64,000 bases of DNA from Streptomyces sp. I6 (lineage in GTDB: Bacteria; Actinomycetota; Actinomycetes; Streptomycetales; Streptomycetaceae). The position numbers were made by a program, and so were the translations under genes. Location of the stretch: contig RHDP01000001.1 in assembly GCA_003725745.1 (NCBI GenBank), positions 4,100,501 through 4,164,500 on the forward strand. Direction: 5' to 3'. Below, piece after piece: positions 1-64,000 of this stretch. The notes under the pieces were generated by a model. The model saw only the letters and a list, made by a program, of their open reading frames with translations, was not told where the DNA came from and ran no database searches. Every line of letters begins with the position of its first letter. Positions within the stretch are counted from its first letter, which is position 1.

Positions 1-2106
1 AAGAGCGCAGCCGTCGACGCCGGGTCCGGTCCGGCGGGATCCGGTCCGGCCGGGGCCGGTGCCGCGAGCGCCGCGGGCAGGGCCGGGCCGGGTCCCGCCG
101 GGACGGCGGTGGGCCAGGGGGCTTCCGGGCGGGACGAGTCGAAGCCTGCGGCCGCGAACCCCGGTTCGGCCGGCGGGCCGCGTGCCGCGCAGGCCGCGGG
201 GGACTCGTCGCGCCGCGCCCCGACCGCCGAGGGGCGGCTGCTGGCCGGCCGCTACCGGCTCGGCGGAGTGCTCGGGCGCGGAGGGATGGGCACCGTCTGG
301 CGGGCCGACGACGAGACCCTCGGCCGCACCGTCGCCGTGAAGGAACTGCGCTTCCCCAACAGCATCGACGAGGACGAGAAGCGCCGTCTCATCACCCGTA
401 CGCTGCGCGAGGCGAAGGCCATCGCCCGGATCCGCAACACCGGGGCTGTGACGGTCTACGACGTCGTCGACGAGGACGACCGCCCGTGGATCGTGATGGA
501 ACTCGTCGAGGGCAAGTCGCTCGCGGAGGCGATCCGCGAGGACGGGGTCCTGACGCCCCGGCGGGCCGCCGAGGTCGGTCTCGCCGTCCTGGACGTCCTC
601 CGCTCCGCGCACCGGGAAGGCATCCTGCACCGCGACGTGAAGCCGTCCAACGTCCTCATCTCGTCCGACGGCCGGGTCGTGCTCACCGACTTCGGCATCG
701 CGCAGGTCGAGGGCGACCCGTCGATCACCTCCACGGGCATGCTCGTGGGCGCGCCCTCGTACATCTCGCCGGAGCGCGCCCGGGGCCACAAACCCGGTCC
801 GGCCGCCGACCTCTGGTCGCTGGGCGGGCTGCTGTACGCGAGCGTGGAGGGCTGCCCCCCGTACGACAAGGGTTCGGCCATCGCGACGCTGACCGCGGTG
901 ATGACCGAGCCGCTCGATCCGCCGAAGAACGCCGGGCCGCTCGAGGAGGTCATCTACGGCCTGCTCGCCAAGGACCCGGCGCAGCGGCTCGACGACGCGG
1001 GCGCCCGCACGCTGCTGCGGAGCGTGATCGACACCCCGGAGCACACGGCGGAGCCGGCGCCCTCACCGGAGGCGACCCGGGTCGTAGCCCTGCCTCCCGC
1101 CGCGCCGGAGCCGCCCGTGCCCGCCAGGGAGCGGGCCAAGGAGGCCGCGGACGCGGCGGCCGAACGGGTCCGCGGAGCGCTGCGCTCGGTGCGGAACGCT
1201 TCGAAGACCGAGGCCGGGCAGCCGGCGGGCACGGACGGCGCCCCCGCCCCCGCGGCGACGCCCGCGGCCACCCGGACGGCCCCCGTGCGGGCGTCGCTCA
1301 CCGACGTGGTGCCGCGGCGCAGGCTGGTGGTCGTCGCGGTGGTCGCCGTGCTCGCGGTGCTGTCGGCCGTACTCGTCGTCGCGCTGGGCGGGGACGGGGA
1401 CAAGAGCGGGCAGAACAGCCCGAAGAGCGACACCGCCTCCGCCGGGACCGCCGCGGGCGGCGACACCCGGGGTGAGGGCGGCGAGGACGAAGACGGCGAG
1501 GGCGACGGCGACAGCGAGGCCGGCAAGGGCGACGGCAAGGCCGCCGGCGACGGCGAGGCCACGGGCGACGCCGGCCAGGACGGCGGAGGCACGGGCGCGG
1601 CGCAGCCGTCCGCCGGAACGGGCTCCGGAGCCCCCGCCGGCGGCGCGCTCCCCACCGGGTACGCGATGGTGACGAACGATCAGTTCCGCTTCACGATGGC
1701 GATGCCGAAGTCCTTCCGCCGCACGGGCACCGCGGGCGTGAACTCGGGCGCGATCTTCAGTGCGGACGGCGGTTTCCCGCGCGTCCAGGTGGACTTCACC
1801 GACAGTCCCAAGAACGACGCCGCGGCGGCCTGGAACGCCGCCCGGCCCGCGGTGAGCGGCAGCAGTGACGGCTACAAGCACCTCGGTATCAAGCCCGTCG
1901 AGTACAAGGGCTATCCGACGGTCGCCGACTGGAGCTTCGAGCGCAACCAGAACGGTGAGCGGGTCCGGGTGCTCAACCGCGGCTTCAAGGTCGACGCCGG
2001 GCGCGGCTACTCGATCATGATCAGTTGCGCGGCGGGCGAGTGGGAGGGCGCGGAGTGCCGCACGCTCCGGGACACGGCCTTCGCCACGTTCGCCCCCAAG
2101 GGCTGA
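1..2106 (+). CDS. Membrane-anchored Ser/Thr protein kinase (PknB-like), 5' end outside the window
   Basis: The frame is open from base 1 with no stop, so the gene may begin upstream; a GTG at 109 is the first start candidate inside. Numbering from that GTG, the kinase domain covers about residues 45-310: glycine loop GRGGMGTV (56-63), invariant Lys in VAVKEL (78), HRDVKPSN (174-181), DFG (194-196) and SPERA in place of APE. All catalytic residues are present, so it should be active. A single transmembrane helix lies near 403-427 after an Ala/Pro-rich linker. Outside it is a low-complexity Gly/Asp/Glu stretch and then a folded C-terminal domain of about 140 residues, perhaps a sensor; it is not a PASTA repeat. 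The pseudokinase gene follows 250 bases downstream on the same strand. The kinase call is firm; the ligand is unknown. Confidence 0.93.
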   Translation, partial: KSAAVDAGSGPAGSGPAGAGAASAAGRAGPGPAGTAVGQGASGRDESKPAAANPGSAGGPRAAQAAGDSSRRAPTAEGRLLAGRYRLGGVLGRGGMGTVWRADDETLGRTVAVKELRFPNSIDEDEKRRLITRTLREAKAIARIRNTGAVTVYDVVDEDDRPWIVMELVEGKSLAEAIREDGVLTPRRAAEVGLAVLDVLRSAHREGILHRDVKPSNVLISSDGRVVLTDFGIAQVEGDPSITSTGMLVGAPSYISPERARGHKPGPAADLWSLGGLLYASVEGCPPYDKGSAIATLTAVMTEPLDPPKNAGPLEEVIYGLLAKDPAQRLDDAGARTLLRSVIDTPEHTAEPAPSPEATRVVALPPAAPEPPVPARERAKEAADAAAERVRGALRSVRNASKTEAGQPAGTDGAPAPAATPAATRTAPVRASLTDVVPRRRLVVVAVVAVLAVLSAVLVVALGGDGDKSGQNSPKSDTASAGTAAGGDTRGEGGEDEDGEGDGDSEAGKGDGKAAGDGEATGDAGQDGGGTGAAQPSAGTGSGAPAGGALPTGYAMVTNDQFRFTMAMPKSFRRTGTAGVNSGAIFSADGGFPRVQVDFTDSPKNDAAAAWNAARPAVSGSSDGYKHLGIKPVEYKGYPTVADWSFERNQNGERVRVLNRGFKVDAGRGYSIMISCAAGEWEGAECRTLRDTAFATFAPKG

Positions 2107-2357
2107 GAGGTTCGGCCCCAAGGACTGGTCAGGCCACGTATCGTGAGAGGCCGTGGACCGAGCGCAGCCGCAAGAGGCCGGTGAGCGAACGGAATTGACG
2201 GCTTCGTACGGCCCACGGGACCGGGAGCGCGGCTCTGGCGACGGGGCCGCGCACACGACCGACCATGGCACCGGTCCGGGACCCGCGGTGGGAAAGCCCC
2301 ACCGGCGGGGCACGGGGAGCACCGGGCCGGGAAAGCTGCACGCTGGTGGGAGGCGTC

Positions 2358-5300
2358 GTGGACGACTACGCGGGAAGGGTGCTGGCCGACCGCTACCGGC
2401 TTCCCCTGCCGCCCTCCGACGAGTACGAACTCGTCGAGACGCGCGCCTTCGACACCTACAGCGGACAGGAAGTCCTGCTCCGGCAGGTCCCGTTGCCGGA
2501 GGTCGTCGATGCGGAGGTGCTGGACGACCAGGGCGGCACCGGCCTCCCCTCACCGCGCCGGGCCGCGGGGCGTACCACCCGCCGGCCGACCGATCCGGCG
2601 GTGCGGCGGGCCGTCGAGGCGGCGCAGGCCGCCGCGCAGATCCCCGACCACCCGCGGCTCGACCAGGTCTTCGACGTGTTCGCCGAGGACGGGTCGCTGT
2701 GGATAGTCAGTGAGCTGGTCACCGCACGGCCGCTCGCCGCGCTGCTCGCGGAGAGGCCGCTGAACCCCTACCGGGCGGCGGAGATAGGCGCGGACGTGCT
2801 CACGGCTCTGCGTGCCCTCCACGCGCACGGCTGGACCCATCGGAACATCACCGTCCGCACGGTCCTCGTCTGCGACGACGGCCGGGTGGTGCTGACCGGC
2901 CTCGCGTCGGGCGCCGCGGAGGAGGCCCTCTGCGGCTACGCGCCGGTTCCGGACCCCGAGGCAGGGGTCGAGGAGGCCGAGGCGGTGGAACCGCCGTACG
3001 GGCCTGCCCACGGGCCGCCGTGCGGGCCGTCGTACGAGCCCCGTCACGAGCCGTCGTACCAGCCGCCTCGTTCGGCCGGGCAGGTTCCGCCGGGCTCCGG
3101 TGGGCCGGAGTCCCAGGGTCCGGCAGTCCCCGCGGCGGAGCACCACCGGACCCCGCTCCGTCACGAGCCGCTGCCCGCGCCGGCGTCCCCGCCGGGCCTG
3201 GAGCCCGGCCCGGTCCTCCCCGGCCGCGGTGCCGGGGACCGGTACGTCCCACCCGCCTACGGCCCCGGTTTCGGCGGCGGCCAGGGCGACGCGCGCGCCG
3301 CGCGGGCCGGCGCCATCGCCGCCTACCGGGCGGGTGCCCGAGCCGCCGCCCGGCTCAGCGAGGAGAACCGGCAGGGGCCGGTCCGCGGGGAGGGCGGGCA
3401 GGACGGGGCGTCCACCGCTGCCGCGGAGACCGGTGGGGGCGGCGGCCCGGAAGCCGGCCTCCCCGGCGCCGTCCCCCGCGTGGCCCGGCCGGCGCCGGTG
3501 GCCCCGGCCCCACGGCTGACCGCCCCGGTGGTGGCGATCCGGGCCGCTCCGGCCGCGAGTCCCGGACCGAGGACCGCGGCCGCGGGTACGCCCGGGGCGG
3601 CCTCGGCGGCCGGACAACCCAGCCGGCCGCGGGCGGGACGGACGGCATCGGGCGGCTGCACCACCCCGGCGTCCGGGACGAGCGGGACGAGCGGGACGAG
3701 CGGGGCCTGCCGGAAGGCCCCGGGACGCCACCCGGGACCGTCGTGCCCCCGTCCGGCCCCGGTTCCGCCCTGCCCGCCCCGCGCGCCGCGCTGCCCGCCC
3801 CGCAGTGGTGGTCCCGGCCCGGGGCCTCCGGCGAAGCCGATGAAGCCGATGAAGCCGATGCCGCGGACGAAGCCGGACCCGCGAACGGGTACGGCGACGG
3901 GGGTGACCGGGGTGACCGGGGTGACCGGGGTGACCGGGGCGACGGCGGCGGCGGCCTCCACGGCGGACCGCCTCCGGATGGGCCCGGCGGCCCCGGCGGG
4001 CCCGGCTCGCGGGGGTCTGGCGCGACGGGCCCGGCCCCGCCTCGGACGGGTCGGCCCCGGTCACGGCCGGTGGCGGTGCGGCCCCGTACGGGGGCGACGC
4101 CCGCGACGCACTGCGCGCCGACGCCCGGCGGGGTGCCGATGCGTACGCCGGTGCCGGGCCCGTCCCCGCGCCGGCCGCTGGGACGAGGTCGTCGCCGCCG
4201 GAGCGCCCATGGAGGCCTACCGCGGCCCCACCACCCCCTCGCCGCCGAGCGCGCCAGGCAGACCCGGATCGCCGTCGTCGGCGCGGTCACCGAGCGCTGG
4301 GCACCCGAGCAGGCGGGCCCGGTCCACGAGAACTGGCAGCTGGCCCCGCCCATCGGCCCAGCCACCGACCTGTGGGCGCTCGGCGCCCTGCTCTACCGCG
4401 CGGTGCAGGGCCATGCCCCGTACCCGGAGGAGAACGCCGCCGAGCTGGTGCAGCTCGTCTGCGCCGAGCCGCCGGCGTTCGCCGAGGAGTGCGGTCCGCT
4501 GCGTCCGGTCGTGGAGTCGCTGCTGCGTCAGGACCCGACCGAGCGGCCGGATTTCGAGGAGCTGCGGGGCTGGCTGCGCTCTCTCGTCCGCTCAGCCCCG
4601 GAGCCTGACGCGGGCACCGAGGTGGTACCGCTGCCCTCCGTCGACGGCACCCGCCTCCCCGTCGTACGGCGCAGAGGGGAACTGGTCCGCCGGCGCGGCG
4701 GCTCAGCCGAACTCCGCGGCCGGCACCGCCACAAGAAGGCACGAGAACCCCGTGAGCGCCGTGAGCGGCCGCAGCGCAGCCCGCGGTCGCTGGGCCGGAC
4801 GCTCCTCGTCCTGATCCTGCTCGCCCTCGCCGCCGCCGTCGCCTACGCGATGCTGTTCATGCCCAGGAACGGCTCCGGCTCCGGCTCCGCGTCCTCGTCG
4901 GCGCCGGTCTCGTCCTCGTCCGCACCGGCCTCGTCCTCGTCCCAGGTGCCGGACCGGCCGGGCGATCCCGGCGGTGAGGCCGGCGCCGACCCGTCACCGG
5001 ACGGGACGCGGCCGCAGACCTCGGCGCCCGCCCTGGACCTCGCCGACGGCTACGCCGTCCGGGTGGACCCCGAGGGCTTCCGGATCGGCGTCGACAAGTC
5101 CTGGCAGCGCAGACCCGTCAACGACAGCGGGCAGGTCCGCTACATCGGCGGGGACTTCACGCTCATCGTCGTCCCCGGCCGGGACTCCGTCGGGGAGAAC
5201 GGCTCGGACCCGATGGCCTACCAGCGCGACAGGGAGCGCGAACTCCAGCCCTTCCGCGACTCCTCCTGGTCCACCGCCTCCGGACTGCGCCGGATCGACG

Positions 5301-5494
5301 TGGGCAAACAGGCCATGGCCGAGGGCCAGTTCACCTGGCAGGACAGCACCGGACGCGAGGTGTACGTACGCAATCTCGCCATGATCGTCGGCGACAGGTA
5401 CCACGTGCTGCAGGTGATCGGTCCCGAGGGCCAGCGGGACAAGGTCACCGAGATCTACCAGCAGGCCACGACCGCCTACCGGGCCGCGGGTTGA
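2358..5494 (+). CDS. Pseudokinase with a large low-complexity insert and a transmembrane C-terminus (frameshifted in this sequence)
   Basis: GTG at 2358 follows a GGGAGG ribosome site. The N-lobe and loop region resemble Ser/Thr kinases, but the key residues are gone: the Lys position reads LLRQV, HRD reads HRN in WTHRNITVR, and DFG is replaced by TGL. The C-lobe (WALGALLYRAVQGHAPYP, DPTERPDFEELRGWL) is well preserved, followed by one transmembrane helix and an extracellular domain. The two lobes are separated by several hundred Pro/Gly/Arg-rich residues. Coding moves through frames 3, 2, 1, 3 and 2, with breaks near 3540-3640, 4010-4040, 4185 and 4228. Each is a one-base loss; the last is in the C run of ACCACCCCCTCG, where one more C restores the conserved AAERAR segment. 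Product and span are solid; the exact reading of the insert is not. Confidence 0.8.
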
Positions 5495-5709
5495 CCCGGC
5501 CGCCCGGACGCCGCCCGCTCCCCGTGGTGCCGGGCGGGCAACCGCAGCCGGGGACCGCGCCGGGGGCCGGCGGGACTGCTGCGAAGAGGTCCAGGGCGCT
5601 CCCATCGGGTGGTGGCCCGTCCCTCCGTCTCGCGAGCCGCTCCGACGGCCGGCGGTGCACCTGACGACCCCGCTGCGGGATGCCCTGGCGGACCTCGGCG
5701 CTCCTCGGC
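5495..5709. other. Convergent intergenic spacer
   Basis: This GC-rich spacer separates the kinase pair from the convergently transcribed dehydrogenase. No convincing gene is present, and no clean long-stem terminator was found. Confidence 0.5.
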
Positions 5710-6755
5710 TCAGGGGATGAGCACGATGCGGACCGGGCTGCTGCTCTTGTCCGTGAGGCGGGCGACCGCCTCGGGGGCTTGGCTGAGAGGCAGACGTTCA
5801 CTCACCGAGGCCGTCAGGTCGAGCCGGCCGGTGGAGGCGAGGCGGATCAGTTCTTCGAGGTGGGCGGGAGCGGATCCGTAGTGGCCGCGTACCTGGTTCA
5901 TCATGTACTGGAAGACACCGCCACCCGCGAGGGAGAAGGGCCGCGGGGTGATACCCACGAGAACGAGGACCCCGTTCCTCGCCAGGCAAGCCGCCGCCTG
6001 CTCGCGTGCCGGGGGCACGCCGGCGAGGTCGAAGGCCGCGTCGAGTCCCTTTCCGCCGGTGGCCTCCATGACCTTCTCGTGGAAGCCCGGGTCCTCAGGC
6101 GCCAGTGCCACGTCGGCCCCGAAGGAGGGGGCTCGTTCAAGCGCGGTCGGCAGGGGATCCACGGCGATGATCGGCTCCGCGCCCACCATGCGGGCCACGC
6201 TGATGGCGTGTACGCCGAGGCCTCCGGCACCCCAGATGCCGACGGCCTGGGCGGGACGTACCGCGGCGGTTTCCACGACGGCCGCGTACGGCGTCGAGAC
6301 GGCGTCGGGGATGATGGCTGCCTGATCGAAGGGCAAGTGACCGGGAATCGCGTAGACGGCCTCCTCGCCTGCGAGAGCGTACTGAGCCCACCCGCCGTCG
6401 AAGTCGACTCCCCGGGTCCGGGGAGACACACACATGCCGCCCGCCGGCAGGCGTCGCATGTACCGCATGCCCTGCCACCGGAGAGCACGACACGTGCGCC
6501 GGGCTCCCACGAGCGCCGGAGACCGGGGCCGAGCCGGTGGACGACGCCGGCGACCTCGTGTCCCAGTGTGACCTCGTCGTCCGGATTGAACGCCGGGCGA
6601 AGGCTCCTGTCGATGAGGTGAACGTCCGACAGGCAGACGCCGGCCGCCTTCACCGCGATGAGGAGCTCTCCCGGACCCGGCTCGGGGACGGGAACCTCCG
6701 TGACGGCGAGGCTTCCCGTCGTCAGATCCAGGCGTCCGGCGAGCATCGTATCCAT
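5710..6755 (-). CDS. Zinc-dependent alcohol dehydrogenase, MDR family (frameshifted)
   Basis: Medium-chain dehydrogenase/reductase, expected to oxidise an alcohol to a ketone or aldehyde with NAD(P). ATG at 6755 (MDTMLAGR) has AGGTGG upstream. The GroES-like half carries AGVCLSDVHL (catalytic zinc Cys), GHEVAG, and a structural-zinc cysteine region (CGTCDACRR). The Rossmann half has GAGGLGVHAISVAR. Coding shifts frame near 6450, where one extra G in the CGGCGGGC run would join CDACRR to CVSPRTRGVDFDGGW. This is the last gene of the leftward monooxygenase/hydrolase/dehydrogenase cassette, 133 bases after the hydrolase stop. A role in converting a secondary alcohol to the ketone used by the monooxygenase is inferred from context. 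Confidence 0.82.
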
Positions 6756-6888
6756 CGTGGTCCACCTGCCCTCGTGTAGAAGCGCGTTCGTCAATGCGAG
6801 TGATGGGGGGAACGTCGTGCTCTCCGTGGGCCGGCGTGCATGTGTCTCCGGCATGAAGACAGAGTCCAGCGGCCCCGGGAGGGTCGAT

Positions 6889-7783
6889 TCACATGGGTGC
6901 TCCCTGGCGACTGTGCTGAGCGATGAGGTCCAGCAACCGGTCTAGGAGACCCGGGGCGAAATGGTGCCCCATGCCGGGAATGACCACGAGGCGAGCCCCG
7001 TGGACGGCGTGGGCTGTGGCCCGGCCCCCGGAGATGTCGATCATCGGGTCTCTGTCGCCGTGGATGACGAGAGTGGGTGCCTTGATGCCGCCCACCTGAC
7101 CCGTGCGGTCACCGGACGCCTGGATTGCCTGGATCTGACGGGCGACCCCTGCCCGGCCTGCGCCACACGAGCGGTCCCAGGCGCCCTCGGCGTAGCGCTT
7201 CTCCCCCTCTTCGTCGATCGGGTAGGCGGGGCCGGCCACCAGGGAGGTGACGGCCAGGTGGCGGTCGACGGCCGACTGTCGGGTACGAGGGGGCGGGTGG
7301 CGACGACACGGATCCAGACACGCCTGGTCGGGCGCCCCACAGACGGCCGGCCGGTGGTCGAGTAGATCGAGGTCAAGGTCCGCACCCGGGCGGATCGGGT
7401 GGCGGCGACGGTCTGGGCGATCATGCCGCCCATGGACCGTCCGACGACATGCGCGCTATCGATGCCGAGGTGGTCCAGCAGCCCCACGCTGTCCACGGCC
7501 ATGTCCGCCAGGGTGTAGGCCCCGAGCGGGGGCGGCGCAGGAGCTGCCGCAGAGCACCCGGCGTCGGGGTGCGCAGGGTGGTGGAGCGGCCGACGTCCCT
7601 GTTGTCGAAGTGGATGACGAAGAAGCCGCGTTCCACCAGGCCGTCGAGGAACGCCGCGGGCCAGCAGGTGAGGTCCTCGGCGAGCCCGGCGATCAGCAGC
7701 AGGGGTTCGTCTCCGGCGTCGCCGTGGGTGCGATAGCAGATCCGTATGCCATGGGCGAGGCTGGCGTAGTGGTCAGTGCTCAT
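6889..7783 (-). CDS. Alpha/beta-fold hydrolase (frameshifted)
   Basis: Alpha/beta hydrolase likely to cleave an ester or lactone. ATG at 7783 has a good AAGGAG site, and its ATGA overlaps the stop of the monooxygenase gene, so translation is probably coupled. The nucleophile elbow reads VGRSMGG, the acid is in HGDRDPM and the catalytic His in PGMGHHFAPG. Coding is spread over three frames with one-base losses near 7532 (a G run before the codons for AYTLADMAVD) and near 7265 (before VDRHLAVTSLVAG). With both restored the protein is about 298 residues, normal for the family. The partnership with the monooxygenase suggests it hydrolyses the ester product of Baeyer-Villiger oxidation; the actual substrate cannot be read. 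Confidence 0.82.
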
Positions 7784-9300
7784 GGCGCTGTCTCCTTGCT
7801 GTGGCCCGTCTCCGGCGCATGTGCCCGGACAGCCGGCGACGAGAAGTGAAGGGCCGAGTCCGTGACGGGGCTCTCGAGGAGAAGCTTGCGGTCGGTGCGG
7901 AAGTCCGTCGACATGAGCCACGGGGCCGCAGTCCCCTGCCGGGGCATGCGGTCGACGGAGCGTTGGACGTAGCCAGAGGTCAACCTCATCATCGGACGGC
8001 TGGGCATGTCCGGGTCGGCGACTGGCCACGCGGTGTCGTGTCCGTTGGCGTCCATATAGGAGAGAAGCTTGCAGAAGTACTCGCACACCAGCCCGACCTT
8101 CAGCGTCCACGAATTGCTCTGGTAGCCGACGGCGAAGGCGAAGTTGGGCACGCCGCTGAGCATCATGCCGCGATACACGAAAGTCTCGGGGAGCCGGACC
8201 GGTCGACCGTTCACGCTCAGTTGGATGCCGCCGAGGGGTTGTAGGTTGAACCCCGTTGCCGTGACGATGAAATCCGCCTTCAACTCCCGGCCGGACTCCA
8301 GCAGGATTCCGTGCTCAGTGAATTCGGCAATGTGCCCGGTGACGATGGAGGCGGATCCGTCACGAATAGCGTGAAACAGATCACCGTTCGGAACGATGCA
8401 CAGCCGCTGTTGCCAAGGGTCATACGGTGGGTTGAAGTGCGTGTCCACCGGGAAACCCGGGGGCAGGCACTTGACGTTGATCTTCCTGATCAGGCGCCGC
8501 GCCGATTTCGGGAAGCGCTGGCAGTACCGGTACAGCTCGCGCTGGATGATGATGTTCTTGCTTCGCGTCAGTGCGTAGCCGCGTTCTCTGCCGAAAACCC
8601 TCATCAGAAGTTGGGCGAACCGGTCACGTTCAGGCAACGGAAGGACGTATGTCGGGGTGCGCTGCAGCATGGTCACGTGGGCCGCCGTTCGAGCCATCGC
8701 CGGGACGAGGGTGACTGCTGTGGCGCCGCTGCCGATCACCACAACCCTCTCGCCCGTGAAGTCGATGTCATCCGGCCAGTTCTGCGGATGCACGATCCGC
8801 CCGCGGAACTTCTCCCGCCCCTTGAAATGAGGCACGAAACCCTTGTCGTAGCGGTAGTAGCCGCCCGCAGTGAAGATCCACCGCGCACTGAAGTCCAGCC
8901 GCTCACCCGTGTCAGTGCGCTCTACGTGCACCAGCCAGCGGGCTTTCGCGTCGGACCAGTCGGCGCTCACCACCCTGTGGTGATAGCGGATATGATCCCC
9001 CAGCCCGTACTCCTTCAGGGTCTCCTTCAGGTAGTCCAGGATCCGCGGGGCAGACGCAATCGATTCCTGGTTCGGCCAGGGTTTGAACTCGTATCCGAAG
9101 GTGTACAGATCCGAGTCGGAGCGGATACCGGGGTAGCGGAACAGGTCCCATGTTCCGCCGGGTGCCCCGCGCGCTTCCATCATCGCAAAACTCTTGGCGG
9201 GCTGCTCGGTGACGAGGTAGCAGCCGACACCGATGCCGGAGATGCCGGCGCCGATGACGAGGATGTCGAGTTCCTCGGTGGCGGCTGGTGGTGTGGGCAT
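7780..9300 (-). CDS. Baeyer-Villiger flavin monooxygenase (EthA-like)
   Basis: This 506-residue intact gene has an ATG at 9300. It contains an N-terminal FAD-binding GAGISGIG motif (about residues 17-24), a second dinucleotide motif in VVVIGSGATAVTLVP, and the Baeyer-Villiger fingerprint FxGxxxHxxxWP as FRGRIVHPQNWP (around residues 165-176). These enzymes insert oxygen next to a carbonyl using NADPH and O2, turning ketones into esters or lactones. The coding region is noticeably less GC-biased than its neighbours, suggesting recent acquisition. It leads an operon with the hydrolase (ATGA overlap) and the alcohol dehydrogenase. EthA/MymA-type enzymes are the closest family I recognise; the physiological ketone is unknown. 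Confidence 0.9.
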   Translation of the reverse strand: MPTPPAATEELDILVIGAGISGIGVGCYLVTEQPAKSFAMMEARGAPGGTWDLFRYPGIRSDSDLYTFGYEFKPWPNQESIASAPRILDYLKETLKEYGLGDHIRYHHRVVSADWSDAKARWLVHVERTDTGERLDFSARWIFTAGGYYRYDKGFVPHFKGREKFRGRIVHPQNWPDDIDFTGERVVVIGSGATAVTLVPAMARTAAHVTMLQRTPTYVLPLPERDRFAQLLMRVFGRERGYALTRSKNIIIQRELYRYCQRFPKSARRLIRKINVKCLPPGFPVDTHFNPPYDPWQQRLCIVPNGDLFHAIRDGSASIVTGHIAEFTEHGILLESGRELKADFIVTATGFNLQPLGGIQLSVNGRPVRLPETFVYRGMMLSGVPNFAFAVGYQSNSWTLKVGLVCEYFCKLLSYMDANGHDTAWPVADPDMPSRPMMRLTSGYVQRSVDRMPRQGTAAPWLMSTDFRTDRKLLLESPVTDSALHFSSPAVRAHAPETGHSKETAP

Positions 9301-9371
9301 GTGCGACTCCTGCGGTTGTGGATTCCCGCTCGGGGCTCCTTGTTCTCGCGGTCGCGATCGCGGTCGGACGT

Positions 9372-9401
9372 GGTCGGTGGCAGGCCGACCGGTGGCAGGC
9401 C
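9372..9401. repeat. 12-bp direct repeat with nested inverted repeat, candidate operator
   Basis: CGGTGGCAGGCC occurs at 9375-9386 and again at 9390-9401. GGTCGG (9372-9377) and CCGACC (9385-9390) form an inverted repeat around the first copy. It lies between the candidate promoter and the start of the monooxygenase gene, where a repressor could act. Confidence 0.4.
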
Positions 9402-9411
9402 ACTCCCTCCA

Positions 9412-9441
9412 ATAGTATGAAGAGTCTGATATATGGGCTAA
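9412..9441 (-). promoter_or_regulatory. Candidate promoter of the monooxygenase operon
   Basis: Read leftward, TTAGCC (9436-9441) and TACTAT (9412-9417) are 18 bases apart, a fair sigma-70-type match in an otherwise GC-rich background, about 110 bases upstream of the ATG. Confidence 0.4.
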
Positions 9442-9759
9442 AGCGGTTCTTCGGACGCCGGTCCGCGGGCGAGACGCCCACGTGGTCTCGCCGGGGAGTG
9501 GGCCGCCGCCTGCCGGCGCGGAGAGTGCGAGGGCGGGGTCGCCGTGGGAGGTCGCGGCCGGGAGGCGGCCGGGGGCACGAGAGAGGCAACGGGGCAGGGG
9601 ACGCATCGAAGCAGGAAAGAGGCGAAGCGGGTGGTTCGCGCGTCGTGAGCCTCCCATCGGCGCTTGTCCGCCAGCGATCACCAGCGCGATGTGCGGGCCC
9701 GGCGAAAAGCTGTTACTGACGGGTACCCAAAGCCTTGATTGCGTCATACTCTCGCCCCC

Positions 9760-11386
9760 ATGACGGACTCGCAGGCCCTCGCCGCCCGGCACACCGGCGC
9801 CCTCGGCACCAACCCCACCGCCGCCGCCCCGGCCGGCGTGCGCACCGCCGCCGACGTGGTCACTCCCGAGGTGGTCGCCCAGCTCACCCGGGGCGTCGTC
9901 GGCTCCGGCCGCACCGCCAACCACACCCCGTTCACCGGGGAGAAGCTGGCGGACCTGCCCGAGTCCACCCCCGAGGACGTGGCCGAGGCCTTCGCCCGCG
10001 CCCGGGCCGCCCAGCCCCTCTGGGCCGCGACCTCCCCGCGCGCCCGCGCCGCCGTGCTGCTGCGCTTCCACGACCTGGTCCTGGAACGCCAGGCCGAGGT
10101 GCTCGACCTCATCCAGCTGGAGACGGGCAAGGCCAGGCTGCACGCCCACGAGGAGGTCCTGGCCGTCGCCGTCGCCGCCCGCCACTACGGCCGGAAGGCA
10201 CCCTCGTATCTGAGGCCCAGGCGGCACACCGGCGTGGTCCCCGTCCTCACCAAGACCACCGAACTGCGCCAGCCGCGGGGAGTCGTGGGCCAGATCGCCC
10301 CTGGAACTACCCGCTGGAGCTGTCGGTCGGCGACGCACTCCCCGCCTTCGTCTCCGGCAACGCCGTCGTGATGAAGCCCGACACCGAAACCGCGCTGACC
10401 GCACTCTGGGCCCGTGACCTGCTCGTCGAGGCAGGGCTCCCGGCGGGCGTCTTCCAGGTCGTCCTCGGCGACGGTCCGGTCGTCGGCCCCGAGGTCGTAC
10501 GGCACGCCGACTACGTCTCGTTCACGGGCTCCACCCGCACCGGCCGCGAGGTCGCCCAGGGCGCCGCCGCCCGTCTCGTCGGCGTCTCCCTCGAACTCGG
10601 CGGGAAGAACGCCATGCTGGTGCTGCATGACGCCGACGTCGACAGGGCCGCGGCCGGCGCCGTCCGGGCCTGCTTCTCGTCCGCCGGGCAGCTCTGCATC
10701 TCCATCGAGCGGCTGTATGTGCACGAGTCGGTCGCCGACGCCTTCGTGGAGCGCTTCGCGGCCCGCACGAAGGCCATGCGTCTGGGCAGCGCCCTCGCCT
10801 ACGGCGCCGACATGGGTTCCCTGGTGGGGGAGCGCCAGCTGGAGACGGTGAAGCGGCACGTGGACGAGGCCGTCGCCAAGGGCGCCACCCTCGTCGCGGG
10901 AGGTGTCCACCGCACCGACATCGGCCCGCTGTTCTACGAGCCGACCATCCTCGACGGGGTGGAGGCCCCGATGTCCGTCTGCACCGAGGAGACCTTCGGA
11001 CCGGTCGTGTCCCTCTACCGGTTCACGGACGAGGACGACGTCATCGAGCAGGCCAACGCCACCCCGTACGGCCTCAACTCCAGCGTCTGGACCAGGGACG
11101 GCAGGCGCGGCCACGCGGTCGCCGCCCGGCTGCGCACCGGCACCGTCAACATCAACGAGGGATATGCCCCGCCTACGGCAGTGTGCAGTCGCCGATGGGC
11201 GGCATGAAGGACTCCGGGCTGAGCCGGCGGCACGGCTCCGAGGGCATCCTCAAGTACACCGAGGCCCAGACCGTGGCACAGCAGCGGTTGATACCGCTCG
11301 CCCCGTCCTTCGGCATGGACGACGAGAAGTACGCGGCGTTCATGAGCACGTCCCTGAAGGTGATGAAGGCCCTGCGGCTGCGCTAG
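9760..11386 (+). CDS. Aldehyde dehydrogenase, succinate-semialdehyde dehydrogenase type (frameshifted)
   Basis: NAD(P)-dependent aldehyde dehydrogenase, about 541 residues when repaired. ATG at 9760. Motifs include ELGGKNAMLV (catalytic Glu) and ACFSSAGQLCISIERLYV (catalytic Cys in GQLC), plus the C-terminal TEETFGPVVSLYRF. The MTDSQ start and GQLC variant resemble the long succinic-semialdehyde dehydrogenases of streptomycetes. The frame shifts near 10300 (one C missing; restored sequence gives GQIAPWNYPLELSVGDALPA) and near 11170 (one C missing; restored gives EGYAPAYGSVQSPMGGMKDS). Both repaired segments are textbook family sequence, so the breaks are probably sequencing errors. The GMC oxidoreductase follows 42 bases downstream, probably in one operon. 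Confidence 0.87.
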
Positions 11387-11428
11387 GCACCCAGCACCCA
11401 GCACCCGCACGTTCTCACGAGGAGAGCC

Positions 11429-13363
11429 ATGTCCGAGGACTTCCCCGCCCAGAAGCCGGGTGACCGGGGCGAGGGCGACACGGATTCCGCGTACGGCCGC
11501 GACGACGGCCACAGCCGCGACGACGGCCACGGCCACGACGACGGCCACGACGGCCACGACCACGGTCACGGCGACGCCGGCCGCACATACGACTACGACG
11601 TCGTCGTGGTCGGCTCGGGCTTCGGAGGCTCGGTCTCCGCACTCCGCCTCACCGAGAAGGGCTACCGTGTCGGCGTCCTGGAGGCGGGCCGCCGCTTCAC
11701 CCGGGAGACCCTCCCGAAGAACTCCTGGGACCTGCGCAACTACCTCTGGGCCCCGGCTCTCGGCCTCTTCGGCATCCAGCGCATCCATCTGCTGGGCAAG
11801 GTGATGGTGCTCGCCGGAGCGGGAGTCGGCGGCGGCTCCCTCAACTACGCCAACACCCTCTACGTGCCGCCCGCGCCGTTCTTCAACGACCCGCAGTGGA
11901 AGGACATCACGGACTGGCAGGAGGAGCTGAGGCCCTACTACGACCAGGCCAAGCGCATGCTGGGGGTACGGCTCAACCCGACCATGACCCCGTCCGACGT
12001 CCATCTGAGGGCCACCGCGCAGGCGATGGGCGTCGGCGACACGTTCCACATGGCGCCGGTGGGCGTCTTCTTCGGTGACGGCCGGGACGCGGCCGGCGAG
12101 GACGGCACCGGTGCGGCGAAGGCCGAGCCCGGGGCCGAGGTCCCCGACCCGTACTTCGGCGGCGCCGGTCCCTCGCGCCGCGCCTGCACGGAGTGCGGCG
12201 AGTGCATGACGGGCTGCCGCCACGGAGCCAAGAACACCCTGAACGAGAACTACCTCCACCTCGCCGAGCGGGCGGGAGCCGTCATCCACCCCATGACGTC
12301 GGTGGTCTCCGTGCGCGAGGACCCCCGAGGCGGCTTCGCGGTCGGGACCGTGCCCAGCGACAACCGGCGCAGGGGCACCGGCCGTACGTTCACGGCCCGC
12401 CGGGTCGTCATCGCCGCCGGCACGTACGGCACCCAGACCCTTCTGCACCGGATGAAGGACGACGGGCTGCTGCCGCGCGTATCCGCCCGGCTCGGCGAGC
12501 TGACCCGGACCAACTCCGAGGCCATCGTCGGCGCCCAGACCGACGACCGGCGCTACCGCAGGCGCCACGGCAGGAACAGGGTGGACTTCACCCGGGGCGT
12601 CGCCATCACGTCCTCGATCCACCCGGACGCCAGCACCCATATCGAGCCGGTCCGCTACGGCAAGGGCTCCAACGCGATGGGCGGGATGACCGTCCTCCAG
12701 GTCCCCTACAGTTCGCGGCGCGTCCTGGCCTGGTTCGCCAACTGCGCCCGCCACCCGTGGCGCACCGCCCGGGCCCTCTCCAACCGCCGCTGGTCGGAGC
12801 GGACCATCATCGGCCTCGTGATGCAGTCCCTGGACAACTCGCTCACGACCTACCGCAAGCCCAGCGGCGTCGGCAAGGGGCTGCTGACCGCACGCCAGGG
12901 CCATGGAGCCCCGAACCCCGGCCAGATCCCCGAGGCCACCCGCGCCGCGACGCTCCTGGCGGAGGAGATCAACGGGTTCGCCGGCTCCAACATCGGCGAG
13001 CTGATCGGCACCCCGCTCACCGCCCACTTCCTCGGCGGCTGCCCCATCGGGGCCTCGGCGGAGACCGGTGTCATCGACCCGTACCACCGCCTGTACGGCC
13101 ACCCGGGCATATCGGTCGTCGACGGGGCCGCGGTGTCCGCCAACCTCGGCGTGAACCCATCCCTGACGATCACGGCCCAGGCGGAGCGCGCGATGTCCTT
13201 CTGGCCCAACAAGGGCGAACAGGACCCCCGCCCCGAACAGGGCGCCGCCTATGAACGCCTGGGCCCCGTCGCGCCTCATGCCCCGGCCGTCCCCGCGGGC
13301 GCCTTCGGGGCCCTGACCCTCCCCTTCCTCGGCGTGCCGGCGGTCCCGCCGAAGTCCTCCTGA
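11429..13363 (+). CDS. GMC-family FAD oxidoreductase, cholesterol-oxidase-like, with His/Asp-rich N-terminus
   Basis: Intact, 644 residues, ATG at 11429 after GAGGAGAGCC. The N-terminal 50 residues consist of repeated Asp-Gly-His units (DDGHGHDDGHDGHDHGHGD), which could bind metal. The Rossmann FAD motif VVVVGSGFGGSVSALRL follows, then GAGVGGGSLNYANTLY, and a GMC C-terminal region with HFLGGCPIG and NLGVNPSLTITAQAERA. A cysteine cluster CTECGECMTGCRHGAKN sits near residue 255. It resembles an iron-sulfur or zinc site and occurs in a subset of GMC proteins related to cholesterol oxidase. The substrate is unknown; an alcohol or sterol is the family expectation. A strong terminator follows. Confidence 0.87.
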   Translation: MSEDFPAQKPGDRGEGDTDSAYGRDDGHSRDDGHGHDDGHDGHDHGHGDAGRTYDYDVVVVGSGFGGSVSALRLTEKGYRVGVLEAGRRFTRETLPKNSWDLRNYLWAPALGLFGIQRIHLLGKVMVLAGAGVGGGSLNYANTLYVPPAPFFNDPQWKDITDWQEELRPYYDQAKRMLGVRLNPTMTPSDVHLRATAQAMGVGDTFHMAPVGVFFGDGRDAAGEDGTGAAKAEPGAEVPDPYFGGAGPSRRACTECGECMTGCRHGAKNTLNENYLHLAERAGAVIHPMTSVVSVREDPRGGFAVGTVPSDNRRRGTGRTFTARRVVIAAGTYGTQTLLHRMKDDGLLPRVSARLGELTRTNSEAIVGAQTDDRRYRRRHGRNRVDFTRGVAITSSIHPDASTHIEPVRYGKGSNAMGGMTVLQVPYSSRRVLAWFANCARHPWRTARALSNRRWSERTIIGLVMQSLDNSLTTYRKPSGVGKGLLTARQGHGAPNPGQIPEATRAATLLAEEINGFAGSNIGELIGTPLTAHFLGGCPIGASAETGVIDPYHRLYGHPGISVVDGAAVSANLGVNPSLTITAQAERAMSFWPNKGEQDPRPEQGAAYERLGPVAPHAPAVPAGAFGALTLPFLGVPAVPPKSS

Positions 13364-13380
13364 CCGCCACCGGACAGACG

Positions 13381-13416
13381 AGAGGCGCTGCACCCCCCTC
13401 CGAGTGCAGCGCCTCT
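13381..13416. terminator. Bidirectional terminator between GMC oxidoreductase and LAETG protein
   Basis: A perfect 13-bp stem, AGAGGCGCTGCAC paired with GTGCAGCGCCTCT, around a 10-base loop, followed by CTTGCCTTT. It lies between two convergent genes and can serve both. Confidence 0.88.
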
Positions 13417-13460
13417 CTTGCCTTTGGGGCTGCCGGTGCGGCTGCCTCTGCGGCGGTTCG

Positions 13461-14582
13461 TTACGCGACCGCGTCACCCTTGCGGCGCTTCATCGCGAAG
13501 ACGACACCGGCACCGGCGACGAGGGCCACACCGCCGGCGATCCCGATGGCCGGGAGCGCCGAGGAGGAACCGGTCTCGGCGAGGTTGCCGGTGACGGGGA
13601 GCTCCTTGATGTCACCCTGGGGCTTGATGTCGCGGCCCTTGTCAGCGGGCTTCTGGTCGCCCGGCTTGGCCTCGCCCGGGTTCTCGTTCGAGGAGCCCGG
13701 CTTCAGAACGACGAAGTCCACGCTGTGGCCCGCGTTCGCGGCGATGCACTCCTGGCCCTTGACGTCACCGAGGTAACCGCCCGAGCCGAAGGAGTAGCTG
13801 TCGCCGGCCGGAGCGTTCTTGTCGATGGTGAGGCGGAGGTCGATCTTCGCGAAGTCCTGGGACTTCATGGTCTCGACGCCCCAGAAGTAGGCGCCGGCCA
13901 GCTCCTTGTCCCCGATGCCAACCCACTCGTTGGTGCCGGGAAGCTTGAACTCCAGGTCGATGTACGGGCTGAGGTACTTGTCCGGGTCGTCGAGCTCGTG
14001 GTTCTCGACCTCGGCGTAGAAGGCGACGCCCTTGAGGTCGGCCTCCGACTTGTTCGTGATGGTGAGGTTGAACTGCTCGGGGGCGCTGCCCGCGACGATC
14101 TTGCCGGGCAGGCCGGAGATCTCGATGTCGAGAGCCTGCTCCTCGAAGTTCTCGTCGACCTCCTCGCAGTACGGCAGAAACCCCTCGTCGTCGCCCGGCT
14201 CCTCGTCGACGTTCTCGTCCTTGGTGGCGTCGTCGTTGGTGGCGTCGTCCTTGGAGGTTTCCTCCTCGGCCGCGTCGCCCTTGGTGGCGTCGTCGTTGGT
14301 GGCGTCGTCCTCGGAGGTTTCCTCGTTGGCGGCGTCGTCCTTGGCCGTGCCCTCTTCCGCGGCCGGGTTCTCGGCGTTGTTCGCGTCGTCCTCGGTGGAG
14401 GGCGTCTCGGTCTTCGACGAGTCGTCCTCCGGCTTCGAGGTCTCCGCGTCACCGGTCGTGCCAGCGGTGGAGGTCGGGCTGGGGGTGCCGTCAGTCGCGT
14501 ACGCGGCCGGGGCCGCCAGGAAGGCGGCAGGGGCTATGACAGCGGTCGCGGCGGCGACAGCCACAGCGCGGCGAAGCTTCAT
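13461..14582 (-). CDS. Sortase-anchored (LAETG) acidic surface protein
   Basis: ATG at 14582 with GAGG upstream, 373 residues. It has a signal peptide (MKLRRAVAVAAATAVI...AAYA), then about 90 residues of Ser/Thr/Asp/Glu-rich sequence with a 20-residue tandem repeat, then a folded domain (about 125-300). The C-terminus has the LAETG motif followed by a hydrophobic helix and an MKRRKG tail. LAETG is the class E sortase signal used in Streptomyces, so the protein should be covalently bound to peptidoglycan with a stalk formed by the acidic repeats. The folded domain is not one I recognise; conserved Cys appear in LPYCEEVDE and GQECIAAN. A well-formed promoter and possible Crp site lie upstream. 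Confidence 0.88.
   Translation of the reverse strand: MKLRRAVAVAAATAVIAPAAFLAAPAAYATDGTPSPTSTAGTTGDAETSKPEDDSSKTETPSTEDDANNAENPAAEEGTAKDDAANEETSEDDATNDDATKGDAAEEETSKDDATNDDATKDENVDEEPGDDEGFLPYCEEVDENFEEQALDIEISGLPGKIVAGSAPEQFNLTITNKSEADLKGVAFYAEVENHELDDPDKYLSPYIDLEFKLPGTNEWVGIGDKELAGAYFWGVETMKSQDFAKIDLRLTIDKNAPAGDSYSFGSGGYLGDVKGQECIAANAGHSVDFVVLKPGSSNENPGEAKPGDQKPADKGRDIKPQGDIKELPVTGNLAETGSSSALPAIGIAGGVALVAGAGVVFAMKRRKGDAVA
14221..14340. repeat. 60-bp tandem duplication inside the LAETG protein gene
   Basis: Bases 14221-14280 and 14281-14340 are near-identical, with the first 30 bases the same and scattered changes after. They encode two 20-residue acidic units around DDATNDDATK. In-frame expansion of a cell-wall stalk is the natural reading. 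Confidence 0.85.
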
Positions 14583-14674
14583 GAAGACCTCAGTGAAGTC
14601 CGGCGTGCCGCGTGACGCGGCACGGAGTCTCGTGGGGCCATCCCGGCTGTGGAGTCACGGGTGTGGCCGTTGGT

Positions 14675-14703
14675 TTCGTATGCATGACCTGTGGCCAGTG
14701 CAA
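14675..14703 (-). promoter_or_regulatory. Promoter of the LAETG protein gene
   Basis: Read leftward: -35 TTGCAC (14698-14703), exactly 17 bases, -10 TACGAA (14675-14680). The start codon is about 90 bases downstream. The -35 is one arm of a perfect inverted repeat, GTGCAA-TTGG-TTGCAC (14698-14713), which could be an operator. Confidence 0.65.
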
Positions 14704-14734
14704 TTGGTTGCACGGGAACTCACACAGAATTTAT

Positions 14735-14748
14735 GTGATGCGCGTCAC
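14735..14748. promoter_or_regulatory. Candidate Crp-type binding site upstream of the LAETG gene
   Basis: GTGATGCGCGTCAC matches the Streptomyces Crp consensus GTG-N6-GNCAC as I recall it, and also the general TGTGA-N6-TCAC pattern. Its centre is roughly 70-75 bases upstream of the predicted start of transcription, a usual activator position. Confidence 0.45.
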
Positions 14749-14759
14749 GGGATGTGAAG

Positions 14760-15566
14760 TGGCCGTATCCTCGCCGGTCCTGAGCAGTCCCGGCGCTCCC
14801 GGAGGTCCCCGGCCGTCGAGGCGCCCACCGTCCACGGCGGCGGCTGCAAGGTCCGGCGGGAACGCCGGCCGTTGCCGCAGGGCCGCCGGTGACCGTGACG
14901 GCGCAGGGGTGGCGCCGGTACGAGAGGAGGTGACGGGGGTGGGGCGCCGCCGGACCGGGGCGCCCGGTTTCGCGTCGCGCCCGGCGCCTGCGGACGGCTC
15001 CGGGCCCGATCCCCGTGGCCGTGGTGCTGCGCGGAGCGCCCTCTGTCGCGCGGTCGGGGTGGGGACGAACCGGGATCACCGCGGTGCCCGGGCCGCGGGT
15101 GCCGAACCATCCGGCCGGATGCGGCCGGTTCCGGGCGTCCCCGGAACCGGCCGCCTTGGGGTGACCGGGCTGCTGTCCCCTGCCGACCGGTCACGCACGC
15201 CGGGGCGAGGTCCCACGGCGTACCTGCGGTACGCCACACGCCCCGGCGGAGCCACGCGTGGATCTTTCCTTCGGGGCCCGCCCCTGGCTGGCACGGACAC
15301 CGGTACCAACGAAGTGCTCCGGTACCGGTCACGGGCCGTACGGGTGAGAGCGTCTCCGTACGGATGTGCGTACAGCGCCGGGCGGGCGTCCGCGGCACCA
15401 CGGGGGTCCTGAGCACCACCCCGGCCCGGAGTGCCGCACCGGCCCGGAGTGCCGCACCGGCACGGCGCGCCGCCCGGCCCGGAGTGCCGCACCGGCACGG
15501 CGCGCCGCCCGGCCCGGAGTGCCGCCCGGCCCGGAGTGACGGTGCGGGCGCGGTGACCCGCACCGC
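14760..15566. other. Gene-free stretch with mosaic repeats
   Basis: About 800 bases where open frames exist on both strands but none shows family similarity, convincing starts or protein-like composition. The part next to chorismate mutase (15425-15538) is a mosaic of short repeats. I see no RNA gene. Confidence 0.5.
15425..15538. repeat. Mosaic tandem repeat of 18-mer and 17-mer modules
   Basis: CCCGGAGTGCCGCACCGG appears at 15425-15442, 15443-15460 and 15478-15495. A second module, CACGGCGCGCCGCCCGG, lies at 15461-15477 and 15496-15512, and the block ends with degenerate copies. It sits just beyond the stop of the chorismate mutase gene. Confidence 0.8.
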
Positions 15567-15881
15567 TCAGACGCGGCCTCGGCACAGCTCCAGCAGCGTC
15601 ATGGCCAGTGCCGTTCCCGGCTTGCCGAGTGCGTCCCGGTAGCGGCCGAGCACCTCCATCTCGCGGGAGAGGTTCACCCGGCGGCCCCCGGACGTGATCC
15701 GGGCCTCCTGGATGACGGCCGAGACGGCCGTCCGTTCCTGGATCAGCCCGATGATCCGGTCGTCGAGAGCGTCGATGCGCTCACGGGCGCCGGTGATCAG
15801 GTCCGCGGCGTCGTCGGTGCGGGCGCCGGTGTCGGGACGGGTGGTGGCGTCGGGACGGGCGGCGGTGTCGGTGGCGGGCAC
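15567..15881 (-). CDS. Chorismate mutase, AroQ type
   Basis: GTG at 15881 with GAGGAG eight bases upstream, 104 residues, normal for the all-helical AroQ fold. The core reads [20 protein letters not shown] followed by the second helix with [20 protein letters not shown], matching the Arg/Lys/Glu arrangement of AroQ. It converts chorismate to prephenate, the first committed step to Phe and Tyr. There is no signal peptide, so it is cytosolic. The 178-base leader upstream carries a short Phe/Tyr-containing peptide frame and a strong hairpin, suggesting attenuation. It is divergent from guaA. Confidence 0.88.
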
Positions 15882-15936
15882 AGGGGCTCCTCGGGGTGCG
15901 GGCGCCCCGGAACGGCCGGACCCGGAAACGACAGGA

Positions 15937-15963
15937 CGCCCCGGGCCTTGCCGGCCCGGGGCG
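15937..15963 (-). terminator. Attenuator hairpin in the chorismate mutase leader
   Basis: A perfect 11-bp stem, CGCCCCGGGCC with GGCCCGGGGCG around a TTGCC loop, located between the leader peptide stop and the chorismate mutase start on the leftward transcript. A weaker hairpin, CGCTTG/CAAGCG, overlaps the leader stop codon (15970s-15990s) and could serve as the pause or competing structure. Confidence 0.55.
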
Positions 15964-15987
15964 CCTGGGAAGTCGCTTGTCAGTTGC

Positions 15988-16059
15988 TCAAGCGGCACGA
16001 CCATGGCAGCCGGCGGGCCGGGTGCCATAGGTAAAGACGAAGGTCGTGTGCTTGCGCAT
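15988..16059 (-). CDS. Putative leader peptide for chorismate mutase attenuation
   Basis: A 23-residue frame, ATG 16059 to TGA 15990-15988, containing TTFVFTYG: two Phe and one Tyr close together in a region where such residues are rare. It precedes a strong hairpin and the chorismate mutase gene. No Shine-Dalgarno is visible. A -10-like CATACT ends about five bases before the ATG, so the message may be leaderless. By analogy with amino-acid attenuators, ribosome stalling at the Phe/Tyr codons when charged tRNA is low would prevent the downstream hairpin. This is inferred from layout only. Confidence 0.5.
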
Positions 16060-16136
16060 GGGGAAGTATGGCCCTGCGGCCCCGGCGGGGCCAGTGCGGG
16101 CTCGGATGCTGAGACGGGAGCGCCGCCCGGCGCCGG

Positions 16137-16142
16137 TAGAAT
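16137..16142 (+). promoter_or_regulatory. -10 element of the guaA promoter
   Basis: TAGAAT about 45 bases upstream of the guaA start. A GAGACG-like -35 lies about 17-18 bases further up. The -10 is good and the -35 weak. Confidence 0.4.
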
Positions 16143-16186
16143 CGACGGACAGAGCCCCCTCCTCCCACCGCCGGAAGGCCGCCGTA

Positions 16187-17802
<1,616 letters not shown>

Positions 17803-17855
17803 CCTGACCGCCGTCCGCGAGCCGGGCCTGCGCGAGTCGATCTCCCGCGAGTCAA

Positions 17856-17901
17856 CGCCGACGCCGTCGCTCATTCGTTTGAGCGGCGGCATCGGCGTTT
17901 T
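17856..17901 (+). terminator. Rho-independent terminator of guaA
   Basis: An 18-bp stem (17856-17873 with 17880-17897) with one C-A mismatch and one G-U pair, a TTCGTT loop, then TTTT. It is the most classical terminator in the window. Confidence 0.88.
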
Positions 17902-17951
17902 CGCTGGGTAGTCTGATCGTACGTACCAGGCTCACGTCCATGGGAGCACTC

Positions 17952-18533
17952 ATGAGCGCAGAGATCTCGCACCACTGGCCGGTGCCACCGCGAGAGGGCT
18001 ACACCGTGGAGGACCTGCTCACCCTGCCCGACCTCCCGCCGCACACCGAGTTGATCGACGGGAGCCTGGTCTTCGTGAGTCCGCAGCGCTATTTCCACAG
18101 CCTCGCGATCGACCTGCTGGTGCAGGGTCTGCGGAGCACGGCGCCGCCCGAGCTGAGGGTCGTCCGGGAGATGACCGTCGTGGTCGACAGGCGCAACGGA
18201 CCCGAGCCCGACGTCTCGGTGGTCCGGGCCGCCGCCGCGCGGAGCCGGGAGCAGACCTACTTCCAGGTCAGGGACGTGCTGCTGGCGGTCGAGGTGGTCT
18301 CGCCGGACTCCGAGGCGCGTGACACCGACACCAAGCCGCACAAGTATGCGGGCGCGGGCATCCCCTACTTCTGGCGCGTCGAGATGGCCGCCGACGAACG
18401 GCCGGTGGTCCATGTCTTCGAACTCGACAAGGAGAGGCGCGTCTATGTGCCGGGCGGCACGTTCCGCGACCGGCTCAAGGTTTCCGTCCCCTTCGGCATC
18501 GACATCGACCTCGCGGACATCGACCGCCTCTGA
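17952..18533 (+). CDS. Uma2-family (DUF820) PD-(D/E)XK nuclease-like protein
   Basis: ATG at 17952 with GGGAG upstream, preferred over the ATG four codons earlier; 193 residues. The core features of the family are present: ELIDGSLVFVSP near residue 33, PEPDVSVVRA, and LLAVEVVSPDSEARDTDTK, which supplies the D...ExK-type acidic/Lys residues of a restriction-endonuclease fold. The family is common in actinomycetes and cyanobacteria, often as solitary genes. Its DNA target and role are not established. Convergent with the cupin gene. Confidence 0.82.
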   Translation: MSAEISHHWPVPPREGYTVEDLLTLPDLPPHTELIDGSLVFVSPQRYFHSLAIDLLVQGLRSTAPPELRVVREMTVVVDRRNGPEPDVSVVRAAAARSREQTYFQVRDVLLAVEVVSPDSEARDTDTKPHKYAGAGIPYFWRVEMAADERPVVHVFELDKERRVYVPGGTFRDRLKVSVPFGIDIDLADIDRL

Positions 18534-18568
18534 GTCCGGCCGTCACGGCGGAGCCACGCGCCCGCCGC

Positions 18569-19012
18569 TCACCCCTCCTCCAGCGTGAAGTCCTCGAAGT
18601 GGAAGCCCGGCGATACCACGCAGCTCACCAGGACCGGTTCGTCGCCCGCCGGTTCGGCCGACTGCCAGGTGCCCGCCGGGACCAGCAGTTGGGGCCGTTC
18701 ACCGGATTCGACGCCGGGGCCGAGAACGAGGGTCGTGGCGGAGCCGCCCGGCTCCTCACCGGTGCCTGCCAGACACAGCCGGAGCGGTCCGCCGCGGTGC
18801 CAGAGCCACACCTCGTCGGAGCGGACCCGGTGCGGGCGCGAGCGTTCGCCCGGGTGGAGCAGGAAGTAGATTCCGGTGGCGTAGGCGCGCTCGCCGGGAT
18901 AGCCGGGCGGGGTGGTCGAGCCCTCCGTGCGCCATGTCTCGCGGAACCATCCGCCCTCGACATGCGGTTCCAGGCCGAGCAGCTCGACAAGCGGGGAAGC
19001 CGGTTGCGTCAT
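18569..19012 (-). CDS. Cupin-fold protein, DUF985 family
   Basis: ATG at 19012, 147 residues. Typical DUF985 sequence: LLGLEPHVEGGWFRETWR, then AYATGIYFLL, SDEVWLWHRGG and the C-terminal VSPGFHFEDFTL. These are beta-barrel proteins with a sugar-isomerase-like pocket and no proven reaction in most species. There is no secretion signal. It is a single-gene unit. Confidence 0.85.
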   Translation of the reverse strand: MTQPASPLVELLGLEPHVEGGWFRETWRTEGSTTPPGYPGERAYATGIYFLLHPGERSRPHRVRSDEVWLWHRGGPLRLCLAGTGEEPGGSATTLVLGPGVESGERPQLLVPAGTWQSAEPAGDEPVLVSCVVSPGFHFEDFTLEEG

Positions 19013-19274
19013 GGGCACATTGTTCCCCGGCCCCGCGCCGGGTGTGCGCCGCGGCGGGCCGGTCGGCACACCCGGGGGTGCCGTGCGCGCCGTTACCGGT
19101 GAACGACCGGTGGACGGCTCGGTGGCGGCCTCGGCGGATGGAACGGCTACCGGCCCCGTGGCCCGGGACCGCCGCAGCCGGGCCCGAACTCGTCTCGTCG
19201 TAAGTCAATTCGATCGTGCGCAAATCACCCTCCCATCGGGTCACCGGTGCGTGCGCAGCCCCGCCGGTACGGCA

Positions 19275-19290
19275 CAATTCCTTTGAATTG
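19275..19290. repeat. Perfect AT-rich inverted repeat upstream of a membrane protein gene
   Basis: CAATTC-CTTT-GAATTG, 45 bases before the GTG at 19335. AT-rich palindromes are rare here, so an operator is possible. Confidence 0.4.
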
Positions 19291-19334
19291 CAAGGTGGTT
19301 GCCGAAGCCGCCTACCGGGGAGGGGTGCGTCGCC

Positions 19335-20576
19335 GTGGCGGTGCAGGATGCGGGACAGAGCGTGCACGGCGGTGGCTGCACCTGCGGCGACTGCCCGCAC
19401 GGCCGACGTGAGGGACACCGGAGGGCCGTCGCCCGGTTCCTGGCCAGGCGCGACGAACTCGCCGGGGGGCGGGGGCTGCCCGCCCAGGTCGCCTCCTCCG
19501 CGGGCGGGACCCGCCAGTGGATCTCCGACGAGCTCACCGAGTCGGCCCGGGCCGTCGCCGAGCGCAGCCGGGCCGCGGGCGAGTCATGGCTCACCCGGGT
19601 CTGGCGGCGCACCCTGCTGGTGCTGTGGGGCGGGGTCGTGCTGCTGCTCCTGGCCCAGGCCGTGACCGCGATCGACTCCGGCTGGTCGGTGGCGCGCACC
19701 GCGGGACTCGCCGCCGCGGCCTGTCTCGCCGGGCTGCTGACGGCCGCCGCCCGGCTCCACCGGGCGCACGGCGGGCTGCTCGCACCGCTCGTCGGCGAGG
19801 ACAACCGGCTGTCGACCTCTCGGGCCGTGGCCGCCGTGTGGGTGCTGTTCGCCGCCTACGCCGTGCTGTTCCTGGCCTTCCGGATCGCCGCGTCCGCGCC
19901 CGCCGGGCTCGGTCTCGCCCAGGGCGCCGGACTGCTCACCGTCGTGGCCGCCGTCTGCCTGATCGCGGTCGTGGTTCGCCGTGTGGTCACCGTGCGCATC
20001 ATCACCCAGCGGCTGCAGAAGGTGGAGGCGGACCGGCCCCGCCCCGCGGACCTGGTCTGCGACGACGCCGGTCGCGGCAGCTTCCCGGACGCGCAGTACG
20101 TCCTCGTCGGCGCCGTCGCCCTGGTGTGCGCGACCGTGCTGCTCGCCCGCCGGCCGGACCGGCTGCCGGAGCTGCCGTGGGGCCTGACCGTGCTGGTCCT
20201 TGTCTCCGCGGGGGTCTACCTCGCCGGGAAGTACGCGGAGGGCGGCCGCCCGGTCGTCCTGTCCGTCGTGCGTGCCCGGGAGCCCGGCGGCCTCGACGGC
20301 CCCGTGCGCATCGGGGACGACATCGAGATCAGGGGCGCCGGGTTCGTGCCACCCGGTGCGGGGAGCCCCGACCGGCTGGCCCTGATGACCGTCCGGATCG
20401 GCGCCGTGCACGTCCATGTGCCGCTGGTCCCGGTCCCCGGCGGATTCACCAGCCCCAGTGATACGAGCATCACCGTCCCGGTGCCGGTCGAGGTCGAGCC
20501 CGGCAGGGTCGAGGTGCAGGTCGTGACGGCGGCGGGTGCCGAGTCGAACCGGGTGGCCCTCGACGTCGTCGACTGA
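19335..20576 (+). CDS. Multi-pass membrane protein of unknown function
   Basis: GTG at 19335 follows GGGGAGGGG with good spacing, 413 residues. The N-terminus has CTCGDCPHGRREGHRR, a possible metal-binding Cys pair (CxCxxC) not expected in a membrane protein. At least six hydrophobic helices cover about residues 95-310. A soluble C-terminal beta-rich domain of about 100 residues follows, resembling an IPT/TIG-type fold (DDIEIRGAGFVPPG, TSITVPVPVEVEPGRVEVQVV). I do not recognise the family. It is alone between divergent and parallel neighbours. Confidence 0.8.
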   Translation: MAVQDAGQSVHGGGCTCGDCPHGRREGHRRAVARFLARRDELAGGRGLPAQVASSAGGTRQWISDELTESARAVAERSRAAGESWLTRVWRRTLLVLWGGVVLLLLAQAVTAIDSGWSVARTAGLAAAACLAGLLTAAARLHRAHGGLLAPLVGEDNRLSTSRAVAAVWVLFAAYAVLFLAFRIAASAPAGLGLAQGAGLLTVVAAVCLIAVVVRRVVTVRIITQRLQKVEADRPRPADLVCDDAGRGSFPDAQYVLVGAVALVCATVLLARRPDRLPELPWGLTVLVLVSAGVYLAGKYAEGGRPVVLSVVRAREPGGLDGPVRIGDDIEIRGAGFVPPGAGSPDRLALMTVRIGAVHVHVPLVPVPGGFTSPSDTSITVPVPVEVEPGRVEVQVVTAAGAESNRVALDVVD

Positions 20577-20688
20577 CCGCGCTGAGCCGTACGGCTGATC
20601 GGACTGAGCCGCACGGCCGTCGCCCCCGTATGCGCGGAGACGGGACGTGGGGAGAATCGTCCCAGCCGGGTGAGACACGGAGGCGACG

Positions 20689-21207
20689 ATGACGCATGTG
20701 TACCGGACGACGGCGACCTACGCGTCCGACGACGTGAGCACCGACCGGAAGGAGCGCACGGCGCAGTACTCGCTACTGCCGTTGCGGCTGTTCCTCGGAG
20801 TGACCTTCGTCTACGCGGGGCTGGACAAGCTCTTCGACAGCGCGTTCCTCTCGGCGACCGGGACCGGCTCGATCGGCGAGCTGATGAGCAGTGTGCGGAA
20901 CACCTCCGCCGTCCCCGCGCTCGTGGACATGGCCCTGAAGAGCCCCGAGGGCTTCGGCTACGCGATGGCCTTCGGCGAACTGGCCGTCGGCATCGGTACC
21001 CTGCTGGGCCTGCTCGCGCGGCTGGCCGCCCTCGGCGGCGCGCTGATCTCGCTGAGCCTGTGGCTGACCGTCAGCTGGCAGACCGAGCCGTACTACTACG
21101 GAAACGACCTGGCCTATCTGATCGCCTGGCTGCCGCTGGTGCTCGCCGGAGCCTCCCTGTTCTCACTGGACGCGGCCATCGCGGAACGGCGCCGGCGCAG
21201 CCGGTAG
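20689..21207 (+). CDS. DoxX-family membrane protein
   Basis: ATG at 20689, 172 residues, four predicted transmembrane helices. Family features are LRLFLGVTFVYAGLDKLFD at the start of helix 1 and GELAVGIGTLLGLLARLAALGG in the middle. DoxX proteins are small membrane subunits, some tied to respiratory or redox complexes, but most have no assigned role. Its 3' end overlaps the convergent small membrane protein gene by 94 bases. Confidence 0.83.
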   Translation: MTHVYRTTATYASDDVSTDRKERTAQYSLLPLRLFLGVTFVYAGLDKLFDSAFLSATGTGSIGELMSSVRNTSAVPALVDMALKSPEGFGYAMAFGELAVGIGTLLGLLARLAALGGALISLSLWLTVSWQTEPYYYGNDLAYLIAWLPLVLAGASLFSLDAAIAERRRRSR

Positions 21208-21377
21208 TGGACGGCGGTGGCGACCGCGGCCAGGGCCAGCCCGCCGGACATCACCGGCAGGGCGGTGAACCACGGAATCCGCCAGGCCCCGGCCGCGTCC
21301 CCCAGATAGGCCGCCGCGGTCCCCAGGACCGCGGCGCCCGCGATCAGCCTGCCGGGACGGAACTCATGACGCAGCAC
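21114..21377 (-). CDS. Small membrane protein, overlapping antisense to doxX 3' end
   Basis: GTG at 21377 lies within the end of the PspC/LiaF-like gene (14-base overlap), so it is probably translated with it. 87 residues with two hydrophobic helices (LIAGAAVLGTAAAYLGDAAG and LPVMSGGLALAAVATAVHY), then a basic stretch and a Ser/Ala/Thr-rich tail. The last 94 bases run antisense to the doxX gene. I do not recognise a family; its place suggests a partner of the PspC protein. Confidence 0.65.
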   Translation of the reverse strand: MLRHEFRPGRLIAGAAVLGTAAAYLGDAAGAWRIPWFTALPVMSGGLALAAVATAVHYRLRRRRSAMAASSENREAPASTSGSQAIR

Positions 21378-22662
21378 GGGTGACCTCCACCTGTCCGAGA
21401 GCGACCGCCAGATCGAGGTCGAGCGTGCCCGCGGGCTCCGCGCCGGGAGGCGGAGCGAGCGTACGCGTGCGGCTGCTGTCCGGGGCGACGTCCACCTCGT
21501 CCACCGGGTCCCCCGGCAGCCGGATGTCACCGACCCCCGCGTGCGCCCGGATCCGCACCGTGGCGTCATCGGGCAGCACCACCCGCAGCCGGCCCGCGCC
21601 GACCTCCGCCGTGGTGCTCACCGTCCGCTGCGGAGGCACGGCCACCCGGCTCAGGTCGAGCGTGGCCAGGCCCGAGCCCAGCTCGTACCGCGGCGCGACG
21701 GCGGCGGCCGTCGCGGGGCGCCACTCCGCGCGTACCCACCGCGTGCCGATCTCCTTGGGCAGTAACGAGGCGCCCACCAGCAGCCCGGCCGTGACCAGGG
21801 ACAGCAGGATCGTGCCGACGCCGATCCGGCCGAGGAGACTGCCGGCCGCCAGACCGAGCCCGAACACGGCCAGCGCGCAGGCCAGCCCGATCTGCAGGCT
21901 GGTGCCGAGCGGCTGCGACTCCCAGGACAGCCCGGTGCCGAGACCGCCCGCCAGCAGAGCCAGCAGGAAGACGACCCCGGCGATACCGCGGGGTCCCTGG
22001 GTCCGGGGCGCCGCGGCTGCGGCCCGCCGGTCGCGGGGGAGGGGCGCGGCGCCCGGTGACGCGTCCGGCGGGCCCCACAGATAGCCGGTCGCCACCGGCC
22101 CGGTGGTGCCGTCCTTGACGATGGGATCGCGCCACCAGGAGGGGCTGTCGGGCGTGGGGGGCGCCTTGGCCTCCGGCGGGGCCTCCGCCACGGTGTGCGC
22201 GCTCGCCCCGTCCGGCGTCCCGCCCTCCGGGGCGGCCGTGGTACGCCGCCGCGACCACACGGCGGCGCCCGCGACGGCGAGCGACAGCAGTGCGGAGAAC
22301 GCCAGCGTCCCGTCGTTGCCCAGCATCGAGAGGAACAGCCCGCAGCCGAGCAGCGCCAGCAGCACGGCCACCAGGGCGGCCCCGTCGACCCGGCCGGAAA
22401 GGGCGCGCCGTGCCTCGTTCTCCTCCTCGCCCTCCAGCGGGATCAGCAGCCAGGCGAAGCCGTAGAAGATCAGGCCGATGCCGCCGGTCACCGACAGCAC
22501 GCCCACGGCGATACGGAAGATCACCGGGTCCACTTCGCAGTACCGGCCGAGCCCGCCGCAGACGCCGCCGGCAACCTTGTGCCGCGCGGTCCGGCGCAGC
22601 AGCGCGGGCGGCAGCCGGTGCTCCGGCGGCGGCGCGGTCGGCGGGGCGGTCGGCTGAGTCAT
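21364..22662 (-). CDS. PspC-domain protein with LiaF-like C-terminal domain
   Basis: ATG at 22662 (MTQPTAPP), 432 residues. The PspC domain lies near residues 20-80 (HKVAGGVCGGLGRYCEVDP). It is followed by several membrane helices and a C-terminal domain of the type found in LiaF, the cell-wall-active antibiotic response protein (LGSGLATLDLSRV ... ADVGAGRL-like strands, VRIRAHAGVGDIRLPG). It is divergent from a PspC-bearing histidine kinase and its regulator. The set therefore looks like a LiaFSR-type envelope-stress system, with this protein as the membrane modulator. Function inferred from domain make-up. Confidence 0.85.
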   Translation of the reverse strand: MTQPTAPPTAPPPEHRLPPALLRRTARHKVAGGVCGGLGRYCEVDPVIFRIAVGVLSVTGGIGLIFYGFAWLLIPLEGEEENEARRALSGRVDGAALVAVLLALLGCGLFLSMLGNDGTLAFSALLSLAVAGAAVWSRRRTTAAPEGGTPDGASAHTVAEAPPEAKAPPTPDSPSWWRDPIVKDGTTGPVATGYLWGPPDASPGAAPLPRDRRAAAAAPRTQGPRGIAGVVFLLALLAGGLGTGLSWESQPLGTSLQIGLACALAVFGLGLAAGSLLGRIGVGTILLSLVTAGLLVGASLLPKEIGTRWVRAEWRPATAAAVAPRYELGSGLATLDLSRVAVPPQRTVSTTAEVGAGRLRVVLPDDATVRIRAHAGVGDIRLPGDPVDEVDVAPDSSRTRTLAPPPGAEPAGTLDLDLAVALGQVEVTRAAS

Positions 22663-22891
22663 GCCTCCATGGTGACGGGCCGCCGCCGCGTGCGGCAGCC
22701 GTCCCGACCCTGGACCGTCCCTGATATCGCACCCCGGGGGCCTCCCGCTGACGCGGCCGGTGCCACCGTGACGCGGCGCCGCCGCCCGGGGGCGGGGCGG
22801 GGCCGCGGAGCCGTCCGGGACCGTGGGGTCAGGGTCTCTCTCAGGGACGGCCCTGATGCCCCCGCGGCCGAGGCCGTGTGACCATCGGGGC

Positions 22892-24169
22892 ATGCCCGTC
22901 GCTGCCGCCGCCCGCCCGCCCGAGGCCGAAGAGCCCCCCGTCCGCAGGCTGTACCGCAGCGCGGAGGGCCGGTGGCTGGGCGGTGTGGCGCGCGGCCTCG
23001 CGGGGCATCTGGGCCTGCCGGTGACCTGGGTCCGGCTCGTCTTCCTCGGGCTCTTCATGGCGGACGGCCTCGGCGCGCTGCTGTACGCGGTGTTCTGGAT
23101 CGCCGTGCCGCTCGGCGTCGGGGGCAGGTCGGCCGAGCCCAGACCTGTCTTCGAGACCGCACCGGACGGCAGACGGCGGTTGCGCAAACCCGACAGGGGG
23201 CAGCTCTTCGCGCTCGTCGCCCTGCTGGTCGGCGCCGTCGTCTTCGTCGTCAACACCGACCTCGGCGGCCCCGCGAACCGCTATGTCTGGCCGGTGCTGC
23301 TGACGGGCGCCGGTGTCGTGCTGGTGTGGCGGCAGGCGGACAACGCCCGCCGGGCGCAGTGGACCGGCGACGGCAGGCGCCGCAGGCTGCTGCAGCTCGC
23401 GCGCGGACTGGCGGGCGTCGCGCTGGTCGGCACGGGACTCACGGTCTTCGTGGTGGTCCGGGGCTCCGCGGCGCAGCTCGGCAACGTCCTTACCGCCGCC
23501 CTGGCCGTGATCGTCGGCGTCGCCCTGCTGGCCGGCCCGTGGCTGGTGCGGATGACCCAGGACCTCTCCGAGGAGCGCCTGATGCGTATCCGTGCCCAGG
23601 AGCGTGCCGAGGTCGCCGCCCATGTCCACGACTCCGTACTGCACACCCTCACCCTGATCCAGCGGAACGCGGACGACGCCGGCGAGGTGCGCCGGCTCGC
23701 CCGTGCCCAGGAGCGCGAGTTGCGCAACTGGCTGTACCGGCCGGAGGGCACCGGCAAGGACGAGGCCGAGGAGCCCGCCACGCTGGCGGACGCGGTGAAG
23801 CGGGCCGCCGCGGAGGTGGAGGACAAGCACGGCGTCCCGCTGGAGGTGGTGGTCGTGGGGGACTGCCCGCTCGACGAGCGGCTCACGGCCCAGCTGCAGG
23901 CCGCGCGCGAAGCGATGGTCAACGCCGCGAAGTACGGTGGCCAGGGGGGCCCCGTGCAGGTCTACGCGGAGGTCGAAGGCCGTACGGTGTTCGTCTCGGT
24001 GCGCGACCGGGGTCCGGGGTTCGACCTCGGCGCGGTACCGGAGGACCGCATGGGCGTACGAGAATCGATCGTCGGCCGTATGCAGCGCAACGGAGGGACG
24101 GCGCGGCTGCGGTCCGTGCCCGGCGGGGGCACCGAAGTGGAGCTGGAGATGGAGAGGGCGGACGGATGA
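22892..24169 (+). CDS. PspC-domain sensor histidine kinase (LiaS/NarL type)
   Basis: ATG at 22892, 425 residues. An N-terminal PspC domain (LYRSAEGRWLGGVARGLAGHL) is fused to a multi-helix membrane region. A HisKA_3 dimerisation helix follows, with AHVHDSVLHTLTLIQRN (phospho-acceptor His in HD), and then an HATPase_c domain with REAMVNAAKYGG and DRGPGFD. It phosphorylates the LuxR-type regulator encoded immediately downstream with an ATGA overlap. A PspC sensor fused to a kinase is typical of actinomycetes and points to membrane or cell-wall stress sensing. Confidence 0.92.
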   Translation: MPVAAAARPPEAEEPPVRRLYRSAEGRWLGGVARGLAGHLGLPVTWVRLVFLGLFMADGLGALLYAVFWIAVPLGVGGRSAEPRPVFETAPDGRRRLRKPDRGQLFALVALLVGAVVFVVNTDLGGPANRYVWPVLLTGAGVVLVWRQADNARRAQWTGDGRRRRLLQLARGLAGVALVGTGLTVFVVVRGSAAQLGNVLTAALAVIVGVALLAGPWLVRMTQDLSEERLMRIRAQERAEVAAHVHDSVLHTLTLIQRNADDAGEVRRLARAQERELRNWLYRPEGTGKDEAEEPATLADAVKRAAAEVEDKHGVPLEVVVVGDCPLDERLTAQLQAAREAMVNAAKYGGQGGPVQVYAEVEGRTVFVSVRDRGPGFDLGAVPEDRMGVRESIVGRMQRNGGTARLRSVPGGGTEVELEMERADG

Positions 24170-24861
24170 CCGAGCAGACCGACGCAACCGGCGGGACGGA
24201 GCGCCGGGTGAGGGTCGTCCTCGTCGACGACCACCGGATGTTCCGCGCGGGGGTGCAGGCCGAGATCGGGAGGACCGAGGAGACGGGTGTGGAGGTCGTC
24301 GGCGAGGCCGCCGACGTCGACCAGGCCGTCACCGTGATCACGGCGACCCGGCCCGAGGTGGTGCTCCTCGACGTGCATCTGCCCGGTGGCGGGGGAGTGG
24401 AGGTGCTGCGCCGATGCGCCGGGCTGGTGGCGGCCGCCGAGCACCCGGTCCGCTTCCTGGCGCTGTCCGTTTCGGACGCCGCCGAGGACGTCATCGGGGT
24501 GATCCGCGGCGGAGCCCGCGGCTATGTGACGAAGACGATCACCGGTGCCGATCTGGTCGACTCGGTCTTCCGGGTCCAGGAGGGGGACGCGGTGTTCTCG
24601 CCGCGGCTGGCCGGGTTCGTCCTCGACGCCTTCGCCTCCACGGACGCCCCACCCGTGGACGAGGACCTGGACCGGCTCACCCAGCGGGAGCGCGAGGTGC
24701 TGCGGCTGATCGCCCGCGGATACGCGTACAAGGAGATCGCCAAGCAGCTCTTCATCTCGGTGAAGACGGTGGAGTCGCATGTGTCGGCGGTGCTGAGGAA
24801 GCTTCAGCTGTCGAACCGCCACGAGCTGACGCGCTGGGCGACGGCACGCCGGCTGGTCTGA
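24166..24861 (+). CDS. LuxR/NarL-family response regulator
   Basis: ATG at 24166 overlaps the kinase stop (ATGA). 231 residues. The receiver domain carries VVLVDDHRMFRAG (acidic pocket), phospho-acceptor Asp in VVLLDVHLPGGGG, and the conserved Lys in YVTKTI. The C-terminal GerE helix-turn-helix reads LTQREREVLRLIARGYAYKEIAKQLFISVKTVESHVSAV. It is the output of the neighbouring PspC kinase. Likely targets are its own operon and the divergent PspC/LiaF gene. Confidence 0.95.
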   Translation: MTEQTDATGGTERRVRVVLVDDHRMFRAGVQAEIGRTEETGVEVVGEAADVDQAVTVITATRPEVVLLDVHLPGGGGVEVLRRCAGLVAAAEHPVRFLALSVSDAAEDVIGVIRGGARGYVTKTITGADLVDSVFRVQEGDAVFSPRLAGFVLDAFASTDAPPVDEDLDRLTQREREVLRLIARGYAYKEIAKQLFISVKTVESHVSAVLRKLQLSNRHELTRWATARRLV

Positions 24862-25263
24862 GCCCGGCGGCCGGGCGGCCCGGCGGGGGCGCGGGCCCGC
24901 CGCCGTCCACGGGCGTGCCGGTTCCGGATGGGTGACCGGACCGCGGTGCGAGGCCGGCGAACGGTGCGCGCCCCGGCCCCGTGACCGGCCCGGCCGGGCC
25001 TCCCTCGTCCGCGATCAGTCAGACCGGTACTCTCCGCCCCCGCCCCTGCCCCTGCCCCGGTCGCGGTGCGGTCGCGGTCGCGGGCTTCCTGGTCCCGGCC
25101 GCCGGCGTGGCGGGACGACTCGGTTCGGGCGGGGGTGCGGCCGTGCCGGTGGCGGGCCTCTCGGTCCCGGTCGCGGGCTTCCTGGTCCCGGTCGCGGGGT
25201 CGCGGTCCGGGCTTGGGGCGTCAAGGTCCCGCTTGCCCCGGCCGCGAAGGCCGGACAGAACAC
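24862..25263. other. Convergent gene-free spacer with repeats
   Basis: About 400 bases of very GC-rich sequence. A 24-mer is present twice, at 25075-25098 and 25168-25191 (it includes CGGGCTTCCTGGTCCCGG), surrounded by degenerate GGTCGCGG units. No gene or RNA seen. Confidence 0.6.
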
Positions 25264-26313
25264 CTAGGCGACCCGGGTCGCCCCCGCGAACGGCATCTGG
25301 TCGATGGGCGCGATCCGCACGGGCGCTCCCGGACGAGGGGCGTGGATCATCCGGCCCCCGCCGATGTAGAGCCCGACGTGCGAGACACCGGAGTAGAAGA
25401 AGACCAGGTCCCCCGGCGCGAGCCGTGACCTGGGCACCCGCTGACCCGCGTTGATCTGGGTGTACGTGGTGCGGGGCAGCGCGACCCCGGCGGAGCGCCA
25501 GGCGGCCTGGGTCAGCCCCGAGCAGTCGAAGGCGGACGGCCCGGTGGCGCCCCAGACATAGGGCTTGCCGAGCGCTCCGTGGGCGTAGGCGACCGCCTGC
25601 GCGGCCCGGGGGTTGGGTGCGGGGACGGCGGGCGCGCGGCGGACGGCGTCGCGGTGCGCACGGTCCGCGGGGGCGTCGTCCCGGCCGGTGTAGGCGGCAC
25701 GCTCCTCGGCGGTGAGCCGGGTCAGCAGGGCCTCGGCGGCGGCGAGCTTCTCCTGTACCGCCGCGCGGTGCCGGTCCGCTCGTGCCCGTTGCCTCTCCAG
25801 CTCGGCCAGCCGTTCGCCGGCCTCGGCCCGCACCTGCTCGAGTTCCCTCATCTGCCGGCGCACCGCCGCCACGGCCGCGGCCTGGCGGTCCCCGACCCGC
25901 TCGGTCAGTTCGGCGCCGGCGAGGTAACGCGACGGGTCGGAGTCGAGGACGAGCCGGAGGGCGGGGTCGAGGCCGCCCGCCCGGTACTGCGCCGCCGCGA
26001 AGGAACCCAGGGCGTTGCGGGAGGCGTTCAGCCGTTCAGTGCGCCGGGCGGCCTCGTCGCGGAGTTCCCCGGCCGCCCTCCGCGCCCTCTCGGCCCTCTC
26101 CTTCGCCCCGTTGTACTTCTCCGTCGCCTCCTCCGCCTCCTGGTACAGGCGGTCGGCCCCGGCCCGTACGTCGTCCGGAGCGGGTGCCGGTGCGGCGTGC
26201 CCGGGGCTCTCGAACGCGGTGGCGGTGGCCGCGCCGGCGAGTGCGAGGGTGGCGGAGAAGCGTGCGGCGGTGCCGGGAAGCGTGCGCTGCCTGGGCTTGC
26301 GGTGCGCTGCCAC
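25264..26313 (-). CDS. Secreted NlpC/P60 peptidoglycan endopeptidase
   Basis: GTG at 26313 (VAAHRKPRQR) with GGAAGGAC upstream, 349 residues. A signal peptide is followed by a long coiled coil (about residues 50-210). A linker and the C-terminal NlpC/P60 domain follow, with GKPYVWGATGPSAFDCSGLTQ (catalytic Cys), SHVGLYIGGGRMIHAP (catalytic His) and a third polar residue beyond. It should cut D-Glu to diamino acid bonds in cell-wall peptides during growth or sporulation. It is a paralogue of the gene at 27358-28569. Its own upstream region lacks the conserved c-di-AMP riboswitch core that the paralogue has. Confidence 0.93.
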   Translation of the reverse strand: MAAHRKPRQRTLPGTAARFSATLALAGAATATAFESPGHAAPAPAPDDVRAGADRLYQEAEEATEKYNGAKERAERARRAAGELRDEAARRTERLNASRNALGSFAAAQYRAGGLDPALRLVLDSDPSRYLAGAELTERVGDRQAAAVAAVRRQMRELEQVRAEAGERLAELERQRARADRHRAAVQEKLAAAEALLTRLTAEERAAYTGRDDAPADRAHRDAVRRAPAVPAPNPRAAQAVAYAHGALGKPYVWGATGPSAFDCSGLTQAAWRSAGVALPRTTYTQINAGQRVPRSRLAPGDLVFFYSGVSHVGLYIGGGRMIHAPRPGAPVRIAPIDQMPFAGATRVA

Positions 26314-26564
26314 GAGGGCCAGTCCTTCCGTCGGGACCCGCCGGTGCGGGTACCGGTGGCGGACCGTACAGGGGGAGCGGTCCACCACCGGCTCTTCCGG
26401 CGGGGGTGGCCGGAGCAGCCGCCCGGATGCGGACGGGGGTGGAACCGGCCACCTGGGGGAGGACGCTAAGCCTCCGGGGCGCGGCGAAGGGGCGTTATGA
26501 ACGGAATTGGCAGTAGAAGGACCGCCGGAGACCGCTTGGGACCGTACGGCTAGGCTCCGGTGTC

Positions 26565-26918
26565 ATGGACGTACTCATCAATGTCTTCGTCGCCCTGCAC
26601 ATCATCGGTATCGCGGCGCTGCTCGGCGGCTTCCTGACGCAGATGAAGGCGATGGGGGAGGGCACGGCGCGCTTCACTCCGGGGATGCTGCACGGCGCGC
26701 TCACCATGCTGGTGACGGGCGTGGCCTTGGTCGGACTGAACCAGGCGGACGGCCAGCCCGTGAACAACCTCAAGGTCGGTGTCAAGCTGGTCGTGCTCGT
26801 GGTGGTCCTGGCGCTGGTCTACGTCAAGCGGGACGAGGAGGCCGTGGACAAGCGGGTGTTCGGGGTGGTCGGCGGCCTGACCCTGGTAAACGTCCTGATC
26901 GCGACGCTGTGGACATGA
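26565..26918 (+). CDS. Small integral membrane protein
   Basis: ATG at 26565, 117 residues, about four hydrophobic helices with little else (VLINVFVALHIIGIAALLGG; GMLHGALTMLVTGVALVGL; VGVKLVVLVVVLALVYVK; VFGVVGGLTLVNVLIATLW). It has an actinomycete-specific look, without a recognised family. A short hairpin follows its stop. Confidence 0.8.
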   Translation: MDVLINVFVALHIIGIAALLGGFLTQMKAMGEGTARFTPGMLHGALTMLVTGVALVGLNQADGQPVNNLKVGVKLVVLVVVLALVYVKRDEEAVDKRVFGVVGGLTLVNVLIATLWT

Positions 26919-26924
26919 GGGACT

Positions 26925-26941
26925 CCCGTGCCGGGCACGGG
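26925..26941 (+). terminator. Short hairpin after the small membrane protein gene
   Basis: CCCGTGC-CGG-GCACGGG, a 7-bp perfect stem seven bases after the stop codon. No T tract, as is common in Streptomyces. Confidence 0.5.
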
Positions 26942-27357
26942 ACTTCCGTGTACGTGACCGGGTGAGGACTCTCCTGTTGTACGTGAGGGGTCCTGGTGTG
27001 CGGGAATCCGGGGGTGCGGGGCAGTCCCCGGGTGCGGGGTGCAGGTTAGTCCCCGGGGTGCGGGCAGTTCCGGGGGTGCGGGAATCCGGCGGGCGTCAGT
27101 GATCCCGCCGGGCACGGCGCGCCCCGGGCCCGTGTGCCGCGCCCGCACCGGGCCGAGCGGCGTGAGACCGCACGGACCTGAGCGGGCCCGGAGCCTCCGT
27201 CCGGGAAAGGGCCCGAACCCTTCCCCGGACGGAGCCCCGGGACCGCCGCCTCCGTACGTACCGGTCCTGCGCCGTGCCGACCGCCCTCGGAGCCCGCGGC
27301 ATGCTCGAAGGGCCCGCGGTATGAGCGTGGCGGTGCCGGGTCGACGGCGTGCCGGTG
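26942..27357. other. Gene-free convergent spacer
   Basis: About 415 bases. 26990-27100 holds degenerate repeats of the type GTGCGGGG/AGTCCCCGG. The rest contains the terminator of the leftward NlpC/P60 gene. No gene seen. Confidence 0.6.
27195..27234 (-). terminator. Terminator of the leftward NlpC/P60 gene
   Basis: A 17-bp stem (27195-27211 with 27218-27234; CTCCGTCCGGG paired to CCCGGACGGAG at the base) with one mismatch and a six-base loop, about 125 bases past the stop at 27358. Confidence 0.75.
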
Positions 27358-28569
27358 CTACGCGGGGCGGACGCCCCCGTGGACCGGCATGTAGTAGATC
27401 GACTCCTCGCGGACGTTCGCGCCCGGCTCGGGGGCGTGGATCATCATGCCGTCGCCGGCGTAGATCCCGACATGGCTGATGTCGTCGTAGAAGAAGACCA
27501 GGTCACCGGGGAGCAGATCGGCCGAGGCCACACGCTGCCCGGACCTCACCTGGTCCCAGATGGTGCGGGGCAGGTCGACGCCCGCCGCGCGCCAGGCCGC
27601 CTGGGTGAGCCCCGAGCAGTCGTAGGAACTCGGGCCGGTCGCGCCCCGGACGTACGGCTTGCCGATCTGGGCGTGCGCGAAGGACAGCACCTTCTCGGCC
27701 TTGGCCGCGTAGGGGCCGCCGGCCGTCCCGGAACCCGTCCCCCTGCCCGTCCCGGTGCCCGTGCCCGTGTCCGTCATGGTGCCGGTGCCCGTGTCCGTGC
27801 AGCCGCCCGTTCCTTCCCACGCCTGCCGCTCACGCTCGTGGAACTGCCACCCGGCCTCGGCCGCCGTGCCGGCCCTGGCCTCGGCCTCGGCCTCCGCCCT
27901 GGCATCCGCCTTCCGGCGGGCCTCCTGCTCCTTCTCGCGTTCGAGTTCGGCGAGCCGCGTCCGATCCTCGGCGGTCAGCCGCGACAGCAGTTCCCCCGCC
28001 TCGGCGAGCTTCTGCTGGGCGGCCTGCTTCCTGGCGCGCAGCGACTCCTGAGAGTCCGCGAGCGGCTCCAGGCCCGCGGTGGCCCGCCCGCGCTGCTCGG
28101 CGGCCTCGGCCGGCCGGGTCCGGTGCTCGGTGACGGTGCTGTGCTGCTGCCCGGTCGGCCGGTCCGTCAGCTGCGCCCGGTCGGTGTGGGCCCGCGGGTC
28201 CTCGGCGAGCAGCAGCGCGGTGGCCGGGGCGACGGCGCCGGTGCGGTACCGGGCCGCCGCCTGGACGCCGAGGATCGGACGCGGCTCGCCGAACGCCTCC
28301 GTGCGCTCGGCGGTTCCGTCGAGCGCACGGTCCGCCGTGCGGCGCTGCTGCCCGGTGGACTCCGGCGCCCTGCCGTACTCCCGGGTCGACGAACCCGCCT
28401 GCCGGTAGAGGTCGTCGACCTTCTTCTGGACCTCCTCGACGCTGGGCTTCGGGCCGGCTGTCGCGTTCTGGGCCGAGAGGAGCGAGACTCCCGCTATGGC
28501 GGCCGTCGTGAACCCGACGGCGGGTGTGTTGGTACGTGTGCGGCTGCGCGGCTTGCGGTGCGACGCCAA
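27358..28569 (-). CDS. Secreted NlpC/P60 peptidoglycan endopeptidase under c-di-AMP riboswitch control
   Basis: TTG at 28569 is chosen as start: it lies nine bases after AAGGAG, and the resulting MASHRKPR matches the paralogue's VAAHRKPR. The ATG at 28578 abuts the AAGGAG and is too close. About 403 residues: signal peptide, coiled coil, a Thr-Gly repeat linker, then the NlpC/P60 domain with GKPYVRGATGPSSYDCSGLTQ (catalytic Cys) and SHVGIYAGDGMMIHAP (catalytic His). It acts outside the cell on peptidoglycan stem peptides. The upstream riboswitch ties expression to c-di-AMP, as known for cell-wall hydrolases in Streptomyces. Confidence 0.92.
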   Translation of the reverse strand: MASHRKPRSRTRTNTPAVGFTTAAIAGVSLLSAQNATAGPKPSVEEVQKKVDDLYRQAGSSTREYGRAPESTGQQRRTADRALDGTAERTEAFGEPRPILGVQAAARYRTGAVAPATALLLAEDPRAHTDRAQLTDRPTGQQHSTVTEHRTRPAEAAEQRGRATAGLEPLADSQESLRARKQAAQQKLAEAGELLSRLTAEDRTRLAELEREKEQEARRKADARAEAEAEARAGTAAEAGWQFHERERQAWEGTGGCTDTGTGTMTDTGTGTGTGRGTGSGTAGGPYAAKAEKVLSFAHAQIGKPYVRGATGPSSYDCSGLTQAAWRAAGVDLPRTIWDQVRSGQRVASADLLPGDLVFFYDDISHVGIYAGDGMMIHAPEPGANVREESIYYMPVHGGVRPA

Positions 28570-28586
28570 GGCCGGCATCTCCTTCC

Positions 28587-28760
28587 GTGGAACGCCTACC
28601 GGGTTAGCTGTCGGGTTCGGACGGAACGGAAGGCTGCCCTACGGGCCGGGTGAAGACCGGCCCGATTCACCCCGGTTGTGCTTCATGAGTGGGTCCCCGG
28701 TTCCGAACTCCTCTGCGAGGGGCACGGATTCGGCGCGGCTGCCCGGCTGGCGTGGTTCGC
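28587..28760 (-). ncRNA. c-di-AMP (ydaO-yuaA) riboswitch
   Basis: On the leftward strand the leader of the NlpC/P60 gene carries the conserved parts of this class: GGAACCGGGGACCCA (28690-28704), GGGGTGAATC (28664-28673), and CCGAACCCGACAGCTAACCC followed by GGTAGGCG near 28600-28620, just before AAGGAG. The class is known upstream of rpfA and NlpC/P60 genes in Streptomyces and turns expression off when c-di-AMP is bound. Exact ends are estimated. Confidence 0.85.
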
Positions 28761-28790
28761 CGAAGGGGGTACGGGCCGCCTGGGCGAGCA

Positions 28791-28819
28791 CGCTAGCCAA
28801 AGTGTGGTGCTGCTGTGAA
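28791..28819 (-). promoter_or_regulatory. Promoter upstream of the c-di-AMP riboswitch
   Basis: Leftward TTCACA (28814-28819), 17 bases, CTAGCG (28791-28796). Transcription would begin near 28784, at the expected 5' edge of the riboswitch. Confidence 0.5.
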
Positions 28820-28923
28820 GGAGAGTGTTCGATATGCCCGATACATTTCCGTGACCTTGGCGCTGTGTGTCCGTGTCATGACCAGAGGTGTCCGGTAGTG
28901 ATTCCCGGGAAGGCGGCGGCGGA

Positions 28924-28946
28924 CCGTCAGTGGGGCCGCCTAGACT
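28924..28946 (+). promoter_or_regulatory. PafBC-type (LexA-independent) DNA-damage promoter of pcrA
   Basis: CCGTCAGTG (28924-28932), exactly eight bases, TAGACT (28941-28946). This fits the mycobacterial TTGTCRGTG-N8-TAnnnT architecture with the first two T replaced by C. Start of transcription would be only a few bases before the ATG at 28956. Confidence 0.5.
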
Positions 28947-28955
28947 CGGAGAGCG

Positions 28956-31429
28956 ATGAGCAGCCTCTTTGACGACAGTTTCCTGGCGGACCTCCGGCGG
29001 ACCCCGGCCCCGGAGGAGCCCCGCCGCCGGAGGACCACGAGCACCTTCCGGCGGAGGACGTCCCGCACGACCTCTTCGAGGGCGGGTTCGACGAGCCCGG
29101 GCCCGGTGACGCCTACTACCGGGACGGCGCCCCGCGCCCGGTCCTCGACCCGGCCGCCCTGCTGAGCGGGCTGAACGAGCAGCAGCGTGCCGCCGTCGTC
29201 CACACCGGCTCCCCGCTGCTCATCGTGGCCGGCGCCGGCTCCGGCAAGACCCGGGTGCTGACCCACCGGATCGCCCATCTGCTGGCGACCCGCGAGGTGC
29301 ACCCCGGCCAGATACTGGCGATCACGTTCACCAACAAGGCCGCGGGCGAGATGAAGGAGCGCGTCGAGCAGCTCGTCGGCCCGCGCGCCCGCGCCATGTG
29401 GGTCTCCACCTTCCACAGCGCCTGCGTCCGCATACTGCGCCGGGAGAGCAAGAAGCTCGGCTTCACGTCGTCCTTCTCGATCTACGACGCCGCCGACTCC
29501 AAGCGGCTGATGGCACTGGTCTGCCGCGATCTGGACCTCGACCCGAAGCGCTACCCGCCGAAGGCGTTCAGCGCCAAGATCTCGAACCTGAAGAACGAGC
29601 TGGTCGACGAGGAGGCCTTCGCCGCCGAGGCCGGGAGTGCCGGCCAGGCCGACGGCTCCGGGGGAGGCTTCGAGAAGACGCTGGCCGAGGCGTACCGGAT
29701 GTACCAGGCCCGCCTGCGCGAGGCCAACGCGCTGGACTTCGACGACATCATCATGACCACGGTCCATCTGCTGCAGGCGTTCCCGGAGGTCGCCGAGCAC
29801 TACCGGCGCCGGTTCCGCCACGTCCTGGTCGACGAGTACCAGGACACCAACCACGCCCAGTACACCCTCGTGCGCGAGCTGGTCGGCACGGGGTACGACG
29901 ACCTCGGCCCCGCCGAGCTGTGCGTGGTGGGCGACGCCGACCAGTCGATCTACGCCTTCCGCGGTGCCACCATCCGCAACATCCTCCAGTTCGAGGAGGA
30001 CTACCCGGACGCCACCACGATCCTGCTCGAGCAGAACTACCGCTCGTCCCAGACGATCCTCTCCGCGGCCAACGCGGTGATCGAGCGCAACGAGAGCCGC
30101 CGTCCCAAGAACCTGTGGACGAACGCGGGCGCCGGCGCGCGGATCACCGGCTACGTCGCGGACACGGAGCACGACGAGGCCCAGTTCGTCGCCGACGAGA
30201 TCGACCGGCTGGCGGACGCGGGCGAGGCCAGGGCCGGCGACGTGGCGGTCTTCTACCGGACCAACGCGCAGTCCCGCGTCTTCGAGGAGATCTTCATCCG
30301 CGTCGGCCTGCCCTACAAGGTCGTCGGCGGTGTGCGCTTCTACGAGCGCAAGGAGGTCCGGGACGTCCTGGCGTACCTGCGGGTCCTCGCCAACCCCGAG
30401 GACAACGTGCCGCTGCGGCGCATCCTGAACGTACCGAAGCGCGGCATCGGCGAGCGCGCCGAGGCGATGATCGACGCCCTCGCGCTGCGCGAGAGGATCA
30501 CCTTCCCGCAGGCTCTGCGCCGCGTCGACGAGGCGTACGGCATGGCCGCCCGCTCCGCCAACGCCGTGAAGCGCTTCAACACGCTCATGGAGGAGCTGCG
30601 CACCGTCGTCGACTCGGGCGCCGGTCCCGCGGTGGTGCTGGAAGCCGTGCTGGAGCGGACCGGCTATCTCGCCGAACTGCAGGCGTCCACCGACCCCCAG
30701 GACGAGACCCGTATCGAGAACCTGCAGGAACTCGCGGCGGTGGCCCTGGAGTTCGAGCAGGAGCGCGGCGCCGAGGAGGGATCGGGCACCCTCGCCGAGT
30801 TCCTGGAGCAGGTCGCGCTCGTCGCCGACTCCGACCAGATCCCCGACGAGGACGAGGAGGGCAGCGGCGTCATCACGCTGATGACGCTGCACACCGCGAA
30901 GGGCCTGGAGTTCCCCGTCGTGTTCCTCACCGGCATGGAGGACGGCGTCTTCCCGCACATGCGGGCGCTCGGCCAGACCAAGGAACTGGAGGAGGAGCGC
31001 CGGCTGGCGTACGTGGGGATCACCCGCGCCCGCGAGCGCCTCTATCTGACGCGTTCCTCGATGCGCAGCGCCTGGGGCCAGCCCGCCTACAACCCGCCCT
31101 CGCGCTTCCTGGAGGAGATCCCGGACGCCCACATGGAGTGGAAGCGGACGGGCCGGATGGCGGCGCCCGCCGGGCCGGCGTCCGGTATCGCCTCGGCACT
31201 GTCGTCGTCCCGGTCCCGCTCCGGCCCGTCCGGCTTCGCGACCCGGCGGACGACGGACAAGCCGGTGATCGCCCTGGCCGTCGGGGACCGGGTCACCCAC
31301 GACCAGTTCGGGCTGGGCACCGTGACGGCGGTGACGGGTTCGGGTGGTGACGCCCAGGCGACGATCGACTTCGGTGACGCCAAGCCGAAGCGGCTGCTGC
31401 TGCGGTACGCGCCGGTGGAGAAGCTCTGA
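28956..31429 (+). CDS. pcrA: UvrD/PcrA family DNA helicase (frameshifted near the start)
   Basis: ATP-dependent 3'-5' helicase of superfamily 1, used in nucleotide excision repair and in clearing RecA and stalled forks. ATG at 28956 gives MSSLFDDSFLADL; one C missing in GAGCCCCGCCGCC near 29015 moves the frame, and repair gives EEPPPPEDHEHLPAEDVPH and then LNEQQRAAVVHTGSPLLIVAGAGSGKTR. Motifs: Walker A (AGAGSGKTR), Ia (ITFTNKAAGEM), II (VLVDEYQDTN), III (GDADQSIYAFRGA), IV (LEQNYRSS), V (LMTLHTAKGLEFP) and VI (LAYVGITRAR). The C-terminus has the Tudor-like domain (AVGDRVTHDQFGLGTV). Its promoter resembles a DNA-damage element. Confidence 0.94.
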
Positions 31430-31445
31430 TGCGTTGAGAGGCCGT

Positions 31446-31473
31446 GCCCGGGGCCTTTCCGCGAGGCCCGGGC
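31446..31473 (+). terminator. Candidate terminator after pcrA
   Basis: GCCCGGGGCCT and AGGCCCGGGC pair around TTCCGCG with one bulged G, 17 bases after the pcrA stop, in a convergent spacer. Confidence 0.45.
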
Positions 31474-31569
31474 CGTTGCCGGTGTTGCCGGTGTGCCGTC
31501 CGGGCGGGGAGGCGCGCGTCAGGGAGGGCCGGGCCGGCAGGGAGGTGGGGCCGCGCCGCTGCCGGGGGA

Positions 31570-33281
31570 TCAGGCGGGGCTGAGGCCGTGGCTGCGCAGC
31601 CACGCCAGCGGGTCGATCGCCGAGCCGCCGCCGGGCCGCACCTCGAAGTGAAGATGCGGGCCGGTGGAGTTGCCCGAGTTGCCGGAGTAGGCGATCACGT
31701 CGCCGGCCTTGACCTGGCCGGAGCGGATCTTGGTGCTGCTCAGATGGCAGTACCAGGTCTCCGTGCCGTCGGCGGCGGTGACGATGGCCATGTTGCCGTA
31801 AGCGCTGTTCCACTGCGTCCGCACGGTGCCGTCGGTGGCGGCCATCACCGGCGTTCCGTACGAGACCGGGAAGTCGATCCCGGTGTGCATGGACATCCAG
31901 TTGACTCCGGCCTGACCGTAGTAGGCGCTGAGGCCGCGCTGGGCGACGGGGAGGGCGAACTTCGGCCGCAACCGCTCGCGGAGGGCGGCTTCCTCCTCGC
32001 GCTTCTTGCGCTCCGCCTCCTGGCGCGCCTTGAGGTCGATGCGCTCCTGGGTCCGGCTCGCGCGGTCGCCGAAGTCGCGTGCGTCGGCGCTGAGCGCGGC
32101 GAGCTGGGTGTCGAGCGCGTTGTTGGCGACGACGGGCTGCACGGACGGCTGGTCGGCGGCCGTGACCGCGGTGTTGCCGTCCTGCGGCTGATCGCCGTCG
32201 GTGAGCCCGCCGACCGAGGCGGCCGCGACACCGGCGACCCCCATCACACAGACGGACGGCACGGCGACGGTGAGGAGCGCCGAACGCTTGGCGGGGGTGC
32301 GGCGGCGGCCGCGGGCGCCGCCCGCCCTGCGCACGGGGCGGGCCGGGTCGGCGGAGGGGAGGGTGACGGCCGGTGCCGAGACGGTGGCGGCGCCGGCGAT
32401 CAGCTCGGCCTCGGGGCCATGGCCGGAGTGCCGGTCCTCGCCGTACGCGTCCGCCGCCGTCCGCTCCGGCTCGTACCCGGTGTACTCCGCGTGCTCCGTG
32501 TGCTCCGTGTGCTCTCCGGTGGTCCCGGACGCGCTCGCGGTTCCGGTCTCGGTCCAGGTCGCGCCTGCGGTCCCGGTTCCGGTCTCGGTCCACGTCGCGC
32601 CTGCGGTCCCGGTCTCGGCGCCGGGGCCGGCTGCGGCTTCCCAGCCGGTCCCGGCGCCGGACTGAGCCTCCTGCGGGGTGCCGAACTCGGTCGCGGGGGA
32701 GAACTGTTCGGGGATGAACGCCGCGGCTTGATCGTGCGGATCCTCGTGCACCGCGTACCCGGAGTGCTCGGATTCCGGCGTCTGCCCGGTGTGGTCGCCG
32801 TACGGGGGGTGGACGGCGGTGGTGTCGGCTCCCGCGGAGTTCCACGCGGTGGCGTCGTAGGCACCGGTCTCGTACGACGTCGCCGCCGCGTGGCCGGTCG
32901 TCGTGCACTGGCCGGCCTTGTCGTAGGGCTGCGGCTGCGACTCGAACTGCTCCGCCGTGAACTGCCCTGCCTCGTTCCAGGCGTTGGCGTCCCACTGGCC
33001 GGTGGCGTCGTACTGGCCGGTCGAGTCGTACAGGCCGGTCGCGTCGTACTGCGCGGTGCCGAAATGCGTTGCGCCGTACTGCTGCTCGTACGCATGCTGG
33101 GGGTTGCCGTAGTCGTCGTGGCCCGTCGGGGAGCGGCGGGCCACTGCCCCGCGCCGTACTGGCCGCCGTGGACGAGATGGCCGTCCTCGTGACCGCCGGG
33201 CAGGGCGCCGAAGAGAGGGTCGGTGTCGAAGCTGCCGGTGGCGTACGCGTCGTACCCGGCGTGGGGGTGCTGGTCGTTCAC
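31570..33281 (-). CDS. Membrane-anchored M23 metallopeptidase with long repetitive N-terminus (frameshifted)
   Basis: GTG at 33281 with GAGAGAAG upstream, about 570 residues. The N-terminal 250 residues are Gln/Tyr/Thr/Gly-rich with repeats of the type QYDATGxYDSTG and AGATWTETGTG. A basic stretch and one transmembrane helix follow (LLTVAVPSVCVMGVAGVAAA). The C-terminus is a coiled coil and an M23 peptidase domain: HTGIDFPV and HLHFEV provide the zinc ligands. It should cut peptidoglycan cross-bridges outside the cell while the repeats stay inside. One C is missing near 33142 (CTCCCCGACGG); repair gives WPAAPPTGHDDYGNP. Convergent with pcrA. Confidence 0.88.
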
Positions 33282-33361
33282 CAACTTCTCTCTCGCCTCG
33301 ACAGCAGGACCAGATCCGGGGTCACCCTGCGCGGGTTCGCCCGAGGCAACGCAGTGGCGCG

Positions 33362-33391
33362 ACTGTACCCGGCGGTATGCGACGCCGACAA
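33362..33391 (-). promoter_or_regulatory. Promoter of the M23 peptidase gene
   Basis: Leftward TTGTCG (33386-33391), 18 bases, TACAGT (33362-33367), about 80 bases before the GTG. Confidence 0.55.
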
Positions 33392-33489
33392 TCTTCGGCA
33401 GGTTTTGAGAGAGCGGGAAACGGGCATTCGGCGGTGTTTCGGCGGGCTGCAGGCAGAGCTTTGGCCTTACGTTCGACTACTGTTCGACT

Positions 33490-34362
33490 TCACGCCACCG
33501 ATATGGCCCCGGCCGACTCGGCTTCCGCGCCGGAGATGTCGAGTGCCTCGCGGATGCCTGTCGCGACCGCGGGGTGTACCGGGAGCGCCAGGTGCCCGAT
33601 GCCGCTCACGCGGACGTTCCGCACCATCAGGTCGGGATGCTCCAGCCGGGCGGTCTCCAGGGGCACCATGATCTGGTCCAGATCGCTCCAGAAGCTGACG
33701 AACCTGGTCCGGCAGCCCGGGGCGGGCAGTCCCAGCTCTTCGATCACGGCGGAGCCCGGGCGCATCTGGCGCACGATGGGGTGCGCGCTGGCGAGCGGGG
33801 CGACGCTGGTGCCCGCGTGGGGCGTGCCGAGCGTGACCAGCGTCCGCACGCGCCCGTCGCCCCCCAGCCGCTGGACGTAGTACCGCGCGATCAGTCCGCC
33901 GAGGCTGTGGCCGACGATGTCGACGCGCCGCCGGCCGGTGCGGGCGCATATCTCCTCGACATGACGGCCCAGCAGCTCTGCGGCGGCCCGGATGTCGCAG
34001 GTCAGCGGCGAGTAGTTGAGCGACTCCACATGGCGGCCGTCCTGACGGACCAGGGACCGGCGCAACAGGACGAACACGGACCGGTTGTCCACGAAGCCAT
34101 GGAGCAGGACGGCCGGCGGATGCAGCGGCGACCGCGCCGGGAGGGCCGACGGCGCCGGGGCGCCATGTCCGTCCGGGAGGCCGTGGGCCGCGGGGGAACC
34201 CGGGGGCGGCGGACCGGAGGAGGCGGACCCGGAGGCCCGGCGCTCGGGGATCAGGCCCGACGGGTACACGATCATGTGCGCGGCCAGGACGGCCAGCTCA
34301 AGGGCGGTGGCACGCAGCAGGGCGACCGGCATCCTCATCCGCAGCGGCGGCAGGAATCCCAT
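33490..34362 (-). CDS. Alpha/beta-fold lipase/esterase
   Basis: ATG at 34362 with GGGAGGT upstream, 290 residues. A hydrophobic N-terminal segment (VALLRATALELAVLAAHMIVY) is probably a signal anchor. The catalytic domain begins PPAVLLHGFVDNRSVF and has the nucleophile elbow VGHSLGGLIARYYV, resembling Streptomyces triacylglycerol lipases of family I. The acid (SDLDQIM region) and the His (GIGHLALPVHP) follow. A Pro/Gly/Ser-rich linker separates anchor from catalytic domain. It probably acts on the outer membrane face or is released; substrate unknown. Confidence 0.87.
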   Translation of the reverse strand: MGFLPPLRMRMPVALLRATALELAVLAAHMIVYPSGLIPERRASGSASSGPPPPGSPAAHGLPDGHGAPAPSALPARSPLHPPAVLLHGFVDNRSVFVLLRRSLVRQDGRHVESLNYSPLTCDIRAAAELLGRHVEEICARTGRRRVDIVGHSLGGLIARYYVQRLGGDGRVRTLVTLGTPHAGTSVAPLASAHPIVRQMRPGSAVIEELGLPAPGCRTRFVSFWSDLDQIMVPLETARLEHPDLMVRNVRVSGIGHLALPVHPAVATGIREALDISGAEAESAGAISVA

Positions 34363-34773
34363 GGCCGACCTCCCGACTGGCGCACGGGGGGGCGGCTCCG
34401 TCCCCCGTGCGCCCTCATGGGGCTGCCCACGGTCGGGACCGCAGGGCCGCGCGGCGGGCGGCACGGTGATCACGGCGACCGAACAGCGGCTCCCTCGCGC
34501 GGTCCCGACCGCTGCCCGGGGCACTTCGGCGGGTACGGCGCGTAGCGAATATGTCCCACATGTGATTTCCCCCTCGCTCTCCACCGCGAAACTGCGGCTT
34601 GCGGGATGCTGTAGATCTGTGGATAACGTTCGTTCACCTCCCGGGTCCGTGTCGGCCCGGGGCGCGGCACGGGATCCGTGCCACGGCGGCGCACCGCGCG
34701 CGTCGGTCGGCGCGCCTGGGCGCCAATGAGGGCACAGTGCCAATGGCGGCACCGTCGGTATGTGGAGGCAGTG
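34363..34773. other. Divergent intergenic region with AT-rich segment and a DnaA box
   Basis: About 410 bases between the leftward lipase and rightward icmB. A DnaA-type 9-mer is at 34618-34626, and the stretch 34545-34640 is AT-richer than its surroundings. A short leftward frame starting at GTG near 34640 was judged not to be a gene. Confidence 0.5.
34618..34626 (-). promoter_or_regulatory. Single DnaA box (TTATCCACA)
   Basis: A perfect match to the canonical 9-mer on the leftward strand, in an intergenic, relatively AT-rich setting. Only one copy is seen, so it is not an origin. Confidence 0.5.
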
Positions 34774-35181
34774 ATGGGTGTGACCGGTCCGATCCGCGTG
34801 GTGGTGGCCAAGCCGGGTCTCGACGGCCACGATCGCGGCGCGAAGGTGATCGCGCGAGCCCTGCGGGACGCCGGTATGGAGGTCATCTACACCGGCCTGC
34901 ACCAGACCCCCGAGCAGATCGTCGACACCGCGATCCAGGAGGACGCCGACGCGATCGGCCTCTCCATCCTCTCCGGCGCGCACAACACCCTCTTCGCGAA
35001 GGTGATCGAGCTGCTGAAGGAGCGCGACGCGGAGGACATCAAGGTCTTCGGCGGCGGCATCATCCCCGAGGCGGACATCCCGCCGCTGAAGGAGAAGGGT
35101 GTCGCGGAGATCTTCACCCCGGGCGCGACGACGGCGTCGATCGTCGACTGGGTCAACGCGAACGTCCGCCAGCCGGCGTAG
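34774..35181 (+). CDS. icmB: Coenzyme B12-binding small subunit of an acyl-CoA mutase (IcmB-like)
   Basis: ATG at 34774, six bases after GGAGG; 135 residues, the size of a stand-alone B12-binding subunit. The cobalamin motif DxHxxG is present as DGHDRGAKV, followed by [11 protein letters not shown] and [11 protein letters not shown]. It pairs with a large mutase subunit, not present in this window, to rearrange isobutyryl-CoA to butyryl-CoA or a similar acyl-CoA. The partner must be encoded elsewhere. The gene stands alone. Isobutyryl-CoA mutase is favoured by its size and by what I recall of its position in other Streptomyces, but a methylmalonyl or ethylmalonyl type subunit is possible. Confidence 0.85.
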
Positions 35182-35221
35182 GGCCGGGAGGCCGCACGCC
35201 CGGGCGCGCTCGTCGTGTGGC

Positions 35222-35308
35222 GCTTCGGTGCGGGTGGGTTCGTCCGGGCGGTGCTTCGGTGCGCGGTCGTCGCGCGGGGCTTCGGTGCGGGTGGGTTCGT
35301 CCGGGCGG
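35222..35308. repeat. 30-bp direct repeat in the icmB/DUF5691 spacer
   Basis: A 30-base sequence (begins GCTTCGGTGCGGGTGGGTTC) is present identically at 35222-35251 and 35279-35308, with a partial copy between them. The rest of the spacer to 35469 has looser CCGGGAGC/GTCCTGG repeats. No gene. Confidence 0.8.
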
Positions 35309-35469
35309 CACGGGAGCGCCCGGCCGGGGAGGGGCGGTGCCGGTTGTCTCATGGGCAGCGCCTGAACGTCCTGGAACGGGAGCGCGAGCCCTCTGGTACG
35401 GGGCCCGGACGCCTTGGTCCGGGAGCCCGAGCGTCCTGGTGTGCGCCGGGCGTCACTGTGCGCCGGCGG

Positions 35470-37077
35470 CTAAGCCGCCAGCTCGGCGTGCATCGCCGCA
35501 CGCAGCCGGAGCGTCGAGACCAGTCGCCGGAAGGCCTCGGACCAGTAGCCGCCCGCTCCCGGTGACGCCCCTTCGGGCTCGTCGGGGGTGGCGGTGAGGA
35601 GCTCGAGGCGGCTCGCCTCATCGGGATCGAGGCAGCGCTCCGCGAGCCCCATGACTCCGCTGAAGCTCCACGGGTAGCTCCCCGCGTCCCGGGCGATGTC
35701 GAGCGCGTCGACCACCGCACGGCCGAGCGGCCCCGCCCATGGCACCGGGCAGACGCCGAGCAGCTGGAACGCCTCGGACAGGCCGTGCACGGAGATGAAC
35801 CCGGCGACCCATGCGGCCCGTTCCCCCGCCGGGAGCGTCGCGAGCAGCTTCGCCCGCTCGGCGAGCGAGGACGCGCCCGGGCCCGTCGCGGTCGGCTGGG
35901 AGGGCACCCCCAGCAGCGCCCGGGCCCAGTCCGCGTCGTGCTGCCGCACGGCCGCACGGCACCAGGCGGCGTGCAGCTCGTCGCCCCAGCCGTCGGCGGC
36001 CGGCAGGGCGACGATCTCCTCCGGCGTCCGGCCGCCCAGCCGCTCCGGCCAGGTGGCGAGCGGGGCCGCTTCCACCAGCTGGCCGAGCCACCAGGAACGT
36101 TCGCCACGCCCGGAGGGGGCGGTCGGGACGACTCCGGCGCGCTCCATTTCGGCGTCGCAGGCGTGCGGCGCCTCGACGGCGATCGCCGCGACGGCCGCCG
36201 TGCGGTCCAGGCCGACACACTCCGCCGCGCGGGCCGCCATCCGCCCGGCGAGTGCGGAGCCCGGAAGCGCGGACAGCAGTTCGGCCGCTGTCGCCCGGAC
36301 GTTGCGGCTGCGGTCGGACAGCGCCCGGTCCAGGAACGGCTCGTCCGCGTCGGAGAGCCCCGTGCGCAGCGAGTCCAGGAACATCAGCCGGTCCTCGGCC
36401 CGTTCGGTCCGCCAGGTCTCCGACAGCAGCGCCACCGCCGCAGCCGGATCGTGCGCGCGTACCGATCCCAGCAGGGCGACCCGCTCCGCGAACAGGCCCT
36501 CCTCCCACAGTCGGCGGACGGCGTGCCCGTCCCCGGGCGCCGGCAGGGCCGTGCCCGCCGCGGTGCCGCGGAGGGCGAACCTCCACTCGGCGTTGTGACC
36601 GGCCAGCCAGATCCCGCGCGGCCCGGCGAAGCGCAGCGCCAGGGGCCGCAGATCGGTGCGGGCGCGGGCGGCGTCCAGCAGGGCGGGCAGTGCCGAGGCC
36701 GGTGCGCGGTAGCCGCGCGCCTCGGCGGCGGCGAGCCACTGCGGCAGGAGTTCGGTCAGGTCCGGCGCGGCTCCCCGCCGCCCGGCGGAGCCCGCGGGCG
36801 CGGCCCGGTCGGCGAGCAGTGCGGCCAGCCGCCGTCGGGCGGGCCCGGGCAGCTCCCGCCGGTCGTCCCGTGGCGCGGGATCCGGGCGGGGCCGGGCCGC
36901 CGCCGGCCGCAGTCCGGCTCGACGCCGCACCGTGTGGACCGCTGCGGCGTCGAGCAGTGCCAGGGGTGCCCGGCCGCCCGGTGCCGGCACACCGTCCGGC
37001 GGGGTGCGCCGGTCGGTGCCGAGCAGCGCCGAGGTGACGAGATCGTCCCAGGACGTCGTACGGGTGGTGCGGGACAT
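35470..37077 (-). CDS. DUF5691-family protein of the SWIM/MoxR/VWA system
   Basis: ATG at 37077, 535 residues, intact. The N-terminus SWDDLVTSALLGTDRRTPP is typical of DUF5691. The rest is largely helical, in HEAT-like units (LLSETWRTERAEDRLMFLDSLRTGL; LSDRSRNVRATAAELLSALPGSALA), suggesting a protein-binding scaffold. No catalytic motif is visible. It lies 116 bases downstream of the SWIM gene on the same strand, most likely in one transcript from the DNA-damage-type promoter at 38565-38587. The family is regularly found with the SWIM, MoxR, DUF5682 and VWA genes seen here; its role is unknown. Confidence 0.85.
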   Translation of the reverse strand: MSRTTRTTSWDDLVTSALLGTDRRTPPDGVPAPGGRAPLALLDAAAVHTVRRRAGLRPAAARPRPDPAPRDDRRELPGPARRRLAALLADRAAPAGSAGRRGAAPDLTELLPQWLAAAEARGYRAPASALPALLDAARARTDLRPLALRFAGPRGIWLAGHNAEWRFALRGTAAGTALPAPGDGHAVRRLWEEGLFAERVALLGSVRAHDPAAAVALLSETWRTERAEDRLMFLDSLRTGLSDADEPFLDRALSDRSRNVRATAAELLSALPGSALAGRMAARAAECVGLDRTAAVAAIAVEAPHACDAEMERAGVVPTAPSGRGERSWWLGQLVEAAPLATWPERLGGRTPEEIVALPAADGWGDELHAAWCRAAVRQHDADWARALLGVPSQPTATGPGASSLAERAKLLATLPAGERAAWVAGFISVHGLSEAFQLLGVCPVPWAGPLGRAVVDALDIARDAGSYPWSFSGVMGLAERCLDPDEASRLELLTATPDEPEGASPGAGGYWSEAFRRLVSTLRLRAAMHAELAA

Positions 37078-37193
37078 CGGGTCCTCCGGGTGCGTTCCAG
37101 CCTGATCCTTCGGGGAACCCCGGGCCTTCGGACCCGGGAGCGTCGCGACCTGGGCCGGCCGGTGCGGAGCGCCGCCGCATCGTTCGGCGTCGT

Positions 37194-38557
37194 TCAGGGC
37201 AGCGCGGTCGAGGTGAGGACGACCGTCTCGGGGCTGTCGCCGGACCAGGCCGCCAGCGGCGCGAAGCCGCGGTGGCCGCATTCGCCGAAGACCGTGACCG
37301 GGCCGCCGCCGGAGACGGCGAGGAGTCTCCACAGCCCGGGCCGTGACCCTGCCGCGGGCGTGACCGGCAGCGCCGACGGCCCTCCGGCGTCGGCCAGTTG
37401 CCAGCCGTCGTCGGAGGGCACCGGCACCACGTCCTCGAGCGTGACCGGCCACGCGTCCAGCCAGGGATCGTCGCGCAGCGCCCTCCCGTACGCCGCGAGC
37501 GCCTCCTCCGCGTCACCACCCGGCGGCGGCGCCTTGATGGGCACCGGGGCGCCGAACTGCTCGCGCAGTTCGGCCCGCAGCCGCCCCGCGCCCCCGTACG
37601 GCACGATCTCGGCGTCGATCATCAGCCCCGGGGCAGGGCGAGGGCCGGCGCACGCCCGGCCGCGCCGTAGGAGAGCAGCAGCGCCGTACGGCCCGTCTCC
37701 CGGCCGTGCACCCAGACCCGGCGGGTGGTCAGCCTGGCGTCCGCCGAGTCGTACTGCGCCAGCACCAGCCAGTCGTCGCGGATCGCCGGGCCCCTTGCCG
37801 TGGCCGTCAGGCCCACTCTGGTGCGCACGACGGCGGCGAGCGGTTCCGGAAGCCGGTCGATCTCCAGCCAGGCGCGGTCGAGCAGGTGCACCAGCGCGGA
37901 CTCCTCCAGCAGCCGGGCCGGCCAGCCCTGGCCGGAGCCGGGCAGGGCGCCCAACTCCCGGACGCGACCGGCCAGTCCGGGGGCCTGCGCGTCGACCATG
38001 CGCGCGGCCGTCTCCTCCCACAGCCCGTACCCGGACTGCGCGGCGGAAGCCAGTCCGCCGCGGAGCAGATCCTCGAGCCGCTGCTCGAGCTCCCGCGCCC
38101 CGGCGGTGATCCGGGCGGCCCGGCGCTCCGCCCGCCGCCGGGCCGCCCCCGGGTCCGCCGCCCTCGCGGACGGCCCGCCGTGCCCCGCCCGGTCCTCCCG
38201 CCGCCGGGCGGGCGTGCTCCGCCCGGCCAGCCATTCCTCGGCCCAGCCGGGCGCCTCGGCGTCCGGCACCGCCCCCTCGTCGCCGGCCCAGAGCAGCAGC
38301 AGCCCCAGCGCGTGCTTGCACGGGACCCGCCGGCTCGGGCAACTGCACCGGTAGGCCGGACCGGTCGAGTCGACGACCGTCCGGTACGACCTGCTGCCGC
38401 TGCCGCTGCACAGACCCCAGACGGCCCCGGTGCCGCTGCCGCCCGTCTCCGACCACGGGCCGGGCGCGCCCAGTCCGCTTCCCGCCTTGCGCGACACCGC
38501 GTCAGGAGCCAGGGCAAGCACCTGTTCAGCCGTCCAGCGCACCCCCTGCTGATTCAT
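37194..38557 (-). CDS. SWIM zinc-finger protein (frameshifted)
   Basis: ATG at 38557 (MNQQGVRWTAEQVLALAPD), about 454 residues when repaired. The SWIM motif CxCPS...PCKH is present as YRCSCPSRRVPCKHALGLLLLW near residue 70; it binds one zinc and usually mediates protein or DNA contacts. The remainder is an Ala/Arg-rich helical region and a beta-rich C-terminal domain. Near 37628 one C is missing in CTGCCCCGGGG; repair turns the premature stop into LPPGLMIDAEIVPYGG. It is the first gene of the leftward arm, and its ATG lies where the predicted transcript begins, so the message is probably leaderless. Confidence 0.87.
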
Positions 38558-38564
38558 GGCGACG

Positions 38565-38587
38565 ACGCTACGGGCAGGCACTGACAA
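38565..38587 (-). promoter_or_regulatory. PafBC-type (LexA/RecA-independent) DNA-damage promoter, SWIM arm
   Basis: Leftward TTGTCAGTG (38579-38587), exactly eight bases, TAGCGT (38565-38570). This is a perfect match to the TTGTCRGTG-N8-TAnnnT consensus established for mycobacterial RecA-independent damage promoters. The start of transcription falls at about 38558, next to the ATG at 38557. Confidence 0.8.
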
Positions 38588-38614
38588 TCCCTTCCGACCT
38601 GCGTGAACGGTCCG

Positions 38615-38637
38615 TTGTCAGTGACGTGGTGCACGGT
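38615..38637 (+). promoter_or_regulatory. PafBC-type DNA-damage promoter, MoxR arm
   Basis: Rightward TTGTCAGTG (38615-38623), exactly eight bases, CACGGT (38632-38637), one mismatch from TAnnnT. With the leftward copy it makes a perfect 9-bp inverted repeat, 27 bases apart. A 30-base leader with GGAGGGGG precedes the MoxR ATG. Confidence 0.7.
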
Positions 38638-38673
38638 GGGAACGCATTCGGCAGACGATCTGGAGGGGGATCC

Positions 38674-39786
38674 ATGACCGTGCCCGGAACCGGGGCCGAC
38701 ACCGGCACCGAGGTCCTGCGCCCGCACGCGGAGGACGCGTTCGCCGGCGAACTCGAGTCGCTGGCCCGGGCGGACGGACGGCCCCGCCCGGCCCGCTGGC
38801 GGCTGTCGCCGTGGGCGGTGGCCACCTATCTGCTCGGCGGCGCACTGCCCGACGGCACGGTGATCACCCCGAAGTACGTGGGCCCGCGCCGGATCGTCGA
38901 GGTCGCCGTCTCGACGCTCGCCACCGACCGCGCGCTGCTCCTCCTCGGTGTGCCCGGCACGGCCAAGACGTGGCTCTCGGAGCATCTGGCCGCGGCGGTC
39001 AGCGGCGACTCCACCCTGCTGGTGCAGGGCACCGCGGGCACACCGGAGGAGGCGATCCGGTACGGGTGGAACTACGCGCGGCTGCTCGCCCACGGCCCCA
39101 GCCGCGACGCCCTCGTGCCCGGCCCGGTCATGCGGGCGATGTCCGAGGGCATGACCGCACGGGTCGAGGAACTCACCCGCATCCCGGCGGACGTGCAGGA
39201 CTCGCTCATCACGATCCTGTCCGAGAAGACCCTGCCGATCCCGGAACTGGGGCAGGAGGTCCAGGCGGTCCGCGGGTTCAACCTCATCGCCACCGCCAAC
39301 GACCGCGACCGCGGCGTCAACGACCTGTCGAGCGCGCTGCGCCGCCGTTTCAGCACCGTGGTGCTGCCGCTGCCCGCGACCGCCGAGGCGGAGGTCGACA
39401 TAGTGTCCCGCCGCGTCGGCCAGATGGGGCAATCACTGGATCTGCCCGCCGCACCGGAGGGCATCGACGAGATCCGCCGGGTCGTCACCGTCTTCCGCGA
39501 ACTGCGGGACGGCGTCACGTCGGACGGGCGCACCAGGCTCAAGTCGCCCTCGGGGACGCTCTCCACCGCCGAGGCGATCTCCGTCGTCACCAACGGGCTG
39601 GCGCTCGCGGCGCACTTCGGCGACGGAGTGCTGCGGTCCGGAGACGTGGCGGCGGGCATCCATGGAGCGGTCGTCCGGGACCCGGCCGCTGACCGGGTGG
39701 TCTGGCAGGAGTATCTGGAGACGGTGGTCCGCGAGCGGGACGGCTGGAAGGACTTCTACCGGGCCTGCCGGGAGGTGAGCGCATGA
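38674..39786 (+). CDS. MoxR-family AAA+ ATPase
   Basis: ATG at 38674 with GGAGGGGG upstream, 370 residues, intact. Walker A is LLLGVPGTAKTWLSE, followed by an Asn/Glu-rich region with LTRIPADVQDSLITILSEKTLPIPELG in the Walker B and sensor area, sensor 1 IATANDRDRGVNDLS, and the Arg finger in ALRRRFSTVVLPLP. MoxR ATPases are chaperone-like machines that load or remodel metal-enzyme or membrane complexes, normally with a VWA partner; that partner is two genes downstream. Its stop overlaps the start of the DUF5682 gene (ATGA), so the three rightward genes are translationally coupled. Confidence 0.93.
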   Translation: MTVPGTGADTGTEVLRPHAEDAFAGELESLARADGRPRPARWRLSPWAVATYLLGGALPDGTVITPKYVGPRRIVEVAVSTLATDRALLLLGVPGTAKTWLSEHLAAAVSGDSTLLVQGTAGTPEEAIRYGWNYARLLAHGPSRDALVPGPVMRAMSEGMTARVEELTRIPADVQDSLITILSEKTLPIPELGQEVQAVRGFNLIATANDRDRGVNDLSSALRRRFSTVVLPLPATAEAEVDIVSRRVGQMGQSLDLPAAPEGIDEIRRVVTVFRELRDGVTSDGRTRLKSPSGTLSTAEAISVVTNGLALAAHFGDGVLRSGDVAAGIHGAVVRDPAADRVVWQEYLETVVRERDGWKDFYRACREVSA

Positions 39787-42181
39787 CGGGGCGGACGGAG
39801 TCCCCGCCCCGGGCGCCCGGGGGCGCGGGGCACCCGGACCGGGGGTGGCCGGGCGGCGGGCCCGTGGTGCTCGGCGTGCGGCACCACGGGCCGGGCTCGG
39901 CCAGGGCGGTGCTGGCCGCGCTGGACGCGGCGGAGCCGGGGGCCGTACTGATCGAAGGCCCCCCTGAGGCGGACGCGCTGCTGCCGCTCGCCGCCGACGC
40001 CGGGATGGTGCCGCCCGTGGCCCTGCTGGCCCACGCGGTGGACGACCCGGGGCGCGCGGCCTTCTGGCCGTTCGCCGGTTTCTCCCCGGAGTGGGTGGCG
40101 CTCCGCTGGGCGCTGGCCCGCGACGTGGCGGTGCGGTTCATCGACCTGCCCGCCGCCCACACCCTGGCCGCCGACCCCTCATGGGGCGACGAGGCGGACG
40201 CCGCTCCCGGTGCCGAGCCGCTGCCGCGTGCCGACCCGATCGGCGCACTCGCCGAAGCCGCCGGGTACGACGACCCGGAGCGCTGGTGGGAGGACGTGGT
40301 CGAGCACCGCACGGGCCCGGACGAGACGGGGCGTGCGGACGCGTGGGGACGTGCGGGCCCGGCGGGCCGCGTTCTCGCACCGTTCGCCGCCGTCGGGGAG
40401 GCGATGGCCGCCCTCCGCGAGCGGCACGGCCGCGGAGGCCATCCCCGGGACCTCGTCCGCGAGGCCCATATGCGGATCCAGCTGCGGGCGGCACGGCGGG
40501 AGTTCGGGGACGAGGTGGCAGTCGTCTGCGGCGCCTGGCACGTGCCGGCGCTGACGGCCCCGTCGACCGCCGCGGCGGACCGCGCCCTGCTGAAGGGCCT
40601 GCCGAGGGTCAGGACCGAGGTGACCTGGGTGCCCTGGACACACCGCAGGCTCGTCCGCCGCGGGGCACCCCCGGGGCCGGGCTCCGCGGGAGGATACGGG
40701 GCGGGTATCGAGGCACCGGGCTGGTACGCCCATCTGTTCGACGCCCCCGACCGGCCCGTGGAGCGCTGGATCACCAGGGCGGCCGGGCTGCTCAGGGACG
40801 AGGACCGGATGGTGTCCTCCGCCCATGTCATCGAGGCCGTCCGGCTGGCCCGGACCCTCGCGGTCCTGCGCGACCGCCCGCTCGCCGGGCTCGGGGAGAC
40901 GACCGACGCGATCCGGGCCGTCATGTGCGACGGCTCGGACGTCGCCCTCGCGCTGGTGCACGACAGGCTGACCATCGGGGACGTTCTCGGTGAGGTCCCG
41001 GACGCGGCCCCGGCGGTGCCGCTGCGGCGCGATCTGGCCCGCCTCCAGCGCAGCCTGCGGCTCAGACCGGAGCTGTCCGAGCGGGAGCTGGAACTCGATC
41101 TGCGCAAGGACAACGACACCGCGCGCAGCCGGCTGCTGCACCGGCTGCGGCTCCTCGGTGTCGGCTGGGGGCGCCCGGAGGCGGGCCGCGGCTCGACCGG
41201 CACGTTCCGCGAGACCTGGCGGCTGCGCTGGGAGCCCGAGCTGTACGTCAGGGTCGCCGAGGCGGGCGTCTGGGGGACCACCGTGCTCTCCGCGGCAACC
41301 GCCAAGGCCGAGTCGGAGGCGGCCTCGGCGGCTGCCCTGGCCGATGTCACCGCCCTGGCCGAGCGATGTCTGCTCGCCGGACTCCCCGCGGCCCTCCCGG
41401 TGGTGATGCGGGCGGTCGCCGACCGGGCCGCGCTGGACGCGGACGCGGGCCGTCTCGCCGAGGCCCTGCCCGCGCTCGCCCGCTCGCTGCGGTACGGGGA
41501 CGTACGGGCGACGGATACCGCGGCGCTCGGTGAGGTGGCCGCCGGGCTCGCCGAGCGCGTCTGCGTCGGGCTGCCGCCCGCGTGCGCGGGGCTCGACGCC
41601 GACGCGGCGGCCCGGATGCGCGGCCGGCTCGACGGAGTCCACAGCGCGCTCGCACTGCTGCCGCAGGCGGCGGAGTTGGGCGGGCGCTGGGCGGACGCGC
41701 TGCGCGGAATCGTCCAGCGGGACACCGTGCCCGGGTTGATACGGGGGCGTTCGGCCAGGCTGCTGCTGGACGACGGACGTCTCGCCGGGGAGGAGGCGGC
41801 CCGGCTGATGGGCCTCGCCCTCTCGCCCGGTACCCCGCCCGCCGACGCGGCAGCGTGGATCGAGGGCTTCCTCGGCGACGCGCCGGGGGCGGGTTGCTCC
41901 TCGTCCACGACGAGCGCCTCCGCGGCCTCGTCGACGCCTGGCTGACCTCGGTTCCGGCCGGCGCGTTCACGGACGTCCTCCCGCTGCTCCGCCGCACGTT
42001 CTCGGCGTACGAGGCGGGTGTGCGCCGCACCCTCGGCGAACTGGCACGGACGGGGCGCGCGCCCTCCGGGCCGGTGGGGGAGGGGGCCGGGGCGCCCGGC
42101 TTCGGGGCCGGACTCGACGAGCGGCGGGCCGACGCGGTGCTGCCCGTACTGCGGCTGATTCTGGAGGGGGAGCGGGTGTGA
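39783..42181 (+). CDS. DUF5682-family protein of the MoxR/VWA system (frameshifted)
   Basis: ATG at 39783 overlaps the MoxR stop. About 799 residues after repair. The N-terminus VVLGVRHHGPGSARAVLAAL and the segment VLIEGPPEADALLPLAA are hallmarks of DUF5682; the His residues and EGPPE motif resemble the erythromycin-esterase/TIKI-like metal-dependent fold. WHVPAL near residue 250 adds another conserved His. The C-terminal half is helical. One G is missing near 41893 (GCGGGTTGC); repair gives GAGGLLLVHDERLRGLVDAWL and continues to the stop at 42181. A hydrolase role is possible from the motifs, but no activity is established. Confidence 0.84.
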
Positions 42182-43367
42182 GCGGGACGGAGGCGGCGGG
42201 GGCTCCGCGGGAGCGGGGACGGCGTCCGACGAAAGGCTGAGGCGCTGGCGGCTGGTGCTCGGCGGGGGGCCGGCGGAGGGCACGGGCCGCGCTCTGACGG
42301 GACCGGACCAGGCCATGGACGGTGCGCTTGCCTCGCTCTACGGAAGCGGCGACGGCCAGGAGGGGCGCAGCGGCGGACGTTCGGCCGGACTGGCGGGCTC
42401 CGCGCCCTCCGTCGCCCGCTGGCTGGGCGACATCCGTACGTACTTCCCGAGTTCCGTCGTCCAGGTCATGCAGCGGGACGCCGTCGACCGGCTCGGGCTG
42501 TCCGCGCTGCTGCTGGAACCCGAGATGCTGGAGGCCGTCGAGGTGGACGTCCATCTGGTCGGCACGCTGCTGTCGCTCAGTGAGGCGATGCCGGAGACCA
42601 CGAGGGAGACCGCCCGCGCGGTCGTCCGGAAGGTCGTCGGGGAGTTGGAGAGGCGGCTGGCGACACGCACCCGCGCCGCGCTCACCGGCGCGCTCGACCG
42701 TGGCGCGCGCGTCAGCCGGCCCCGGCACCGGGACATCGACTGGGACCGCACGATCCGGGCGAACCTCGGGAACTACCTTCCCGAGTACGCCACGGTGGTG
42801 CCCGGGCGGCTCATCGGTCACGGCCGAGCCGCCCGGTCCGTGCGGAAGGACGTCGTGCTGTGCGTCGACCAGTCCGGTTCGATGGCGGCGTCCGTCGTCC
42901 ACGCCTCGGTGTTCGGCGCGGTCCTCGCCTCCATACGGACGATCACGACGCGGCTCGTCGTCTTCGACACCGCGGTCGTCGACCTGACGGACCGGCTTGA
43001 CGACCCCGTCGACGTCCTGTTCTGCACCCGGCTCGGCGGCGGCACGGACATCAACCGCGCCCTCGCGTACTGCCAGTCGCAGATCACCCGGCCCGCCGAC
43101 ACCGTCGTCGTGCTGATCAGCGATCTCTACGAGGGCGGTGTACCCGACGGAATGCTGAAGCGGGTCGCCTCGATGAAGGCCTCCGGTGTGCAGTTCGTCG
43201 CCCTGCTCGCCCTCTCGGACGAGGGAACGCCGGCGTACGACCGTGATCACGCGGCGGCGCTGGCGGCCCTGGGCGCACCCGCGTTCGCGTGCACGCCCGA
43301 CCTGTTCCCCGACGTCATGGCGGCCGCGATCGAGAAGAGGCCGCTGCCGGTTCCGGCCGGCATATGA
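42178..43367 (+). CDS. VWA-domain protein, partner of the MoxR ATPase (frameshifted near the start)
   Basis: GTG at 42178 overlaps the DUF5682 stop. The first reading frame ends early; adding one G to the GCGGGGACGG run near 42217 gives ERGTASDERLRRWRLVLGGG, and the frame then runs to 43367. About 396 residues. After a helical N-terminal region (MDGALASLYG, WLGDIRTYFPSSVVQVMQRDA), a von Willebrand A domain begins with VLCVDQSGSMAASVVHASV, an intact MIDAS motif DxSxS, with the later Thr and Asp in TRLGGGTDINRAL and LISDLYEGG. VWA proteins bind metal and act with MoxR as adaptors. It closes the rightward arm. Confidence 0.88.
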
Positions 43368-43413
43368 GCTGGGGCACGAGGTCACCGCGCATACCGGACA
43401 GACTGACTCATCA

Positions 43414-43638
43414 GTGACAAGGGCCGTCGCCACCGCCACCGCCGGTGCCGACGAACTCCCCTCCACCTCCCCGTCCCTCTCCACCGCCGACAAGGCCGCC
43501 GAATCCGCCGGGGACACGGCAGCCCAGGTCGCCGAGGCGCGGGTCACCGACGCCGCGACCGGCAAGGTGAAGGCCGCCGCGCAGGCCACCGCCGGAACCG
43601 CCGCCGCCACCGCCACCGCCACCGCCGGACAGGCGTAG
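43414..43638 (+). CDS. Doubtful small Ala/Thr-rich open reading frame
   Basis: GTG at 43414, 74 residues rich in Ala/Thr/Lys/Asp (ADKAAESAGDTAAQVAEARV), resembling the amphipathic helical repeats of LEA-like or stress proteins. No good ribosome site is seen. After the TAG at 43636 the same frame continues with similar composition (RDAARAPVAAAAEQARQHAEG), as if a longer gene had acquired a stop. It may be a remnant or not a gene at all. Confidence 0.3.
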   Translation: MTRAVATATAGADELPSTSPSLSTADKAAESAGDTAAQVAEARVTDAATGKVKAAAQATAGTAAATATATAGQA

Positions 43639-44096
43639 GGCACCGTGCGGGACGCGGCCCGGGCCCCGGTCGCCGCCGCAGCGGAGCAGGCCCGTCAGCA
43701 CGCCGAGGGCCGGCCGGCCGACGTCGGCGCCGAGGCCGACTACCTCTTCGGCCCCCTGTCCTCCTTCGCTCCCGGCGGACCGGGCCCGCCGTGTCCGCAC
43801 GGGTGCCCGGTGGTTGCGGGCCCTCGGTGCCGGACCGTGCCGGCACGTGGCCGCCTGGTAACCCCGGGTTCCCTGGTGCGCGCGATCTGTGACAGGTATC
43901 ACCGCCCGGTTGTGATCCGCGATTTAGGGAGCCACGGCCCACGGGGATAACCTGCGAGACGGACATGCCGCGTGCCCGGACACCGTGTACGCCTCCCCAG
44001 TGACCGCGCAGTCACGTTGCCCTTCGCGGCACGCCCATGCAGACAACGAACCGCGGATCACTACTGCGACGATGAGAAGCAAAGGGACGGACGCGC
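43639..44096. other. Upstream control region of sucCD
   Basis: The first part continues the Ala-rich frame noted above. From about 43880 the sequence becomes AT-richer and contains the Crp-like site. TTTAGG and GATAAC at about 43922-43950, 17 bases apart, could be the sucC promoter. Confidence 0.4.
43888..43902. promoter_or_regulatory. Candidate Crp-like site upstream of sucC
   Basis: TGTGACAGGTATCAC has the TGTGA-N6-TCAC form of a CRP/Crp half-site pair, about 195 bases before the sucC start. It deviates at one position from the GTG-N6-GNCAC Streptomyces consensus. Confidence 0.35.
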
Positions 44097-45272
44097 GTGG
44101 ACCTGTTCGAGTACCAGGCGAGGGACCTCTTCGCCAAGCACGGTGTACCGGTGCTGGCCGGTGAAGTCATCGACACGCCTGAGGCGGCGCGCGAGGCGAC
44201 CGGGCGACTGGGCGGCCGTTCGGTCGTCAAGGCGCAGGTGAAGGTCGGCGGCCGCGGCAAGGCCGGCGGCGTCAAGCTGGCCGCCACGCCGGACGAGGCC
44301 GTCGCCCGCGCGACGGACATCCTCGGCATGGACATCAAGGGCCACACGGTCCACAAGGTGATGATCGCCGAGACGGCTCCCGAGATCGCCGAGGAGTACT
44401 ACGTCTCCTACCTGCTCGACCGCGCCAACCGCACCTTCCTGGCCATGGCCTCGGTCGCGGGCGGTATGGACATCGAGGAGGTCGCCGCGACGACCCCCGA
44501 GAAGCTCGCCAAGATCCCCGTCGACGCCAACGAGGGCGTCAGCGCCGAGAAGGCCCGTGAGATCGTCGAGGCCGCGCAGTTCCCGGCCGACGTGGCCGAG
44601 CAGGTCGCCGAGATCCTGGTGACCCTGTGGAAGACCTTCGTCGCCGAGGACGCGCTCCTCGTCGAGGTCAACCCGCTCGCCAAGGTCGCCGACGGCCGCG
44701 TCATCGCGCTGGACGGCAAGGTGTCGCTGGACGCCAACGCCGAGTTCCGCCAGCCGGAGCACGAGGCGCTCGAGGACAAGGCATCGGCCAACCCGCTCGA
44801 GGCCGCTGCCAAGGCCAAGGGCCTCAACTACGTCAAGCTCGACGGCGAGGTCGGCATCATCGGCAACGGCGCGGGCCTGGTCATGTCGACCCTCGACGTC
44901 GTCGCGTACGCCGGTGAGAAGCACAGCGGCGTCAAGCCCGCCAACTTCCTCGACATCGGCGGCGGTGCCTCCGCGGAGGTCATGGCCAACGGCCTGGAGA
45001 TCATCCTCGGCGACCCGGACGTCAAGTCCGTCTTCGTCAACGTCTTCGGCGGCATCACCGCCTGCGACGCGGTCGCCAACGGCATCGTGCAGGCCCTGGA
45101 GCTCCTCGAGGCCAAGGGCGAGGCCGTGACGAAGCCGCTGGTCGTGCGCCTCGACGGCAACAACGCGGAGCTGGGTCGCCAGATCCTCGCGGACCGCAAC
45201 CACCCGCTCGTCGAGCGTGTGGACACCATGGACGGCGCGGCCGACAAGGCCGCCGAGCTGGCTGCGAAGTAA
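44097..45272 (+). CDS. sucC: Succinyl-CoA synthetase, beta subunit
   Basis: GTG at 44097 ([19 protein letters not shown]) after AAAGGGACG, 391 residues, intact. The ATP-grasp domain spans about residues 1-230 with [20 protein letters not shown] and [19 protein letters not shown]. The C-terminal CoA-ligase domain has [14 protein letters not shown] and [18 protein letters not shown]. It forms the nucleotide-binding half of the TCA-cycle enzyme that makes succinate and ATP or GTP from succinyl-CoA. It is followed 20 bases later by sucD in one operon. Confidence 0.97.
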
Positions 45273-45292
45273 GGGACGAGGGACACCACACC

Positions 45293-46176
45293 ATGGCTAT
45301 CTTCCTCACCAAGGAATCCAAGGTCATCGTCCAGGGCATGACCGGCTCCGAGGGCCAGAAGCACACCAGGCGCATGCTGGCCTCCGGCACGAACATCGTC
45401 GGTGGCGTGAACCCGCGCAAGGCGGGCACCACCGTCGACTTCGACGGGTCGGAGATCCCGGTCTTCGGATCGGTCAAGGACGCCGTCGAGAAGACCGGCG
45501 CCGACGTCACCGTCATCTTCGTGCCGGAGAAGTTCACCAAGGACGCGGTCATCGAGGCGATCGACGCCGAGATCGGCCTCGCCGTCGTGATCACCGAGGG
45601 CGTCGCGGTCCACGACACCGCGCAGTTCTGGGCGCACGCCGGTGCCAAGGGCAACAAGACCCGCATCATCGGCCCGAACTGCCCGGGCCTCATCACCCCC
45701 GGCCAGTCCAACGCCGGCATCATCCCGGCCGACATCACCAAGCCCGGCCGCATCGGTCTCGTGTCCAAGTCCGGCACGCTGACCTACCAGATGATGTACG
45801 AGCTGCGCGACATCGGCTTCAGTTCCTGCGTCGGTATCGGCGGTGACCCGATCATCGGCACCACCCACATCGACGCCCTGGCGGCCTTCGAGGCCGACCC
45901 GGACACCGACCTGATCGTGATGATCGGCGAGATCGGCGGCGACGCCGAGGAGCGTGCGGCCGACTTCATCAAGGCCAACGTCACCAAGCCGGTCGTCGGC
46001 TACGTCGCGGGCTTCACCGCCCCGAGGGCAAGACCATGGGCCACGCCGGCGCCATCGTCTCCGGCTCCTCCGGTACCGCCCAGGCCAAGAAGGAGGCCCT
46101 GGAGGCCGCGGGCGTGAAGGTCGGCAAGACGCCGACCGAGACCGCCAAGCTGGCGCGGGAGATCCTGCTCGGCTGA
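45293..46176 (+). CDS. sucD: Succinyl-CoA synthetase, alpha subunit (frameshifted)
   Basis: ATG at 45293 ([21 protein letters not shown]), 294 residues when repaired. The CoA-binding Rossmann domain carries the MTGSEG and NPRKAGT segments. The active-site phospho-His lies in the C-terminal half of the protein, just beyond the break: [35 protein letters not shown]. The frame shifts at about 46018 in GCCCCGAGGGC, where one more C restores this universally conserved segment, and the protein then ends normally at 46176 with LAREILLG. Loss of this part would abolish activity in a core TCA enzyme, so the break is almost certainly an error. A long terminator follows. Confidence 0.95.
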
Positions 46177-46225
46177 TTCGCCCTCCGGGGCGGCCGCGAC
46201 CACCGCTCCGGCGGGAAGGCGCGCG

Positions 46226-46265
46226 ACTGGGCCCGCACCCCCGACCTCCGGGGTGCGGGCCCAGT
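46226..46265. terminator. Terminator of sucCD
   Basis: A perfect 16-bp stem (46226-46241 with 46250-46265; ACTGGGCCCGCACCCC and its complement) with an eight-base loop, 50 bases after sucD and before a convergent gene; it may work both ways. Confidence 0.85.
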
Positions 46266-46312
46266 GGCATGCCGCCGCCCCGGGAGCCCCGGACGTCACG
46301 CCCCCGCCCGGG

Positions 46313-48126
46313 TCAGCGGGCCAGCGGGACGAGCCGCGCCGGGCCCGCGGCGGGGTGGGAGCGGAGCTGGACGCGGAGGCGGTGGTCCTCCTTGGAGTAC
46401 GGCTCCGGTCCGTACCTCGGCGGCACCCCGCCGACCCGCTCACCGGGTGCCTGCGGTGGTTCGTAGTGGTCCTCGGTGACGGCCATGGTGACGGCGGCGG
46501 CTCCGAGGATCAGCACGGTGAGCCCGATCGCGGCGCGTGTCCACAGCTCGGCACGCCGCTCGCTGCCGTCGCGCACGGAGTGGGCCGGGGAGAGTCGCGG
46601 CGTCGCCAGGTTCTCCACCAGATCGCTCAGCTCGTGCCGGAGCGCCTCGGGGTCGGCCAGCTCGGGGATCTGCTCGGCCACCGCGGCGCGGGCGTTCAGC
46701 AGCCGGTTCGCGGCGGCCGGTGTGCTCGCCTCCGTTTCGGCCGCCGTGTCGGGGAGGTCAAGGCCCAGGCCGTCGTACAGCAGCAGCGTGCGGCGGTACG
46801 ACGGCGGCAGCCCGAGCAGGGCTTCGCGGAGCGTACGCCCGCCGGGGTACGCGACCGCGGCCGCACGGGCCGACGTGACCGGGTCCGGGCGGCGGTGGGC
46901 GCGGCGCAGCCGGTGCCAGGGCGACATGGCGTACTCGTACGCCGCAGCGCGCGCCCAGCCCCCGGGATCCCGGTCCACGGCGACCTCGGGCCAGTGCTGC
47001 CAGGCCAGGTGGAAGGCGCGCTCCACGGACTCACGCGAGAGTGACTCCCGTCCGGTGAGCAGCAGCGTCTGGCGGGCGAGGCCGGGGGCGGTGCGGGCGT
47101 ACAGCTCGTCGAACGCCTGCTCCGCGGTGAGCGCGGCCCCGTCCCGGGCGGGTGGCCGGGAGGATTCCGCGGGGCGGGTGGTGCGGGAGGGCTCGGTGGG
47201 GCACGAAGCGCCGGAGGGCTGAGCGGGGCGGGCTGTTTCGGACGACTCCGCGGGGCGGGCATGGCCGGCGGCCTGCCCCTGCCCCTGTCCCTGGCTTCGC
47301 CCCTGTCCCCGGCCCGTGCGCCGGGCGTTCACCGACTCCTCGCGCTGGTCTTCGTGCTGGTCTCCGTGCTGGTCTCCGCGCTGGTCTACGCGCTGGTCTT
47401 CGTGCGGCTCTTCGTGCTGCTCGTGGGCGGCCCGGGCGAGTGCCGTCCCGGGGTACGGACGCGGGGGTTCCAGGGGAGGTGGTGACACGGGGCCCCGGAC
47501 GGGCGGGCACCCGCCTTCCGGTAACCGGCGGCGGTGCTCTCGGCGCTGCTTTCGGCCGGTTCTCCGGTGGTGGCGGGGTCCGCGGCGGGGCCTCCGGCGG
47601 GGTGCTCCCCGGCCCCGGCAGCGCTCTTGGCGGCAGGAGCCCCGGTGGCGGGGTCACCGGTACCTCCGGGCGTCCGGCCGGTGGCGGCGTTCCCGACGGG
47701 TTCCGCTCGTCCGGGGTGCCGGACGGCGCCGGGTCGGCCCTCCGGTGGGAGCGCGGGACTTCCCGACGGCTTCCGCTCCGCGTGCGCGGTTTCGCCCGCG
47801 TGCCCGGTCCGGCCCGCCTGTTCGGCCCCGCCCGCAGGTCCGGGCTGGTACGAGGAAGCCGCGCCGTGGTCCTCGTCCGTGCGGGGCTCCCGGGGCGACG
47901 ACTCGGCCTCGTACGCGGCGAGCAGCTTCGCGTACGCTTCGCGCTTGCGGCCGCGAGGATCGCCGCGGCCCGTCTCCCAGGCCCTGACCGTCGCCTTGGT
48001 GACGCCCAGAACCTCCGCCAGCTGGGCCTCGGACAGCGCCTTGGCCTCACGCAGCCTGCGGCGTTCCTTGGGCGAGGGCAACGGAGGAGCGGCCGCTTCG
48101 GTGCTGTCCGCGGTGCTCTTCGTCAT
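46313..48126 (-). CDS. Membrane-tethered HTH / sigma-factor-like regulator (frameshifted)
   Basis: ATG at 48126, about 605 residues after repair. The N-terminus is a Cro/C1-type helix-turn-helix: KALSEAQLAEVLGVTKATVRAWETGRGDP. About 250 low-complexity residues follow (Pro/Ala/Gly, then Gln/Asp/Glu repeats of the DQxxDQHxDQ type). A region like ECF sigma factors comes next, with FDELYARTAPGLARQTLLLTG, AFHLAWQHWPEVAVDRDPGGWAR and a region-4-like LREALLGLPPSYRRTLLLYDGLGLDLPDTAAE. It is followed by one transmembrane helix near the C-terminus (AAIGLTVLILGAAAVTMAV). One C is missing near 47480 (GGGGCCCCGTG); repair joins the parts. Divergent from DUF6350. Function unknown. Confidence 0.75.
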
Positions 48127-48215
48127 GAAGACCTCTCCGGGAGGGCGTAGCGGGCCGAAAAGTACATAACCGTATTTTTAGCGACACAGCGAGCAATCTC
48201 CCGTTACGCGGATAA

Positions 48216-50494
<2,279 letters not shown>

Positions 50495-50822
50495 CGGGGA
50501 CGTACAGGCGGCCGCCGCCCGCACATCCCGCACGGGCGGCCGTGCCACCCTGTCCGGACCGGAGGACCGGAGGACCGGAGGCCCGAGGACCCGAGGATCG
50601 GAGGCCCGAGGACCCGAGCCCGGACGGCCGAAGGACCGAGAATGACCGAACGGCCGACCGGCGGATCGATGTCCGGTGGACCAGCGGCACCCCGGCCGGG
50701 GCCGAGGAAATCCGGACCGGGGCAGGCGGTCGGCCGGGACATCGGACAGGACGGGGGCGCCCCCATCCCGCGTCGACGCGGCTGCCGTCCCACAGGTGTG
50801 GTTGCCGGTCGTGCCGGCGCGG
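50495..50822. other. Gene-free convergent spacer with short tandem repeats
   Basis: About 330 bases. GACCGGAG is repeated three times without gaps at 50557-50580 and continues as degenerate GGCCCGAG/GGACCCGAG units to about 50640. Nothing else is recognised. Confidence 0.6.
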
Positions 50823-51639
50823 CTACTCCTTGACGCCGATGACCCCGCGCAGCGGCTCCGGCAGCAGGGTGTTGCAGGACACCTGGCCGGCCTTGGTCAG
50901 CGAGTCGGACACGCAGGTGTAGAAGTCGCGGTAGACCAGCTGCATCGTGAACGTCATCGCCACGATCGTGAGCGCGACCACGGCCATCACCAGTCCGCTC
51001 ACCGCGGCCGTGACCTGCGGCCGGCCGGCCGGCTGTCCCGGGGCCCCGGCGACGGAGTGGCCTTGGGTGCCGCCTCTCCCTGTCCCGGGCGGCGGGACTT
51101 GGCGCGCAGTGAGCTGCCGCCCCAGTAGATCGCCAGTGCCCCGAGGAGCAGGGCGATCTCGGGGAAGTCGAAGAGGGCGAAGAAGAACGCCCACATCCCG
51201 CCGAGCAGGGCGTACCGGGCGCGGCGCTGCACCGGGTCCGTCGGGTCCCAGCGCAGGCCGGTGCCCTGGCCGGGGCCCTTCTCCGGGCCGCCCTGGCCGC
51301 CGCCGCTCCCGCCCTCGTTGCCAGGCCGGCCGCCGAAGCCGCCCGGGGAACGACCGGGCTGGCGGCTGCTCCACTGGCCGCCCCGGGAACCACGCCCCTC
51401 GCCCCGCTCGCCGTCGTCATCCGAACCGCGCCCTTCCCGGCCCGACGGGGAGTCGTCCTCCGACCCGTGCCGCGGGTGCCACGGCCGGTCCGGTGAACCC
51501 TCCGGCGGAGGTGCGAACGGATTGCTCTCGTCCTTGGGCGATTCCGTGGGCTCCGCGGACTGGCGTTCCCGCAGCAGCAGGGAGCCCCGCTCGGCGGAGA
51601 GCGGGGGCGGAGTGCCGTGCGGCGGCGACGGTCCGGCAT
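50823..51639 (-). CDS. Membrane protein with long hydrophilic N-terminus (two frameshifts)
   Basis: ATG at 51639, about 272 residues after repair. The N-terminal 135 residues are Gly/Arg/Ser/Glu-rich and disordered, ending RWDPTDPVQRRARY. Two closely spaced helices follow (LLGGMWAFFFALFDFPEIALLLGALAIYW) and a third helix near the C-terminus (LVMAVVALTIVAMTFTMQLVY). The tail has two Cys (FYTCVSDSLTKAGQVSCNTL). One base is missing near 51618, and one G near 51040 in CCGGGGCCCCGGG; both repairs give continuous protein. Divergent from purN. I do not recognise a named function. Confidence 0.75.
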
Positions 51640-51866
51640 GGTGGTGAACGTCTTCCCCTCTTGTACCTCGGTACGCGGGTACTCCGTCTGGGGACGGGCC
51701 CTGCCCCCAGACGCTACCTCCCGGCCAGGCCCCCGTCCCGCGGGGGCCGCTCGGTGTGCCGGTATCGTTGCCGACGGTCGACGGCTTCGTAGAGTTCCCC
51801 CATCGCCGGACTCATTTCATTCGTACGACCATACAAACAGGAACCGCAACGCGAAAAGAGTCCCCT

Positions 51867-52484
51867 GTGGCTGCCGCCCGCCTCGTCGTCCTGGTCTCCG
51901 GATCCGGCACCAATCTCCAGGCGCTGCTCGACGCCATCGGCGGCGATCCCGAGGGCTTCGGTGCCCGGATCGTCGCCGTCGGTGCGGACCGGGACGGCAT
52001 CGCCGGTCTCGAACGGGCCCGGGCCGCCGGTATTCCCACCTTCGTGTGCAGGGTCAAGGACCATCCGACCCGCGAGGAGTGGGACCGCGCGCTGACCGGG
52101 GCCACGGCCGCGTACGAGCCCGACCTCGTCGTCTCGGCCGGCTTTATGAAGATCGTCGGCAAGGACTTCCTCGCCCGCTTCGGCGGCCGGTTCGTGAACA
52201 CGCACCCCGCCCTGCTGCCCAGTTTTCCCGGTGCCCACGGTGTGCGCGACGCGCTCGCGTACGGGGTGAAGGTCGCCGGCTGCACCGTCCACTTCGTCGA
52301 CGACGGCGTCGACACGGGCCCGATCATCGCCCAGGGCGTGGTCGAGGTCCGCAGCGAGGACGACGAATCCGCTCTGCATGAGCGCATCAAGGAAGTCGAG
52401 CGCCAGTTGCTCGTCGAGGTCGTGGGGCGTCTGGCCCGCAACGGCTACCGCATTGAGGGACGAAAGGTTCATGTCGGTGAATAA
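51867..52484 (+). CDS. purN: Phosphoribosylglycinamide formyltransferase
   Basis: GTG at 51867 ([23 protein letters not shown]) after AAAAGAG, 205 residues, intact. It transfers formyl from 10-formyl-tetrahydrofolate to GAR in purine synthesis. Signature residues: SGSGTNLQA at the phosphate site, [20 protein letters not shown] with catalytic Asn and His, and the [15 protein letters not shown] segment with the catalytic Asp. Its stop lies 14 bases inside purH, so the two are translated together. folD, which supplies its cofactor, is a few kb downstream. Confidence 0.96.
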
Positions 52485-54049
52485 GCCCATCCGTCGCGCG
52501 TTGATCAGTGTCTACGACAAGACGGGGCTGGAGGAGCTCGCCCGCGGGCTCCACGAGGCCGGCGTCGAGCTCGTCTCCACCGGTTCCACCGCGGGGAGGA
52601 TCGCCGCGGCCGGTGTCCCGGTGACCGGGGTCGAGAAGCTGACCGGCTTCCCCGAGTGCCTGGACGGCCGCGTCAAGACGCTGCACCCGCGCGTGCACGC
52701 CGGGATCCTCGCCGACCTCCGCCTCGACGCGCACCGCGAGCAGCTCGCCGAGCTGGGCGTGGAGCCCTTCGACCTGGTGGTCGTGAACCTGTACCCGTTC
52801 CGGGAGACCGTGGCCTCGGGGCGAGCCCCGACGAGTGTGTCGAGCAGATCGACATCGGCGGCCCGTCGATGGTCCGCGCGGCCGCCAAGAACCACCCCTC
52901 GGTGGCGGTCGTCACCAGCCCGCGCGCTACGCCGACGTGCTCACCGCGGTCACCGAGGGCGGCTTCGACCTCGCCGCGCGCAAGCGCCTCGCCGCCGAGG
53001 CGTTCCAGCACACGGCCGCGTACGACGTGGCCGTCGCGTCATGGTTCGCCTCCTCGTACGCCCCGGCCGACGCGGCGTCCGGCGGCGGCTCGGCCGCAGG
53101 CGCGCTCCCCGACTTCCTGGGCGCCGTCTACCACCGCTCGAACGTCCTGCGCTACGGCGAGAACCCGCACCAGGACGCCGCTCTCTACGCCACCGAGCAG
53201 GGGGGCGGGCTCGCCCAGGCCGAGCAACTGCACGGCAAGGAGATGTCGTTCAACAACTACACGGACACGGAGGCCGCCCGCCGTGCCGCGTACGACCACG
53301 GCGAGCCGTGCGTGGCCATCATCAAGCACGCCAACCCGTGCGGCATCGCGGTCGGCGCCGATGTCGCCGAGGCGCACCGCAAGGCCCACGCCTGCGATCC
53401 GCTGTCGGCGTTCGGCGGGGTGATCGCGGTCAACCGCCCGGTGTCGGTGGCGATGGCCGAGCAGGTCGCCGAGATCTTCACCGAGGTCATCGTGGCCCCG
53501 GACTACGAGGACGGCGCCGTCGAGGTACTGGCCCGTAAGAAGAACATCCGTGTGCTGCGCTGCCCCGACGCCCCGTCAGAGCGGTGGGAGGTCAAGCCGA
53601 TCGACGGAGGAGCGCTGCTCCAGGTCGCGGACCGCCTCCAGGCCGAGGGCGACGACCCGGCCGGCTGGACCCTCGCCACCGGTGAGCCGCTCCCGGCGGA
53701 CGAGCTGGCCGAACTCGCCTTCGCCTGGCGGGCCTGCCGGGCCGTCAAGTCCAACGCGATCCTCCTCGCCAAGGGCGGTGCGAGCGTGGGTGTCGGCATG
53801 GGCCAGGTCAACCGGGTCGACTCCGCGAGGCTCGCCGTCGAGCGCGCCGGCGAGGAGCGGGCGGCCGGGGCCTACGCGGCGTCCGACGCGTTCTTCCCGT
53901 TCCCCGACGGATTGGAGATCCTGACCGCGGCCGGTGTCAAGGCCGTGGTGCAGCCCGGTGGTTCGGTCCGCGACGAGCAGGTCGTCGAGGCGGCGCGCAA
54001 GGCCGGCGTGACGATGTACCTCACGGGTACGCGTCACTTCTTCCACTGA
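52471..54049 (+). CDS. purH: Bifunctional AICAR transformylase / IMP cyclohydrolase (two frameshifts)
   Basis: ATG at 52471, overlapping purN, about 525 residues after repair. It performs the last two steps to IMP. The N-terminal IMP cyclohydrolase domain has [25 protein letters not shown]-type phosphate loop ([15 protein letters not shown]) and [23 protein letters not shown]. The C-terminal transformylase domain has [14 protein letters not shown] and [11 protein letters not shown], and ends [14 protein letters not shown]. One G is missing near 52818 (CTCGGGGCGAGC; repair gives [21 protein letters not shown]) and one C near 52922 (CCAGCCCGCGC; repair gives [11 protein letters not shown]). Both repaired sites are conserved family sequence. 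A perfect hairpin terminator follows. Confidence 0.95.
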
Positions 54050-54077
54050 GACCGGGCCGGGAGCGCCCGGCCCGGTC
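54050..54077 (+). terminator. Terminator of purNH
   Basis: GACCGGGCCGGG-AGCG-CCCGGCCCGGTC, a perfect 12-bp stem immediately after the purH stop. Confidence 0.8.
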
Positions 54078-54436
54078 CGTGTCGCGGTGCCCGTGTCCCC
54101 GTGTTCCTCGTGTCCCTCATGTCCCCGTGCCGTGGTGTCCCGTGCCGTGGTGTCCCCGTGCCCGGGGTGAGCGAACCCGGCGGGCCGTCGTAGCCCCTTC
54201 CGGCAGAGGGGGCTGCGGCCGCCGTTCGTGCCGCGCGGGCGCCGGGCGCCGGGTGCCGAAATCCGGGTGCCGGGTGCCGGGTGCCGGGTGCCGGGTGCGG
54301 GTGCCGCCGGACGTGCGCGGCTCGCCGAAGACGTCACCGCACGGCGGGGACCGGGTGGGCGAAAGGAAAGGCCGTGGCGCCCGCGGTCGAGCGAGCGTCA
54401 CGGCCTGCAGTCAGCGGCTGGTGGGGCGAACGGGCC
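54078..54436. repeat. Gene-free spacer with tandem repeats
   Basis: About 360 bases between convergent genes. CGGGTGC is repeated five times head to tail at 54264-54298 with degenerate copies around it, and 54080-54165 holds CCGTGTCC/CCGTGGTGTCC-type units. No gene seen. Confidence 0.75.
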
Positions 54437-55018
54437 TCAGTACCGGGGGCGGTTGAACCACGCGGCTCCGTCGGCCTTGCCGACGAACACGGCGATGAGG
54501 ACGGCGAGCACCGTGTGGGCGAGGCCGACGAGGACGAAGGGGTAGATCCCGAGGATCGCCGTGATGACGCCGAAGACCAGGGCGGCGATCCGGATGCCGT
54601 TGCCGCCGCTGCCGAACTTGGCGCCGAGAACGATCGCGAACACCCCCCAGCCGAGTATGAGCAGTGTCACGAACCAGAGTCCGCCGGCCGACCAGTCGGC
54701 GACCTCCTGGAACTGGATGTCGTCCCGCAGCGAGGGGTCGCTCTTGGCCGCGCTGATGCCCACGGCGGTGAGCGCGGCGAAGGCGGCGCCGAGCACCTGC
54801 AGGCCGCCGATGACGAAGAGCATCACGCGCGCGGCCTTGACGCCGCCCGGCATCTCCGTCATCGGTGCACCGGGGTAGCCGGTCCCGTAGGGCTGGACGG
54901 GCGGGGCCTGGGGGTAGCCGTAACCGGGCTGGGGCGGCTGCTGCTGGCCCTGCGGGTAGCCGTAGCCCGGCTGGCCCTGCTGCTGGCCGTACGGGTTGTT
55001 CGGGTCGCCGAAGCTCAT
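54437..55018 (-). CDS. Small membrane protein with Gly/Tyr/Gln/Pro-rich N-terminus
   Basis: ATG at 55018 with GGAGGAAA upstream, 193 residues, intact. The first 50 residues repeat units like GQPGYGYPQ. Four hydrophobic helices follow (VMLFVIGGLQVLGAAFAALTAVG; LWFVTLLILGWGVFAIVLG; IRIAALVFGVITAILGIYPFVLV; TVLAVLIAVFVG). Such Pro/Gly/Tyr-rich membrane proteins are common in streptomycetes and have no defined role. It is a single-gene unit. Confidence 0.82.
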   Translation of the reverse strand: MSFGDPNNPYGQQQGQPGYGYPQGQQQPPQPGYGYPQAPPVQPYGTGYPGAPMTEMPGGVKAARVMLFVIGGLQVLGAAFAALTAVGISAAKSDPSLRDDIQFQEVADWSAGGLWFVTLLILGWGVFAIVLGAKFGSGGNGIRIAALVFGVITAILGIYPFVLVGLAHTVLAVLIAVFVGKADGAAWFNRPRY

Positions 55019-55400
55019 GGCGGGTTTCCTCCGTCGGGGTTCTGCGGGGACGACGCGGGCCTGACCGGAGGAACGTCAAAGCCAACCAAGCGGTCTGCCC
55101 CCCGACACTGCCGCGACACTGCGCGGTTCATCGTGGTGTCGCCATCGACTTCTTGTCCAGTCGAAATGCGAATGTGTTGTGCGAGTGCAACCTTGTGTAC
55201 CGCCGGGCGAACCATGCGGCGGCATGCCGGGAGGATCCGGGGATGGCCGGTGCGAACTCCGCCCGCGCGAACCGCGCCGGTGCCGCGGACGCCGGTCCGC
55301 ACCGTACCGTCGCCGCCCTGCGCCGGTACGCGGGCGGCACCCGGCCGCCCCGAGCGAACCTGATTGGAACCGGGGCGGGGTCATCCGCGAGGATGGGGGC
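55019..55400. other. Divergent control region before folD
   Basis: About 380 bases. An AT-richer part (55130-55200) presumably holds promoters for both directions; TTGTGC and TTGCAC elements are present but I cannot pair them firmly with -10 sequences. No gene seen. Confidence 0.45.
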
Positions 55401-56257
55401 ATGACCGCCCAGATTCTCGATGGCAAGGCCACCGCGGCCGAGATCAAGTCCGAACTGGCCGCCCGGGTGGCGGCGCTCAAGGCCAGGGGATTCCGGCCCG
55501 GCCTCGGGACCGTCCTGGTCGGCGACGACGTCGGCAGCCGGAAGTACGTGGCCGGCAAGCACCGGGACTGCGCGGAGGTGGGCATCGGCTCCATCCAGCG
55601 CGAACTGCCGGAGAGCGCCACGCAGGAGGAGATCGAGGCGGTCGTCCGCGAACTGAACGAGAACCCGGAGTGCACCGGTTACATCGTGCAGCTGCCGCTG
55701 CCGAAGGGTATCGACGAGAACCGGGTGCTGGAGCTGATCGACCCGGCGAAGGACGCGGACGGCCTGCACCCGACGAACCTGGGCCGCCTCGTGCTGAACG
55801 AGCCCGCACCGCTGCCGTGCACACCGAACGGCGTGATCCGGTTGCTGCGCCGGTACGAGGTGGAGCTGAACGGCGCCCATGTGGTCGTGGTGGGCCGGGG
55901 CACCACCATCGGGCGCTCCCTGCCGCTGATGCTCACCCGCCGCTCCGAGAACTCCACGGTCACCCAGTGCCACACCGGCACGCGGGACCTCTCCTCGCAT
56001 CTGCGTCAGGCCGACATCATCGTGGCAGCGGCGGGCTCGGGGCATCTGGTCCGTCCCGAGGACGTCAAGCCGGGGCGGCCGTGCTGGACGTCGGCGTCAG
56101 CCGCGACGGCAACGGGAAGATCGTCGGCGACGTCCACCCGGACGTCGCGCAGGTCGCCGGCCGGCTCTCGCCGAACCCGGGCGGTGTCGGCCCGATGACC
56201 CGCGCCATGCTCCTCGTCAACGTCGTCGAGGCGGCCGAGCAGGCAGCCGCGGACTGA
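55401..56257 (+). CDS. folD: Methylenetetrahydrofolate dehydrogenase / methenyl-THF cyclohydrolase (frameshifted)
   Basis: ATG at 55401 ([19 protein letters not shown]) after GAGGATGGGGG, about 286 residues after repair. It produces 10-formyl-THF for purN and purH. Motifs: [18 protein letters not shown] with the catalytic Lys, [22 protein letters not shown], and the NADP-binding [18 protein letters not shown]. One G is missing near 56081 in CCGGGGCGGCC; repair gives [17 protein letters not shown] and leads to the normal end [18 protein letters not shown]. Without it the C-terminal catalytic part is lost. The DUF3017 gene starts five bases downstream. Confidence 0.95.
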
Positions 56258-56262
56258 GATCC

Positions 56263-57231
56263 ATGGACTCCCCCTCTTCCGGCAACCACGCCGACTCCGC
56301 CGCCGGCCGCCGACCGGCCCGACCGGCCCGACCGGCCCGACCGGCCCGACCGGCCCGACCGGCCAGGGCGGACGGCGTGTCCCGCGGACCGCGGGACGCG
56401 CCGTCGGGCGACCCGGGCACGGCCGGTGCCGCCCCGTCGGCAAGCGGCGCCGACCGTACGGACGACCGGACGGACGACCGTACGGACGACCGGACGGCTC
56501 GGGCGGACGGCGCCCGGCCGCCCGCGTCCGCCGCGGCCGTAGCGCGGAACGGCGCTGGGCCCGCCCGGCATGACGAAGGCGGACCGGGCCCCCTCGCCCG
56601 TACCGGGGGCCGCGCCGGCGCGAACGGCAGGGCGGACGGCGGGGACCGTACGGCGTCGAACGGCTCGGCGGACGGCGGGGACCGCGCCGGGGCGAACGGC
56701 CCGGCGAGCGGCGGGGACCGGACGGACGCGTTCGGGGGCGCGGTGGAAGCCGCCGGTGAGCCGGAACCGCCGAGCGGTTCCCGCCCGGGGCCCGCGGAGG
56801 ATGATCCGGCGGGTGTGCGCGAGAGGGCCTCCGGCAGGTCGCGGCGCCCGCCCACCGTCACCCGCGGCACCGCGCGCCCCGAGGGCGGCGGGCGCGCAGC
56901 GCCCGGTGACGCGCCGGCTCCCGCACGCCAGTGGCCGTTGCTGACGGTGCTCGGGCTCGCGGCGCTCGGTCTGCTGATCGTCGGTGCGGACCCGTTCGAG
57001 CAGGCGTTCAGGATCGGCACGATGCTCGTCGGCGCCGCCCTGCTCACCGGAGCGGCGCTGCGCCGGATGCTGCCGTCCGTGGGCATGCTGGCGGTGCGCT
57101 CGCGCTTCACCGACATGGTCACCTACGGCGTGCTCGGCACCGTCATCGTGCTGCTCGCCCTGATGGTCCAGCCGCGGCCGTGGCTGGAGGTCCCGTTCCT
57201 CGAGGAAGCGGTGCGCTTCACCGTGCGATAG
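56263..57231 (+). CDS. DUF3017 membrane protein with expanded repetitive N-terminus
   Basis: ATG at 56263, 322 residues. The conserved part is the last 100 residues: WPLLTVLGLAALGLLIVGADPFEQAFRIGTMLVGAALLTGAALRRMLPSVGMLAVRSRFTD and a final helix. These form about three membrane helices typical of DUF3017, usually found directly after folD as here. The preceding 220 residues are low-complexity, built from ARP, DRTD and ANGxADGGDR repeats. A 10-base DNA unit (CGACCGGCCC-like) is repeated about six times at 56313-56365. Function unknown; the link with folD is positional. Confidence 0.82.
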   Translation: MDSPSSGNHADSAAGRRPARPARPARPARPARPARADGVSRGPRDAPSGDPGTAGAAPSASGADRTDDRTDDRTDDRTARADGARPPASAAAVARNGAGPARHDEGGPGPLARTGGRAGANGRADGGDRTASNGSADGGDRAGANGPASGGDRTDAFGGAVEAAGEPEPPSGSRPGPAEDDPAGVRERASGRSRRPPTVTRGTARPEGGGRAAPGDAPAPARQWPLLTVLGLAALGLLIVGADPFEQAFRIGTMLVGAALLTGAALRRMLPSVGMLAVRSRFTDMVTYGVLGTVIVLLALMVQPRPWLEVPFLEEAVRFTVR

Positions 57232-57834
57232 GGCACCCGGGCGCACCGGCCGCGTCCGAGTGCGGGAGATCCCCGTACCTCCCGGTGCGTGCGCAGACGT
57301 GTCCGCACCGCCCCGCCCGCGTGACCGCTGCGGGCCGTCCGCTCCGGCCCATGGCCGTTCTCCCGCGCCGGCCGCCTGTACGGGGTGGCCGCCCCGGTGC
57401 CTGGTGCGCGATGACGCGCCTGCCGTTGCGCGCGGTGACGGCGGACGTTGGGCGCGGTGACGGCGGACGTTGGGCGCGCGGGTGACGGCGGCCGTCCCCT
57501 CCCCGAGGAGGACGGACGCCGCTGCCCGGTTCAGGGTCATGCACGCGCCAAACAGTCACAAGGGAATTTCGGGTCTGTGGCGCGGAGGTGACCGTTCCGC
57601 CATGGTGTGACCGCCGGGCAGCGGATGGGAGACTGAGGCCGGCTTTCGGAACGGCGGCGCACACCGGGGTACGGCATCGTCCCGAATGCACCCGTGCGCC
57701 CCGGCGCCAGGAACTGTCATCCTGGCTTCGCGCATCCCTCCGGGTAGTCCACAGGACGCGGACCCGTAGGCGTGGCGGGGGGCACCACGGCGCGGGGCAC
57801 ATCAGGCACGTATTTCGGGGACAAGGGGGAGGCA
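57232..57834. other. Gene-free region with a tandem 22-mer
   Basis: About 600 bases. GCGCGGTGACGGCGGACGTTGG (22 bases) is repeated head to tail at 57430-57451 and 57452-57473, with a partial third copy. The remainder is the upstream region of the HTH gene. No RNA or protein gene seen. Confidence 0.6.
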
Positions 57835-58867
57835 ATGCCTCGTTGGAAGGCGCTACCGGAAGAACTCGATCCGCAGGTGAGGGAGTTCGCGAGCCAGTTG
57901 CGCAGGCTCGTCGACCGCAGCGGGCTGAGCATCGCCGCGCTCTCGGACCGCACCGGCTACAGCAAGACGTCGTGGGAGCGCTTTCTCAACGGACGGCTGC
58001 TCGCCCCCAAGGGCGCGATCGTCGCCCTGGCCGAGGTCACCGGGACCAATCCGGTCCACCTCACCACCATGTGGGAGCTCGCCGAGCGTGCCTGGAGCCG
58101 CGCGGAGATGCGCCACGACATGACGATGGAGGCCATACGGATATCCCAGGCGCGGGCCGCTCTGGGTGAGCCCGGCCCGAACGGGCCGGCCGCCCCGTCC
58201 GGCCGCGGCGCCGGGCTGACCACCGCCGCCCCGGGCGGCGAGGGCCCGCGCGACCGGCCTCGGGTGCCCGCCCAGCCGAGCAGCGGGTCGGGACGGGCCG
58301 CCGGGCACCGGCCGGGCCCCCGCATACCGGTGCCCCGCCTCGCCCGGCGGCCCGGACCGGGGGCGCGGGCGGCGCAGGACGGCGGTGTTCGTGGCGGGGC
58401 TCGTCGGCGCGCTGCTGGTGATCGCGGCCGCGGTGCTGCTGACCGATCTCGGCGGGGCCGGCGACGAGCCGGGGGCCGACGTCGCCAAGTCGCCCACCGC
58501 GGCGCCGGCGACCAGCGAGCCGGCGCTGCCCGCGGGGGTGAAGTGCTTCGGCCCCGACTGCACGGGCCAGGACCCGGAGAGCATGGGGTGCGGCGGACAG
58601 TTCGCCACGACCGCCTCCAGGGCGACCGTCGGCACCGCCCTCGTCGAGGTGCGCTACAGCAGTACGTGCGGGGCCGCATGGGCGCGGATCACCCAGGCGA
58701 CACCGGGCGACAAGGTGCGGATCAGCGCCGGGGGCGAGAGCGGGGACGGACTCGTCAACGCGGACAAGGACGCCTACACCCCGATGGTCGCCGTGGCCGC
58801 CGAGTCCGAGGCCAAGGCGTGCGCCACGCTGACGACGGGGGACGAGGGCTGCACGACGGAGCAGTAG
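57835..58867 (+). CDS. Membrane-tethered XRE-family HTH protein with DUF2690 domain (two frameshifts)
   Basis: ATG at 57835 after GGGGGAGG, about 345 residues after repair. The N-terminal helix-turn-helix reads LRRLVDRSGLSIAALSDRTGYSKTSWERFLNGRLLAPKGAIVALAEVTG. A Pro/Ala/Gly-rich linker follows, then one transmembrane helix (VFVAGLVGALLVIAAAVLL). The extracellular DUF2690 domain has paired Cys (GVKCFGPDCTGQDPESMGCGG ... YSSTCGAAWARI ... AKACATL). Coding runs through frames 1, 3 and 2, with one-base losses near 58320 (a C run) and near 58380. The layout suggests a regulator that links an outside signal to DNA binding. The ligand is unknown. Confidence 0.8.
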
Positions 58868-58924
58868 CGCGCTCCAGTGAGCCGCACCACAGGGTTCCGG
58901 GGGTTCCGGGGTGTCCGGGTCGGA

Positions 58925-60148
<1,224 letters not shown>

Positions 60149-60161
60149 CCGCCGGTACCGG

Positions 60162-60213
60162 TGAAACGCCTGTGGGGCGCCGCACGGACGTGCGGCGCCC
60201 CACAGGCGTTTCA
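60162..60213 (+). terminator. Strong terminator after mdh
   Basis: A 24-bp perfect stem (TGAAACGCCTGTGGGGCGCC and beyond at 60162-60185, pairing with 60190-60213) with a GGAC loop, 14 bases past the mdh stop. Confidence 0.93.
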
Positions 60214-60774
<561 letters not shown>

Positions 60775-62256
60775 GTGTCGGCACAACTGACCATCCACGT
60801 GGCCGGGGAATGGCGCAAAGCCGTCTCCGGCGCCACGCGCGAGATCCTCGACCCCGCTGACGCCACGCCCTTCGCCGTCGTGGCGGAAGGCGGGGCCGAG
60901 GACACCGACGCCGCGATCGCCGCCGCACGCGAGGCGTTCGACCGGGGGGACTGGCCCCGCACGCCGGTGGCAGAGCGGGCGGCGCTGCTGCGCCGCGTCG
61001 CCGGGCTGCTGGAGCGGGACCGCGAGGAACTCGGACGCCTGGAGAGCCGCGACGCCGGAAAGACCGTGGAGGAGGGCCGTGTCGACGTCGACTGCGTCGC
61101 CGACGCCTTCCGCTACTTCGCCGACCTCGTCGTCAACGAGAACGGCCGCGTCGTGGACGCCGGTTCCCCCGACATCCACAGCGTGGTCGTCCACGAGCCG
61201 GTGGGCGTGTGCGGTCTGATCACCCCGTGGAACTACCCGCTGCTGCAGGCCAGCTGGAAGATCGCCCCGGCCCTGGCGGCCGGGAACACCTTCGTCGTCA
61301 AGCCGAGCGAGATCACCCCGCTCAGCACCGTCGCGCTCGTCCGCCTCCTGTCGGAGGCCGGGCTCCCGGACGGCGTCGCCAACCTCGTGACCGGCCCCGG
61401 CGACCCGGTCGGGGCCCGCCTGGCGGAGCACCCCGACGTCGACCTCGTCTCCTTCACCGGCGGGCTCGCCAGCGGCACCAAGGTCATGCGGGCCGCCGCA
61501 GACAGCGTCAAGAAGGTCGCCCTGGAACTCGGCGGCAAGAACCCCAACGTGGTGTTCGCCGACGCCTGCACCGACGACGAGAGTTTCGACACCGCCGTCG
61601 ACCAGGCGCTGAACGCGGCGTTCATCCACAGCGGCCAGGTCTGCTCCGCCGGCTCCCGCCTCATCGTCGAGGAGTCCCTCCGCGAGCGCTTCGTCGCCGA
61701 ACTCGCCCGCCGGGCCGAGCTGATCCGGCTCGGCCCCGGCACGGACGACGGCGTCGAGTGCGGACCGCTCGTCTCCGCGCAGCAGCTCGCGAAGACCGAG
61801 GACTACGTGGCCTCCGCGCTCGCCGAGGGCGCGGTGCTGCGCGCCGGCGGCAAGCGGCCCGACGGGCCCGGCTACTTCTACCGGCCGACCGTCCTCGACC
61901 GGTGCGACCGCACCATGCGCGTGGTGCGCGAGGAGGTCTTCGGCCCGGTCCTCACCGTCGAGACCTTCCGCACCGAGGACGAGGCCGTCGCGCTCGCCAA
62001 CGACACCGAGTACGGGCTCGCGGGCGGCGTCTGGAGCGGCGACCCCGGACGGGCCCGGCGGGTCGCGGCACGACTGCGCCACGGCACCGTCTGGATCAAC
62101 GACTTCCACCCGTACCTGCCTCAGGCGGAGTGGGGCGGCTTCGGCAAGTCCGGCATCGGCCGGGAACTCGGCCCCGCCGGGCTCGCCGAGTACCGCGAGA
62201 CCAAGCACATCTATCAGAACCTCGCCCCGCGCCCCGTGCGCTGGTTCGCGGGCTGA
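60775..62256 (+). CDS. betB: Betaine aldehyde dehydrogenase
   Basis: GTG at 60775 (VSAQLTIHVAGEWRKAV) after GGAACGGAAGG, 493 residues, intact. It oxidises betaine aldehyde to glycine betaine with NAD(P). Motifs: PWNYPLLQASWKIAPALAAGN, the Gly motif SFTGGLASGTKVM, catalytic Glu in ALELGGKNPNVVF, catalytic Cys in FIHSGQVCSAGSRL, and EEVFGPVLTVETF. It is followed 26 bases later by the choline dehydrogenase gene and then a betaine transporter ATPase, which fixes its role. Confidence 0.92.
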   Translation: MSAQLTIHVAGEWRKAVSGATREILDPADATPFAVVAEGGAEDTDAAIAAAREAFDRGDWPRTPVAERAALLRRVAGLLERDREELGRLESRDAGKTVEEGRVDVDCVADAFRYFADLVVNENGRVVDAGSPDIHSVVVHEPVGVCGLITPWNYPLLQASWKIAPALAAGNTFVVKPSEITPLSTVALVRLLSEAGLPDGVANLVTGPGDPVGARLAEHPDVDLVSFTGGLASGTKVMRAAADSVKKVALELGGKNPNVVFADACTDDESFDTAVDQALNAAFIHSGQVCSAGSRLIVEESLRERFVAELARRAELIRLGPGTDDGVECGPLVSAQQLAKTEDYVASALAEGAVLRAGGKRPDGPGYFYRPTVLDRCDRTMRVVREEVFGPVLTVETFRTEDEAVALANDTEYGLAGGVWSGDPGRARRVAARLRHGTVWINDFHPYLPQAEWGGFGKSGIGRELGPAGLAEYRETKHIYQNLAPRPVRWFAG

Positions 62257-62282
62257 TCACGGGGAGCAGGAGCAACCACCAC

Positions 62283-63824
62283 ATGACCGAGCACGATTAC
62301 GCGTACGACTACGTCATCGTCGGGGGCGGCACCGCCGGATCGGTGATCGCCTCCCGTCTGACGGAGGACCCGGATGTCACCGTGGCCGTCATCGAGGGGG
62401 GCCCGAGCGACGTGGACCGCGAGGACGTCCTCACCCTGCGCCGCTGGATGGGCCTCCTCGGCGGGGAACTCGACTACGACTACCCCACCACCGAACAGCC
62501 GCGCGGCAACTCCCACATCCGGCACAGCCGCGCCCGGGTGCTCGGCGGCTGCTCCTCGCACAACACCCTCATCGCCTTCAAGCCGCTGCCGTCCGACTGG
62601 GACGAATGGGCCGAGGCGGGCGCCGACGGCTGGGACGCCGCCGCGATGGACCCGTACTTCGGCAAGCTGCTGAACAACGTTGTCCCGGTCGACGAGGCCG
62701 ACCGCAACGCCATCGCCCGCGACTTCGTGGAAGCCGCCCAGGCGGCACTCGGCGTGCCGCGCGTCGAGGGCTTCAACAAGAAGCCCTTCCACGAGGGCGT
62801 CGGCTTCTTCGACCTCGCGTACCACCCCGAGAACAACAAGCGCTCCTCGGCGTCGGTGGCCTACCTCCACCCGGTGATGGACGAACGGGCCAACCTCACC
62901 CTGCTGCTGGAGACCTGGGCGTACCGGCTTGACCTGGACGGCACCCGGGCCCGCGGGGTGCACGTCCGCACCAAGGACGGCGAGGAGCGGCTGCTCCGGG
63001 CCCGCCGCGAGGTGGTCGTCTGCGCCGGGGCCGTGGACACCCCGCGGCTGCTGATGCACTCCGGCATCGGGCCCAAGGGCGATCTGGAGGCCCTCGGCAT
63101 CCCCGTGGTCCACGATCTGCCGGGCGTCGGCGAGAACCTGCTCGACCACCCCGAGTCGGTGATCGTCTGGGAGACCCACGGGCCGATCCCGGAGAACTCG
63201 GCGATGGACTCGGACGCCGGACTGTTCGTGCGGCGCGACGACACCGAACGCGGCCCCGACCTGATGTTCCACTTCTACCAGATCCCGTTCACGGACAATC
63301 CGGAGCGGCTGGGCTACGAACGGCCCGCGCACGGCGTGTCGATGACGCCCAACATCCCCAAGCCGCGCAGCCGCGGCCGCCTCTACCTGACCAGCGCGGA
63401 CCCCGAGGCCAAGCCCGCACTGGACTTCCGCTACTTCACCGACGAGGACGACTACGACGGCCGGACCCTCGTCGACGGCATCCGGATCGCCCGGGAGATC
63501 GCGCAGTCGGAACCGCTGGCCGGATGGCTGAAGCGGGAGGTCTGCCCGGGGCCGGAGGTCACCGGCGACGAGGAGCTGAGCGAGTACGCGCGCAAGGTCG
63601 CCCACACCGTGTACCACCCGGCCGGAACCTGCCGGATGGGTTCCTCCGCCGACGGACTGGCCGTGGTCGACCCGGATCTGAGGGTCAGGGGACTCGAGGG
63701 AATCCGGATCGCCGACGCGTCCGTCTTCCCGACCATGCCGGCGGTCAACCCGATGATCGGGGTGCTGATGGTCGGCGAGAAGTGTGCGGATCTGCTCAAG
63801 CCGACGGGAGATGAGGCGCGATGA
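62283..63824 (+). CDS. betA: Choline dehydrogenase / GMC-family oxidoreductase
   Basis: ATG at 62283 after GGGGAGCAGGAG, 513 residues, intact. The FAD-binding motif is [23 protein letters not shown] signature 1 is [19 protein letters not shown] and signature 2 [15 protein letters not shown], and the C-terminal active-site segment holds [12 protein letters not shown] and [20 protein letters not shown]. It oxidises choline to betaine aldehyde for BetB. An alternative alcohol substrate is possible for this broad family, but the operon context supports choline. It overlaps the next gene (ATGA). Confidence 0.9.
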
Positions 63825-64000
63825 ACGGCGACACCAGGGAGACGACCGGCGCCGGCACCAGGGCCGCCGCCCCGGCGACCGACGACGGCACCGGGCACCC
63901 GGAACCGCCCGTGTTCGCGGTGCGCGACCTGTGGAAGGTGTTCGGCCCCAAGGCCGACCGCGTGCCCGGTTCGGCAGAACTCGCCGCGCTGAGCCCCGCC
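63821..64000 (+). CDS. proV: Glycine betaine/proline ABC transporter ATP-binding subunit, cut by the window end
   Basis: ATG at 63821 overlaps the betA stop. Only the first 60 residues are present. After a 30-residue Gly/Thr/Ala-rich extension, [20 protein letters not shown] matches the N-terminus of ProV/OpuAA, the ATPase of betaine importers. The Walker A motif lies beyond the end. Together with betA and betB it would supply betaine as an osmoprotectant by synthesis and uptake. Confidence 0.78.

Follow-up and report, generated by a model that had tools for sequence, protein, structure and literature searches.

What switches on two divergent genes separated by a gap of 116 nt, and do the two arms that start there belong to one system? 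In the stretch of Streptomyces sp. I6 DNA analysed here (64,000 nt, hereafter the window), the gap occupies positions 38558-38673, between the ATG of a SWIM gene at 38557(-) and the ATG of a MoxR gene at 38674(+). A sequence-only reading had described in it an inverted pair of TTGTCAGTG, each copy followed after eight nucleotides by TAGCGT on one strand and CACGGT on the other, and this description was confirmed with exact coordinates. The left box, ahead of the SWIM gene, runs from 38587 to 38565(-) as TTGTCAGTG CCTGCCCG TAGCGT, without mismatches to the RecA-NDp/PafBC promoter motif. The right box, ahead of the MoxR gene, lies at 38615-38637(+) and reads TTGTCAGTG ACGTGGTG CACGGT. Both have the TTGTCRGTG box and an 8-nt spacer to the -10 element, so that the exact spacing claimed for both strands holds, with a single mismatch in the right -10: C replaces T at its first base, whereas the A and the final T of TAnnnT are kept. 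The left box, as judged from its sequence, is a member of the known class. Since the right -10 departs from TAnnnT, the right box is described here as class-like and not filed as a strict member; it would be expected to work like the class with an off-consensus -10.

The class itself is not new, as Streptomyces reports from 2002 to 2016 attest. Its consensus is quoted as tTGTCRgtg-8 nt-TannnT (PMC5656591), and the Streptomyces rimosus recA promoter was given as TTGTCAGTGGC-N6-TAGggT (Ahel 2002, as cited in PMC2375139). In 2008, related motifs were reported for 67 S. coelicolor genes, repair genes being the most prominent (PMC2375139), and in 2016 a RecA-NDp promoter was described ahead of the UV-inducible SCO6735 (PMC5087735). 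PafBC is reported to act through sigma adaptation, using a -26 motif, with single-stranded DNA as its activating signal (PMC11804915).

Taken by itself, the window gives weak evidence for such promoters: at up to two mismatches it holds 3 matches to the motif against 0.93 expected, and 6 of 100 shuffles reach 3. The third match, at 28924(+), stands directly before the ATG of a UvrD/PcrA-type gene, in line with the earlier statement that the pcrA promoter is the sole other intergenic match in the window. The LexA consensus is GAAC-N4-GTTC. Allowing one mismatch, no box of this type was present from 36,283 to 43,274, and LexA control of the locus was rejected on that basis.

A scan of the whole genome (7.05 Mb) and of other Streptomyces had been suggested together with the initial description. 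Exact copies of the motif number 9 in this genome, a reversed-pattern control giving 0; allowing one mismatch, there are 57 against 2. The nine exact sites precede genes for a UDG-type glycosylase, UvrB, a RadA-like protein, RecA, an ECF sigma factor and the SWIM protein, plus three genes without a family (L001, L003 and L005). Among the one-mismatch sites there are repair and replication genes, named, like the others, from their Pfam domains: DinB-type polymerase, RarA, PD-(D/E)XK nuclease, an exonuclease-BRCT protein, PolIII alpha, DnaX and DnaB, further RecD2, AlkZ-like, UvrD-like, RecG, Lhr, RuvC and others. Genes with no clear link to repair also occur there (MoaA, TetR, glyoxalase, ABC permease, esterase, PrsW, amine oxidase and ribosomal S6). 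Overall, 56 of the 57 sites were examined, the window's right box being left out, and of 37 downstream proteins scanned with Pfam, 17-18 belonged to repair or replication families, whereas about half could not be clearly tied to repair or had no family. A back-to-back arrangement of exact boxes, 15-45 nt apart, was seen just once in this genome and is present in 21 of 61 genomes of the family, the control giving 0 in each case; only some of these places have been matched to this locus.

All 121 genomes of the genus survey carry the exact motif, in 5-44 copies against 0-2 for the control. In two further genomes, 44 sites were read (21 of 21 in G023 and 23 of 33 in G430): 20 precede relatives of the downstream proteins of the Streptomyces sp. 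I6 genome, and the other 24 have no such match or no called gene. Genes for RecA, UvrB, RuvC, UDG and the SWIM protein stand behind the motif in both. Against this stands an initial motif search in which conservation of the PafBC motif seemed to be lacking in S. venezuelae (PMC9380542). That the boxes are a chance motif or ordinary housekeeping promoters, for which the three window matches would be nothing rare, is already contradicted by the genome-wide controls of 0 and 2, by the conservation in 75 of 76 loci and by the spacer test (both below), and we give this explanation next to no credence.

The genome also encodes PafB-, PafC- and PafA-like proteins, with WYL/WCX and HTH_PafC genes near the Pup ligase gene. 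PafC-like HTH domains were matched in all 16 genomes tested (weakly in G259), including genomes without motif enrichment, so the presence of PafBC alone does not explain the motif.

The start codons add a feature of their own. At 17 of the 56 sites, a long high-GC3 frame opens with its start codon exactly 7 nt past the -10, and every other offset from 0 to 20 was found at no more than two sites; so sharp a peak is the mark of leaderless transcripts. The SWIM gene has its start codon at this position, and the ATG at +7 is conserved across the orthologous loci. The SWIM mRNA is therefore likely leaderless, as had been proposed, to judge from start-codon position. The MoxR ATG is preceded by a purine-rich ribosome-binding stretch.

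Conservation of the locus was followed through relatives of the DUF5682 protein encoded on the right arm; there are at least 580 of these, and the best 80, which were used here, comprised 79 Streptomyces records and one Streptantibioticus. SWIM and MoxR genes stand side by side in 76 of these 80 loci, the remaining four lacking SWIM or MoxR at contig ends. DUF5691, encoded beyond SWIM, was aligned in 68 of 80, the misses being mostly at contig ends; one locus (L069) had no DUF5691 match within its 14 kb stretch. The motif was kept at orthologous loci: the left box was present in 76 of 76 and both boxes in 75 (L120 is without the right one). In another scan, at up to two mismatches, both were found in 73 of 76, the other three having partial SWIM alignments. 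The left box was exact in 70 of these 73 loci, and the right -10 started with CA, not TA, in all 73.

This conservation bears on how the pair is to be understood. An inverted TTGTCAGTG pair might form one palindromic operator for a dimeric regulator of both arms, and the boxes do lie within 85 nt of each other in 49 of 75 loci (25-85 nt) and in the window. In the other 26 loci, however, they are 187-742 nt apart, each still at its own gene, and elsewhere in the genome lone boxes precede repair genes. A range from 25 to 742 nt is incompatible with a palindromic operator of fixed form and speaks for two promoters, and we consider the single operator very improbable. A lipoprotein-like reading frame was present inside five of five long gaps read. 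The box-to-box distances (L065-L144) cluster near 26, 37, 49, 61 and 85 nt, in steps of roughly a helical turn; this may reflect helical phasing, which for the clusters near 26, 37, 49 and 61 would suit an operator, or shared ancestry.

Another short element, GACCTGCG, lies between the boxes at 38596-38603 (no strand assigned); viewed from the left box it is GCAGGTC, 7-8 nt upstream. On either strand, GCAGGTC was found in 70 of 76 intervals (75 loci and the window) against a background of 0.58 per kb, chance copies not being rare in long intervals. It often stands 7-8 nt upstream of either box, and it also precedes the box of an Lhr-type helicase gene (L058), which has the same TGCAC form of -10. 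It was rejected as an upstream element of these promoters in general, being within 60 nt on either strand at only 3 of the 56 sites of this genome, namely the window locus, the Lhr-type gene and L047.

Pfam confirmed the gene content given earlier. On the left arm are a SWIM zinc-finger protein of 311 aa at 37622-38557(-) (SWIM, E 2.9e-5) and a DUF5691 protein at 35470-37452(-) (3.1e-171). On the right arm are a YehL-like MoxR-type AAA+ ATPase at 38674-39786(+) (AAA_5, 2.2e-37; 38% identity to E. coli YehL), a YehM-like DUF5682 protein at 39783-41945(+) (1.4e-253; 27% to YehM) and a YehP-like CoxE-type VWA protein at 42255-43367(+) (VWA_CoxE, 1.7e-57; 37% to YehP) with the DxSxS motif present. 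Since the conserved region of DUF5691 begins at about residue 125 of the called frame, its true start is probably near 37,080. The gene thus starts 170 to about 540 nt past the end of SWIM and may have a promoter of its own. The earlier wording that the promoters drive a five-gene system goes somewhat too far in this respect. The DUF5682 frame is broken near 41,882, the profile match continuing in another frame, and the start of the window's pcrA gene (ATG 28956) is out of frame with the helicase body at 29225. With a genome completeness of 87.42, assembly errors are likely.

The model of a DUF5691 orthologue is an alpha-solenoid (pLDDT 77.8). Against solved structures, the DUF5682 profile had no match at E <=1 and the VWA protein none at E <=0.01. 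Foldseek returned no match at E <=0.001 for the DUF5682 model, which is weak fold evidence and says nothing against other folds; the N-terminal domain may be TraB-like and would be followed by a helical-repeat tail.

MoxR-VWA cores are also part of predicted conflict systems (PMC7159879), and the boxes could be damage promoters of a defence system comparable to the MoxR-vWA ternary systems, for which damage would be no more than the trigger of expression. Weak matches to bpMoxR (22.0 bits, under the Pfam cut-off of 27) and to IetA (E 0.0078) would agree with this. Against it, the defence library (PADLOC) gave no clear match, Pfam scans of the five proteins contained no VMAP, iSTAND, FtsH or beta-propeller family, and SWIM and MoxR are neighbours in 76 of 80 loci, the others being cut by contig ends. 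We therefore regard a defence function as unlikely and keep to a machine that serves the damage response itself.

The same genes were found beyond Streptomyces in another arrangement. Among 394 genomes of the class, 92 carry DUF5691, including 53 that lie outside the genus; 40 loci were fetched and 9 came from another search, and these 49 cover 42 of the 53 genomes. A SWIM-type gene was found in 47 of them, always upstream of MoxR on the same strand, the order being SWIM, DUF5691, MoxR, DUF5682, VWA (DUF5691 was unaligned in L182, and VWA was unaligned or outside the stretch in 12). The pattern TGTC-N12-[TC]AnnnT was sought from -110 to +25 nt around the estimated SWIM start and occurred in 33 of 47 loci, whereas spacers of 8-11 and 13-16 gave 0 of 47. 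By family, it was found in 25 of 29 loci of f89, 6 of 6 of f90, the single locus of f31 and the single locus of f20 (at -84, doubtful), and in 0 of 10 loci of f3 (4), f29 (5) and f7 (1). Three of the four f89 misses (L203-L205) have a one-mismatch box and then a GTG at +7. Their SWIM-type genes have kept the C-terminal part and lost the CxC-CxH zinc-finger motif, so the zinc finger may be dispensable; with L069, which is without DUF5691, these loci indicate that not every part is indispensable.

In the f3 loci, boxes occur at one mismatch in L176 and L210 and at two in L183, and two f3 genomes gave 73 matches vs 12 in the control and 39 vs 14 at up to one mismatch. Ten other DUF5682-bearing genomes tested at this level gave 7-19 vs 3-13. 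Across genomes, the motif and a PafC-like regulator do not track simply. Upstream of SWIM in f29 (L177-L179 and L182), a -10 like TACGGT or TACCGT lies near the start codon and a CACCC-type stretch replaces TTGTCRGTG; the binding site of the regulator may have drifted there.

The ancestral state was apparently a single operon, box-SWIM-DUF5691-MoxR-DUF5682-VWA, of which the Streptomyces line inverted the first two genes. An inversion of the block of promoter, SWIM and DUF5691 would produce the Streptomyces order and would cut MoxR off from its promoter. The MoxR arm perhaps gained its own box by inverted duplication of the first. The flanks are consistent with such an event: in the 63 loci whose boxes are separated by 36 nt or more, the 18-nt stretches preceding the left and the right box had a likeness of 0.429, as against 0.317 and 0.318 for either of them with 50 other boxes and 0.338 among those others.

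Some Streptomyces have, in addition, a YehI-like DUF4132 gene, with 35% identity to YehI over 577 columns. In both loci checked (L187 and L188), this gene heads a second operon of this type, with MoxR, DUF5682 and VWA behind it, and an exact box lies 78 nt ahead of it; a WGR domain is present in the L188 gene and not in that of L187. Fifteen full or near-full relatives were collected (L271-L285; L271 is the L188 gene, L284 is cut), other matches sharing single domains. In 12 of 14 loci the gene is preceded by an exact box on its own strand, and L285 has a box with two mismatches. In L272 (G456), an exact box lies on the opposite strand, and a short N-terminal part of the protein is matched there too, perhaps through a small inversion around the promoter. 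The YehI-like protein had no match at E <=0.001 in the Streptomyces sp. I6 genome, where DUF5691 stands instead. MoxR-DUF5682 paralogues of a third kind (L169-L174, six loci) had no box at up to one mismatch, in loci reaching only 1.5 kb past DUF5682. In L189 (G235), an exact box with an ATG 6 nt downstream lies 3.4 kb upstream of a same-strand MoxR paralogue.

That the same box precedes two separate YehL-type systems argues that the class works in genome maintenance. The two systems also bear on whether the machine could be an insertase of the CoxD-CoxE or NorQD type, serving the maturation of a metalloenzyme, its damage induction being a side issue. Such a role would fit the VWA_CoxE domain and the MoxR protein, whose sole named relatives by sequence among solved structures, at E <=0.001, are Midasin and NorQ. 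Yet Pfam found no metalloenzyme or cofactor gene among the five, and a damage box shared by two distinct systems would be unexpected; an insertase seems improbable to us.

The claim of a PafBC-type promoter on each arm thus draws support from the enrichment of the motif, the repair genes downstream of it, the Paf-like genes and the conservation of both locus and exact spacing, and we hold with good confidence that the two arms have damage-type promoters. That damage induces the arms, that it does so jointly and that PafBC is required are what we infer from these promoters. In the proposed course of events, single-stranded DNA would activate PafBC, and RNA polymerase would then use two back-to-back sigma-A promoters of the RecA-NDp/PafBC class, switching on the two halves of one machine after DNA damage, with SWIM translated from a leaderless mRNA. 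The MoxR-type AAA+ motor and the VWA adaptor would form the core, to be completed by the DUF5682 partner, a helical-repeat scaffold (DUF5691) and a SWIM-type targeting subunit. By analogy with other MoxR-VWA pairs, the machine might remodel or extract protein from damaged or stalled DNA complexes; this precise action is tentative, and we would sooner bet against it than for it. The observation itself is confirmed and its interpretation supported by comparative sequence data, the best reading being a putative DNA-damage-induced AAA+/VWA remodelling machine.

A broader idea seems to us a little short of an even chance: YehL/YehM/YehP-type AAA+-VWA machines may be a widespread dedicated DNA-damage-response complex, existing in two or more flavours (SWIM-DUF5691, and YehI-like DUF4132, the latter in some cases with WGR) and placed under the damage regulator of each lineage. 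These regulators would be PafBC-type boxes in Streptomyces and relatives, DdrO for the DUF4132 operon and WGR gene of Deinococcus, and LexA for MolR in E. coli. In D. radiodurans, depletion of the damage repressor DdrO strongly raises expression of an operon with a DUF4132 protein (DRA0166) and of a WGR gene (DR2173), and LexA regulation of E. coli MolR is described in the same paper (PMC8533742). The paired promoters give a testable role, which the data suggest is coping with broken DNA, to a conserved AAA+/VWA machine with relatives including E. coli yehLMP. Moreover, a 2022 paper left a PafBC-type LexA-independent response in Streptomyces undecided, and the motif is present here in every one of the 121 genus genomes tested. 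Among the papers listed for the yeh genes, none was on function. A limited search, which took in the 2008 study apart from its supplementary gene list, yielded no literature linking the promoter class to the five-gene machine, and none of the papers listed was about the operon itself.

Compared with known systems, the promoters resemble the RecA-NDp/PafBC promoters of mycobacteria, Streptomyces recA P1 and SCO6735 in the TTGTCRGTG box, the 8-nt spacer and the -10, in standing before the same kind of repair genes and in the presence of PafBC-like genes. They differ in that two copies stand back to back, the right one with CACGGT as its -10, and in that the operon is not named in the available text of that literature. 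Among the papers listed, none tested whether such promoters depend on PafBC in Streptomyces. The E. coli K-12 genes yehI-yehK-yehL-yehM-yehP-yehQ have MoxR, DUF5682 and CoxE-type VWA homologues in the same order and also a SWIM protein. Unlike the Streptomyces locus, they include the DUF4132 protein YehI and run in one direction, and the E. coli control genome had no DUF5691 match; YehQ (614 aa) and the present SWIM protein both match Pfam SWIM but share no meaningful BLAST match. The MoxR-vWA ternary conflict systems have the MoxR-VWA core in common with this machine, whereas their third component was not found by Pfam in the five proteins. The NorQ-NorD and CoxD-CoxE chaperones are likewise MoxR-VWA pairs, with a CoxE-type VWA and with NorQ as a sequence relative, while the machine described here has additional SWIM and helical-repeat partners and a damage-type promoter. 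To the known promoter class, the present analysis adds its paired arrangement, the five conserved machine genes that follow and a box of this kind ahead of a second YehL-type system.
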